Of a DNA stretch of 37,285 nt, positions 1 to 37,285 are shown piece after piece. The position numbers and the translations under genes are program-made. The notes beneath the pieces were generated by a model that saw only the letters and a program-made list of their open reading frames with translations, made no database searches and was not told where the DNA came from. Origin of the DNA: Anaerolineales bacterium (GTDB lineage: Bacteria; Chloroflexota; Anaerolineae; Anaerolineales; UBA6663); contig JADLEU010000341.1 of the NCBI GenBank assembly GCA_020845955.1, positions 1-37,285 on the forward strand, read 5' to 3'. Each line of letters begins with the position of its first letter. The stretch's first letter is position 1.

Positions 1-127
1 CCCGCCGGGAGAGGGGATCTGGGGGCTCCCGCCGGGCGGTTTCTGCCGGGCTACTCAGAGCCTGGCGGGTGGTGGCAGTGGCCGCTCGCCCTCACCCTAG
101 CCCTCTCCCGCCGGGAGAGGGAATCTG
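1..127. repeat. Dispersed hairpin-forming repeat, two to three copies
   Basis: A 21-base unit occurs at 1-21 and again at 107-127 with one difference (core CCCGCCGGGAGAGGG). A partial copy (ctcccgccgggcgg) lies at 27-40. The second copy forms a perfect stem with the preceding CCCTCTCCCG. The word GGCCGCTCGCCCTC also occurs twice, 50 bases apart, at about 80 and 130. These are REP-like intergenic palindromes downstream of the ABC operon; they may add mRNA 3' structure, but no function is shown. The unit is cut by the window edge. Confidence 0.55.
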
Positions 128-143
128 AGGCCGCTCGCCCTCT

Positions 144-164
144 GTCGCCGGTCGCCTGCGGCCG
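144..164 (-). terminator. GC-rich hairpin just after the ABC operon
   Basis: The segment can pair as GCCGG-t-CGC / GCG-g-CCGGC around a two-base loop, a few bases past the ATPase stop codon. There is no T-tract, so if it terminates transcription it is not a classic intrinsic terminator; it may protect the 3' end instead. Confidence 0.3.
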
Positions 165-167
165 GCT

Positions 168-938
<771 letters not shown>

Positions 939-967
939 GCGGGCCTCCTGGTGAGGGCGAACGACAA

Positions 968-2455
968 TCAGCGCACGCCCAGCCCGGTGCGGCGCTCGAG
1001 CCAGTAGCCAGTCTGGGCCATGGCCAGGCAGCCCAGGTAGTAGATGACGGTGATAAAGAAATAGGCCTCACGGCGCAGGCCCAGCCAGTCGGGCTGGGCA
1101 ATGACGACGTTGGCAATGCCCAGCAGGTCGAACAGGCCCACGATGGTGACCAGCGAGGTGTCTTTGAACAGGTTGATGAACTGGCCGGTGATGGGCGGGA
1201 TGACCACGCGCAGCGCCTGCGGCAAGATCACCAGCCGAAGCTGCTGCAGGGTGCTCAGCCCGAGCGCGTCGGCGGCCTCGTATTGGCCCTTGGGGATCGA
1301 CTGCAGCCCGCCGCGCACGTTCTCGGCCAGGTAGGCGGCGCTGAAGAGCGCGATGCCCCACATCACGCGGTAGGCGTTCTCGATGTCGAAGTTGGCCGGC
1401 AGGAAGAGGGCCAGCATGATCTGGGCCATGAAGAGCACGGTGATCAGCGGCACCCCGCGGACGAATTCGATGTAGACGGTCGAGGCGGCCGCGGCGACGT
1501 TGCCGCGGTAGGCACGCTGGAAGAGCACGCCGGCCAGCGCCAGCCAGAGCGGCCAGAGCAGCAGCACGCGCTCGAGCACGGTGGTGGCGTGGGGCCAGCC
1601 CGGCAGCGTGTAGGTCCACAGGCCATAGGCCGCCAGCCCGCCCACGACGAGGGCCGTCAGCCAGGCCGGGACGCCCGGCAACTGGCTGCGGCGGCCGAGG
1701 GCCAGCAGGATGCCCAGCGGGAACGAGACGACGATGGCGAAGACAGTCAGGATCAGCGTCAGCAGCAGGCCGCCCCATAGGCGCGTCTCGACCGGGGGCA
1801 GGGGACTGCCGGGGCTCAGGCCGCGCAGCAGCAGCCAGATCACGACGGGCGAAAGCAGCCAGAGGGCCGTCAGCAGGCGGCGCGCCGGCCGCAGCCGGCC
1901 GCGCAGCGGGCCCAAGACCAGCACGAGGGCGGCCACCAACGCCGCCGCCAGCGCCAGGCTGGCCCACACGCGCCACAGGTCGCCCGCCGGGTATTGGCCC
2001 ACCATAAACAGCTTGAAGTTGGCGAAGATTACGCCCCAGGTGGCGCCGGTGTGCTCGCCTTTGCCGGCGAAGCTGGCGTTGACGATGGCCCAGCTGACCA
2101 GGCCGCGGGCGGCCGCGGCTAGCCAGAGCACGATGACGAGGGTGAGCAGCGCGCTGGGCGGCGAGGCAAACAGCCGCTCCTTGAGCCACTGGCTCAGCGG
2201 GTCGGGCCGGTGGCCGAGCGCGTTCGCCGCCAGCCACAGCAGCCCGGCCAGCCACAGCGCGCCGATGACGCTTGCCAGGAGCGGGGCGCGCGCCAACTGG
2301 CCGCGGAAGGCCCAGGCCGCGAAGAGCAGCAGCGCCAGGTTGCCCAGCGCCTGCCAGGGCGTGGCCCACACGTTCTCCTGGGCCCAGCCAAGCGCGCTGG
2401 CCAGCAACGGGCGGGCAGGGCGGGGCGGAGCGGCAGACTGGGTGAGGGGAGCCAT
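968..2455 (-). CDS. aapM: Polar amino-acid ABC permease (AapM-like) with extra inserted membrane segments
   Basis: Inner-membrane permease of the importer, 495 residues against roughly 380 for typical AapM. The ABC permease core is clear at the C-terminus: STVYIEFVRGVPLITVLF, the EAA loop ENVRGGLQSIPKGQYEAADALG and LPQALRVVIPPITGQFINLFKDTSL. The N-terminal part (residues about 30-210) holds several hydrophobic segments. Residues about 262-324 interrupt the core between LGILLALGRRSQLPGV and STVYIEFVRG; family members usually run straight across here. The insert contains two likely membrane segments (ALVVGGLAAYGLW and LLLWPLWLALAGVLF). The ATG follows the permease Q stop after one base, so translation is probably coupled. 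Confidence 0.9.
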   Translation of the reverse strand: MAPLTQSAAPPRPARPLLASALGWAQENVWATPWQALGNLALLLFAAWAFRGQLARAPLLASVIGALWLAGLLWLAANALGHRPDPLSQWLKERLFASPPSALLTLVIVLWLAAAARGLVSWAIVNASFAGKGEHTGATWGVIFANFKLFMVGQYPAGDLWRVWASLALAAALVAALVLVLGPLRGRLRPARRLLTALWLLSPVVIWLLLRGLSPGSPLPPVETRLWGGLLLTLILTVFAIVVSFPLGILLALGRRSQLPGVPAWLTALVVGGLAAYGLWTYTLPGWPHATTVLERVLLLWPLWLALAGVLFQRAYRGNVAAAASTVYIEFVRGVPLITVLFMAQIMLALFLPANFDIENAYRVMWGIALFSAAYLAENVRGGLQSIPKGQYEAADALGLSTLQQLRLVILPQALRVVIPPITGQFINLFKDTSLVTIVGLFDLLGIANVVIAQPDWLGLRREAYFFITVIYYLGCLAMAQTGYWLERRTGLGVR

Positions 2456-2456
2456 C

Positions 2457-4076
2457 TTACCGTTCTACGAGCGCCATCTTCCGGTTGTACCAGTTCAGCA
2501 GGGCCGAGATGGCCAGGCTGAGCGACAGATAGGCCAGCATGACCAGGATGATGACCTGGACCGCGCGGCCCGACTGGTTCATGATGGTGTTGGTGACGGC
2601 CACCAGGTCGGGGAAGCCGACGGCGATGGCCAGGCTGGAGTTCTTGGCCAGGTTGAGATACTGGCTGGTGAGCGGCGGTATGATGACGCGCAGGGCCTGG
2701 GGCAGCACGACCAATTGCAGCCGCTGGCCCTCGGTGAGGCCCAGGGCGCGGGCGGCCTCACTCTGGCCGCGGTGCACGGCCAGGATGCCGGCGCGCACGA
2801 TCTCGGCGATAAAGGCGGCCGTGTAGAGGACCAGGCCGAAGAGCAGCGCGGCGAATTCGGGCGTCAGGCGCGCGCCGCCGGCCAGGTTGAGGCCTTCTAG
2901 GCTGGGCAGCGACAACACCACCGGCAGCTCGCTCACACCGGCCAGCAGGTGGCCGGCGGGGTTTTCGAGCGTGCCGCGCTCGCCGGCCAGCACCACGCGC
3001 GGCGCGGCGAAGACGTCGCATTCGCCCTCGGCGTAGGCCGCCGTGGCCTGGTCGGCCCGGTCGAAATCCTCCATGTGGAAGGGGATGTTGCGCGCGCGCA
3101 GCAGCCGGGCCAGGTTGGGCTCCGACGGCGAGCCCTCGACGACGCAGACCTTCAGGGCAGCCTCCTGCAGCGCCTCGGGCCCCACCTGCTCCAAATCGGC
3201 CGGCGATAGACTGGCGATGCGCAGGCGGTCGAGCACCAGCGCCTCGAGCCCCTCCAGGGTGCTGCGCGCCTGGCCCACGCGGGCGCCGCGCGAAACCAGC
3301 ACGGCCTGGTTGTCGTTGAAGCCGGCCACCAGGAACCAACCCGCCGCCGCCACCGCCAGCGCGCTCAGCCCGGCCCAGGCCAGGCGGTTGGTGGGGCGGC
3401 CGGTGGCCTGTTCGCGCTGGCCCAGGATGAGCCACAGCACCTGGAACTGGATCAGCGCCAACAGCAGGAAGGCCAGCCAGGGCAGCATCGAGCCCGTGAA
3501 GACCGGCCAGGGCAGGGCGATGCCGCGCTGGCTGAGGTAAATGCCTAGGCCGGGACGCAGACTGTCGCTCACGGCCGGCAGGGCCAGGATGACGCCGTAA
3601 TACAAGAAGAAGAGCTGGACCAGCAGCGGGGTGTTGCGGATGATGTCGATGTAGCCGTGGGCCAGGCTGCGCAGCAGCCAGTTGTTCGAGAGGACGGCGA
3701 TGCCGGTGAAGGCGCCCAGGAGGGTGGCCAGCAGGATGCCGGTGACCGAGACCTTGATGGTGTTGAGCAGGCCGACCTGGAGGGCGCGCCAGTAGTTGTC
3801 GGTGGTCTCGTAGTCGATGGGCAGCTCGCCGATGTCGAAGGAGGCCGGCAGGTTCATGAAGTTGAACAGGCAGCGGAGATGGCTGCTGCCATCGGCGCAA
3901 AGGAACTGCGCGCTGCCCAGCCGGCTGATGCCGGCCAGCAGGTTGCGGCCGAGCCAGGCGGTGCCGGCCACCAGCGCGATGGCGAGCGCGATCTGGGCCA
4001 AGACGCCCAGCACGCGCACATCGCGCCAGAAGGGGATGGCGGCCGTGGAGCGAAGACGGTCGGGGCCCATGGGCAT
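2457..4076 (-). CDS. aapQ: Polar amino-acid ABC permease (AapQ-like) with an internal binding-protein-like lobe
   Basis: Second permease of the importer, 539 residues against about 400 for typical AapQ. Family hallmarks: VGLLNTIKVSVTGILLATLLG, YIDIIRNTPLLVQLFFLYY, and the EAA loop EIVRAGILAVHRGQSEAARALG followed by LPQALRVIIPPLTSQYLNLAKNSSLA. Between the membrane segment ending near residue 252 and the returning PSLEGLNLAGGARLTPEF (residue 391 on) lies an insert of about 135 residues. Residues 308-378 of it resemble the second lobe of the operon's own binding protein: VCV..G...E.NLA and AY..G.CD.F match at the same spacing. The insert is predicted outside the membrane. The ATG sits immediately after a strong hairpin, with no good Shine-Dalgarno. 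Confidence 0.9.
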   Translation of the reverse strand: MPMGPDRLRSTAAIPFWRDVRVLGVLAQIALAIALVAGTAWLGRNLLAGISRLGSAQFLCADGSSHLRCLFNFMNLPASFDIGELPIDYETTDNYWRALQVGLLNTIKVSVTGILLATLLGAFTGIAVLSNNWLLRSLAHGYIDIIRNTPLLVQLFFLYYGVILALPAVSDSLRPGLGIYLSQRGIALPWPVFTGSMLPWLAFLLLALIQFQVLWLILGQREQATGRPTNRLAWAGLSALAVAAAGWFLVAGFNDNQAVLVSRGARVGQARSTLEGLEALVLDRLRIASLSPADLEQVGPEALQEAALKVCVVEGSPSEPNLARLLRARNIPFHMEDFDRADQATAAYAEGECDVFAAPRVVLAGERGTLENPAGHLLAGVSELPVVLSLPSLEGLNLAGGARLTPEFAALLFGLVLYTAAFIAEIVRAGILAVHRGQSEAARALGLTEGQRLQLVVLPQALRVIIPPLTSQYLNLAKNSSLAIAVGFPDLVAVTNTIMNQSGRAVQVIILVMLAYLSLSLAISALLNWYNRKMALVER

Positions 4077-4078
4077 GG

Positions 4079-4110
4079 GGGGGCGCGGCCGCCAGATGGA
4101 CCGCGCCCCC
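4079..4110 (-). promoter_or_regulatory. Intercistronic stem-loop after the binding-protein gene
   Basis: GGGGGCGCGG and CCGCGCCCCC form a perfect 10-bp stem with a 12-base loop in the 50-base gap between the binding-protein stop and the permease Q start. The stem ends two bases before the permease ATG. Such structures are known after binding-protein genes, where they stabilise the upstream message and lower downstream permease output. Here it may also hide the permease start. Confidence 0.6.
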
Positions 4111-4126
4111 GCCGGTCTGGGTAGCT

Positions 4127-5299
4127 TTAGCGGAAGGGCGGCGAGTAGAGCAGACCGCCGTTGGTGTAGAGCGCGTTCAGGCCGCGCGGCAGATTGAAGG
4201 GCGTGTCGGGGCCGAGATTGCGGTTGTAGATCTCGGCGTAGTTGCCCACGTGCTGGATCACGCGCGCACAGAAGTCGGCCGGCAGGCCCAGGGCCAGGCC
4301 CAGGTCGCCTTCGACGCCCAGCATGTTGAGGATCACCGGGTCGTCGCTGCCCATCATCTCGTCCACGTTGGTCGAGTCGACGCCGAGCTCCTCGGCGTTG
4401 AAGGTGCAGAAGGTGACCCAGGTGACGACGTCGCCCCAGTTGTTGTCGCCGTGGCGCACCAGGGGTCCGAGTGGCTCCTTGGACATGGTCACGTCCAGGA
4501 TGGTATGCGCCTCGGGCTCGGCCAGTAGGATCTGCTGGCTGACCAGGGCGGACTTGTCGGTGGTGAAGCCGTCGCAGCGGCCCTGGTCGTAGGCCTCGCG
4601 CGTGGCGTTGGCGTCGGCCAGCACGATCGGCTCGTAGTCGACGCCCAGGAAGCTCATCACGTCGGCCAGGTTCAGCTCGGTGGTGGTGCCCTGCTGGACG
4701 CAGACCGTGCCGCCCTCCAGGCCTTCCAGGTCGGTGATGCCGCTGTCCTTGCGCACCATCATGCCCTGGCCGTCGTAGAAGGTGGTCGGGGCGAAGTCGA
4801 AGCCGAGCGAGGTGTCGCGGCTGATGGTCCAGGTGGTGTTGCGGATCAGGACGTCGATCTCGCCGGACTGCAGCGCCGGGAAGCGGCTCTGGCCGGTGGT
4901 GGCGACGACTTCCATGGCCTCGGGGTCGTCGAAGATGGCCGCGGCGATGGCCTTGCAGAAGTCGATGTCGAACCCGGCATAGGTTTGCGTGGCTGGGTCG
5001 AGGTAGCCAAAGCCAGGGACGTTGGCGTTGCCGCCGCAGATCAGGCGGCCGCGCTCCATGACGGTCTGCAGGGTGTCGCCGGCCTCATCGAACGTCACGG
5101 GCACCTGCACTTCGGTGGTGGTGGGGGTGCCTTCGACGGGCACCTCGACCGTCACCGGCACTTCGACGGTGACGACGCGGGTGACTTCGACTTGGGCGCC
5201 GGGGCTTGTGCTCGGCGTGGCGGTGGGGGTGGCGCAGGCGGCGAACAGGAACGAGAGGGCCAAAAGGCCGGCGGCGATTGCGTAGGTCTTACGGTTCAC
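4127..5299 (-). CDS. aapJ: Polar amino-acid ABC transporter, substrate-binding lipoprotein
   Basis: Extracytoplasmic receptor of the importer, 390 residues. The GTG start at 5299 is preceded by AAGGAGG five bases upstream, and the protein then begins with a lipoprotein signal (FLFAAC, Cys22). A Thr/Pro/Val-rich linker with VTVEVPVTVEVP repeats follows, as is common in Chloroflexota binding proteins. The bilobed AapJ/GltI-like domain starts near residue 80: GRLICGGNANVPGFGYLD, YAGFDIDFCKAIAAAIF, FPALQSGEIDVLIRNTTWT, then lobe two from TVCVQQGTTTELNLADVM to AYDQGRCDGFTTDKSAL. The C-terminus (NYAEIYNRNLG..., PRGLNALYTNGGLLYSPPFR) is typical of AapJ. It is first in the operon and has its own strong promoter. 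Reading the open frame further upstream adds 70 residues with no signal, so the GTG is preferred. Confidence 0.93.
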   Translation of the reverse strand: MNRKTYAIAAGLLALSFLFAACATPTATPSTSPGAQVEVTRVVTVEVPVTVEVPVEGTPTTTEVQVPVTFDEAGDTLQTVMERGRLICGGNANVPGFGYLDPATQTYAGFDIDFCKAIAAAIFDDPEAMEVVATTGQSRFPALQSGEIDVLIRNTTWTISRDTSLGFDFAPTTFYDGQGMMVRKDSGITDLEGLEGGTVCVQQGTTTELNLADVMSFLGVDYEPIVLADANATREAYDQGRCDGFTTDKSALVSQQILLAEPEAHTILDVTMSKEPLGPLVRHGDNNWGDVVTWVTFCTFNAEELGVDSTNVDEMMGSDDPVILNMLGVEGDLGLALGLPADFCARVIQHVGNYAEIYNRNLGPDTPFNLPRGLNALYTNGGLLYSPPFR

Positions 5300-5382
5300 G
5301 GACTCCTCCTTGTTGAATCGGACATGGTGAGCATTGAGTGGGTAGGACTGGTTTGCTCCACCTGGGGTGGCATCACCTCCTT
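5296..5382 (-). promoter_or_regulatory. Leader with a perfect anti-SD match and a 25-codon overlapping ORF
   Basis: The leader carries AAGGAGGTGAT, an 11-base perfect complement to the usual 16S rRNA tail, about 80 bases before the GTG start. An ATG at 5373 lies only two bases after AAGGAGG, too close for ordinary initiation. It would encode 25 residues and stop at a TGA that overlaps the binding-protein start (GTGA). This could be a coupled leader ORF or a ribosome standby site; the spacing argues against normal translation. Confidence 0.35.
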
Positions 5383-5426
5383 CGCGATTGGCACTCCGCG
5401 CAAGGATTCCCTGCGAGTAGGTTGAG

Positions 5427-5454
5427 AGTATAAACCGGTTGGGGATTAAGTCAA
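5427..5454 (-). promoter_or_regulatory. Near-consensus sigma-70-type promoter of the ABC operon
   Basis: On the minus strand, TTGACT (5454-5449) and TATACT (5432-5427) are separated by 16 bases. The expected start is near 5420, giving a leader of about 120 bases. This is the best-matching promoter in the window and fits high expression of a binding protein. Confidence 0.7.
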
Positions 5455-5531
5455 CGGGGACCGCGAGCTGCGCGCTGTTCGTGGCGCTGGAGGCGGCGCG
5501 CGTGGCCACGGCCCACGGGCGGCGGCCTGCC

Positions 5532-6293
5532 TCAGCCGGCCCTGGCCATGGCGCTCATGATCCCGCGCCGGCTGCGCTTCAGCGCGCGCGCCGCGATTAG
5601 GTCGCGCGCCTGCTGGCGGCCGGTGTTCAGCAGCGGCGCCCCATGGCTGGGCAGCAGGTGGTCGAAGTCGAGATCGACCAGGCGGGCCTGGCTGGCGTGG
5701 TTGAGCCCGGGATCATAGGTGAGGAACGAATACGGGTCGCGCAGGCGGCCCCGATTCGTAAAGGCGTCCGCCGCGATCAGCGCGCGGTCGGCGGCGTGCA
5801 GCAGCGCGATCATGCCCGGCGTGTGGCCCGGCGCGAGGACGACCTGCAGGCCGCCGGGCAGGCGCCGGCCGTCGTCGAGGGGTAGCTGCACGTTGCGGCC
5901 CACCAGCGGTGGAGGCGAGACCTGCAGCAGGCGGTACAACGGGTTGCGCGCCGGGATGGCGCTGTAACGGGCCGGCCCGAGCAGATAGGGGATCTCCTCG
6001 CGGTGGGCGGCGATGGGCACGCCCCACTGTTCGCGGATGGCCTGAGCGGCGCCGCCGTGATCCAGGTGGCCGTGGGTGAGCACCAGCAGTTTGGGCTTCT
6101 GTCCGCCGGTGTGAGCCAGGGTCCGCTCCAGGACGGTCTTGACGAAGCCGGGCGCGCCGGCGTCGACCATGATCCAGCCGCCGCCGGCGTCGTCGCGGAC
6201 GAGCCAGACCCCCACGGGCTGCCGCCCGCGCAGGAAGGGCAGATCGAGCTTGTAGAGATGCGGGGTGACTTGCGCAAAGGCAGGTTGAGCCAT
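5532..6293 (-). CDS. MBL-fold metallo-hydrolase
   Basis: Probable metal-dependent hydrolase of the metallo-beta-lactamase superfamily, 253 residues, with no signal peptide. The metal-binding set is complete: THGHLDHGG (His74, His76, Asp78, His79), PGHTPG (His157), the Asp175 region (LIAADAF) and a final His216 (PSHGAPLL). This pattern fits the glyoxalase II/lactonase-like branch; the substrate cannot be told from sequence. The ATG is preceded by GAGG five bases upstream. It lies 46 bases after the NTF2-like gene, with a hairpin in the gap, so the two may be cotranscribed. Confidence 0.88.
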   Translation of the reverse strand: MAQPAFAQVTPHLYKLDLPFLRGRQPVGVWLVRDDAGGGWIMVDAGAPGFVKTVLERTLAHTGGQKPKLLVLTHGHLDHGGAAQAIREQWGVPIAAHREEIPYLLGPARYSAIPARNPLYRLLQVSPPPLVGRNVQLPLDDGRRLPGGLQVVLAPGHTPGMIALLHAADRALIAADAFTNRGRLRDPYSFLTYDPGLNHASQARLVDLDFDHLLPSHGAPLLNTGRQQARDLIAARALKRSRRGIMSAMARAG

Positions 6294-6306
6294 GAGGTCC
6301 TCTGTA

Positions 6307-6338
6307 GCGGCGGGGGCGTTCCACGCAACCCCCGCCGC
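6307..6338 (-). terminator. 10-bp GC hairpin between the NTF2-like and MBL genes
   Basis: GCGGCGGGGG at 6307-6316 pairs perfectly with CCCCCGCCGC at 6329-6338 around a 12-base loop, starting two bases after the NTF2-like stop codon. It lacks a T-tract on either side. It may end or attenuate transcription from the upstream gene or stabilise its 3' end. Confidence 0.45.
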
Positions 6339-6339
6339 G

Positions 6340-6768
6340 CTAATTATCGCTGAATCGCTCGGGTGGGCGCGAGCCGCTGGGCGGCGCCGGCAGCGTGTGG
6401 TGCTCGAGCAGGCGCCAGGCGCCGGACGCTAGGCGAAAGACGTTAATGGCCAGGTTCTGTAGCACGGCGTTGTCGCGCATCTGGCGCATGTCGATGTTCT
6501 CCAGGCAGTTGACCTCGGCCGTTTGGCCGTGCAGCCGCAGCTGGACTTCAGTGGGCCAGATGTGCAGCGGTCCCTGGTTTTCGAAGATCCGCACCCAACT
6601 GGCGTGGATGGCGTCCCAGCCGAGCAGGGCCGGCCAGCCAGGGTGCACGCAGACGGCCGCCGGCGAGGGCAGCCACAGGCGCTCCATCAGGGCCAGGTCG
6701 GCCAGGCTGAGCGCGGTGTAAAAGCTGGTGTGGGCCGCAAGCACGGCCGCGCTGGGGACGGCGTCCAT
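6340..6768 (-). CDS. NTF2-like (SnoaL/DUF4440-type) small protein
   Basis: 142 residues from the ATG at 6768. The fold signature is an N-terminal helix (HTSFYTALSLADLALMERLW), then VCVHPGWPALLGWDAIHASWVRIFEN and alternating strands ending VNCLENIDMRQ..., INVFRLASGAWRLLEHHTLP. This is the pattern of the SnoaL-like family, where a cone-shaped barrel binds a small ligand or acts as an enzyme; the specific role is unknown. An ATG at 6795 is in frame, but it overlaps the likely extended -10 element (6786-6794), which favours 6768 and a very short leader. There is no clear Shine-Dalgarno. Confidence 0.78.
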   Translation of the reverse strand: MDAVPSAAVLAAHTSFYTALSLADLALMERLWLPSPAAVCVHPGWPALLGWDAIHASWVRIFENQGPLHIWPTEVQLRLHGQTAEVNCLENIDMRQMRDNAVLQNLAINVFRLASGAWRLLEHHTLPAPPSGSRPPERFSDN

Positions 6769-6785
6769 GGCGTTTGTTGCCGGGT

Positions 6786-6794
6786 ATTTTAGCA
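6786..6794 (-). promoter_or_regulatory. Extended -10 promoter of the NTF2-like gene
   Basis: TGC-TAAAAT on the minus strand, 17 bases before the chosen ATG, matches the TGn extended -10 form seen elsewhere in the window. No -35 is visible. Confidence 0.4.
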
Positions 6795-7017
6795 TCTTCC
6801 GGCGAGGGCGGGGCGGGCCCCCACCCCCCGCTGACCAGGCGCTGGCGGCGTCCTCCTGAAGCCGCCGCGTTTGGCGCTGAGGGATCTTGCCATGATCCAC
6901 GTGGCGCCGGCGTTCAGTGGTCGAAGCCTTCGCGCGACGCCGCCGGTTGCGGAATGGGAGGAGGGCGGAGGCTTCGCCCCTGCGGCGGATGCGGCGGTGA
7001 GGGGGAGGTGCGCCGCG

Positions 7018-8502
7018 CTACCGGCTGGTGAAAGGCACGAACAGCAGCCAGGCCGTCTGGGCGCCGAACTCGAAGGCGCCGATGTCGCAGCGGTCTGCGC
7101 GCTCGTAGCCGCGCTGGTCCGTGTCCAGCGCGGCGCCGTCGCCGTCTCGGCAGCCGCCCGGGTCGCCGGCGTTGATGGCGGGGCTGCCGGCGAGCAGGGC
7201 GTGGGTGAGGGTGGGGCCGCCGTTCGCGTGCAGGGGGCCCAGGCCGGCGGCCTGGTTGAGGACGTTGCCGGTGGTGATCCCGGCCAGGGTGCAGCCCAGC
7301 GCGTTTTCGACCAGGTTGTAGCCGAGCGAGTTGACGGTCCCGGCGCAGTCGGGCGCCTGGCCGCCGGGGTCGGTGTTGCCGGCGATGAGGGTGTTCTGCA
7401 ATGTGACGGCGACGCCCGCGACGCGCAGCCCGCCGCCGTCGAAGCCGCCGCTGTCGTTGCCGCTGAGGGTCACGTTGTACAGGGCGAAGGTGCCGTTGGT
7501 GGCGTCCACGCCGATGCCGTCGTTGCCGCTGATGGTGCTGTTGAGCACAACGGTCTGGGCCGCGCTGGAGGGGTTGCGCAGCCCGGCGCCCTCGTTGTCG
7601 CTGACGGTGCTGCCGGCGATCACCAGCCGGCCGGAGCCGCTGTTGAGAACGCCGGCCGGGTTGAAGCCGATGGTGCTGTTCTCGACCCGCGCGGTTTCGG
7701 TGACCAGCCCGGCCAGCGTCAGCCCGGCGTCGCCATGCGTGTTGCTCAAGATCTGGCTGGATTGGATGACGACACTGCCGCCCAGGATGGGGCCGTAGTG
7801 GTTGCCCTGGACCAGGCTGCCGGTCAGGCGCAGGCTGCCGCCGATGGAGTTGTGCAGGCTGCCGTACAGGCCGTTGCCGCGGATCTCGCTCTGCGCGATC
7901 ACCAGGACGCCGCCGATGTTGACGACGCCGCCCGTGCTGATCGCGCTGATGTTGCTGATGACGGCGGTGTGGGTCAGCGTAAGGGGCGTTCCACGGTTGA
8001 GGATGCCGGCGCCGAACGACGCGCCGACCAAGCCGCCGGTGATGGTGAGGCCGGTGATCTCGGTCGGCAGGGTGCCGCTGATGTCGAGCACCCGGTCGAG
8101 GCCGCCGCCGTGGAGGGTGGTGGCGGCGGCCGAAGCGCCGGCGATGGTCAGTGGGCTGCGCAGGTCGAGGTCACCGGTGGCAGACAGATCTTCGTTCGGC
8201 CCGGCGCGGGTCAGGGTGTAGGTGCCGGCCGGCACGACGATCTGGTCGGCGCCGCTGCCGGCCGGGCAGCCGCCAAAGGCGCTGTCGGTGTTCGCGGCCA
8301 CGATGGCCTCACGCAGCGCGCAGCCGGTTCCCTCGCCGCTCAGGTCATACTCGTCGGCGGTGGTAGTGACCGGCAGGGTCGCTGGCGGGCGGGCAGACGC
8401 GGCGGGGGCGCGCGCGCCCAGGGCTAGCGCGGCCGCCAGGGTCGCCGCCAACAGGAGGCGCACATGGGAAACAGGAGGTCGCCAGATAGCCCCAGTTGTC
8501 AT
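7018..8502 (-). CDS. Secreted right-handed beta-helix repeat protein
   Basis: 494 residues with an N-terminal signal segment (LLLAATLAAALALGARAPAASA) and then the 'choice-of-anchor/CSLREAI' type start: PVTTTADEYD...GTGCALREAIVAANTD. The body is a run of parallel beta-helix coils (LTIAGASAAATTLHG, ITGLTITGG, LTHTAVISN, VVLNSTISGNDG, LYNVTLSGNDSGG, VTLQNTLIAGNTD), and it closes with the common AINAGDPGGCRDGDG...DQRGYERADRCDIGAFEF module. It is predicted to be extracellular, perhaps polysaccharide-binding or structural; no catalytic site is recognised. The last residues, LLFVPFTSR, resemble the end of the ELW-repeat protein at 32108-35233. The ATG at 8502 has GGGAGG six bases upstream, inside the perfect palindrome GGGAGGCCTCCC. 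Confidence 0.85.
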   Translation of the reverse strand: MTTGAIWRPPVSHVRLLLAATLAAALALGARAPAASARPPATLPVTTTADEYDLSGEGTGCALREAIVAANTDSAFGGCPAGSGADQIVVPAGTYTLTRAGPNEDLSATGDLDLRSPLTIAGASAAATTLHGGGLDRVLDISGTLPTEITGLTITGGLVGASFGAGILNRGTPLTLTHTAVISNISAISTGGVVNIGGVLVIAQSEIRGNGLYGSLHNSIGGSLRLTGSLVQGNHYGPILGGSVVIQSSQILSNTHGDAGLTLAGLVTETARVENSTIGFNPAGVLNSGSGRLVIAGSTVSDNEGAGLRNPSSAAQTVVLNSTISGNDGIGVDATNGTFALYNVTLSGNDSGGFDGGGLRVAGVAVTLQNTLIAGNTDPGGQAPDCAGTVNSLGYNLVENALGCTLAGITTGNVLNQAAGLGPLHANGGPTLTHALLAGSPAINAGDPGGCRDGDGAALDTDQRGYERADRCDIGAFEFGAQTAWLLFVPFTSR

Positions 8503-8616
8503 GGGAGGCCTCCCAGCGCGGCGGGAACGCCCAGTTGCCGGCGGCGCACTGCTGGAAGCGTATGGCGAAAGGCGGGCGGCGTCAAGGCCCGCTAAGGCAA
8601 CTGGGCACATTGCCTC

Positions 8617-8644
8617 TTGAGATTCTCAGTGTGCGTGTTACACT
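8617..8644 (+). promoter_or_regulatory. Promoter of the Cys-rich protein gene
   Basis: TTGAGA (8617-8622) and TACACT (8639-8644) are spaced by 16 bases, with an extended TGT directly before the -10. The expected start is near 8651, leaving a leader of about 27 bases that contains the AGGAGG at 8665-8670. Confidence 0.65.
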
Positions 8645-8677
8645 GCGGACAACTTATGTGCCACAGGAGGCAGAGTG

Positions 8678-9286
8678 ATGGCGGATGCTGACGACGTTGA
8701 GCCACTGATCGTGAACGGCTGGCCGGTGGACCCTGGGCTGCTCGAAGCCCGGGCGATGACGCGCTGCCGGCTGGAGGCCTGCCAGAGCGCCTGCTGCAGC
8801 GGCGGGGTGTGGATCCACACCCGCCAGGTCGAGGATATCTTGGCCCACCAGGACCTGATCCTCCCCCACATGCCCCCCGACCGCCGCGACCCCAGCCAAT
8901 GGTTCGACGGCGCCGACGAGCTCGACACCGATTGGCCCGCGGCCGGCAATGCCACCGGCACGGCCGTGGTCGACGACCCCACGCACCCGGCCGGGACGAC
9001 GTGCGTATTCCTCAACGCCAACCGGCTGTGCGCGCTGCAGGCCGCCAGCATCGCGGCCGGCGAGCACCCCTGGCGCTTCAAGCCGTTCTACTGCGCGCTG
9101 CACCCCCTGGGCCTGGACGATGGCCGGCTGGTGTTGGTGGAAGATAGCGAGATCTACCAGGAAGGCGGCTGCTGCAGCGAGCCGGCCGTTGCGCCAATCC
9201 CGGTCTTCCAGTTGTTCGACGTCGAGACCAAGCTGGCGCTGGGCGAAGCAGGCTACGCCCAGTTGGAGGCGCTGAGCCGAGGCTAG
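8678..9286 (+). CDS. Cys-rich YkgJ/DUF3109-like putative metal-cluster protein
   Basis: 202 residues, cytoplasmic. Cysteines are clustered as in the YkgJ/DUF3109 group: C30, C35, C39, C40 (CRLEACQSACC), C109 (TTCVFL), C118 (NRLCALQ), C139 (KPFYCALHPL) and C165/C166. The family is thought to bind zinc or an Fe-S cluster, but its role is not established. The segment FLNANRLCALQ...KPFYCALHPL is the recognisable core. ATG 8678 is favoured over the GTG at 8675 because AGGAGG then sits seven bases upstream. It is monocistronic, with its own promoter and a convergent hairpin downstream. Confidence 0.78.
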   Translation: MADADDVEPLIVNGWPVDPGLLEARAMTRCRLEACQSACCSGGVWIHTRQVEDILAHQDLILPHMPPDRRDPSQWFDGADELDTDWPAAGNATGTAVVDDPTHPAGTTCVFLNANRLCALQAASIAAGEHPWRFKPFYCALHPLGLDDGRLVLVEDSEIYQEGGCCSEPAVAPIPVFQLFDVETKLALGEAGYAQLEALSRG

Positions 9287-9312
9287 CCGCTGGAAGGTAG
9301 AAGGGCTGTCGA

Positions 9313-9335
9313 GCACCTGCGCTACTGCCAGGTGC
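9313..9335. terminator. Hairpin between convergent genes
   Basis: GCACCTG (9313-9319) and CAGGTGC (9329-9335) form a 7-bp stem with a nine-base loop, in the 192-base gap between the Cys-rich gene and the convergent GT39 gene. It is a plausible bidirectional 3' structure, without T-tracts. Nothing else is seen in the gap. Confidence 0.4.
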
Positions 9336-9478
9336 CTGTCGTGTCTCGAGCGTCCCCCAGGCTTTGAGCATCGGCGGCATCCCGATCCGCCCGCGCGGGC
9401 GGGCTGCTACCGTTATCTCCCGCGCACCGGTCAACAGGCGCTGCCATACGACATCCGCCGCGCACATCAGCGGCCCCA

Positions 9479-12472
9479 TCAACGGACCGCGATCTCCGGC
9501 AGCCACAGCGCGTCGCCCAGCCCGTGCGCCAGCTCAAGGCGCTGGCCGGTCTCGGGGAGGTAGAGGCCGACGGCGACCTGGTAGGTGCTGGGGGGCAGGT
9601 TGAAGGCGTAGTCGCTCGTGACGTATTCGCCGGGCTGCCAGAGGGAGGTGGGGTAGCCGGGGGCCGGGGCGCCGTCCTGCTGGGCGACGATCTGGCCGGC
9701 AGCGCCGCGCACGTGAACGAAGGCGGTGTAGTCCTGGGCCATGGGCGCCTGGGCTTGCCAGGCCAGGCGCAGGCTGGTGGCCGCGCCGGCGCCGCCGGGC
9801 GCCAGCGTGTAGCCGAGGAGCGCCAGCAGGGGCTCGCCGTTGGCGGGGTCGTGGAAGAGCGCGCCGCTGGGCGTCTCGACGGCCGGCGGGTCGAAGGCGC
9901 GCGCCACGGCCTGCACGTCGAGCGCGGCCAGGGTGGCGCTGCCCGCGCCGGGCACCGTGACGGCCAGCGGCGACGCGCCCGGGGCGAAGTCCGGCGGCAC
10001 GCGCAGCGCGTAGCCGTCGACCAGCACCTGGCCGGGCTGCAGTTGGCCGAGCGGCAGCGTGCCGTGGACGGGATGGCCGGTGTAGAGCGCCCGCGCGCCG
10101 AGCGATACGGTCAGCGGCTCAGCCACGGGCGAGCGGGCGGCTGCCTGCCAGAAGAGCGTCAGCCGTAGGCGCTCGCCCTGGCGCGGGGCGGAGGTGTTCA
10201 GGCTATAGCCCAGCAGGTTCGGCGCGGCGTCCAGGCCCGCTTGGCTGGCAGGCGGCGTGAGAGCGTGTTCGGCTAGCAGCGCGTCCAGGCCAGCGTCGAG
10301 GGCGCCGGCCAGGCGCACGGGCGGCAGCGGGGCGCGCTCGCCGGCGTAGGCGCCATCGGGCGCTAGGCGTGGCAGGCTGAGGTCCGCGCCGGCCGAGTAG
10401 AAGCCGATCTTGACCACGTAGTCGCCGGGCGGCAGGCCAGCGGGCAGGGGCAGGGCCAGCCGGGCGAGCACGGTGTCGCCAGCTCGCCACTGCTCGGAGG
10501 GATAGCTGAAGCCGCCACTCTGCGCCCAGGCGCTGCTGGCGAGGGCGCTATCGGTCAGGCGAGCATAGGGCAGGACGTCGCCGGCTTGGGGCAGGTTCTC
10601 GACGCGCCAGCGCACGTCCACGAGCAGTTGGGCAGTCTCGGCGGTGACGCGATAGCCGGTCAGGGTGACCACGTTGCCGAAGTTCTCATCCAGCGGCGCG
10701 AGTTCCGGCAGGGGCGAGGCCTGGCCGGGCGGGAAGCGGTAGATCCGATAGCTGGGCACGCCGTCGGGGTCGAGCGGCGCTTCCACCAGGTAAGGCTCCC
10801 AGCCAGCGATCCACTCGGCGGGCGGCAGCGCCGAGCGCGCGAAGGCGTACAGCGCGGCGCCCTGGGCGGGCACGGCCAGCGATGCGCCGCCGGTGAGCCA
10901 GTTGATCTTGCCAAAGTCGCGAGCCAGGTAGGCCAGGGTGGGGTGGCGGTAGTGGAGGCTGGAGACGTAGACGTTCGTGCCAGCCAGGTCTTGTTCATTC
11001 AGGTACGCGGCGATGCCGGTCAGGTCGGCGTCGTTGTTCTGGCGCTGCGCGGGCAGGTTGGCCCACTCGACGAAGTACTGCCGCCGGGTGGTGTAGACGC
11101 CGCCGGCGAGCACCAACAGCGTGACCACCAGCATAGGATAAGGATAAGCGATCAGCGGGCCGGGCAGCCGCCGCTGCACCCAGCGGAAGGCGGCCAGCAG
11201 CCCGCGCGCCGGGAAGACGAACAACAGCGGGATCAGCCCGAAAGCGCGCACGTTGGAGGGGAAGACGTCGTGGACGGAGAGGGCCGTGGGCGCCAGCATG
11301 GCCGGCAGCCAGGCGAGCAGCAGCCATTCGACGGCACGGGCCAGCGGGGCGCGGCGGCGCGGTGGCTGCAGGGCAGTGCGCAGGGTGACGAGCAGGCCGA
11401 TGACGAAGAAGACGCCCAGCACCGGGCCGAAGAGCGGCAGACCGGGCAGGTTGAAGCGGTCGTAGGGCTCGCCGTTGAGGAAGACCATCTCCAGCGCGCG
11501 GCGCACGCCGGCGAGCAGCAAGGCGCCCTCGCCCACGCGCGGCACGACCTGGCCGGCGCGGTTGGCGAAGTCCTCGGGATGGCGCAGGAAGTAGAGGCCG
11601 AGGGGCAGGAAGGCGAGCAGGGCGGAGGCGGCGTAGACGAGGAAGGCGCGTGTGAGAGGTGGGAGGCGGGAAGCCGGAGGCGCCGTAGGGGGGTCAGAGG
11701 TGGGAGGTGGCAGGCGGTCAGCGCGCCAGGCGGTGAGGAGAAGGGCCAGCCAGAAGATTGCGAGCGGAACGGGGAAGAGCCGGGCGGCCAGGTAGGTGTA
11801 GGCGGCCAGGCCGGTGAAGAGGCCGCCAAGGGCGATCACAATCGCTGGCTCGTGGTGACGGACAAAGGACCGCCGCGCGAGGCGAACGCCTAGCCGGGGT
11901 TGGGTGACGAGGGGAGCGGTTGGCCTCGCCGCCGGCCATTCGACGTTGGCCGTTTGCGGTTCGGTCGTTAGTTGCCGGCTGCCCGCCGTCAGCTTGTTCA
12001 GCCCCCGCATCAGGAACCCAATCGCCAGCGCCTGCACGACCGGCTCGCTGATGACGCGGAAGCCGAAGCGCGAGAAGGTGACGTGGAAGAAGGCGGCGGC
12101 CAGCATGGCCGTTCCCAGGGCGGCCAGCGGCAGGCTGCGCTTCGGGTCGAAGCGTAGGGTTTCGCGCAGGGCGAAGAAGGCGGCCGGCAGGGCCAGCACG
12201 CCCAGCAGCGCGGAAGCCAGCCGCAGGCTGAAGACCGACGAGCCGATCAGGCGGAACCACAGCGCCAGCCAGTAATAGAAGAGGGGCTCGTGGCCGGTGT
12301 AGGCGCTGATGAAGATGGGGCGGTAGCCGTGGAAGGCGACTTCGTTGCCCAGCAGGGCCGTGGCGGCCAGGTCGTAGTGCAGGCCCGGCGGCACCCGGAT
12401 GAGCTGCCACAGCCGCAGGAAGGCGCCGGCCAGGATGATGGTGACGAGCAGGGCGTAGTAGCGGCGGGGCAT
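9479..12472 (-). CDS. GT39-like membrane glycosyltransferase with C-terminal beta-sandwich tail
   Basis: 997 residues. The N-terminal half is a multi-pass ArnT/PMT-type (glycosyltransferase family 39) domain that would move sugars from a polyprenyl donor outside the membrane. It starts IILAGAFLRLWQLIRVPPGLHYDL (acidic residue at 34), with the family's GHEPLFYYWLALWFRLIGSS and LRLASALLG. About 12 hydrophobic segments run to residue about 470. The C-terminal half is extracytoplasmic, with three similar modules of WQA/VRW...LPAGDYVVKIGFY, LLGYSLN...RLTLFWQAAA and LLGYTLAPG...LRLAWQAQAP...YQVAVGLYLPETGQRL type. Two proline-rich insertions lie in the membrane half, near residues 180-205 and 250-272. 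The acceptor is unknown. No Shine-Dalgarno precedes the ATG, and its promoter lies 165 bases upstream, beyond a gene relic. Confidence 0.82.
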   Translation of the reverse strand: MPRRYYALLVTIILAGAFLRLWQLIRVPPGLHYDLAATALLGNEVAFHGYRPIFISAYTGHEPLFYYWLALWFRLIGSSVFSLRLASALLGVLALPAAFFALRETLRFDPKRSLPLAALGTAMLAAAFFHVTFSRFGFRVISEPVVQALAIGFLMRGLNKLTAGSRQLTTEPQTANVEWPAARPTAPLVTQPRLGVRLARRSFVRHHEPAIVIALGGLFTGLAAYTYLAARLFPVPLAIFWLALLLTAWRADRLPPPTSDPPTAPPASRLPPLTRAFLVYAASALLAFLPLGLYFLRHPEDFANRAGQVVPRVGEGALLLAGVRRALEMVFLNGEPYDRFNLPGLPLFGPVLGVFFVIGLLVTLRTALQPPRRRAPLARAVEWLLLAWLPAMLAPTALSVHDVFPSNVRAFGLIPLLFVFPARGLLAAFRWVQRRLPGPLIAYPYPMLVVTLLVLAGGVYTTRRQYFVEWANLPAQRQNNDADLTGIAAYLNEQDLAGTNVYVSSLHYRHPTLAYLARDFGKINWLTGGASLAVPAQGAALYAFARSALPPAEWIAGWEPYLVEAPLDPDGVPSYRIYRFPPGQASPLPELAPLDENFGNVVTLTGYRVTAETAQLLVDVRWRVENLPQAGDVLPYARLTDSALASSAWAQSGGFSYPSEQWRAGDTVLARLALPLPAGLPPGDYVVKIGFYSAGADLSLPRLAPDGAYAGERAPLPPVRLAGALDAGLDALLAEHALTPPASQAGLDAAPNLLGYSLNTSAPRQGERLRLTLFWQAAARSPVAEPLTVSLGARALYTGHPVHGTLPLGQLQPGQVLVDGYALRVPPDFAPGASPLAVTVPGAGSATLAALDVQAVARAFDPPAVETPSGALFHDPANGEPLLALLGYTLAPGGAGAATSLRLAWQAQAPMAQDYTAFVHVRGAAGQIVAQQDGAPAPGYPTSLWQPGEYVTSDYAFNLPPSTYQVAVGLYLPETGQRLELAHGLGDALWLPEIAVR

Positions 12473-12479
12473 GGGGAGG

Positions 12480-12620
12480 GAAGACGGGCGTGAGATAGAG
12501 GTAGTCCGCGAGCAAGACGCCGTCCCAGCCCGCGGCTAGGGCCAGGCCGGCCAGGATGCGGGCATCGCTCCAAGGACCGCCGTTGAGCAGGTCAGGTTGC
12601 AGCGCATGGAATGCTTTCGC
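12480..12620 (-). pseudogene. Remnant of a luciferase-like (LLM) flavin oxidoreductase N-terminus
   Basis: On the minus strand a short reading frame encodes ALQPDLLNGGPWSDARILAG followed by LALAAGWDGVLLADYLYLTP. This matches the N-terminal pattern of LLM-class flavin-dependent oxidoreductases (leading strand, GPWSDAR.LA.LA, then AGWDGVFL.DYL). Nothing of the remaining family domain of roughly 300 residues follows: the GT39 gene begins at once in another frame. No good start codon is left in this frame, though an out-of-frame ATG lies at the expected place. I infer a deletion that joined the promoter and the first ~45 codons to the GT39 gene. Confidence 0.45.
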
Positions 12621-12636
12621 TCCGGGCACGGTGGGC

Positions 12637-12651
12637 TGATTATAGCGCAGG
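12637..12651 (-). promoter_or_regulatory. -10 promoter element upstream of the LLM relic and GT39 gene
   Basis: CCTGCGCTATAATCA on the minus strand contains a perfect TATAAT (12644-12639). The same 15 bases occur upstream of the trans-sulfuration enzyme (18929-18915). No convincing -35 is visible. It lies about 165 bases before the GT39 ATG. Confidence 0.5.
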
Positions 12652-12763
12652 CGCGAGCGCGGGCGGTGAACCGGGCGGACCGCGCCAGGCGGCCAGAGCC
12701 AGCGCACGCGCCCACAACCGCGCTCCGCCCTTCGCCGCGCGACGACGCTGCGCGCGGGCCGGT

Positions 12764-13459
12764 CTACGGGGTCAGGCCGCGCAGCCCGCGGTAGATGGAC
12801 AAGAACAATACGCTGCCGCCCGTCGTCCAGTAAAGCCACTGCGCAGCCGGCTGCGCACTGTCCGTGCCGCTCAGCACGCCGTGCAGCAGGGCCAGCAGGA
12901 AGACGGCATAACCGAGGGCGTGCACTCCGCGCCAGGTGCGCGGGCCCAGCCAGCGGCGGGTGTAGAAGCTCAGGCTGACGAGCCCGAGGGCGTACAGGGC
13001 CAATTGCCCCAGGCCGACCCACAGCGGCCGATACGGCGCGTTGACAAACGGCACCAGGATCTGGCCGATCGAATAGTCCAGGTAACCGTCGCCCAGCAGG
13101 ATGGCGGCGTGGAACAGCGCCAGGGCCAACCCCAGCAGGCTGGTGTATTGGTGCAGGTCGAAGGCCGTGGGGCCGCCCGGCCACAGCCGGGCGAGGCGGT
13201 TGGTCAGGAGCAGCCCGGTTGCCGTCGAGATCCACAGCAGACCGTAGGCGGCGAAAGCGCTCGATCGCGCCAGGTACCAATACGCCTTGGGCTCCGGTCC
13301 GGCCAGTGAGGCGCGCAGTCCGGGCAGCCAGGCCCAAAGCGCCGTCGTGCCGGCTACTGCCCCGGCCATCAACGCCAATCCCAGCGCCAGCCGCGCGCCG
13401 GGCCCCCAGCCGGCCGCGGGATCCACGCGCTTCACCACCATGTTTGCGTTTGTCGCCAT
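12764..13459 (-). CDS. Ferric-reductase-like heme transmembrane protein
   Basis: 231 residues with about six membrane segments. It has the ferric reductase-like transmembrane signature: His103 and His117 in one segment (LHQYTSLLGLALALFH) and His180 and His193 in another (VHALGYAVFLLALLH). This spacing fits two b-type hemes stacked across the membrane, as in MsrQ/YedZ and NOX-type proteins. No FAD/NADH domain is attached, so electrons must come from a partner. The start ATG has GGAG seven bases upstream, inside the end of the ApbE gene, three bases from its stop, so translation is probably coupled. It is the last gene of the four-gene operon starting at 15228. Confidence 0.85.
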   Translation of the reverse strand: MATNANMVVKRVDPAAGWGPGARLALGLALMAGAVAGTTALWAWLPGLRASLAGPEPKAYWYLARSSAFAAYGLLWISTATGLLLTNRLARLWPGGPTAFDLHQYTSLLGLALALFHAAILLGDGYLDYSIGQILVPFVNAPYRPLWVGLGQLALYALGLVSLSFYTRRWLGPRTWRGVHALGYAVFLLALLHGVLSGTDSAQPAAQWLYWTTGGSVLFLSIYRGLRGLTP

Positions 13460-13462
13460 GTC

Positions 13463-14413
13463 TCAGCTCCACACATAGTCCGCCAGCCGGCGGCTGGCCA
13501 TTCCCGATTGCGGGCCGTCCTCCACAACGATCAGGCCCGCCATCTCGGGCCGAGCCTCCAGCCAGGCCAGGCCGGCGGCGCTTCCCAACAAGAACACCAC
13601 TTTGGCGGCCATTTCGGCCAACCACAGTTCGGGCGCCAGCACGGTGGCGCTGACCACATCGGTCTGCGCCGGCAGGCCGGTGCGTGCGTCGAGCAGGTGA
13701 TGGCGCCAGACGCCCCCCTGCTGCCAGCGCCGGAAATCGCGGCCGGAGGTCGCGACGCCCCCGCGCCGCACGCGCAGCGTCGTCAGCAGTCCTTCGGGCT
13801 CGCCCGGATCGGCTACGCCGATAGGCCAAGCCTCACCGCCGGCCCGCGGGCCGCTCACGGCCACGTCGCCGCCCGCCTCCACCAGGGCCGGTCCCCACGC
13901 GCCGAGCGCTCGCGCCGCCCGCGCGGCCGCCCAACCTTTGGCGACGCCGCCGAGGTCCAGGCGGACGCCGCGTGGTAACTGGACGGTGTGATCCCGAGGA
14001 CGGCAGCGAATGGCGCGCCAGGCGGCCTCCGAGGGTGGCTCGCCCACGGGCGGCGGTCCCGGCAGGCGCGCGCCCCCGCTCAGCAACTGGTCGAAGGAAC
14101 GGTCGTAGCCGGCGCGCTCCAGGGCCGCCAGCAGGGCCGGCGTGACCCGGCCAGCGGTGAGGCGGGCCACGCGCAGCGCGAGGCGCACCACCTCCCACAG
14201 CACCGGGCTGACGCGCACCGGGTGCCCGGCCTGCGCGTTAAGCTGCGCCAGCTCGCTGTCGGGCCGGAAGCGGCTGAGGCGCTGCTCCCAAGTCTCGAAC
14301 CAGCGCGGGGCCAGTTCGAGCGCCTCGGCCGCGCCGGGCGCGCTGCCGTCGATGTGGGCCGTCACCTGGCAGCCCATGGCGCGGAAGACGAGGCGCGGCA
14401 TGCCTGTGCTCAC
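13463..14413 (-). CDS. apbE: FAD:protein FMN transferase (ApbE family)
   Basis: 316 residues, close to the family length. ApbE enzymes split FAD and attach FMN covalently to a Thr of an acceptor protein outside the membrane. Visible motifs: an N-terminal FRAMGCQVTAHI strand, WEQRLSRFRPDSELAQLN, the core LDLGGVAKGWAAARA, EAGGDVAVSG, and the metal/substrate motif HHLLDARTGLPAQTDVVSATVLAPELWLAEMAAKV. I see no lipobox or signal at the GTG start (14413) or at the second start ATG 14401, so export is uncertain. No typical acceptor domain (Dxx[ST]GAT) is found in the neighbouring genes, so the flavinylated partner is probably encoded elsewhere. Confidence 0.9.
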   Translation of the reverse strand: MSTGMPRLVFRAMGCQVTAHIDGSAPGAAEALELAPRWFETWEQRLSRFRPDSELAQLNAQAGHPVRVSPVLWEVVRLALRVARLTAGRVTPALLAALERAGYDRSFDQLLSGGARLPGPPPVGEPPSEAAWRAIRCRPRDHTVQLPRGVRLDLGGVAKGWAAARAARALGAWGPALVEAGGDVAVSGPRAGGEAWPIGVADPGEPEGLLTTLRVRRGGVATSGRDFRRWQQGGVWRHHLLDARTGLPAQTDVVSATVLAPELWLAEMAAKVVFLLGSAAGLAWLEARPEMAGLIVVEDGPQSGMASRRLADYVWS

Positions 14414-14423
14414 GGCGCCGGCG

Positions 14424-14669
14424 TCACCGGCTCGAGCGGGTGACGGCCACCGGCGGCGGGGCCGTCACCGAGCGGAGCCCCGCCGCCGCCCCCGGCCGTG
14501 ACGGCAGCCCGGCCTGTCCGCCTGGCGCCGCCAGGGTGGGCAGAGGCGCCAGGGCGGCCGGCAGATCACCGGCGAGCGCGGCGGGCTGGGCGGCGATGGC
14601 CGCCCAGCCGCCCAGGACGACGGCCAGCGACGAAGCAGCCAGCAGAGCCTTGAGGCCAGGGATGCCCAT
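14424..14669 (-). CDS. Small predicted secreted or membrane-anchored protein
   Basis: 81 residues, unrecognised. It begins GIPGLKALLAASSLAVVLGG, a signal or membrane segment, followed by an Ala/Pro/Gly-rich tail with no cysteine or clear domain. It sits between the PepSY-like gene (40 bases upstream) and apbE (10 bases downstream), all on the same strand, so it is probably translated in the operon. The tail composition is that of a flexible extracytoplasmic linker. The Shine-Dalgarno is weak (GGCGAG). It may be a small subunit or anchor for the heme/flavin system; the reading frame could also be fortuitous. Confidence 0.5.
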   Translation of the reverse strand: MGIPGLKALLAASSLAVVLGGWAAIAAQPAALAGDLPAALAPLPTLAAPGGQAGLPSRPGAAAGLRSVTAPPPVAVTRSSR

Positions 14670-14709
14670 AATCGCTCGCCGCGCGGCCGGCGCACGTGCC
14701 GACCGGGCT

Positions 14710-15228
14710 TCAGTCATCGTCGTCGTCGTGCTCGCCATGCCCATCTTCCGTCTCGTGCTCACTATGCTCATCGTGCTCATCCTCTCCTTCGTCATCGTCG
14801 TGCTCGCCGTCGCCAGATGAGAATTGGGCCGTGTTGGTCCCGTCATACAGAACCTGGCCGGTCGCCGCGTCGACGTAGACCGGTCCCTGGTCGAAGAGGA
14901 CTTCGTAGGCGACGACGCCTTCGAAGTCGACGCGTTCGGGCGGTCGGAGCAGGCGGCCCTCGGGCGCGACCAGCAGCGCGGCTTGCTCCGCGCCGAGGGC
15001 GCCAATGTCATCGGTCTGCGCCGAGCTGGCCGGCGCCGGGTCGGCGTAGGCCTGTTGTAGACGCTCGTTGGCCTGGGCCAGCAACTGGCGCCATTCGGCG
15101 TCGCGCTGCTGCTCCGCCGGCGCCACTCCGGCCGCCTGGGCAGATGTCAGGTTAGCCACCAGGCCGCCGCTGACCACTAAGACAAAGGCCGTCAGGACGG
15201 CGGCGATTAGGAAAGCAGTGCGATTCAT
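14710..15228 (-). CDS. Secreted PepSY-like protein with an acidic, His-rich C-terminal tail
   Basis: 172 residues. Signal segment at residues 5-32 (FLIAAVLTAFVLVVSGG). A helical region follows (WRQLLAQANERLQQAY), then a PepSY-type pattern near residues 100-130 (VVAYEVLFDQGPVYVDAATG, then QVLYDG). Residues 137-172 are almost entirely Asp, Glu, Gly and six His, a likely metal- or cation-binding tail. AAAGGGAG lies six bases before the ATG. It is first in the minus-strand operon and divergent from the two-component genes, a frequent arrangement for PepSY proteins and OmpR-type systems. It may buffer or present a cation; this is inference. Confidence 0.8.
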   Translation of the reverse strand: MNRTAFLIAAVLTAFVLVVSGGLVANLTSAQAAGVAPAEQQRDAEWRQLLAQANERLQQAYADPAPASSAQTDDIGALGAEQAALLVAPEGRLLRPPERVDFEGVVAYEVLFDQGPVYVDAATGQVLYDGTNTAQFSSGDGEHDDDEGEDEHDEHSEHETEDGHGEHDDDDD

Positions 15229-15315
15229 GCTGAACTCCCTTTCGACTGGATTTGCGTCTGTGCTGTGGTCTACTCTGCCCGGCCGGGCTTAGAATCCTCT
15301 TGGAAGGCCGCGCCA

Positions 15316-15335
15316 GTTCTCCAATCTGTTTCCAA
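15316..15335. promoter_or_regulatory. Candidate OmpR-family direct-repeat box in the divergent promoter region
   Basis: GTTCTCCAA (15316-15324) and GTTTCCAA (15328-15335) repeat with the CCAA cores 11 bases apart, the usual phase for OmpR/PhoB-type regulators. TTGGAA at 15300-15305 adds an inverted element. The 140-base gap is shared by the PepSY-like gene and the regulator, so one site could control both. No clear -35/-10 pair could be assigned. Confidence 0.35.
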
Positions 15336-15368
15336 GAAACCTGTGTTAGGCTGAGCACAGAACCAGCC

Positions 15369-16054
<686 letters not shown>

Positions 16055-16058
<4 letters not shown>

Positions 16059-17428
16059 TGCTGGCGGGCTTGCGCTGGCGCCTGAGCCTGTTGTACGCGC
16101 TGGCATCGCTGGCCGTGCTGGCGCTGGTAGGCGGCGGCGCCTACGGCCTGCTGGACTTCTACTTTCGCGGCACGACCGACCTGGCCCTGCAGAGCCGGCT
16201 GGCGCTTGACCTGCGCCGGCTTGGCCTGCCCGTGCCGGCCGCGCTGCAGGCGGCCGAGCTGTCCTGGTACGCCGGCGCGGGCCGCTCCCCGCTTGCGGCG
16301 CCGACGCCCGCGCGCTCACAAGACGACGACGGTGACGACGACGACGACGACCATGACCAGGTCGACGTCGAAGACGAGCACCGCGAGTTCGACAGCGAGC
16401 TGGCCTCCATCTTCAGCTTTGCCCTGACCGATCAGGGCGGCCTGCTGCTCGACCTGGGGCCGGCCGCTTCCGGCATCGCGCCCGACCTGGCGGCGGTGCA
16501 GGCCGCGCTGGCCGCCGGCACGGATTGGCGCACCACCCGGCTGGCGGACGGCACGCGGGTCAGGCTGCTCACCTATCGGATCGGCGTCCCTGGGGCGCCG
16601 GCGGCGCTGCAATTGGGGCGCACGCTGGGCACGCAGGACAGCGTACGCGGACGGCTGGTGGCGGGACTGCTAGGCTTAGGCGCGCTGGCGGCGGCGTTCG
16701 TGGGCGCGGCCAGTTGGTGGCTGGCCGGACGCTCGCTGGCCCCGGCGCGCCGGGCCTGGGAGCGGCAGCAGGCCTTTGTGGCCAATGCCAGCCACGAGCT
16801 GCGCACGCCGCTCACGCTGGTGCGCGCCTCGGCCGAGGTGGCCCGGCGCGGCCTGCCCTCGGGCGATCAGCGCTACACCCAGCTCAGCGACATCCTGGGT
16901 GAGTGCGACCACATGAGCCGCCTGGTGGATGACCTGCTGCTGCTCTCACGCCTGGATACCCGGGCGCTGCCGCTGCGGCGCCAGCCGGTGGCCGCGGCTG
17001 AGCTGTTCGCCGGCTTGAAGCGCCAAGTGGGCCGCCTGGCCGAGGCGCGGCAAGTGACCTTCGAGGTAGGCCCGGCGGAAGGCGCCCTGCTGGGCGATCC
17101 CGACCGGGTGAGGCAGGTGCTGCTCATCCTGGTCGACAACGCGTTGCAGCACACGCCCGCCGGGGGACGTATCCGGGCCGAGTCCGCCGCGCAGGGCCGG
17201 TGGGTTGAGATCCGCGTCAGCGACACCGGGAGCGGCATCGCCCCCGACCACCTGCCGAACGTCTTTGACCGCTTTTACCGAGGCGATGGCCGGGCCGGCG
17301 AGCGCGGCGCCGGGTTGGGCCTGGCCATCGCCCAGGGCCTGGTCAGGGCGCAGGGGGGACAGATCGAGCTGGCCAGCCGGCTCGGGCAGGGCACGACCGC
17401 AACCGTGCGCTGGCCGGCCGCGCCGTGA
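16055..17428 (+). CDS. Sensor histidine kinase with an acidic periplasmic patch
   Basis: 457 residues. Membrane segment 1 at about 10-34, an extracytoplasmic sensor of about 165 residues, and membrane segment 2 at about 201-223, followed by a short linker, HisKA (His247 in ASHELRTPLTLVRASAEVAR) and HATPase_c: DRVRQVLLILVDNALQHTP, VSDTGSGIAPDHL, GAGLGLAIAQGLV. Residues 89-113 of the sensor loop are a run of Asp/Glu with His, like the tail of the secreted protein encoded divergently. This suggests cation sensing (metal or Ca), as in PhoQ-type acidic patches, though the layout here is a simple repeat. It is translationally coupled to the regulator gene. Confidence 0.92.
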
Positions 17429-17488
17429 ATGCCCAGGGTGCGCGCCGCACCGAGCTCGCTTGCCTGGACCAGGAGCGACTGAAGGCGC

Positions 17489-17498
17489 GGGGGGGGGG
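17489..17498. repeat. G10 homopolymer in the convergent gap
   Basis: A run of ten G residues lies 60 bases after the kinase stop, in the 100-base gap before the convergent trans-sulfuration gene. It is a likely slippage and sequencing-error site. No gene is affected. Confidence 0.6.
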
Positions 17499-17528
17499 TA
17501 CAGGCGCAGGCTTGCGCGGTCCGAACGG

Positions 17529-18749
17529 TCAGGCCGCCAGCGCCCACGCCAGATCCGCGATCAGGTCGTCCAGGTCCTCGATGCCGGCCGAAATACGAAT
17601 GCAGCCCTCGCCGATGCCCAGGGCGGCGCGCTGCTGGGGAGTCAGGGCGCGGTGCGAGGCGTGGGCCGGGTAGGCGGCCAGGGTGGCCACGTCGCCCAGC
17701 GACGCGATGCGCTGGATGACGCGCAGCCGCTCGAGGCAGGCAAAGACCTCCGCGCGGCCGGCGCCGGCCAGGTCGAAGGCCAGCATGGCGCCAAAGTGGC
17801 CGGGCCGCAGCTGCGCGGCGGCCCGCGCGCGGCCTTCGTCCTCCAGCAGGCCGGGGTAGTACACGCGCGCCACGCGCGGATGCGCTGCCAGCCACTGGGC
17901 CAGGCCGAGCGCGTTGCGGTTCTGCTCGCGCACGCGCAGCGGCAGGGTGCGCAGCCCGCGCAGCGCCAGGTAGCCGTCGAAGGGCGACAGGTTGCTGCCT
18001 AGCTGAGCGCGCGTGCGGCGCAGCGCCTCGGCGTCTTCGCCTTGGGCGGCGACCGCTACCCCGCCGAGCACGTCGCCGTGCCCGCCCAGGTACTTGGTGG
18101 CCGAGTGGACGACGTAGCCGGCGCCGAGCGCCAGCGGCTGGATGAGATAGGGCGTGGTGAAGGTCGAGTCGACCACGCTGCGCGCCCCGGCGGCGCCGGC
18201 CAACGCCGCCAGCGCGCGCGCATCGGCCACGCGGCAGAGCGGGTTGGAGATGATCTCAAACAGCAGCACACCCCCGGCCGGCTCGGCGCGCAGGGCCGTG
18301 CCCACCGCCCCCAGATCGCGAATGTCCACCCAAAGCACGCTGGCGCCGCTGAGCGCGGCCAGGTGCTTCACCAGGGTCTGGGTGGCGCCGTACAGCTCGG
18401 TGGCGGCGACGATCTTGCGGGGCGGCGGCCGGCCGCCTGAGGCAGCGGCGACGGGGCCCGGATCCAGCGCGCACAGCAGAGCGGCGTGCAGCGCGGCCAT
18501 GCCCGAGGCGAAGGCCACGGCGCCGGCGCCGCCCTCCAGCGCCTGTACGGCGGCCTCGAAGGCCTCCTGGGTGGGCGCGGCGTTGCGCGCGTAGACGTAG
18601 CCGGCCTCAACGCTGCCCAGGGCGGCGTCGAGCGCTTCCATCTCGGGGTGGCTCCAGCCGGTGGCGGTGACGATGGGCGGGTTGGAGGGCTGGCCCGGTT
18701 TGGGGGCGATGTGCCCGGCGTGGACGGCGGTGGTGTGGAGGGAGGGCAT
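17529..18749 (-). CDS. PLP-dependent trans-sulfuration enzyme (Cys/Met metabolism family)
   Basis: 406 residues, the usual length. The family includes cystathionine gamma-lyase, cystathionine gamma-synthase and methionine gamma-lyase. Motifs: HTTAVHAGHIAP at the N-terminus, YVYARNAAPTQEAFEAAVQA, GAGAVAFASGMAAL, VVDSTFTTPYLIQPLALGA, and the PLP lysine in HSATKYLGGHGDVLGG. The C-terminal domain has YPGLLEDEGRARAAAQLRPG, HFGAMLAFDL and ISAGIEDLDDLIADL. Which reaction it catalyses cannot be decided from these motifs. Start: ATG 18749 matches family N-termini; an in-frame TTG at 18794 adds 15 residues without similarity. There is no Shine-Dalgarno. Confidence 0.9.
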   Translation of the reverse strand: MPSLHTTAVHAGHIAPKPGQPSNPPIVTATGWSHPEMEALDAALGSVEAGYVYARNAAPTQEAFEAAVQALEGGAGAVAFASGMAALHAALLCALDPGPVAAASGGRPPPRKIVAATELYGATQTLVKHLAALSGASVLWVDIRDLGAVGTALRAEPAGGVLLFEIISNPLCRVADARALAALAGAAGARSVVDSTFTTPYLIQPLALGAGYVVHSATKYLGGHGDVLGGVAVAAQGEDAEALRRTRAQLGSNLSPFDGYLALRGLRTLPLRVREQNRNALGLAQWLAAHPRVARVYYPGLLEDEGRARAAAQLRPGHFGAMLAFDLAGAGRAEVFACLERLRVIQRIASLGDVATLAAYPAHASHRALTPQQRAALGIGEGCIRISAGIEDLDDLIADLAWALAA

Positions 18750-18762
18750 GGGGTTCAGGGGC

Positions 18763-18834
18763 TCAAGGGATTCGGGGGCAGGGCATGAAGGCAATCAGGA
18801 AATGAGGGAGGGTGTGTAGGGCATAAAGGGTCTA
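18763..18834 (-). promoter_or_regulatory. Pyrimidine-rich leader with two short upstream ORFs
   Basis: Between the -10 element and the enzyme start the mRNA is poor in G and carries two small ORFs that both begin ATGCCCT, like the real start: MPYTPSLIS (18834-18805) and MPCPRIP (18786-18763). The pattern may be a degenerate repeat or leader peptides; no Shine-Dalgarno supports translation. Confidence 0.25.
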
Positions 18835-18914
18835 TCGGGCGCAAAGGATGTGAAGGCCGGGCGGGCGCGGAGGGCGCGACGGCCGGGCCGAGCGGATGGG
18901 TTCGACTCGTGAAA

Positions 18915-18929
18915 TGATTATAGCGCAGG
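18915..18929 (-). promoter_or_regulatory. -10 promoter element of the trans-sulfuration gene
   Basis: CCTGCGCTATAATCA, with TATAAT at 18922-18917, is identical over 15 bases to the element upstream of the GT39 gene (12651-12637). The leader would be about 160 bases. Confidence 0.5.
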
Positions 18930-18933
18930 GGCG

Positions 18934-19221
18934 GGCGATGGCCTTCAGCGCCTGGATGGCCAGGCCGCCCATGAGCAGCAGCGCCTTGGCGCCGGGTAAG
19001 TAGGCCGCCTCGCGCTCAAGCGGCTCGGAGCAGGCGCGCACGGCAGTCGCCCGCAGGCCATAGCCGGCTTTGCCGCACCTGACCGTGATGAGACAGACGC
19101 CCAGCCGGACGATGCCGGCCATGGACGTCACCGCCGCGCCGGCCTCCTGAAAGGCCGGCAGCGTGGTCTGCTGGAAGGGTGGGCCGCCGCAAGCGCAGCA
19201 GTAGTCGCCGGGGTCGCTGGA
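18934..19221 (-). pseudogene. Relic of a uracil-DNA glycosylase superfamily gene
   Basis: A minus-strand frame encodes LITVRCGKAGYGLRATAVRA, CSEPLEREAAYLPGAKALLL and MGGLAIQALKAIA. This matches the region VKCGK.GY......C...LE.E..L.P..KV.MLMG..AI.A of a uracil-DNA glycosylase-like family. The N-terminal catalytic motif (GxxPG/GEAPG type) and the C-terminal His motif are missing, and the frame runs on into unrelated sequence at both ends. I read it as the internal remnant of a gene once divergent from mug. It also holds the promoter region of the downstream enzyme. Confidence 0.5.
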
Positions 19222-19307
19222 GGCGGCCTCCGATGACAGGCGCGGGTTGGGTTGGCTCGCGGCGAAAGTCGGGCCACGCTGAGGCGAAGGGGGCAGCAGC
19301 GCGGGGA

Positions 19308-19316
19308 TGCTACAAT
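19308..19316 (+). promoter_or_regulatory. Extended -10 promoter of mug
   Basis: TGC-TACAAT on the plus strand, with no clear -35, about 54 bases before the mug ATG. It matches the extended -10 form seen for other genes here. Confidence 0.45.
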
Positions 19317-19369
19317 GTGCGGCATCTTCCATTCGCCGGCCGCTGTTCCGATGACAGCGGCAACCACGC

Positions 19370-19930
19370 ATGCAGCCAACCCGCAAGCCCACTCCCGCCG
19401 AGATCCAGGCGGCGGCCCACAAGACCGTGCGCGACGTGATCGCGCCGGGGCTGGCAGTGCTGTTCTGCGGCATCAACCCGGGGCTGTACACCGCCGCCAT
19501 CGGCCACCACTTCGGGCGGCCGGGCAACCGCTTTTGGCCCACGCTCCACGCGGCCGGGCTGACGCCGCGGCTGCTGTCGCCCCACGAGGAGCGCGAGCTA
19601 CTGGAGTATGGCTATGGGATCACCAACCTGGTGGCGCGGGCCACGGCCGCGGCCGACGAGCTGCGGCCCGATGAGTTGGTGGCCGGCGGCCGGCGGCTGC
19701 GCGCCAAGGTGCGGCGCTACCGGCCGGCCTGCCTGGCGGTGCTAGGCGTGACGGCCTACCGCGCCGCCTTCGGACAGCCGCGCGCCGCGGTGGGCCGCCA
19801 GCCCGAGCCGCTGGGCGGGGCGCTGGTGTGGGTGCTGCCCAACCCCAGCGGGCTCAACGCGCACTACCAGGCGCCCGAGCTGGCGCGGCTGTTTCGGGAG
19901 ATGCGGGAGGGGGCCCTGGCGCGGCAATAG
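19370..19930 (+). CDS. mug: G:T/U mismatch-specific DNA glycosylase
   Basis: 186 residues. Removes uracil (and some alkylated or mismatched bases) from G:U or G:T pairs in base-excision repair. Key motifs: LFCGINPGLYTAAIGHHFGR (the GINPG catalytic loop at 34-38), PGNRFWPTLHAAGLTPRLL, GITNLVARATAAADEL, and the C-terminal LPNPSGLNAHY loop that replaces the HPS motif of other families. All are intact. No strong Shine-Dalgarno precedes the ATG. The neighbouring minus-strand relic of a second glycosylase family suggests a former divergent repair gene pair. Confidence 0.93.
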   Translation: MQPTRKPTPAEIQAAAHKTVRDVIAPGLAVLFCGINPGLYTAAIGHHFGRPGNRFWPTLHAAGLTPRLLSPHEERELLEYGYGITNLVARATAAADELRPDELVAGGRRLRAKVRRYRPACLAVLGVTAYRAAFGQPRAAVGRQPEPLGGALVWVLPNPSGLNAHYQAPELARLFREMREGALARQ

Positions 19931-19948
19931 GCGCGCCCGATGTTTAGG

Positions 19949-20020
19949 CGCCCCATGCGAGAGTCGAACTCGCTGCCGGCGATGTTGCCCGTCGCCGCTC
20001 GTCCACCGAGGATATGGGGC
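19949..20020 (-). ncRNA. tRNA-like cloverleaf with non-canonical D and anticodon arms
   Basis: A 72-base minus-strand element folds into a full cloverleaf with 21 Watson-Crick pairs: acceptor GCCCCAT/ATGGGGC (20020-20014 with 19956-19950), D-arm CTCG/CGAG with a five-base loop GTGGA, a 5-bp anticodon-like stem GGCGA/TCGCC with a nine-base loop CGGGCAACA, variable loop GGCA, and T-arm GCGAG/CTCGC with a canonical TTCGACT loop. The discriminator is G and CCA is not encoded. Position 8 is A, not T, the D-loop is short, and the anticodon loop has no U33, so decoding is unlikely. It may be a non-translational tRNA-like RNA or a decayed tRNA; intact pairing in every stem favours the former. Confidence 0.5.
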
Positions 20021-20033
20021 CTGCAACCAGCCC

Positions 20034-20042
20034 AGCGTAGCA
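20034..20042 (-). promoter_or_regulatory. Possible extended -10 for the tRNA-like element
   Basis: TGC-TACGCT on the minus strand ends 14 bases before the first acceptor base. It is weakly supported and has no clear -35. Confidence 0.25.
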
Positions 20043-20110
20043 CGAAACAGTAGGTCGGGTCGTTAGGATTCGTTTAGAGTTGACCATGTGATGAGGGAAG
20101 CGGGCTTGCA

Positions 20111-20875
20111 GTGCCGGTTCGCTTGAGATCCATCCGTTGGTGGTTCGCCGCCGGCCTACTAGGGCTGCTGCTGCTCGGGCTGGGGTTCGCGGCCTGGGCG
20201 CTGGCCGGCTCCGGCCCCGAGCCGGCGGCGCTGGCCGCGCTGGCGGGCGACGAGCACGTGCTGGTCGAGACCAGCGGGCCGTGGATCATCTTTCGCACGG
20301 CGGGCGCGGTGCCGGCCACGACCGGCTTGGTGCTGTACCCCGGCGCGCGCGTGGATGCCCGGGCCTATGCCCCGGCCGCCCGCGCCATCGCCGCGCAGGG
20401 CTACCTGGTGGTGGTGGTGCCGATGCCGCTGCGGCTGGCGGTGCTGGCGCCCGAGCGCGCCGCGGACGTCCTGGGCGCTTTTCCCAACGTGGAGTTCTGG
20501 GCGGTGGGCGGGCACTCGCTGGGCGGGGCGATGGCGGCGCGGTTCGCCTACGACCATCCCGGCGTGGCGCACGGCCTGGTACTGTGGGCGGCCTCCCCGC
20601 CCGAGGGCGCTGATCTAGCGACCTACGACCTGGCGGTGGTCTCGATCTACGGCACGGCCGATGGGCTGCTGGCGCCGGCCGCCGTCGAGGCCGGCGCGGC
20701 CCGGCTTCCGCCCGGCGCCACCTGGGTGGCGATCGAGGGCGGCAACCACGCGCAGTTTGGGCGCTACGGGCCGCAGGCAGGCGACGGCCCGGCGGCGATC
20801 ACGTCCGAGGACCAACAGGCGCAGGTGGTGGCGGCGACGGCCGCGCTGCTGGCGAGGCTGGATGGCGGGCGGTAG
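20111..20875 (+). CDS. Membrane-anchored alpha/beta hydrolase
   Basis: 254 residues. An N-terminal membrane anchor (about 9-32, WFAAGLLGLLLLGLGFAAWA) puts the catalytic domain outside the cytoplasm. The alpha/beta hydrolase triad is readable: Ser136 in GGHSLGGA, Asp184 in YGTADGL and His213 in EGGNHAQFGRYG. The layout fits the alpha/beta hydrolase_5-like group (YPGARVDARAYAPAARAIAAQG, then VVVPMP). The substrate is unknown. The GTG start is the most upstream candidate that preserves the anchor; the Shine-Dalgarno is poor. The gene is divergent from the tRNA-like element. Confidence 0.82.
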   Translation: MPVRLRSIRWWFAAGLLGLLLLGLGFAAWALAGSGPEPAALAALAGDEHVLVETSGPWIIFRTAGAVPATTGLVLYPGARVDARAYAPAARAIAAQGYLVVVVPMPLRLAVLAPERAADVLGAFPNVEFWAVGGHSLGGAMAARFAYDHPGVAHGLVLWAASPPEGADLATYDLAVVSIYGTADGLLAPAAVEAGAARLPPGATWVAIEGGNHAQFGRYGPQAGDGPAAITSEDQQAQVVAATAALLARLDGGR

Positions 20876-21006
20876 GGCGAGCGAGTGCGGATAGGGGCGG
20901 CGAGCCATCTAGGCGGATTCTCTTCCAGTGATAGGTTAGGCGCGGGTTGGAACGTAGGGATTCCGTAGGGTTTGCGTAGGGTTGTAACCAAGGAGTAAAA
21001 GCCCAC

Positions 21007-21088
21007 TTGTGCTATCTTCTTGGTCAGAAGGGCACAACAACTCTTCTTCTCCTCCTTGAGAGAGCCGGGGTCGGCGTCCCCGGCTCTC
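21007..21088 (+). ncRNA. Two-hairpin structured element upstream of murJ
   Basis: Hairpin 1 (21007-21037) has two stacked stems, TTGTGC/GCACAA and CTTCT/AGAAG. Hairpin 2 (21060-21088) has an 11-bp perfect stem GAGAGCCGGGG/CCCCGGCTCTC with a seven-base loop. A pyrimidine tract lies between them. Just upstream CGTAGGG occurs three times and GGTTgtAACC forms a palindrome. The element ends 29 bases before the murJ -10, so it is not part of the murJ leader. It could be a small RNA ending in a terminator, or the 3' structure of the hydrolase transcript. Confidence 0.4.
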
Positions 21089-21117
21089 GCTATTTCAGCC
21101 CCTGCCCCAACACCCGC

Positions 21118-21123
21118 TATAAT
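21118..21123 (+). promoter_or_regulatory. TATAAT -10 giving a probably leaderless murJ message
   Basis: A perfect TATAAT ends six bases before the murJ GTG, so transcription should begin at or next to the start codon. There is no room for a Shine-Dalgarno between them. Confidence 0.6.
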
Positions 21124-21129
21124 CCGCGC

Positions 21130-22716
21130 GTGACCATCGCCCAACGCCAAATTGCCCGCGCGGCCGGCATCGTGATGGCCGCGTTTGTGCTCAGCAACCT
21201 GGTGGGGCTGCTGCGCCAGATGCTGATCTCGCGGGCGTTTGGCGCCGGCGCCGAGCTGGATGCGTTCCTGAACGCCCAGCGCCTGCCCGACCTGCTCTTT
21301 AGCCTGGTGGCCGGCGGAGCGCTGGCCTCCACCTTCATCCCCACCTTCACGGGGCTGCTGACCCAGGACGACCGCGACGGCGCCTGGCGGCTGGCCAGCG
21401 GCGTGCTGACGCTGGTGTTCCTGGCGCTGACCGCGGCCAGCGCGCTGGCGGCGCTGGCCGCGCCGCTGCTGGTGCGCACGCTCTTGGGCCCTGGCTTTGA
21501 CCCCACGCAGCAGGCGCTGGCCGCGCACTTGCTGCGGATCCAACTGCTAGCGCCGGTGATCTTCGCCGCCAGCGGGCTGCTGATGGGGGTGCTCAACGCC
21601 CACCAGCATTTCCTGCTGCCGGCGCTGGCGCCGACGATGCTGTGGGTAGGCATGATCGTCGGGCTGGTGTTATGGGCGCCCGAGCACGGCATCGACGGGT
21701 TGGCCTGGGGCTACGTGCTCGGCGCGGCGCTGCACCTGGTGGTGCAGTTGCCGGGGCTGCGGCGGCTGCCGGGCGCGCGCTACACGCCCGGCCTGGGTCT
21801 GGGCAACCGGCACGTGCGCGCGGTGCTGCGGCTGATGGCGCCACGGCTGTTCGGCGTGGCGGCGGTGCAGCTCAACTTCATCGTCACCGCCATCCTGGCC
21901 AGCTACATGGCGGCCGGCAGCGTCTCGGCCTTGACCTACGCCTGGCAGATCTTCACCATGCCGCAAGTCATCATCGCCCAGGCCATCGCCATCGCCGCGC
22001 TGCCGGCCTTCTCGGCCATGGCTGCCCAGGGCGGGCGCGGCGCGCTGCGCGCCAGCCTGGCCGACACCCTGCGCGGCATCCTGTTCCTGGCGCTGCCGGC
22101 CACGGCGGGGCTGCTGCTACTGGGCACGCCCATCATCCGCATGCTGTACGAGGGCCGCAGCTTCGACGCCGCCTCGACCCGGCTGGTGGCCTGGGCGCTG
22201 TCCTGGTACACGCTGGGCCTGGCCGGGCACTCGGTGGTGGAGATCGTCTCGCGCGCCTACTACGCGCTGCACGACACGCGCACGCCGGTGCTAGTCGGCA
22301 TCGGCGCGATGCTGCTAAACATCGCCCTGAGCCTGCTGCTGGCGCCGGCCTTCGACGCGCTGGGCTGGGCGCCGCACGGCGGCCTGGCGCTGGCCAACAC
22401 CACCGCCACCAGCTTGGAGATGGCGGGGCTAATGTGGCTGATGCGCCGGCGGCTGGGCGGGCTGGCGCTGGCGCGCGTCTGGCCGGGGCTGGCGCGCGCG
22501 GCGGCCGGCTCGGCGCTGATGGGCGCGGCGCTGGCGCTCTGGCTGCGCGTGAGCGCGCCGCTGGCAGATGCCTGGCCCGAGTACGCGGCCTGGATCGTTG
22601 GGCTGGGCGGGGCAGCGCTAGGCGGAGCGGTATATGCCACCGCGGCGTTTGCGCTGCGCGCGCCGGAGGTGGCTTTGGTTGTTTCGATGCTGAGGCGGAG
22701 GGGTGAAGGTGAGTGA
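21130..22716 (+). CDS. murJ: Lipid II flippase MurJ (MviN family)
   Basis: 528 residues, about 14 membrane segments. Flips the peptidoglycan precursor lipid II across the membrane. Family signatures: LSNLVGLLRQMLISRAFGAGAELDAFLNAQRLPDLLFSLVAGGALAS, then FIPTF, the central QLPGLRRLPGARYTPGLG, and TLGLAGHSVVEIVSRAYYALHDTRTPVLVG. The frame stays open upstream to 21007, but that part overlaps a hairpin and the promoter and does not resemble MurJ; the GTG at 21130, directly after TATAAT, starts the conserved region. The C-terminal tail (RRRGEGE) is short. It converges with the regulator gene at 22803. Confidence 0.93.
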   Translation: MTIAQRQIARAAGIVMAAFVLSNLVGLLRQMLISRAFGAGAELDAFLNAQRLPDLLFSLVAGGALASTFIPTFTGLLTQDDRDGAWRLASGVLTLVFLALTAASALAALAAPLLVRTLLGPGFDPTQQALAAHLLRIQLLAPVIFAASGLLMGVLNAHQHFLLPALAPTMLWVGMIVGLVLWAPEHGIDGLAWGYVLGAALHLVVQLPGLRRLPGARYTPGLGLGNRHVRAVLRLMAPRLFGVAAVQLNFIVTAILASYMAAGSVSALTYAWQIFTMPQVIIAQAIAIAALPAFSAMAAQGGRGALRASLADTLRGILFLALPATAGLLLLGTPIIRMLYEGRSFDAASTRLVAWALSWYTLGLAGHSVVEIVSRAYYALHDTRTPVLVGIGAMLLNIALSLLLAPAFDALGWAPHGGLALANTTATSLEMAGLMWLMRRRLGGLALARVWPGLARAAAGSALMGAALALWLRVSAPLADAWPEYAAWIVGLGGAALGGAVYATAAFALRAPEVALVVSMLRRRGEGE

Positions 22717-22784
22717 GTGTGTGGGCGGCTGCGCACAGCCGGGTGCGTGATTGCGTGAATTAGTGGGTGGGCGGCGGGCACAAT

Positions 22785-22801
22785 CGCGGCGACTTGCCGC
22801 G
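22785..22801 (-). terminator. Hairpin at the end of the kinase/regulator operon
   Basis: CGCGGC and GCCGCG pair around a five-base loop two bases past the regulator stop codon. A second stem, CGGCTG/CAGCCG with a CGCA loop, lies at 22726-22741 nearer the murJ end. Neither has a T-tract. Together they may separate the convergent genes. Confidence 0.4.
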
Positions 22802-22802
22802 C

Positions 22803-23435
22803 CTACTCGATCAGCCGGTTCTGGATCGAGTAGTGGATCATCTCCGCGTTGCTCTTCAGATGGAGCTTCTCGAGGATGCGGGCGCGGTAGGTGCTGATGG
22901 TCTTGGCGCTCAGCATCAGCTCGCCGGCGATCTGCTGGACGGTCTTGCCGGTGGCCAGCATGCGCAGCACCTGGAATTCGCGGTCCGAGAGGGTCTCGTA
23001 CGCCGGCCGGTCGTTGTCGCGATCCATGTCGAAGGCCAGCTTCTCGGCCAGGGTGGCGCTGATATACTTGCCGCCGGTCATCACCTTGCGCACGGCCGCC
23101 ACCAATTCTTCGGGCGCGCTCTCCTTGGTCAGGTAGCCGGCCGCGCCGGCCTTGAGCAGCCGCACCGCGAACTGGTCCTCGGGGTGCATACTCAGCACCA
23201 GCACGCGCGTCTGCGGGCGCTCGCGGCGCACGTCCTTGAGCACGTCCAACCCGCCGCGTCCCGGCATCGACATGTCCAGCACCAGCACGTCCCACGGCTC
23301 GGCCCGCACCTGGTCCAGCGCCTCCTCGCCATTCTGAGCTTCGCCCACGGCGCTCAGCTCGGGGATCTCGGCCAGGATCTGTCTCAGCCCCTGGCGCACC
23401 ACGGCGTGGTCATCGGCAATCAGCACTCGCAGCAT
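22803..23435 (-). CDS. LuxR/NarL-family response regulator
   Basis: 210 residues. Receiver domain: VLIADDHAVVRQGLRQIL, phospho-acceptor Asp54 in VLVLDMSMPG, Ser in LVLSMHPED, Lys in AAGYLTKES. LuxR-type HTH at about 145-205: LSDREFQVLRMLATGKTVQQ, IAGELMLSAKTISTYRARIL, EKLHLKSNAEMI. It is the third gene of an operon behind two HisKA_3 kinases, the standard partner kinase type. GAGG lies five bases before the ATG. It presumably controls genes elsewhere and perhaps its own operon, given the candidate site upstream. Confidence 0.92.
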   Translation of the reverse strand: MLRVLIADDHAVVRQGLRQILAEIPELSAVGEAQNGEEALDQVRAEPWDVLVLDMSMPGRGGLDVLKDVRRERPQTRVLVLSMHPEDQFAVRLLKAGAAGYLTKESAPEELVAAVRKVMTGGKYISATLAEKLAFDMDRDNDRPAYETLSDREFQVLRMLATGKTVQQIAGELMLSAKTISTYRARILEKLHLKSNAEMIHYSIQNRLIE

Positions 23436-23506
23436 CGCGGCCTCGCTTTCGGGCTAGGTGATCGGTTCAACGTGTTTCAATTCTAGACCCGAACAGGTCT
23501 GAAGGG

Positions 23507-26500
23507 CTAAGCGTTAATCAGCCTCTCCAGTGGCACCTGGATTTCGACCGTGGTGCCCTTGCCCTGGCTGCCCCTGATCACCAGCTCGCCGCCCAATAGA
23601 TGGATGCGCTCGCGCATGCCGGCTAGCCCCAGCGACCCGTGCCCGCCCAGCTGGCTGGTGCTGATGCCGCGGCCGTTGTCGCTGACGCGCAGCACCAGCC
23701 GGCTGCCGGCGCGCGCCAGGCTCACGTCCACCCGGGTGGCCTGGGCGTGGCGAGCCACGTTGGTCAGCGTTTCCTGGAAGGCGCGGAACACGGCGGTCGA
23801 GTTCTCAGGGTTCCAGACGGCCGGGCCCACGTCGGCCGTAAAGCGGCAGGCAATGCCGGCGCGTTTTTCGAATTCCTGCAACTGCCATTCTAGCGCAGCT
23901 TCCAGCCCGAAGTCATCCAGCAGCGCCGGGCGCAGCTCGGTGGCGATGCGGCGCACGGTCTGCACCATGCCGTCGATCATCTGCGACAGCGCCTCCAGGC
24001 GCGGGCCGGCCGCCTCGCGGCTGGGCCCATCCAGCCCCCGCCGAATGCGGGCCACGTCCATCTTCAGCCCGGTCAGCGAGCCGCCCAGCTCGTCGTGGAT
24101 CTCGCGCGAAATACGCGCGCGTTCTTCTTCGCGGGCGGCCTGGACGTAGGCGTTGAGCTGGCGCAGCTGCGCGTGCGATTGCTCCAGCGCCGCCTCCATG
24201 CGCAGGCGCTCGGCCATCCCGGCCTCGAGCGTCAGGTTGGCCCGCTCGAACTGCGCCGTGCGCTGCCGCACGCGCTGCTCGAGCTCGGCGTTGAGCTGCT
24301 GCGCCTCGGCGTACAGCTCGGCGTTTTCCAGCGCTAGGGCCGCGCGCCCGGCCACCTCCTGGGCCGCGCCCAGGTCGGCCGGGCCATAGCGCCGGCCAGA
24401 CCCGGCATAGGCCAGGGCCAACACGCCGCGTACTGGCCCGCGCCCGCTGCCGGCCAGCGGCACGTACAGCACGGACTCGACCTGCAGCGCCGCCAGCAGT
24501 TCGGCCACGCGCGGGTCGGGCGAGGCCGCCCGCACCCGCTCGGGCGTGGGCGGGCCGGCCGAGCGTGGCTCGCGCGCCACCACGGCTTGCCCGAACGCGC
24601 TGGCCAGGTCGCCCGGCTGCGGCCGGTAGCGCTGGTTCAGCTCGCGCAGCAGCGGCTCGCGCGCCAGTTCGCGGTGGGCCAGGGCCGCGGTGCGCACCGT
24701 GCCGTCGGCCGCGAACAGATACACCAGGGCAAAATCGGCCAGCCGTGGCAGCAGCAGTTGTGCTAGCGCCTGGAGGGTGGCCTCCACGTCGAGCGAGGCC
24801 GCCAGCACCTGGCTGGCCTCGGCCAGAAAGGCCAGCCGCTGTTGAGCGGCTTCGGCCGCCGCCCGCGCCGCCCGCTCGGCCTCGACGTTGCGGGTGCGCG
24901 CCAGCGCCTGTGCCCCCTGGCGCGCCACGGCCAGCAGCAGTTCGCGCTCCTCAAGGCCAAAGCCGCGGGGCGCCGTGAAGTTGACGGCCATCGTGCCCAG
25001 CCGGTCCTCCGCCACCTCCAGGGGAAGGTAGGCCACGGCCTCGTACGCGGCCTGGCCGCGCAGCGCCGCATACTCTGGAAAGCGCTCGGCAAACTCCGCG
25101 CTCGACGCAATCCAGATCGGCTGCCCGGTGCGCGTCACCAGGGCGGCTGGCGCGCCCGAGGCGAGCGCGAAGCTGGGCAGCACCGCGGCGGCCGGGATGT
25201 GCAGAGTGTTGCTGACGCGCAGCGTGGCGCCGTCCTCGGCCAACAGCACCAGCGCGCCCGCGTCAGCGTTCAGGGCCTCGACGCCATGCAGCAGCATCGC
25301 CGCCTGCACTTCGGCCGGGGTCTGCGCCTGCGCCACCGCCGCCGTGACGTTCTGCAGGCGCGCCACGCGCCGCATCTCCTGCTCGGCCCGTGCCGCCGAG
25401 ACTTCGGCGGCCTGCCGCGCGGCGCTTTCGCTGGCGAAGAGCTGAGCGTTGTCGACGGCCACCGCGGCCCGATCGGCCAGCGCCTGCAAAAAGGCCAGGT
25501 CCTGCGGCGTGTACGGCAGGCCGGCGTGGGTGCGCAGGGTGGTCAGCGTGCCCAGCACGCGCTGGCGGCTGCGCAGCGGCACGCCCAGCACGCCATGGAC
25601 CCGGTACGTTTCAAAGAAATCGCGCGGCTCGATCAGTGCCCGCGCCGCTACCTCGGCCGGGTCGACTTCGGGCCAGAACAGCGGTTCGCCGGTCTGCGCG
25701 ATCTGGCCGCTCAGCCCGCCATTCGGGCTGGTGACGGCGCTCATCGCCGCGCGCAGCGCCGGCATCGCCGCTGGGTCGGGGTCATACACGGCCGTGGTGT
25801 GCAGGCGGGCGCCCTCGTCGACCAGCAGGCGCAGCACGCAGGCGTCGCCCAGCAGGCTGCCCGCCAGCTGCGTCACCCGGTCGAGTACGTCGGCGGTGTG
25901 CGGCCCCGCCTCGGCCAGCACCAGGGCCGCTTCGGCCAGCGTGTGGCTGCGCGCTTCCATCTGCCTGCGGTCGGTGGCGTCGCGCAGGATCACTAGCGCC
26001 GCGGGCCGCCCGGCGTGCTCGACCGGCGCGGCGGCCACTTCCAGCACCAACTGCCGGCCGGCGACGGCCCGCCAGCGCACTTCGAGGTAGGGCAGGGGGG
26101 CGCCGGCCTCCACCGCGCGCAGCGCCGCTGCCAGGCGCGCGTGGTCTTCGGGCGGCACGCGTTGGGCGAGCACGTCCGTCCCAACCAGGCTGGCGGCGTG
26201 CTCGGCGCCCAACAGCCGCGCGCCGGCCGGGTTGGCGTAGGCCAGCCGCCCGGCCTGTTGCACGAGGATGGCGTCGGGCGATAGCTCAACCAGGCGGCGG
26301 TAGTGCAGCTCGCTGACCTGCAGGGCCGCCTCGGCCTGCTTCCGCTCGGCGCTGCGCTGTTCGAGCGTGACCGCCATGTGGTCGAAGGCGTAGGCCAGTT
26401 GGCCCAACTCGCCGGCCTGGTGGTCGAGCCCGGCGCGCGCCGTCAGGTCGCCGGCCGCCAAACGCTGGGTGGCGCACAGCAACTCGTCGATCGGGCGCAG

Positions 26501-27463
26501 GATGAACAGCCGGCTGCCCTGCCAGATGGTGATCAGCGCCAGCGTCCCCAGCAGCAGGATGCTGATCAGGTTGCGGGTCTGCAGGCTGGCGGCCCCCGCG
26601 TACAGGGCCGCCACCGGCCGGCCAAGCGCCAGCCGCAGGCGGCCCTGGCCCAGCCCCGGCAGTGTGGTGATGGCATAGACGCGCGTCACGCCGTCGAAAC
26701 CGGGCAGCGTCGCCAGGCCCGGCGGGCCGGAGAAGACGCGCTGCGCCAGCGGCCTCTCGGGCAGGTCTTGACCCAGCCATGGTCCCGGCTCGGGCAGGTA
26801 CGCCACAACGGTGCCGTCGAAATCAAATATCGCCAGCTCGGCATCCGGCGGAAGCGGGACGGCCGCGACCGATTGGGTGATGGCCTTCAAATCCAGCCCA
26901 ACCGAGACCACGGCCACCGGCTGGCCGTTGGCATCACGCACCGGATAGCCCAGCTCGATGGCGGGCCGCCCGCTGAGGCCGTCGCGTTGGAAGCCGCCTA
27001 CCGCGAACTCGTTGGCCGACAGGGCCATCTGGAACCACTGCCGGCCGGACAGGTTGGCGGTGGACTGGGTGATGGCGCTGGACGAGCACAGGCCCAGCCC
27101 ATCGCGGCCGGCGACGCCGAACCCGGCATAGAGCGGGTAGAGCGGCAGCAGCTCGGCCAGCCGCGCCGAGCAGAGTTCGGGTTGGCCCGGCTGGACCTCG
27201 GGAAACTGGGCGACAACGGCCATCAGGCTGCGCGTGTCCGACAGCACCCGCGCCGGCGGGGCGGCCACCAGGTCGGCCAACGCCATGAGCTCGGCGCCGG
27301 CCTCGACCCGCGCCAGCCGGCCGCCTTCGTAGGCCGCGAAGGTCAGCAGGATTGCAGCCGGCAGCAACGCCACGACCAGCAGCAGCGCCAGGCGCACGCG
27401 CAGGCTCGCCCAGCGGGAGGGCGCGGCGGGCCTGGGGGCAGGCGGGCCGGTCGTATCGTCCAT
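23507..27463 (-). CDS. Membrane sensor kinase: Cache, HAMP, PAS, three GAF, HisKA_3
   Basis: 1318 residues. Membrane segment at about 24-46, a large extracytoplasmic double-Cache-like sensor to about 300 (FGVAGRDGLGLCSSSA, NLSGRQWFQMALSANEFAVG, ELGYPVRDANGQPVAVVSVG), membrane segment 2 at about 302-322, HAMP (FILRPIDELLCATQRLAAGDL) and PAS (LVELSPDAILVQQAG). Three GAF domains follow at about 510-660, 695-850 and 865-1040, then a coiled coil. HisKA_3 has the phospho-His in ISREIHDELGGSLTGLKMD and HATPase_c has VSDNGRGIS...GSLGLAGMRERI. It senses an external ligand and phosphorylates the LuxR regulator encoded 71 bases downstream. It starts 7 bases after the stop of the first kinase gene. Confidence 0.9.
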   Translation of the reverse strand: MDDTTGPPAPRPAAPSRWASLRVRLALLLVVALLPAAILLTFAAYEGGRLARVEAGAELMALADLVAAPPARVLSDTRSLMAVVAQFPEVQPGQPELCSARLAELLPLYPLYAGFGVAGRDGLGLCSSSAITQSTANLSGRQWFQMALSANEFAVGGFQRDGLSGRPAIELGYPVRDANGQPVAVVSVGLDLKAITQSVAAVPLPPDAELAIFDFDGTVVAYLPEPGPWLGQDLPERPLAQRVFSGPPGLATLPGFDGVTRVYAITTLPGLGQGRLRLALGRPVAALYAGAASLQTRNLISILLLGTLALITIWQGSRLFILRPIDELLCATQRLAAGDLTARAGLDHQAGELGQLAYAFDHMAVTLEQRSAERKQAEAALQVSELHYRRLVELSPDAILVQQAGRLAYANPAGARLLGAEHAASLVGTDVLAQRVPPEDHARLAAALRAVEAGAPLPYLEVRWRAVAGRQLVLEVAAAPVEHAGRPAALVILRDATDRRQMEARSHTLAEAALVLAEAGPHTADVLDRVTQLAGSLLGDACVLRLLVDEGARLHTTAVYDPDPAAMPALRAAMSAVTSPNGGLSGQIAQTGEPLFWPEVDPAEVAARALIEPRDFFETYRVHGVLGVPLRSRQRVLGTLTTLRTHAGLPYTPQDLAFLQALADRAAVAVDNAQLFASESAARQAAEVSAARAEQEMRRVARLQNVTAAVAQAQTPAEVQAAMLLHGVEALNADAGALVLLAEDGATLRVSNTLHIPAAAVLPSFALASGAPAALVTRTGQPIWIASSAEFAERFPEYAALRGQAAYEAVAYLPLEVAEDRLGTMAVNFTAPRGFGLEERELLLAVARQGAQALARTRNVEAERAARAAAEAAQQRLAFLAEASQVLAASLDVEATLQALAQLLLPRLADFALVYLFAADGTVRTAALAHRELAREPLLRELNQRYRPQPGDLASAFGQAVVAREPRSAGPPTPERVRAASPDPRVAELLAALQVESVLYVPLAGSGRGPVRGVLALAYAGSGRRYGPADLGAAQEVAGRAALALENAELYAEAQQLNAELEQRVRQRTAQFERANLTLEAGMAERLRMEAALEQSHAQLRQLNAYVQAAREEERARISREIHDELGGSLTGLKMDVARIRRGLDGPSREAAGPRLEALSQMIDGMVQTVRRIATELRPALLDDFGLEAALEWQLQEFEKRAGIACRFTADVGPAVWNPENSTAVFRAFQETLTNVARHAQATRVDVSLARAGSRLVLRVSDNGRGISTSQLGGHGSLGLAGMRERIHLLGGELVIRGSQGKGTTVEIQVPLERLINA

Positions 27464-27470
27464 GCCGGTC

Positions 27471-30400
27471 CTAGCGCGCCCCCAGCGGCACCCTCACCCG
27501 CACGCGCGTGCCCTGGCCCGGCTGGCTTTCGATGTCGAGCGTGCCAGACAACATCCGCACCCGCTCGCGGATGCCCAGCAGTCCCAGCGAGCGGCTGCCT
27601 TCGATCTCGTGCGGCGCGATGCCGCGCCCGTTATCTTGCACCTCCAGCACCAGGCCGTCGGACGCGGTCTCCAGCCGAACTTCCACCAAGCGGGCCTGGG
27701 CGTGGCGCGCCACGTTGGTCAGCGTCTCCTGGAAAATGCGGAACAGGGCCGTGGCGGCCTCCGGCCGCAGAGGCAAATCGTCGGCCCCGCCCTCGAACAC
27801 GCACTCGATTCCGGCGCGCTGCTCGAACTCTTGCAACTGCCACTCGATGGCGGCCGCCAGACCGAAGTCGTCCAGGATGCCCGGCCGCAGGTCGGTGGCG
27901 ATGCGGCGGACCGTCTTGACCGTGCTGTCGACCTGGGCCGAGATCTCCCTGGCGCCCGCCCGCACCGCCTCCGGCGTCAGCGTGTCGGCGTGGTTGGCCA
28001 GCCGCGCCAGGTCCATCTTCAGCCCGGTGAGCGCTCCGCCCAACTCGTCGTGGATCTCGCGCGCGATGCGCGTGCGCTCTTCCTCACGCGCCGCTTCCAG
28101 GCGGCCTGAAAGCTGGCGCAGCAGTTCGCGCGATTCGCGCACCTCGGCTTCGATCCGGCGATACTCGGTCACGTCGTGGCCGATGCCCGTGATGGCCACG
28201 GCCTGGCCGGCCGCGTCCACGCTCACTTCGCCGCGCACGTGCAGCGCCCGCACGCCGCCGTCGGGCCGCACGATGTGCTGGTCGAGCTCGAAGGGCTGGC
28301 CGCTCTCCAGCGCGGTCGTGATGGCGGCGCGCGCGCTGTCGCGGTCGTCGGGGTGCACGGCCTGCAGGGCGCCCTCGAGGGTGACGGTGAAGGTCCGCGG
28401 GTCGCGGCCGTAGATGCGGTAGAGCTCGTCTGACCAGCTCATCACATTGTTGGCCACATCCCAATGCCAACTGCCCAGCTCGGCGATGGCCTGCGCCTCG
28501 GCCAGCCGGCGCTCGCTCTGGCGCAGCCGCGCCTCAGCCGCTTGGCGCTCCTCGACCTCAGCCTCCAGCTCGGCGTTGGAGGCCCGGAGCTGCTTGAGGG
28601 CCGCGGTCAGCTGCTCGGTGCGCGCCTGCACGCGCGCCTCCAGCTCGGCGTTCAGCTGCTGCGCCTCGGCGTACAGGCGCGCGTTGTCCAGCGCCAGCCC
28701 GACCCGCCGCGCCAGCTCCTGCACCAGCGCCAAGTCGGCGGCGGTGTAGCGTGTCTGGCTGGTGGAGCGCGCCAGCACCAGGGCGCCCAGCACGCGGTCG
28801 CGCATCACCAGCGGCACGACCAGGGCCGAGCGCGGCTCCAGCGGCCGCAACCGGGCGGCGGCGGCGCGCGGCAGCGCGACCAGGTGGTCGGCGCTGTAGG
28901 TGTGGATCAGGCGGGGCTCGCGGCTGCGCAGCACCTGGCCCACCAGGCTGCCCGGCTGGTCTGGCGAGGGCTGAAAGCTCTCGGCGAAGGCCGCCAGGCG
29001 CGCGGCCAGCGCCGGGTCGCGGTGGGCGTGGGCGATAGCGCGCGCGCGGCCGTCGGGGCCGGCCTGGTAGACCAGGCCATAATCGGCCAGGGCCGGCACG
29101 ACCAGGCCAATCAGCCCGCGCAGCAGCGCTTCTTCTTCCAGCGCGCTGGTCAGCAGTTGGCCGGCGTCGGCTAGCAGTCGCTGGGCCTGTTCGTTCTGCT
29201 TGAGATCGCTAATGTCGTGGAAGATATTGACGGCCAGGCTGGGCTGGCCGGCGGCGTCCAGGATGGGGCGGGCGCGCACGTCGGACCAGCGCTCTTCGCC
29301 GGTGGCCAGAACGCGTAAGCGCAGCCGGGTGGCCGCCTCGCGCTCGCCCTGCAGAACCCGCCGCCAGGGCAGCTCGGCCAGCGGGAAGGGACGGCCGTTC
29401 TCGTCCAGGACCTCGAAGCGCGCCAGGACCTCGCTCCCCGAAGCCGCGGCCAGGGCCTCGCCGCTGGGATAACCCAGCAGCCGCGCTGCGGCGGCGTTCG
29501 CGTAAGTCAAACGGCCCGACGCATCTTGCACCGTGACGCCCTCGGCCACGCCGCCCAGGACGGCGGCGATCTGGTCGCGCGCCCCGCGTAGATCGCCTTC
29601 CACGGCCTGGCGCGCCAGGGCCTCGCCCAGCACGTTGGCGGCGCTCTGCACGAAGTTGACGTCGTCGGGCGTGAAGGCGCGCCGGGTGGCCGTGTGCGCG
29701 CCCAGCACGCCCCACGGCCGATCGGGCCCCGGTATGGCGACGCTCAGCCCGCTGATCACCCCGTGGGCCTCCAGAAAGGGCGGGCGGCCAAAGCGCGTTT
29801 CGCTGCGCAGGTCTTCCACCACGACCGGCGCCCCGGCTTCCAGCGCGTAACCGGCTTGCAGCTCGCGCGCCGCCGAAACCGTTTGGCTGCCCACCAGCCC
29901 CGGCTGCCAACCCACGCCCGCCCGCAGGCGCATCTGCTCGCCGCCGGGCAGCAGTTCGAGCACCTTACAGAACTCCACCCCCAGCGTGGCGGCCAGTTCG
30001 CGCACGGTGGTGTCGAGCAACTCCTGCAAGTCGCTGCCCGCCGCCAGCGCCCGCTGGCTCATGCCCGCTACCACGGCCTGCCGGCGGGCCTGAGCCGCCA
30101 ACGCCGCCTCGGCCAGCTTGCGCGCGTTCACGTCGGTGAACGTGCCGATCCATTCGCGCACCTGGCCGCCGGCCCGCCGCAGAGGCGCGGCGCGCGCTTC
30201 GAAGAAGGAATAGCTGTTGCTGGCCGCATTCCACAGGCGGCCAAAGAGCTCCAACGGCTCGCCGGCGGCCACGGCCGCGGCCCAGCGCGCCCCCAGCGCC
30301 TCGCGCTCGTCGGGGTGGACCATCGCGAGCCAGCCGCTGCCGCGATAGGCGGGCCAGGCCTGGCCGGTGAAGGCCTCCCATTGTGGCTGAGGCTGAGCCA

Positions 30401-31295
30401 CCTGCCCGGCCGCATCGGCGGCCCAAACGATGGCGCTGTGCGTTTCCACTAGGGTGCGGTAGCGCTCCTCGCTGGCGCCCAGGGCGGCCTCGGCGGCCTT
30501 GCGCTCGCGGATGTCGCGGAACACCAGCACCACGCCCAGCGTCTGGCCGTGCGCGTCGCGGATGGGCGCGCCGCTGTCGTCGATGGGGATCTCGCTGCCG
30601 TCGCGGGCGATGAGCAGGGTGTGGTTGGCCAGCCCGGCGATGACGCCCTCGCGCAGCACGCGCTCGGCGGGGCTCTCGACCGTGGCGCGGGTGTGCTCGT
30701 TGATGATGCGGAAAACGTCCGCGATCGGCTGGCCGGCCGCGCCGGCCTGGGTCCAGCCGGTCAACGCCTCGGCCACGGCGTTCATAAACGTGACGCGCGC
30801 GGCGGTGTCGGTGGCGATGACGGCGTCGCCGATGCTGCCCAGGGTCACGCGCAGCCGCTCGCGCTCGGCCTGCGCTTCGGCCTCGGCCCGCACCCGCTCG
30901 GCGCGGTCGCTGGCCTCGCGCAGCGCGCGGCGCACGGTGGGGACCAGCCGGCTCAGGCGCGCCTTGAGCACGTAATCGGTGGCGCCCTGCTGCAGCGCCT
31001 CGATGGCGCGCTCCTCGCCCAGGTCGCCGGTGACGAAAATGAAGGGCGTCTCGGGCAGCGCCGCCTGGGCGGCCGTGAGCGCGCGGAGGCCGTCGTAGGC
31101 CGACAGGCCGTAGTCGGCCAGGATCAGCCCCCACCCGCCGGCGGCCAGGGCGGCCTCGAAGCCGGCGCGGCTGTCCACGACGACGATCGCCGGCTCGGCT
31201 CCGTCCAGGTCCGGCCCGGCCGTGCCCAACTGGCTACGCACCAGCTCGGCGTCGTGAGCGTTGTCTTCCAGATGCAGGATGCGAAGGGGCGTCAT
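27471..31295 (-). CDS. Cytosolic hybrid kinase: REC, PAS/GAF array, HisKA_3
   Basis: 1274 residues with no membrane segment. Order: receiver (1-125, Asp61 in LILADYGLSAYDG, Lys111), PAS at about 140-260 and 270-390, GAF at about 410-570, PAS at about 575-710, GAF at about 725-890, coiled coil, PAS at about 950-1055, HisKA_3 (phospho-His in IAREIHDELGGALTGLKMD) and HATPase_c (NGRGIAPHEI, LGLLGIRERVRMLSG). The N-terminal receiver means the protein is itself an input target: phosphorylation there could gate its kinase. ATG 31295 follows GGAG at eight bases; an in-frame extension to 31343 precedes the receiver without function. The gene is first in the operon. Confidence 0.9.
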   Translation of the reverse strand: MTPLRILHLEDNAHDAELVRSQLGTAGPDLDGAEPAIVVVDSRAGFEAALAAGGWGLILADYGLSAYDGLRALTAAQAALPETPFIFVTGDLGEERAIEALQQGATDYVLKARLSRLVPTVRRALREASDRAERVRAEAEAQAERERLRVTLGSIGDAVIATDTAARVTFMNAVAEALTGWTQAGAAGQPIADVFRIINEHTRATVESPAERVLREGVIAGLANHTLLIARDGSEIPIDDSGAPIRDAHGQTLGVVLVFRDIRERKAAEAALGASEERYRTLVETHSAIVWAADAAGQVAQPQPQWEAFTGQAWPAYRGSGWLAMVHPDEREALGARWAAAVAAGEPLELFGRLWNAASNSYSFFEARAAPLRRAGGQVREWIGTFTDVNARKLAEAALAAQARRQAVVAGMSQRALAAGSDLQELLDTTVRELAATLGVEFCKVLELLPGGEQMRLRAGVGWQPGLVGSQTVSAARELQAGYALEAGAPVVVEDLRSETRFGRPPFLEAHGVISGLSVAIPGPDRPWGVLGAHTATRRAFTPDDVNFVQSAANVLGEALARQAVEGDLRGARDQIAAVLGGVAEGVTVQDASGRLTYANAAAARLLGYPSGEALAAASGSEVLARFEVLDENGRPFPLAELPWRRVLQGEREAATRLRLRVLATGEERWSDVRARPILDAAGQPSLAVNIFHDISDLKQNEQAQRLLADAGQLLTSALEEEALLRGLIGLVVPALADYGLVYQAGPDGRARAIAHAHRDPALAARLAAFAESFQPSPDQPGSLVGQVLRSREPRLIHTYSADHLVALPRAAAARLRPLEPRSALVVPLVMRDRVLGALVLARSTSQTRYTAADLALVQELARRVGLALDNARLYAEAQQLNAELEARVQARTEQLTAALKQLRASNAELEAEVEERQAAEARLRQSERRLAEAQAIAELGSWHWDVANNVMSWSDELYRIYGRDPRTFTVTLEGALQAVHPDDRDSARAAITTALESGQPFELDQHIVRPDGGVRALHVRGEVSVDAAGQAVAITGIGHDVTEYRRIEAEVRESRELLRQLSGRLEAAREEERTRIAREIHDELGGALTGLKMDLARLANHADTLTPEAVRAGAREISAQVDSTVKTVRRIATDLRPGILDDFGLAAAIEWQLQEFEQRAGIECVFEGGADDLPLRPEAATALFRIFQETLTNVARHAQARLVEVRLETASDGLVLEVQDNGRGIAPHEIEGSRSLGLLGIRERVRMLSGTLDIESQPGQGTRVRVRVPLGAR

Positions 31296-31324
31296 CGGAG
31301 GGTCTCCGGCGTCAGTCGTACGAT

Positions 31325-31335
31325 CCGAGTGCCTA
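31325..31335. repeat. 11-base direct repeat, promoter-proximal copy
   Basis: CCGAGTGCCTA here is repeated exactly at 31427-31437. The two copies lie on either side of the kinase operon's -10 element and are 102 bases apart, about ten helical turns. They may be binding sites that act together. Confidence 0.35.
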
Positions 31336-31371
31336 GGTGCCATCCGCCCGGGCAGGGGTGGGCCTCCCTAC

Positions 31372-31377
31372 ATTATA
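31372..31377 (-). promoter_or_regulatory. -10 element of the kinase operon
   Basis: Perfect TATAAT on the minus strand, about 77 bases before the first kinase ATG. The best -35 (TTAGTG, 18 bases away) is weak, which suits an activated promoter. Confidence 0.5.
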
Positions 31378-31426
31378 AGACTGTGGCGTAACGGACACTA
31401 AGGAAAACAGCGTGGATTCGTGTAGG

Positions 31427-31461
31427 CCGAGTGCCTATTTAAGCTGTAGGACAAGTCCTAC
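31427..31461. promoter_or_regulatory. Candidate NarL/LuxR-type operator: 7-2-7 inverted repeat plus direct-repeat copy
   Basis: GTAGGAC-AA-GTCCTAC (31446-31461) is a perfect pair of heptamers with a two-base gap, the 7-2-7 arrangement known for NarL-family regulators. Upstream within the block is CCGAGTGCCTA (31427-31437), part of a TAGGC-N5-GCCTA inverted repeat. The block sits 50-90 bases before the operon's -10. The heptamer differs from the enterobacterial NarL sequence, as expected for another regulator. Confidence 0.45.
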
Positions 31462-31546
31462 GCCGGGCGCTCCGCCAGTAAGTAATTAAGGAAAGGCTCC
31501 GCCAGGGGCGCTAGCGACGGGGGTGAGCGCCAGGCTGTGCCCGCGC

Positions 31547-31897
31547 TCAGGCCGCCTTGTTGACCACGCGCAGCCGGGCCGCGCGCGCCAGCCGTTCGAC
31601 GCGCCCCGTCTCGGCCTCCAACAGCCGCCGGCCCAGGTGCGTGAGCTGATAGGCCTTGCGCGGCCGCCCGCCCTCGCCTGCCTCGGCGTCGTCCACGCGC
31701 TCGATCCAGCCCTGGTCCAACAGACGCTTCAGCGCGCCGTACAGCGTGCCGGTGCTGAGCCGCACGCGGCCCTCGCTGAGCGCCTCGACGTCCTTGAGAA
31801 TGGCATAGCCGTGCTTCTGGGCTGGCGCCAGGCTCAGCAGGATGAAGAAGGTGGCTTCGGTCAGGGGAAGCTGGTCGTCGAGATTGGCTGGAACCAT
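31547..31897 (-). CDS. PadR-family transcriptional repressor
   Basis: 116 residues. Winged-helix PadR domain: PLTEATFFILLSLAPAQKHG, YAILKDVEALSEGRVRLSTG, TLYGALKRLLDQGWIERVDD, GRPRKAYQLTHLGRRLL. A short C-terminal helix (AETGRVERLARAARLRVV) would dimerise. PadR proteins are usually autorepressors that respond to small hydrophobic ligands. ATG 31897 has GGAG six bases upstream and a TATACT -10 at 31919-31914; a longer in-frame version to 32020 would include the promoter and is rejected. No effector target such as a transporter lies next to it, other than the secreted repeat protein on the other strand. Confidence 0.88.
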   Translation of the reverse strand: MVPANLDDQLPLTEATFFILLSLAPAQKHGYAILKDVEALSEGRVRLSTGTLYGALKRLLDQGWIERVDDAEAGEGGRPRKAYQLTHLGRRLLEAETGRVERLARAARLRVVNKAA

Positions 31898-31913
31898 GCG
31901 CGTCTCCGTGATG

Positions 31914-31949
31914 AGTATAGCGCGTGGCGACATGTCGCCATGCGACATG
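31914..31949 (-). promoter_or_regulatory. PadR promoter overlapped by a palindromic operator
   Basis: TATACT at 31919-31914 is the -10. Directly upstream, CATGTCGC-CAT-GCGACATG (31931-31949) is a perfect 8-bp inverted repeat that overlaps GGCGACATGTCGCC (31926-31939), giving three GCGACATG half-sites. The outer ATGT...ACAT pattern resembles PadR boxes. The site covers the -35 position, so binding should block transcription. Confidence 0.6.
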
Positions 31950-32107
31950 CTACGTGGGTTTGCGGCGGCCGTCAAGGGCCGTACTGCGTCCTCCGCTAAC
32001 ATAGGCACCGCCCCGCGCAAAATAGGGAACCGCTCCCGATGCGCTGGACCCCGGCCGCGCCTATGCTGGTGCCAGCTTAGCCGTTACCCGCCTACTGGAG
32101 GTCCGCC

Positions 32108-35100
32108 ATGCGCCCGCGCTCGATCCTGTTCCCCTGCCTGGTTATCACCGCCCTGCTCGCCGGCAGCCTCGGTCCGGCCGCTCCTGCCAGCGCCGGCGGC
32201 GCGCTGGGGTCGGCGCGCCCGCCGCGCGCCCGCCTGGCGGCGGCCGGTTTTGGAGCGCCCTTCCTGGTGCAAGAGATCACTCCCGGCGAGCCGGTCAGCT
32301 CCAACCCCGACGGTTTCGTTGAACTGAGCGGCAATCTCTTCTTTTGTGCCGCCACTACCGAGCTCGGCCGCGAGCTGTACAAGAGCGACGGCACCTCCGG
32401 CGGCACCACCCTGGTCAAGGACCTCAACCCCGGCGGCGCCGGCGGCCTGACCTATCCGCTGGCGGCCTTCAACGGCCAGATCATCTTCCCCGGCGACGAC
32501 GGCGCCAGCGGCCTGGAGCTGTGGGCCAGCGACGGCACCTCGACCGGCACGCAGCGCCTGCTCGAAATCGCGGCTGGCCCGGAAGGGGCGCGCCCCGACA
32601 ACTTCGTCGAATATAACGGCGAGCTGTACTTCGCGGCCGACGATCAAGACCAGTACGGCGAAGAGCTGTGGAAGACCGACGGCACGCCCGGCGGCACCGT
32701 GCTGGTCGAAGACCTCTACCCCGGCCCAGACGGCGCCAACATCGAAACGCCGGTCGAATACGATGGGCGGCTGTGGTTCAGCGCCCGCGACGCCGCCGGC
32801 GACGAGCTGTGGGTGAGCGACGGCGCCCCGGCCGGCACCTATCGCTTCAAGGTCCTCAGCCCCACCGCGTCGGGCGTCAACGCCAGCGGCCGCCCGCGCG
32901 ACTTCACCGAGGCCGGTGGGCTGCTGTTCTTCAGCGCCAACGGGGGCGACAGCTTTGGCCGCGAGCTGTGGGTCACCGACGGCACGGTGACCAACACGCT
33001 CATGGTCGAGGACCTCAATCCTGGCGCCGGCTACGCGTCTCCCGGAGATCTGACGGCCATGGGCGGGAAGCTGTACTTCACCGCCGACGACGGCGGCAGC
33101 GGCCGAGAGCTGTACGTGAGCGACGGCACCCCGGCCGGCACGTATCGGCTGGCCGACATCAACCCGGGCACCTTCGGTTCCTTCCCCGGCTTTCTGGTGA
33201 ACCGGCTGGGCCAGCTGTACTTCAGCGCCGACGACGGTGCGCATGGCAAAGAGCTGTGGACCAGCGACGGGACCATCACGGGCACCGTGCTGCTGGAAGA
33301 CATCAACCCTTCCGGCGCGTCGGAACCCCGGAACCTGGTGCGCGGCCTGGGCAGCCTGTTCTTCAGCGCCACCGACGGCAGCAGCGGCAGCGAGCTCTAT
33401 CGCTTCAACGGCACGACCGTCAGCCAGGTCGTCGATCTCAACCCCGGCCCCGGCAGCTCCAGTCCATCCGGTTTCTTCCTTATCGCCGGCGCCTTGGCCA
33501 TCGTCGCCAACGACGGCCAGACCGGCGCCGAGCTGTGGGCCACCAATGGCACTGCCGTGGCGCAAATCAAGAACATCGCGCCTGATATCGGTGACACCCG
33601 CCTCGATGACCTCACTGGCGCTGGCGCCGGCCGGCTCTTCTTCACGGTTTACAGCAGCACGACCGGCTATGAGCCCTGGTCGAGCGACGGCACCCTGGCC
33701 GGCACGCTGGCCCTGGGCGACCTGTACTCGGGCCCCACCAGCTCCACCTATGGCGACTTCTTCGGGCTGGGCGATGGCCGCGCCCTGTTCGAGGCCGACG
33801 ACGGCGCTATCGGCGAAGAGCTGTGGCTCAGCGACGGCACGCGGGGCGGTACCGCGCCGCTGGCCGATCTCAACCCCGGGCCCAACGGCAGCGGCCCGGA
33901 GGGTGGCGTGCTCGTCAACGGCCGGGTGGTGTTCATGGCCTTCACCGAGGCGCATGGCGGCGAGCCGTGGGTGAGCGACGGCACCGTGGGCGGCACCCTG
34001 CTGCTGCGCGACATCTACAGCGGCGCCGCCAGCTCGAGTTACTCCGATTTATACGCCCTGGGCGACCTGGCGCTGTTCAACGCCGACGACGGCCAGAGCG
34101 GCGGCGAATGGTGGGCCACCGACGGCACCCCGGCCGGCACGCGCCAGGTGGTTGACCTGGTGCCTGGCCCGGACAGCAGCTATTCCTACGAGCTGGGCGT
34201 GGTGGGCCAACGCGGCTACTTTGCCGGGCACGCCGGCGACGGCGACCAAGAGCTGTGGCAGACCGACGGCTACACCGCCACGCTGGTGGCCGACATCGAC
34301 CCGGCGGGCAGCTCCTCGCCCTACAGTTTCTATTCCGGCGAGGCCGGCGTGTTCTTCCTGGCCGAGCTGCCGGCCACCGGCCGTGAACTGTGGTGGAGCG
34401 ACGGCGCCGACACCCACCAGGTGGCCGAGCTGGGCCCCGGCACCGATGACGCGCTGCTGGGTGACCCCGTGGCCGTAGGCGATGCGCTCTTCTTCCGCTA
34501 TTGCGAGCCGGTGGACGGCTGCGAGCTGTGGAAGGCGACCGCCCTCGGCGTAAACCAGGTGCGTGATCTCTGGCCCGGCCCAGACAGCGGCTACCCGACC
34601 GACCTGGCCAACGTCAACGGCCGGCTGGTGTTTGCGGCCAACGACGGCGCGAGCGGGCGCGAGGCCTGGGTGAGCGACGGCGCCTTCGCCGGCACCGAGC
34701 CGCTGGCCGACCTGGCGTCAGGCGGCCAGCACAGCAACCCGGCCGGCTTCACGGCCTCGGGTGGCTATCTCTACTTTCAGGCCTACACCCCGGCCAATGG
34801 CACCGAGCTGTGGGCGCTGCCGCTCTCGACCGATCTGCAGGTGACGATCGCGGCGCCGCCCAGCCCGGCCACGGCCACGCTGCCGCTGGCCTACACCCTG
34901 ACCGTCACCAACACCGGCAGCCTGGACTCGGCCGGCGTGACGCTGACCAGCACGCTCAGCGCCGCGGCCGAGCTGGCCTCAGCCGCCCCCAGCCAGGGCG
35001 CCTGCAGCGGCAGCGAACCGGTGGTCTGCGTGCTGGGCCGCCTGCGAGCGGGGCACTCGGCCACCGTGGCGCTGACCTACGTGCCGGCCGCGGCCGGCGC

Positions 35101-35233
35101 CCTGACGCACACCGCCGCGGTCAGCCCGGCCGAGTTCGAGGACACGCCCGGCGATAACACCGCCGCGCTCGACATTCTGGTCGAGGACGCGCCCTACCTC
35201 CCGCGCGTGTACCTGCCTTTCGTGGCGCGTTAG
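32108..35233 (+). CDS. Secreted ELWxSDGT-repeat protein with DUF11-like domain
   Basis: 1041 residues. Signal peptide ILFPCLVITALLAGSLGPAAPASA. Residues about 50-900 hold about 18 repeats of about 47 residues centred on ELWxSDGTxxGTxLVxDLNPG; the clearest are ELYKSDGTSGGTTLVKDLNP and ELWKTDGTPGGTVLVEDLYP. Repeats of this type probably form beta-propeller-like blades. Residues about 910-1025 look like a DUF11/CARDB domain (LPLAYTLTVTNTGSLDSAGV). The protein ends RVYLPFVAR. GGAGG lies six bases before the ATG. It is likely a surface or extracellular protein; no enzyme motif is seen. Some repeats are degenerate (ELYRFNGTTVSQVVDLNPGP, ELWKATALGVNQVRDLWPGP). Confidence 0.85.
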   Translation: MRPRSILFPCLVITALLAGSLGPAAPASAGGALGSARPPRARLAAAGFGAPFLVQEITPGEPVSSNPDGFVELSGNLFFCAATTELGRELYKSDGTSGGTTLVKDLNPGGAGGLTYPLAAFNGQIIFPGDDGASGLELWASDGTSTGTQRLLEIAAGPEGARPDNFVEYNGELYFAADDQDQYGEELWKTDGTPGGTVLVEDLYPGPDGANIETPVEYDGRLWFSARDAAGDELWVSDGAPAGTYRFKVLSPTASGVNASGRPRDFTEAGGLLFFSANGGDSFGRELWVTDGTVTNTLMVEDLNPGAGYASPGDLTAMGGKLYFTADDGGSGRELYVSDGTPAGTYRLADINPGTFGSFPGFLVNRLGQLYFSADDGAHGKELWTSDGTITGTVLLEDINPSGASEPRNLVRGLGSLFFSATDGSSGSELYRFNGTTVSQVVDLNPGPGSSSPSGFFLIAGALAIVANDGQTGAELWATNGTAVAQIKNIAPDIGDTRLDDLTGAGAGRLFFTVYSSTTGYEPWSSDGTLAGTLALGDLYSGPTSSTYGDFFGLGDGRALFEADDGAIGEELWLSDGTRGGTAPLADLNPGPNGSGPEGGVLVNGRVVFMAFTEAHGGEPWVSDGTVGGTLLLRDIYSGAASSSYSDLYALGDLALFNADDGQSGGEWWATDGTPAGTRQVVDLVPGPDSSYSYELGVVGQRGYFAGHAGDGDQELWQTDGYTATLVADIDPAGSSSPYSFYSGEAGVFFLAELPATGRELWWSDGADTHQVAELGPGTDDALLGDPVAVGDALFFRYCEPVDGCELWKATALGVNQVRDLWPGPDSGYPTDLANVNGRLVFAANDGASGREAWVSDGAFAGTEPLADLASGGQHSNPAGFTASGGYLYFQAYTPANGTELWALPLSTDLQVTIAAPPSPATATLPLAYTLTVTNTGSLDSAGVTLTSTLSAAAELASAAPSQGACSGSEPVVCVLGRLRAGHSATVALTYVPAAAGALTHTAAVSPAEFEDTPGDNTAALDILVEDAPYLPRVYLPFVAR

Positions 35234-35242
35234 AGCGACTGG

Positions 35243-35279
35243 CGACGCGGCTAAGGACAGCCGACGCGGCTGAGTACAG
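35243..35279. repeat. 18-base tandem repeat between convergent genes
   Basis: CGACGCGGCTAAGGACAG (35243-35260) is followed after one base by CGACGCGGCTGAGTACAG (35262-35279), with two differences. It fills most of the 57-base gap between the convergent ELW-repeat and FG-GAP genes. No terminator hairpin is obvious. Confidence 0.6.
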
Positions 35280-35290
35280 TCGCGTGATCG

Positions 35291-36451
35291 TCACCGCGCC
35301 TCAAACCCACCCGCGCCGTCGTTGAGCCAGGCCCGCACCTCGCGCTCGAGGCAGCCGGCCACGACGTCGGGCGCGCCGTCGCCGTTCACGTCGCCAAGAG
35401 CCACGGCGCAGTCGTCGGCATAGTTCAGCGCGGGCCGGTGGGCCGTGAAGCGGCCCGCGCCGTCGTTGCGCCAGGCGGTAGCGGCCTCGGCGCCGGCCGC
35501 CAGCGCGTCCAGGTCGCCGTCGCCGTCCAGGTCGGCCAGCGCGGCGAAGCGCGTCTGGCCGCTGCCCAGCGCCTGCCCGCTGTCGACGAACCGCCCGGTG
35601 CCGCCGTTAAGCCACACCTCGTCGGCGCCGCGGTTGCCGGCCCAGGCGTCCAGGTCGCCGTCGCTGTCCACATCGCCCAGCGCCACGGCGTAAGTCTCGG
35701 CCCGGCCCAGGCGCTGGCCGCTGTCGGCAAAGCGGCCGTGCCCGTCGTTGAGCCAGACCGTGTTGGGCTCGTCGCGGCGGGTGGTGCCGTGCGTGTCGCG
35801 CACCGAGGTGGCGTTTCCCAGAAAGATATCCAGGTCGCCGTCGCCGTCCACGTCGCCCAGCGCCACGGCCATGCTGCCCAGCTCGCCCAGGCGCTGGCCG
35901 CTGTCGCTGAAGCGCCCCTGGCCGTCACTCAGCGCCACCACGCTCTCCGGCGGGTACCAGTTCGTGAAGTTGTTGCCGAACTCGACGATGCCGCAGCAGC
36001 CGGCCAGCACCAGGTCCAGGTCGCCGTCGCCGTCCAGGTCCCCGGCCGCCAGGTCATGGAACGTCAGCCGGTCGAAGTCAAGCCGCCCGCTGGTGGGCAC
36101 CGCGCCCAGCCGGCCCGAGCCGGGGTTGGGCAAGACCCAGGCCCCCAGGCCCAGGTTGAGCATCACGTCGGGGTCGCCATCGCCGTCGAAGTCGGCGGCG
36201 AGCACGTTGCGAGTGTCGTAGGGGCCCAGGCGCTGCCCGCTGTCGGCGAAGGAGCCCGTGCCGTCGTTCCAACAGACGGTGTCGGGCGCCACGCCCTCGC
36301 CCGTGCCGTTGGCCAGCACCGCGTCCAGGTCGCCGTCGCCGTCGAGGTCGGCCAGGGCGATATCCTGGGTGCGCACCCGGTCGAAGTCCAGGCCGCACCC
36401 GGCCAGCAGCAGGGCCAGCAGCAGCGCGGCGCCCGCGCCACGCGCCCACAC
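35291..36451 (-). CDS. FG-GAP/VCBS repeat lipoprotein
   Basis: 386 residues. Lipoprotein signal ending LLLALLLAGC, then repeats with the calcium-binding DLDGDGDLD loop (eight or more) joined by WLNDGxGRFxDSGQRLG linkers; these are FG-GAP/VCBS blades of a seven-bladed-type propeller. The clearest unit is VALGDVDGDGDLDIFLGN. It is probably a calcium-binding, surface-anchored protein for ligand or matrix binding; no enzymatic motif is seen. It begins 6 bases after the stop of the upstream membrane protein, so they form an operon. Confidence 0.86.
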   Translation of the reverse strand: MWARGAGAALLLALLLAGCGLDFDRVRTQDIALADLDGDGDLDAVLANGTGEGVAPDTVCWNDGTGSFADSGQRLGPYDTRNVLAADFDGDGDPDVMLNLGLGAWVLPNPGSGRLGAVPTSGRLDFDRLTFHDLAAGDLDGDGDLDLVLAGCCGIVEFGNNFTNWYPPESVVALSDGQGRFSDSGQRLGELGSMAVALGDVDGDGDLDIFLGNATSVRDTHGTTRRDEPNTVWLNDGHGRFADSGQRLGRAETYAVALGDVDSDGDLDAWAGNRGADEVWLNGGTGRFVDSGQALGSGQTRFAALADLDGDGDLDALAAGAEAATAWRNDGAGRFTAHRPALNYADDCAVALGDVNGDGAPDVVAGCLEREVRAWLNDGAGGFEAR

Positions 36452-36457
36452 CGGCGC

Positions 36458-37276
36458 CTACTCCGGCGAGGCCCCATGGTAGGCCGGGTCGCTGGCGCGG
36501 ATGGCGTCAATCTCCGCCGCGCAGAGCGCGGGCTGGTCCGGCGGCGTTCCCTGCGCGGCGTAGCGCTGCGCCGCAAGGCGCGGGTCGCTCCAGTGCGCGC
36601 GGGTCGCGTAGCCCAGCTCGTAGTAGTCGCCGCCGCCGCGATAACACCAGTCTTGCCCGGCCAGGATCACCGGCCCCGCCAACGTCAGTCGCCGCCATGC
36701 GCCCAGCGCCCGCAGATCGGCCGGGTAGCGCCCCGTGCGGGCCCGGTAGGCTTCGACGGCCTGTCGAACGCGCTCGGCGCGCGCCTCGGTGAGCGCGCGG
36801 AAATCGACGCGCTGGCCGAGGGCTGAGACCGCGACCAGCAGTGCTGGGATCAGCAGCGCATACTCCACGCCTATCGCCCTGGCCCGGCCCGCCAGGCTGA
36901 GCGTCAAGGCGAGCCCGGCCAGGACCGCGGCCAGGCCGGGCAGGACGATCAGGATGTACGCCAGCGGATCGTACGTGCTGTCCCAGATCGTGATCCAATA
37001 CAGGCTATGCAGGGCCTTGGCGGCCAGCAGCGCGCTCAGCCCCAGGCAGACGGCGGCTGGGTACAGCCGGGCGGCTGGGTACAGCCGGGCGGCGACTGGG
37101 ACCAGGCCCGCGTGCAGCAGCAGGGCCGCGGCCGCCAACGCCAGGGCGCTCAGCACGACCGCCGGCCACAAGCTCGGGTTGGCGGTCGGCCCGCTGCCGC
37201 GCCAGCCGCCGGCGTCCAACCAGATCAGGCCAGCCAGGATGAGCAACCCCAGGCCGATCCAGGCACGGGCGTCCAC
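36458..37276 (-). CDS. Membrane protein with a pseudopilin-like C-terminal segment
   Basis: 272 residues from a GTG at 37276, nine bases from the window edge, so the true start may lie outside. Four to five membrane segments occupy residues 1-165 (WIGLGLLILAGLIWLDAGG, VVLSALALAAAALLLHAGLV, YILIVLPGLAAVLAGLAL, ALLIPALLVAVSALG). The C-terminal part has a helix plus VEAYRARTGRYPADLRAL and ILAGQDWCYRGGGDYYELGY, resembling the post-helix region of type II secretion pseudopilins (A...Y....G.YP..L). The function is unknown. A 2 x 18-base tandem repeat duplicates LYPAAR within it. Confidence 0.65.
   Translation of the reverse strand: MDARAWIGLGLLILAGLIWLDAGGWRGSGPTANPSLWPAVVLSALALAAAALLLHAGLVPVAARLYPAARLYPAAVCLGLSALLAAKALHSLYWITIWDSTYDPLAYILIVLPGLAAVLAGLALTLSLAGRARAIGVEYALLIPALLVAVSALGQRVDFRALTEARAERVRQAVEAYRARTGRYPADLRALGAWRRLTLAGPVILAGQDWCYRGGGDYYELGYATRAHWSDPRLAAQRYAAQGTPPDQPALCAAEIDAIRASDPAYHGASPE
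37056..37091. repeat. In-frame 2 x 18-base tandem repeat
   Basis: The 18-base unit GCTGGGTACAGCCGGGCG occurs twice in perfect tandem, adding six residues (RLYPAA type) to the membrane protein gene without shifting frame. It is probably a recent duplication at a loop between membrane segments. Confidence 0.75.
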
Positions 37277-37285
37277 GCGCCGGGC

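Follow-up and report, generated by a model that had tools for sequence, protein, structure and literature searches.

In the window (the whole stretch of DNA analysed, 37,285 nucleotides), the AapQ-like permease of an amino-acid ABC importer almost certainly harbours lobe 2 of a substrate-binding protein (SBP) within the extracytoplasmic loop between its transmembrane segments TM5 and TM6. Judging by its residues, this insert would be a ligand-dead pseudo-lobe standing beside a complete SBP gene. As to its role, we favour, with a probability of roughly one half, an accessory domain that helps the SBP to dock, in the manner of MalF-P2.

The operon occupies window positions 168 to 5509 on the minus strand and is of the aap amino-acid importer type, with the gene order SBP, AapQ, AapM and ATPase (Table 1). 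The SBP has the lipobox LFAAC, both ligand motifs intact (GTTT and TTD) and its own complete lobe 2. Its true start probably lies near position 5299; a promoter-like TTGACT-16-TATACT (5427-5454, minus strand) is found upstream of this point, and the start of the 460-aa ORF is therefore probably too early. The permease of 539 aa, whose coordinates and extra segment are as given in the preliminary description, is of the AapQ/BztB type: its BPD_transp_1 core and its HEQRo_perm_3TM domain both score above the curated cut-offs (PF00528, 56.3 bits, cut-off 26.4; TIGR01726, 66 bits, curated cut-off 42.2), the EAA loop (EAARALGLTEGQ...LPQA) is readable, and the operon supplies SBP, second permease and ATPase. 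Operon make-up, permease core and both domains are thus shared with the AapJQMP and BztABCD systems (AapQ, BztB), and the nearest canonical AapQs are 50-53% identical to the window AapQ (aligner's figure). Canonical AapQs are shorter, at about 390-430 aa.

Table 1. Features of the aap-type operon in the window and of its AapQ-like permease (residue numbers are those of AapQ).
Feature	Window positions	Strand	Basis or remark
AapP/GlnQ-like ATPase	168..938	-	
AapM-like permease, 495 aa, without SBP-like part	968..2455	-	
AapQ-like permease, 539 aa, bearing the lobe-2 insert	2457..4076	-	BPD_transp_1 + HEQRo_perm_3TM
AapJ-type amino-acid SBP lipoprotein, 460-aa ORF	4127..5509	-	TIGR01096 E=2e-46; SBP_bac_3 E=1e-15
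Two-Cys motif LGSAQFLCADGSSHLRCLFNF, residues 53-73, first extracytoplasmic loop	3858..3920	-	
Insert, residues 253-384, lobe-2 domain of SBP type, extracytoplasmic loop TM5-TM6	2925..3320	-	
First-hinge-strand equivalent, residues 254-261, NDNQAVLV (SBP YDGQGMMV)	3294..3317	-	hhalign
Added helical segment, residues 272-304, not in SBPs, variable among homologues	3165..3263	-	SBP-alignment gap
Lobe-2 alpha/beta core, residues 307-378, with Cys311 and Cys353, degenerate ligand sites	2943..3158	-	
Second-hinge-strand equivalent, residues 380-390, SBP SKEPLGP paired with insert SELPVVL	2907..2939	-	hhalign

The window AapQ has about 131 extra residues between TM5 and TM6, at a place where in canonical AapQs the equivalent of residue 250 or so is joined directly to that of residue 384 or so. 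The stretch between residues 249 and 385 counts 137 residues here and 10 or fewer in 115 of the 135 aligned AapQs; the loop is therefore not an element common to AapQ proteins. By hydropathy TM5 spans residues 232-254 and TM6 residues 404-434, and since TM5 precedes the insert and TM6 follows it, running into the EAA loop, the insert is placed on the extracytoplasmic side. It contains no hydrophobic segment (KD-19 maximum 0.75).

That this segment derives from an SBP is indicated by several searches. When the 136-residue segment was compared with the operon SBP by BLASTP, E was 1e-7 across 74 residues, and with phmmer the sole match among 177,635 distinct PDB sequences was 4z9n, an amino-acid SBP (E=1.3e-8). 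An SBP HMM aligned permease residues 308-378, exactly the range for which similarity had been proposed beforehand, and scored 45 bits on the insert compared to a maximum of 5.6 bits over 3,600 shuffled inserts; the E-values of this HMM come from very small target sets, that of the PDB search being the rigorous one. A profile of eleven inserts aligned with an SBP profile in hhalign from hinge strand to hinge strand (E=4.2e-18, Prob 99.1). The preliminary description had spoken of a half-lobe or fragment; with the homology reaching from one hinge strand to the other, the insert covers the whole of lobe 2, with some 30 helical residues added after the first strand. No second SBP-like stretch corresponding to lobe 1 was found in either AapQ or AapM.

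Family models largely miss this domain. TIGR01096 matches permease residues 307-380 (E=3e-4) with 20.3 bits, below its curated cut-off of 256.35, and matches four of eight homologous lobe-2 permeases at the equivalent place; PF00497 gave no match in the permease. Because Pfam does not see the lobe-2 domain, such proteins are filed as plain permeases.

An AlphaFold model of the insert, with 40 SBP lobe-2 rows in the alignment, reached pLDDT 84 and pTM 0.79, the added segment 272-304 forming helices at pLDDT about 88-92. Foldseek ranked 4z9n first (E=5.4e-8), and VIA-align placed model residues 7-137 on residues 102-202 of 4z9n (Z 13.0, 2.1 A, 100 residues) and also matched the isolated lobe 2 of TmArgBP (6gpm). 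As SBP rows sat in the alignment, this match shows compatibility and is not independent proof. A single-sequence model of the insert was unusable (pLDDT 40), though the order of strands and helices was as expected, and an alignment of SBP fragments on the full-length permease by MAFFT was discarded because the fragments were misplaced. Lobe 2 of an SBP can fold as a unit by itself, as exemplified by TmArgBP D2 (PDB 6GPM). With 4z9n, the AapJ-type SBP of Brucella ovis, the insert has the lobe-2 sequence and fold in common, including the two Cys positions; what sets it apart is the absence of lobe 1 and of the ligand residues, and the added helical segment.

Conservation within the insert is uneven. 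Cys311, Cys353 and Asn321 are invariant in the 22 inserts examined, Q257 is present in 20 and the hinge residue Pro385 in 21. The TTT motif is found in none of the 22 and the ligand Asp in one (the window insert has SPS at residues 316-318 and Pro359 at these sites), whereas GTTT is present in 105 of 108 SBPs and the Asp likewise in 105 of 108. We take these residues to hold the amino acid by its carboxylate and ammonium groups, as in SBPs of the LAO/HisJ/GlnH type. As the window insert lacks them and the operon SBP has both motifs, ligand binding would remain with the SBP, the embedded lobe being ligand-dead. For the pair L149/L150 the dN/dS of the insert is 0.04, with synonymous sites near saturation, and for the pair L151/L152 it is 0.64. 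Compared with the permease core, the insert is the faster-evolving part (mean identity 33% versus 66%). The low value for L149/L150 speaks for purifying selection on the insert, in which the residues defining the fold were kept and those for the ligand were lost.

Of the genomes sampled, 9 of 301 from the order had the lobe-2 form, as did about 35 of 396 from the class (many from family f20, several from f135) and 3 of 400 from the phylum, each of these three belonging to the class; these counts are lower bounds, since few candidates were scored per genome. The long ORFs of family f24 were rejected as candidates, their loops being short and without lobe 2. In trees calculated without the insert columns the lobe-2 AapQs form one clade, both in the first set (11 of 11, SH-aLRT 99) and in the larger one (21 of 21, SH-aLRT 99.6). 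Members from f8 and f11 fall within this clade beside f20 despite other species of f8 and f11 having plain AapQs, which suggests transfer of the operon or an old paralogy. The inserts are in general no nearer to the SBP of their own operon than to other AapJ-type SBPs, making a single old insertion likelier than repeated copying. Lobe 2 of an AapJ-type receptor thus apparently entered AapQ once, in an ancestor within this class of the Chloroflexota. If the proposal that the permease carries a piece of its own binding protein is taken to mean recent copying from the operon SBP, it has to be given up, since own pairs do not score highest. In all nine homologous operons with upstream sequence (L143-L146, L148-L152) an AapJ-type SBP gene precedes AapQ, and its ligand motifs are intact where the sequence covers them.

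Other features accompany the lobe-2 permeases. The first extracytoplasmic loop carries the two-Cys motif LGxxQFxCxDGxxxxRC in 11 of 11 lobe-2 AapQs and in none of 124 other AapQs of the first set; the motif marks most lobe-2 AapQs with the exception of family f135, being missing in L195-L199. In L195 and L196, of that family, the first hinge strand and the lobe-2 core are separated by an extra low-complexity linker, rich in Ala and Glu and several tens of residues long. The AapM partners are long, with 495 aa in the window and ORFs of 717-726 aa in L148-L150. These proteins (window 968-2455; L148:5139-7316, L149:4895-7063, L150:1505-3655) have an additional N-terminal hydrophobic part, and those of L148-L150 carry a further segment of about 80 residues.

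For the function we start from MalF-P2 (MalF residues 91-271), a large domain in an extracytoplasmic loop of the type I importer MalFGK2 which contacts the SBP (PMC3150292). This precedent of a permease loop domain touching its own SBP makes docking plausible. The insert, whose fold is predicted, resembles MalF-P2 in being large, folded and lodged in an extracytoplasmic loop of a permease of type I; it differs in origin, fold and location within the permease, and the contact with the SBP is known for MalF-P2 and proposed for the insert. The pseudo-lobe would sit where the translocation path opens to the outside and hold or orient the complete lipoprotein SBP, the effect being either a higher local concentration of the receptor or a docking coupled to the gate.

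It is also possible, though we hold it to be rather doubtful, that the insert plays a structural or passenger part, as an early acquisition which a permissive loop tolerated and which was kept for stability or surface exposure and not for docking. The TM5-TM6 loop is an insertion hotspot that accepts accessory domains; this is in line with docking and also keeps the passenger explanation alive. An AapQ of family f128 (genome G1127, L208:1173-2696, plus strand) carries at residues 291-355 of the equivalent loop an SdrD_B-like domain (PF17210, E=1.4e-6, 28.9 bits, slightly below the gathering score of 29.7). In the AapQs of Acidimicrobiia (L033-L037, L057, L058), which form one clade, the equivalent site is filled by some 90-125 residues of extra membrane helices, on account of which these inserts were rejected as SBP-like. 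Two AapQs of Rhodobacterales (L044:5520-5984, L168:1216-1599), not sisters in the tree, are each extended at the equivalent site by a soluble insert of some 110 residues. Their similarity to lobe 2 is weak: the insert of L044 scored 5.9 bits with the SBP HMM and had no PDB match; that of L168 had no significant match to the SBP HMM and an hhalign value of 4e-5 to the insert profile, and TIGR01096 matches neither. They are possibly independent insertions. With unrelated sequences in this loop elsewhere, the site does not require a function specific to an SBP lobe, and a passenger under weak constraint could likewise explain the fast evolution of the insert relative to the core and the dN/dS of 0.64, as well as the acidic low-complexity linkers of f135. 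Against it speak the retention of the insert across several families and throughout a deep clade, the conserved Cys pair and the low dN/dS in close pairs.

We consider it unlikely that the insert is a decoy, a built-in pseudo-receptor that would regulate gating by mimicking or occupying the dock for lobe 2, with the free SBP displacing it or pairing with it. A tethered lobe imitating the docked lobe 2 could leave the permeases part-primed or their dock occupied, a form of autoregulation, and if this were true the receptor would face a competitor built into its own importer. Exactly one whole lobe, from the right receptor family, ligand-dead and placed on the permease's outer side, is what such a device would look like; however, the normal dock is not visibly lost from the permease core, and the operon SBP brings a complete lobe 2.

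The preliminary description had further considered a low-affinity gate, in which the inserted lobe would bind the amino acid en route to the channel. The homology to a ligand-binding lobe is in its favour, but this role is very improbable, with TTT gone from all 22 inserts and the ligand Asp from 21, and with lobe 1 and its ligand residues missing, also from AapM. Chance similarity or an assembly artefact can practically be dismissed: the window genome is a draft of 431 contigs, but the insert is in frame in dozens of genomes, including G641 and G1290 (assemblies of 3 and 7 contigs), and the E-value of the PDB search speaks against chance.

In the importers GlnPQ and OpuA complete ligand-binding SBDs are located at a terminus of the permease. 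The window AapQ shares with them an SBP-derived domain that is covalently part of the permease, and differs in that this domain is one lobe only, ligand-dead and placed in the core between TM5 and TM6, while a separate SBP gene is kept; the contrast to terminal fusions drawn in the preliminary description holds. Our search of the open-access literature yielded no account of a permease with an SBP lobe in its core, which does not prove absence. What appears to be new is a single ligand-dead SBP lobe in a core loop of the permease of a known importer family.

For type I importers it has long been asked how the two lobes of the SBP each convey a signal to the permease. An isolated, ligand-dead lobe fixed permanently at the mouth of the channel would be a natural experiment on the communication between receptor and channel, and, since most relatives are without it, the lobe should be cleanly removable.
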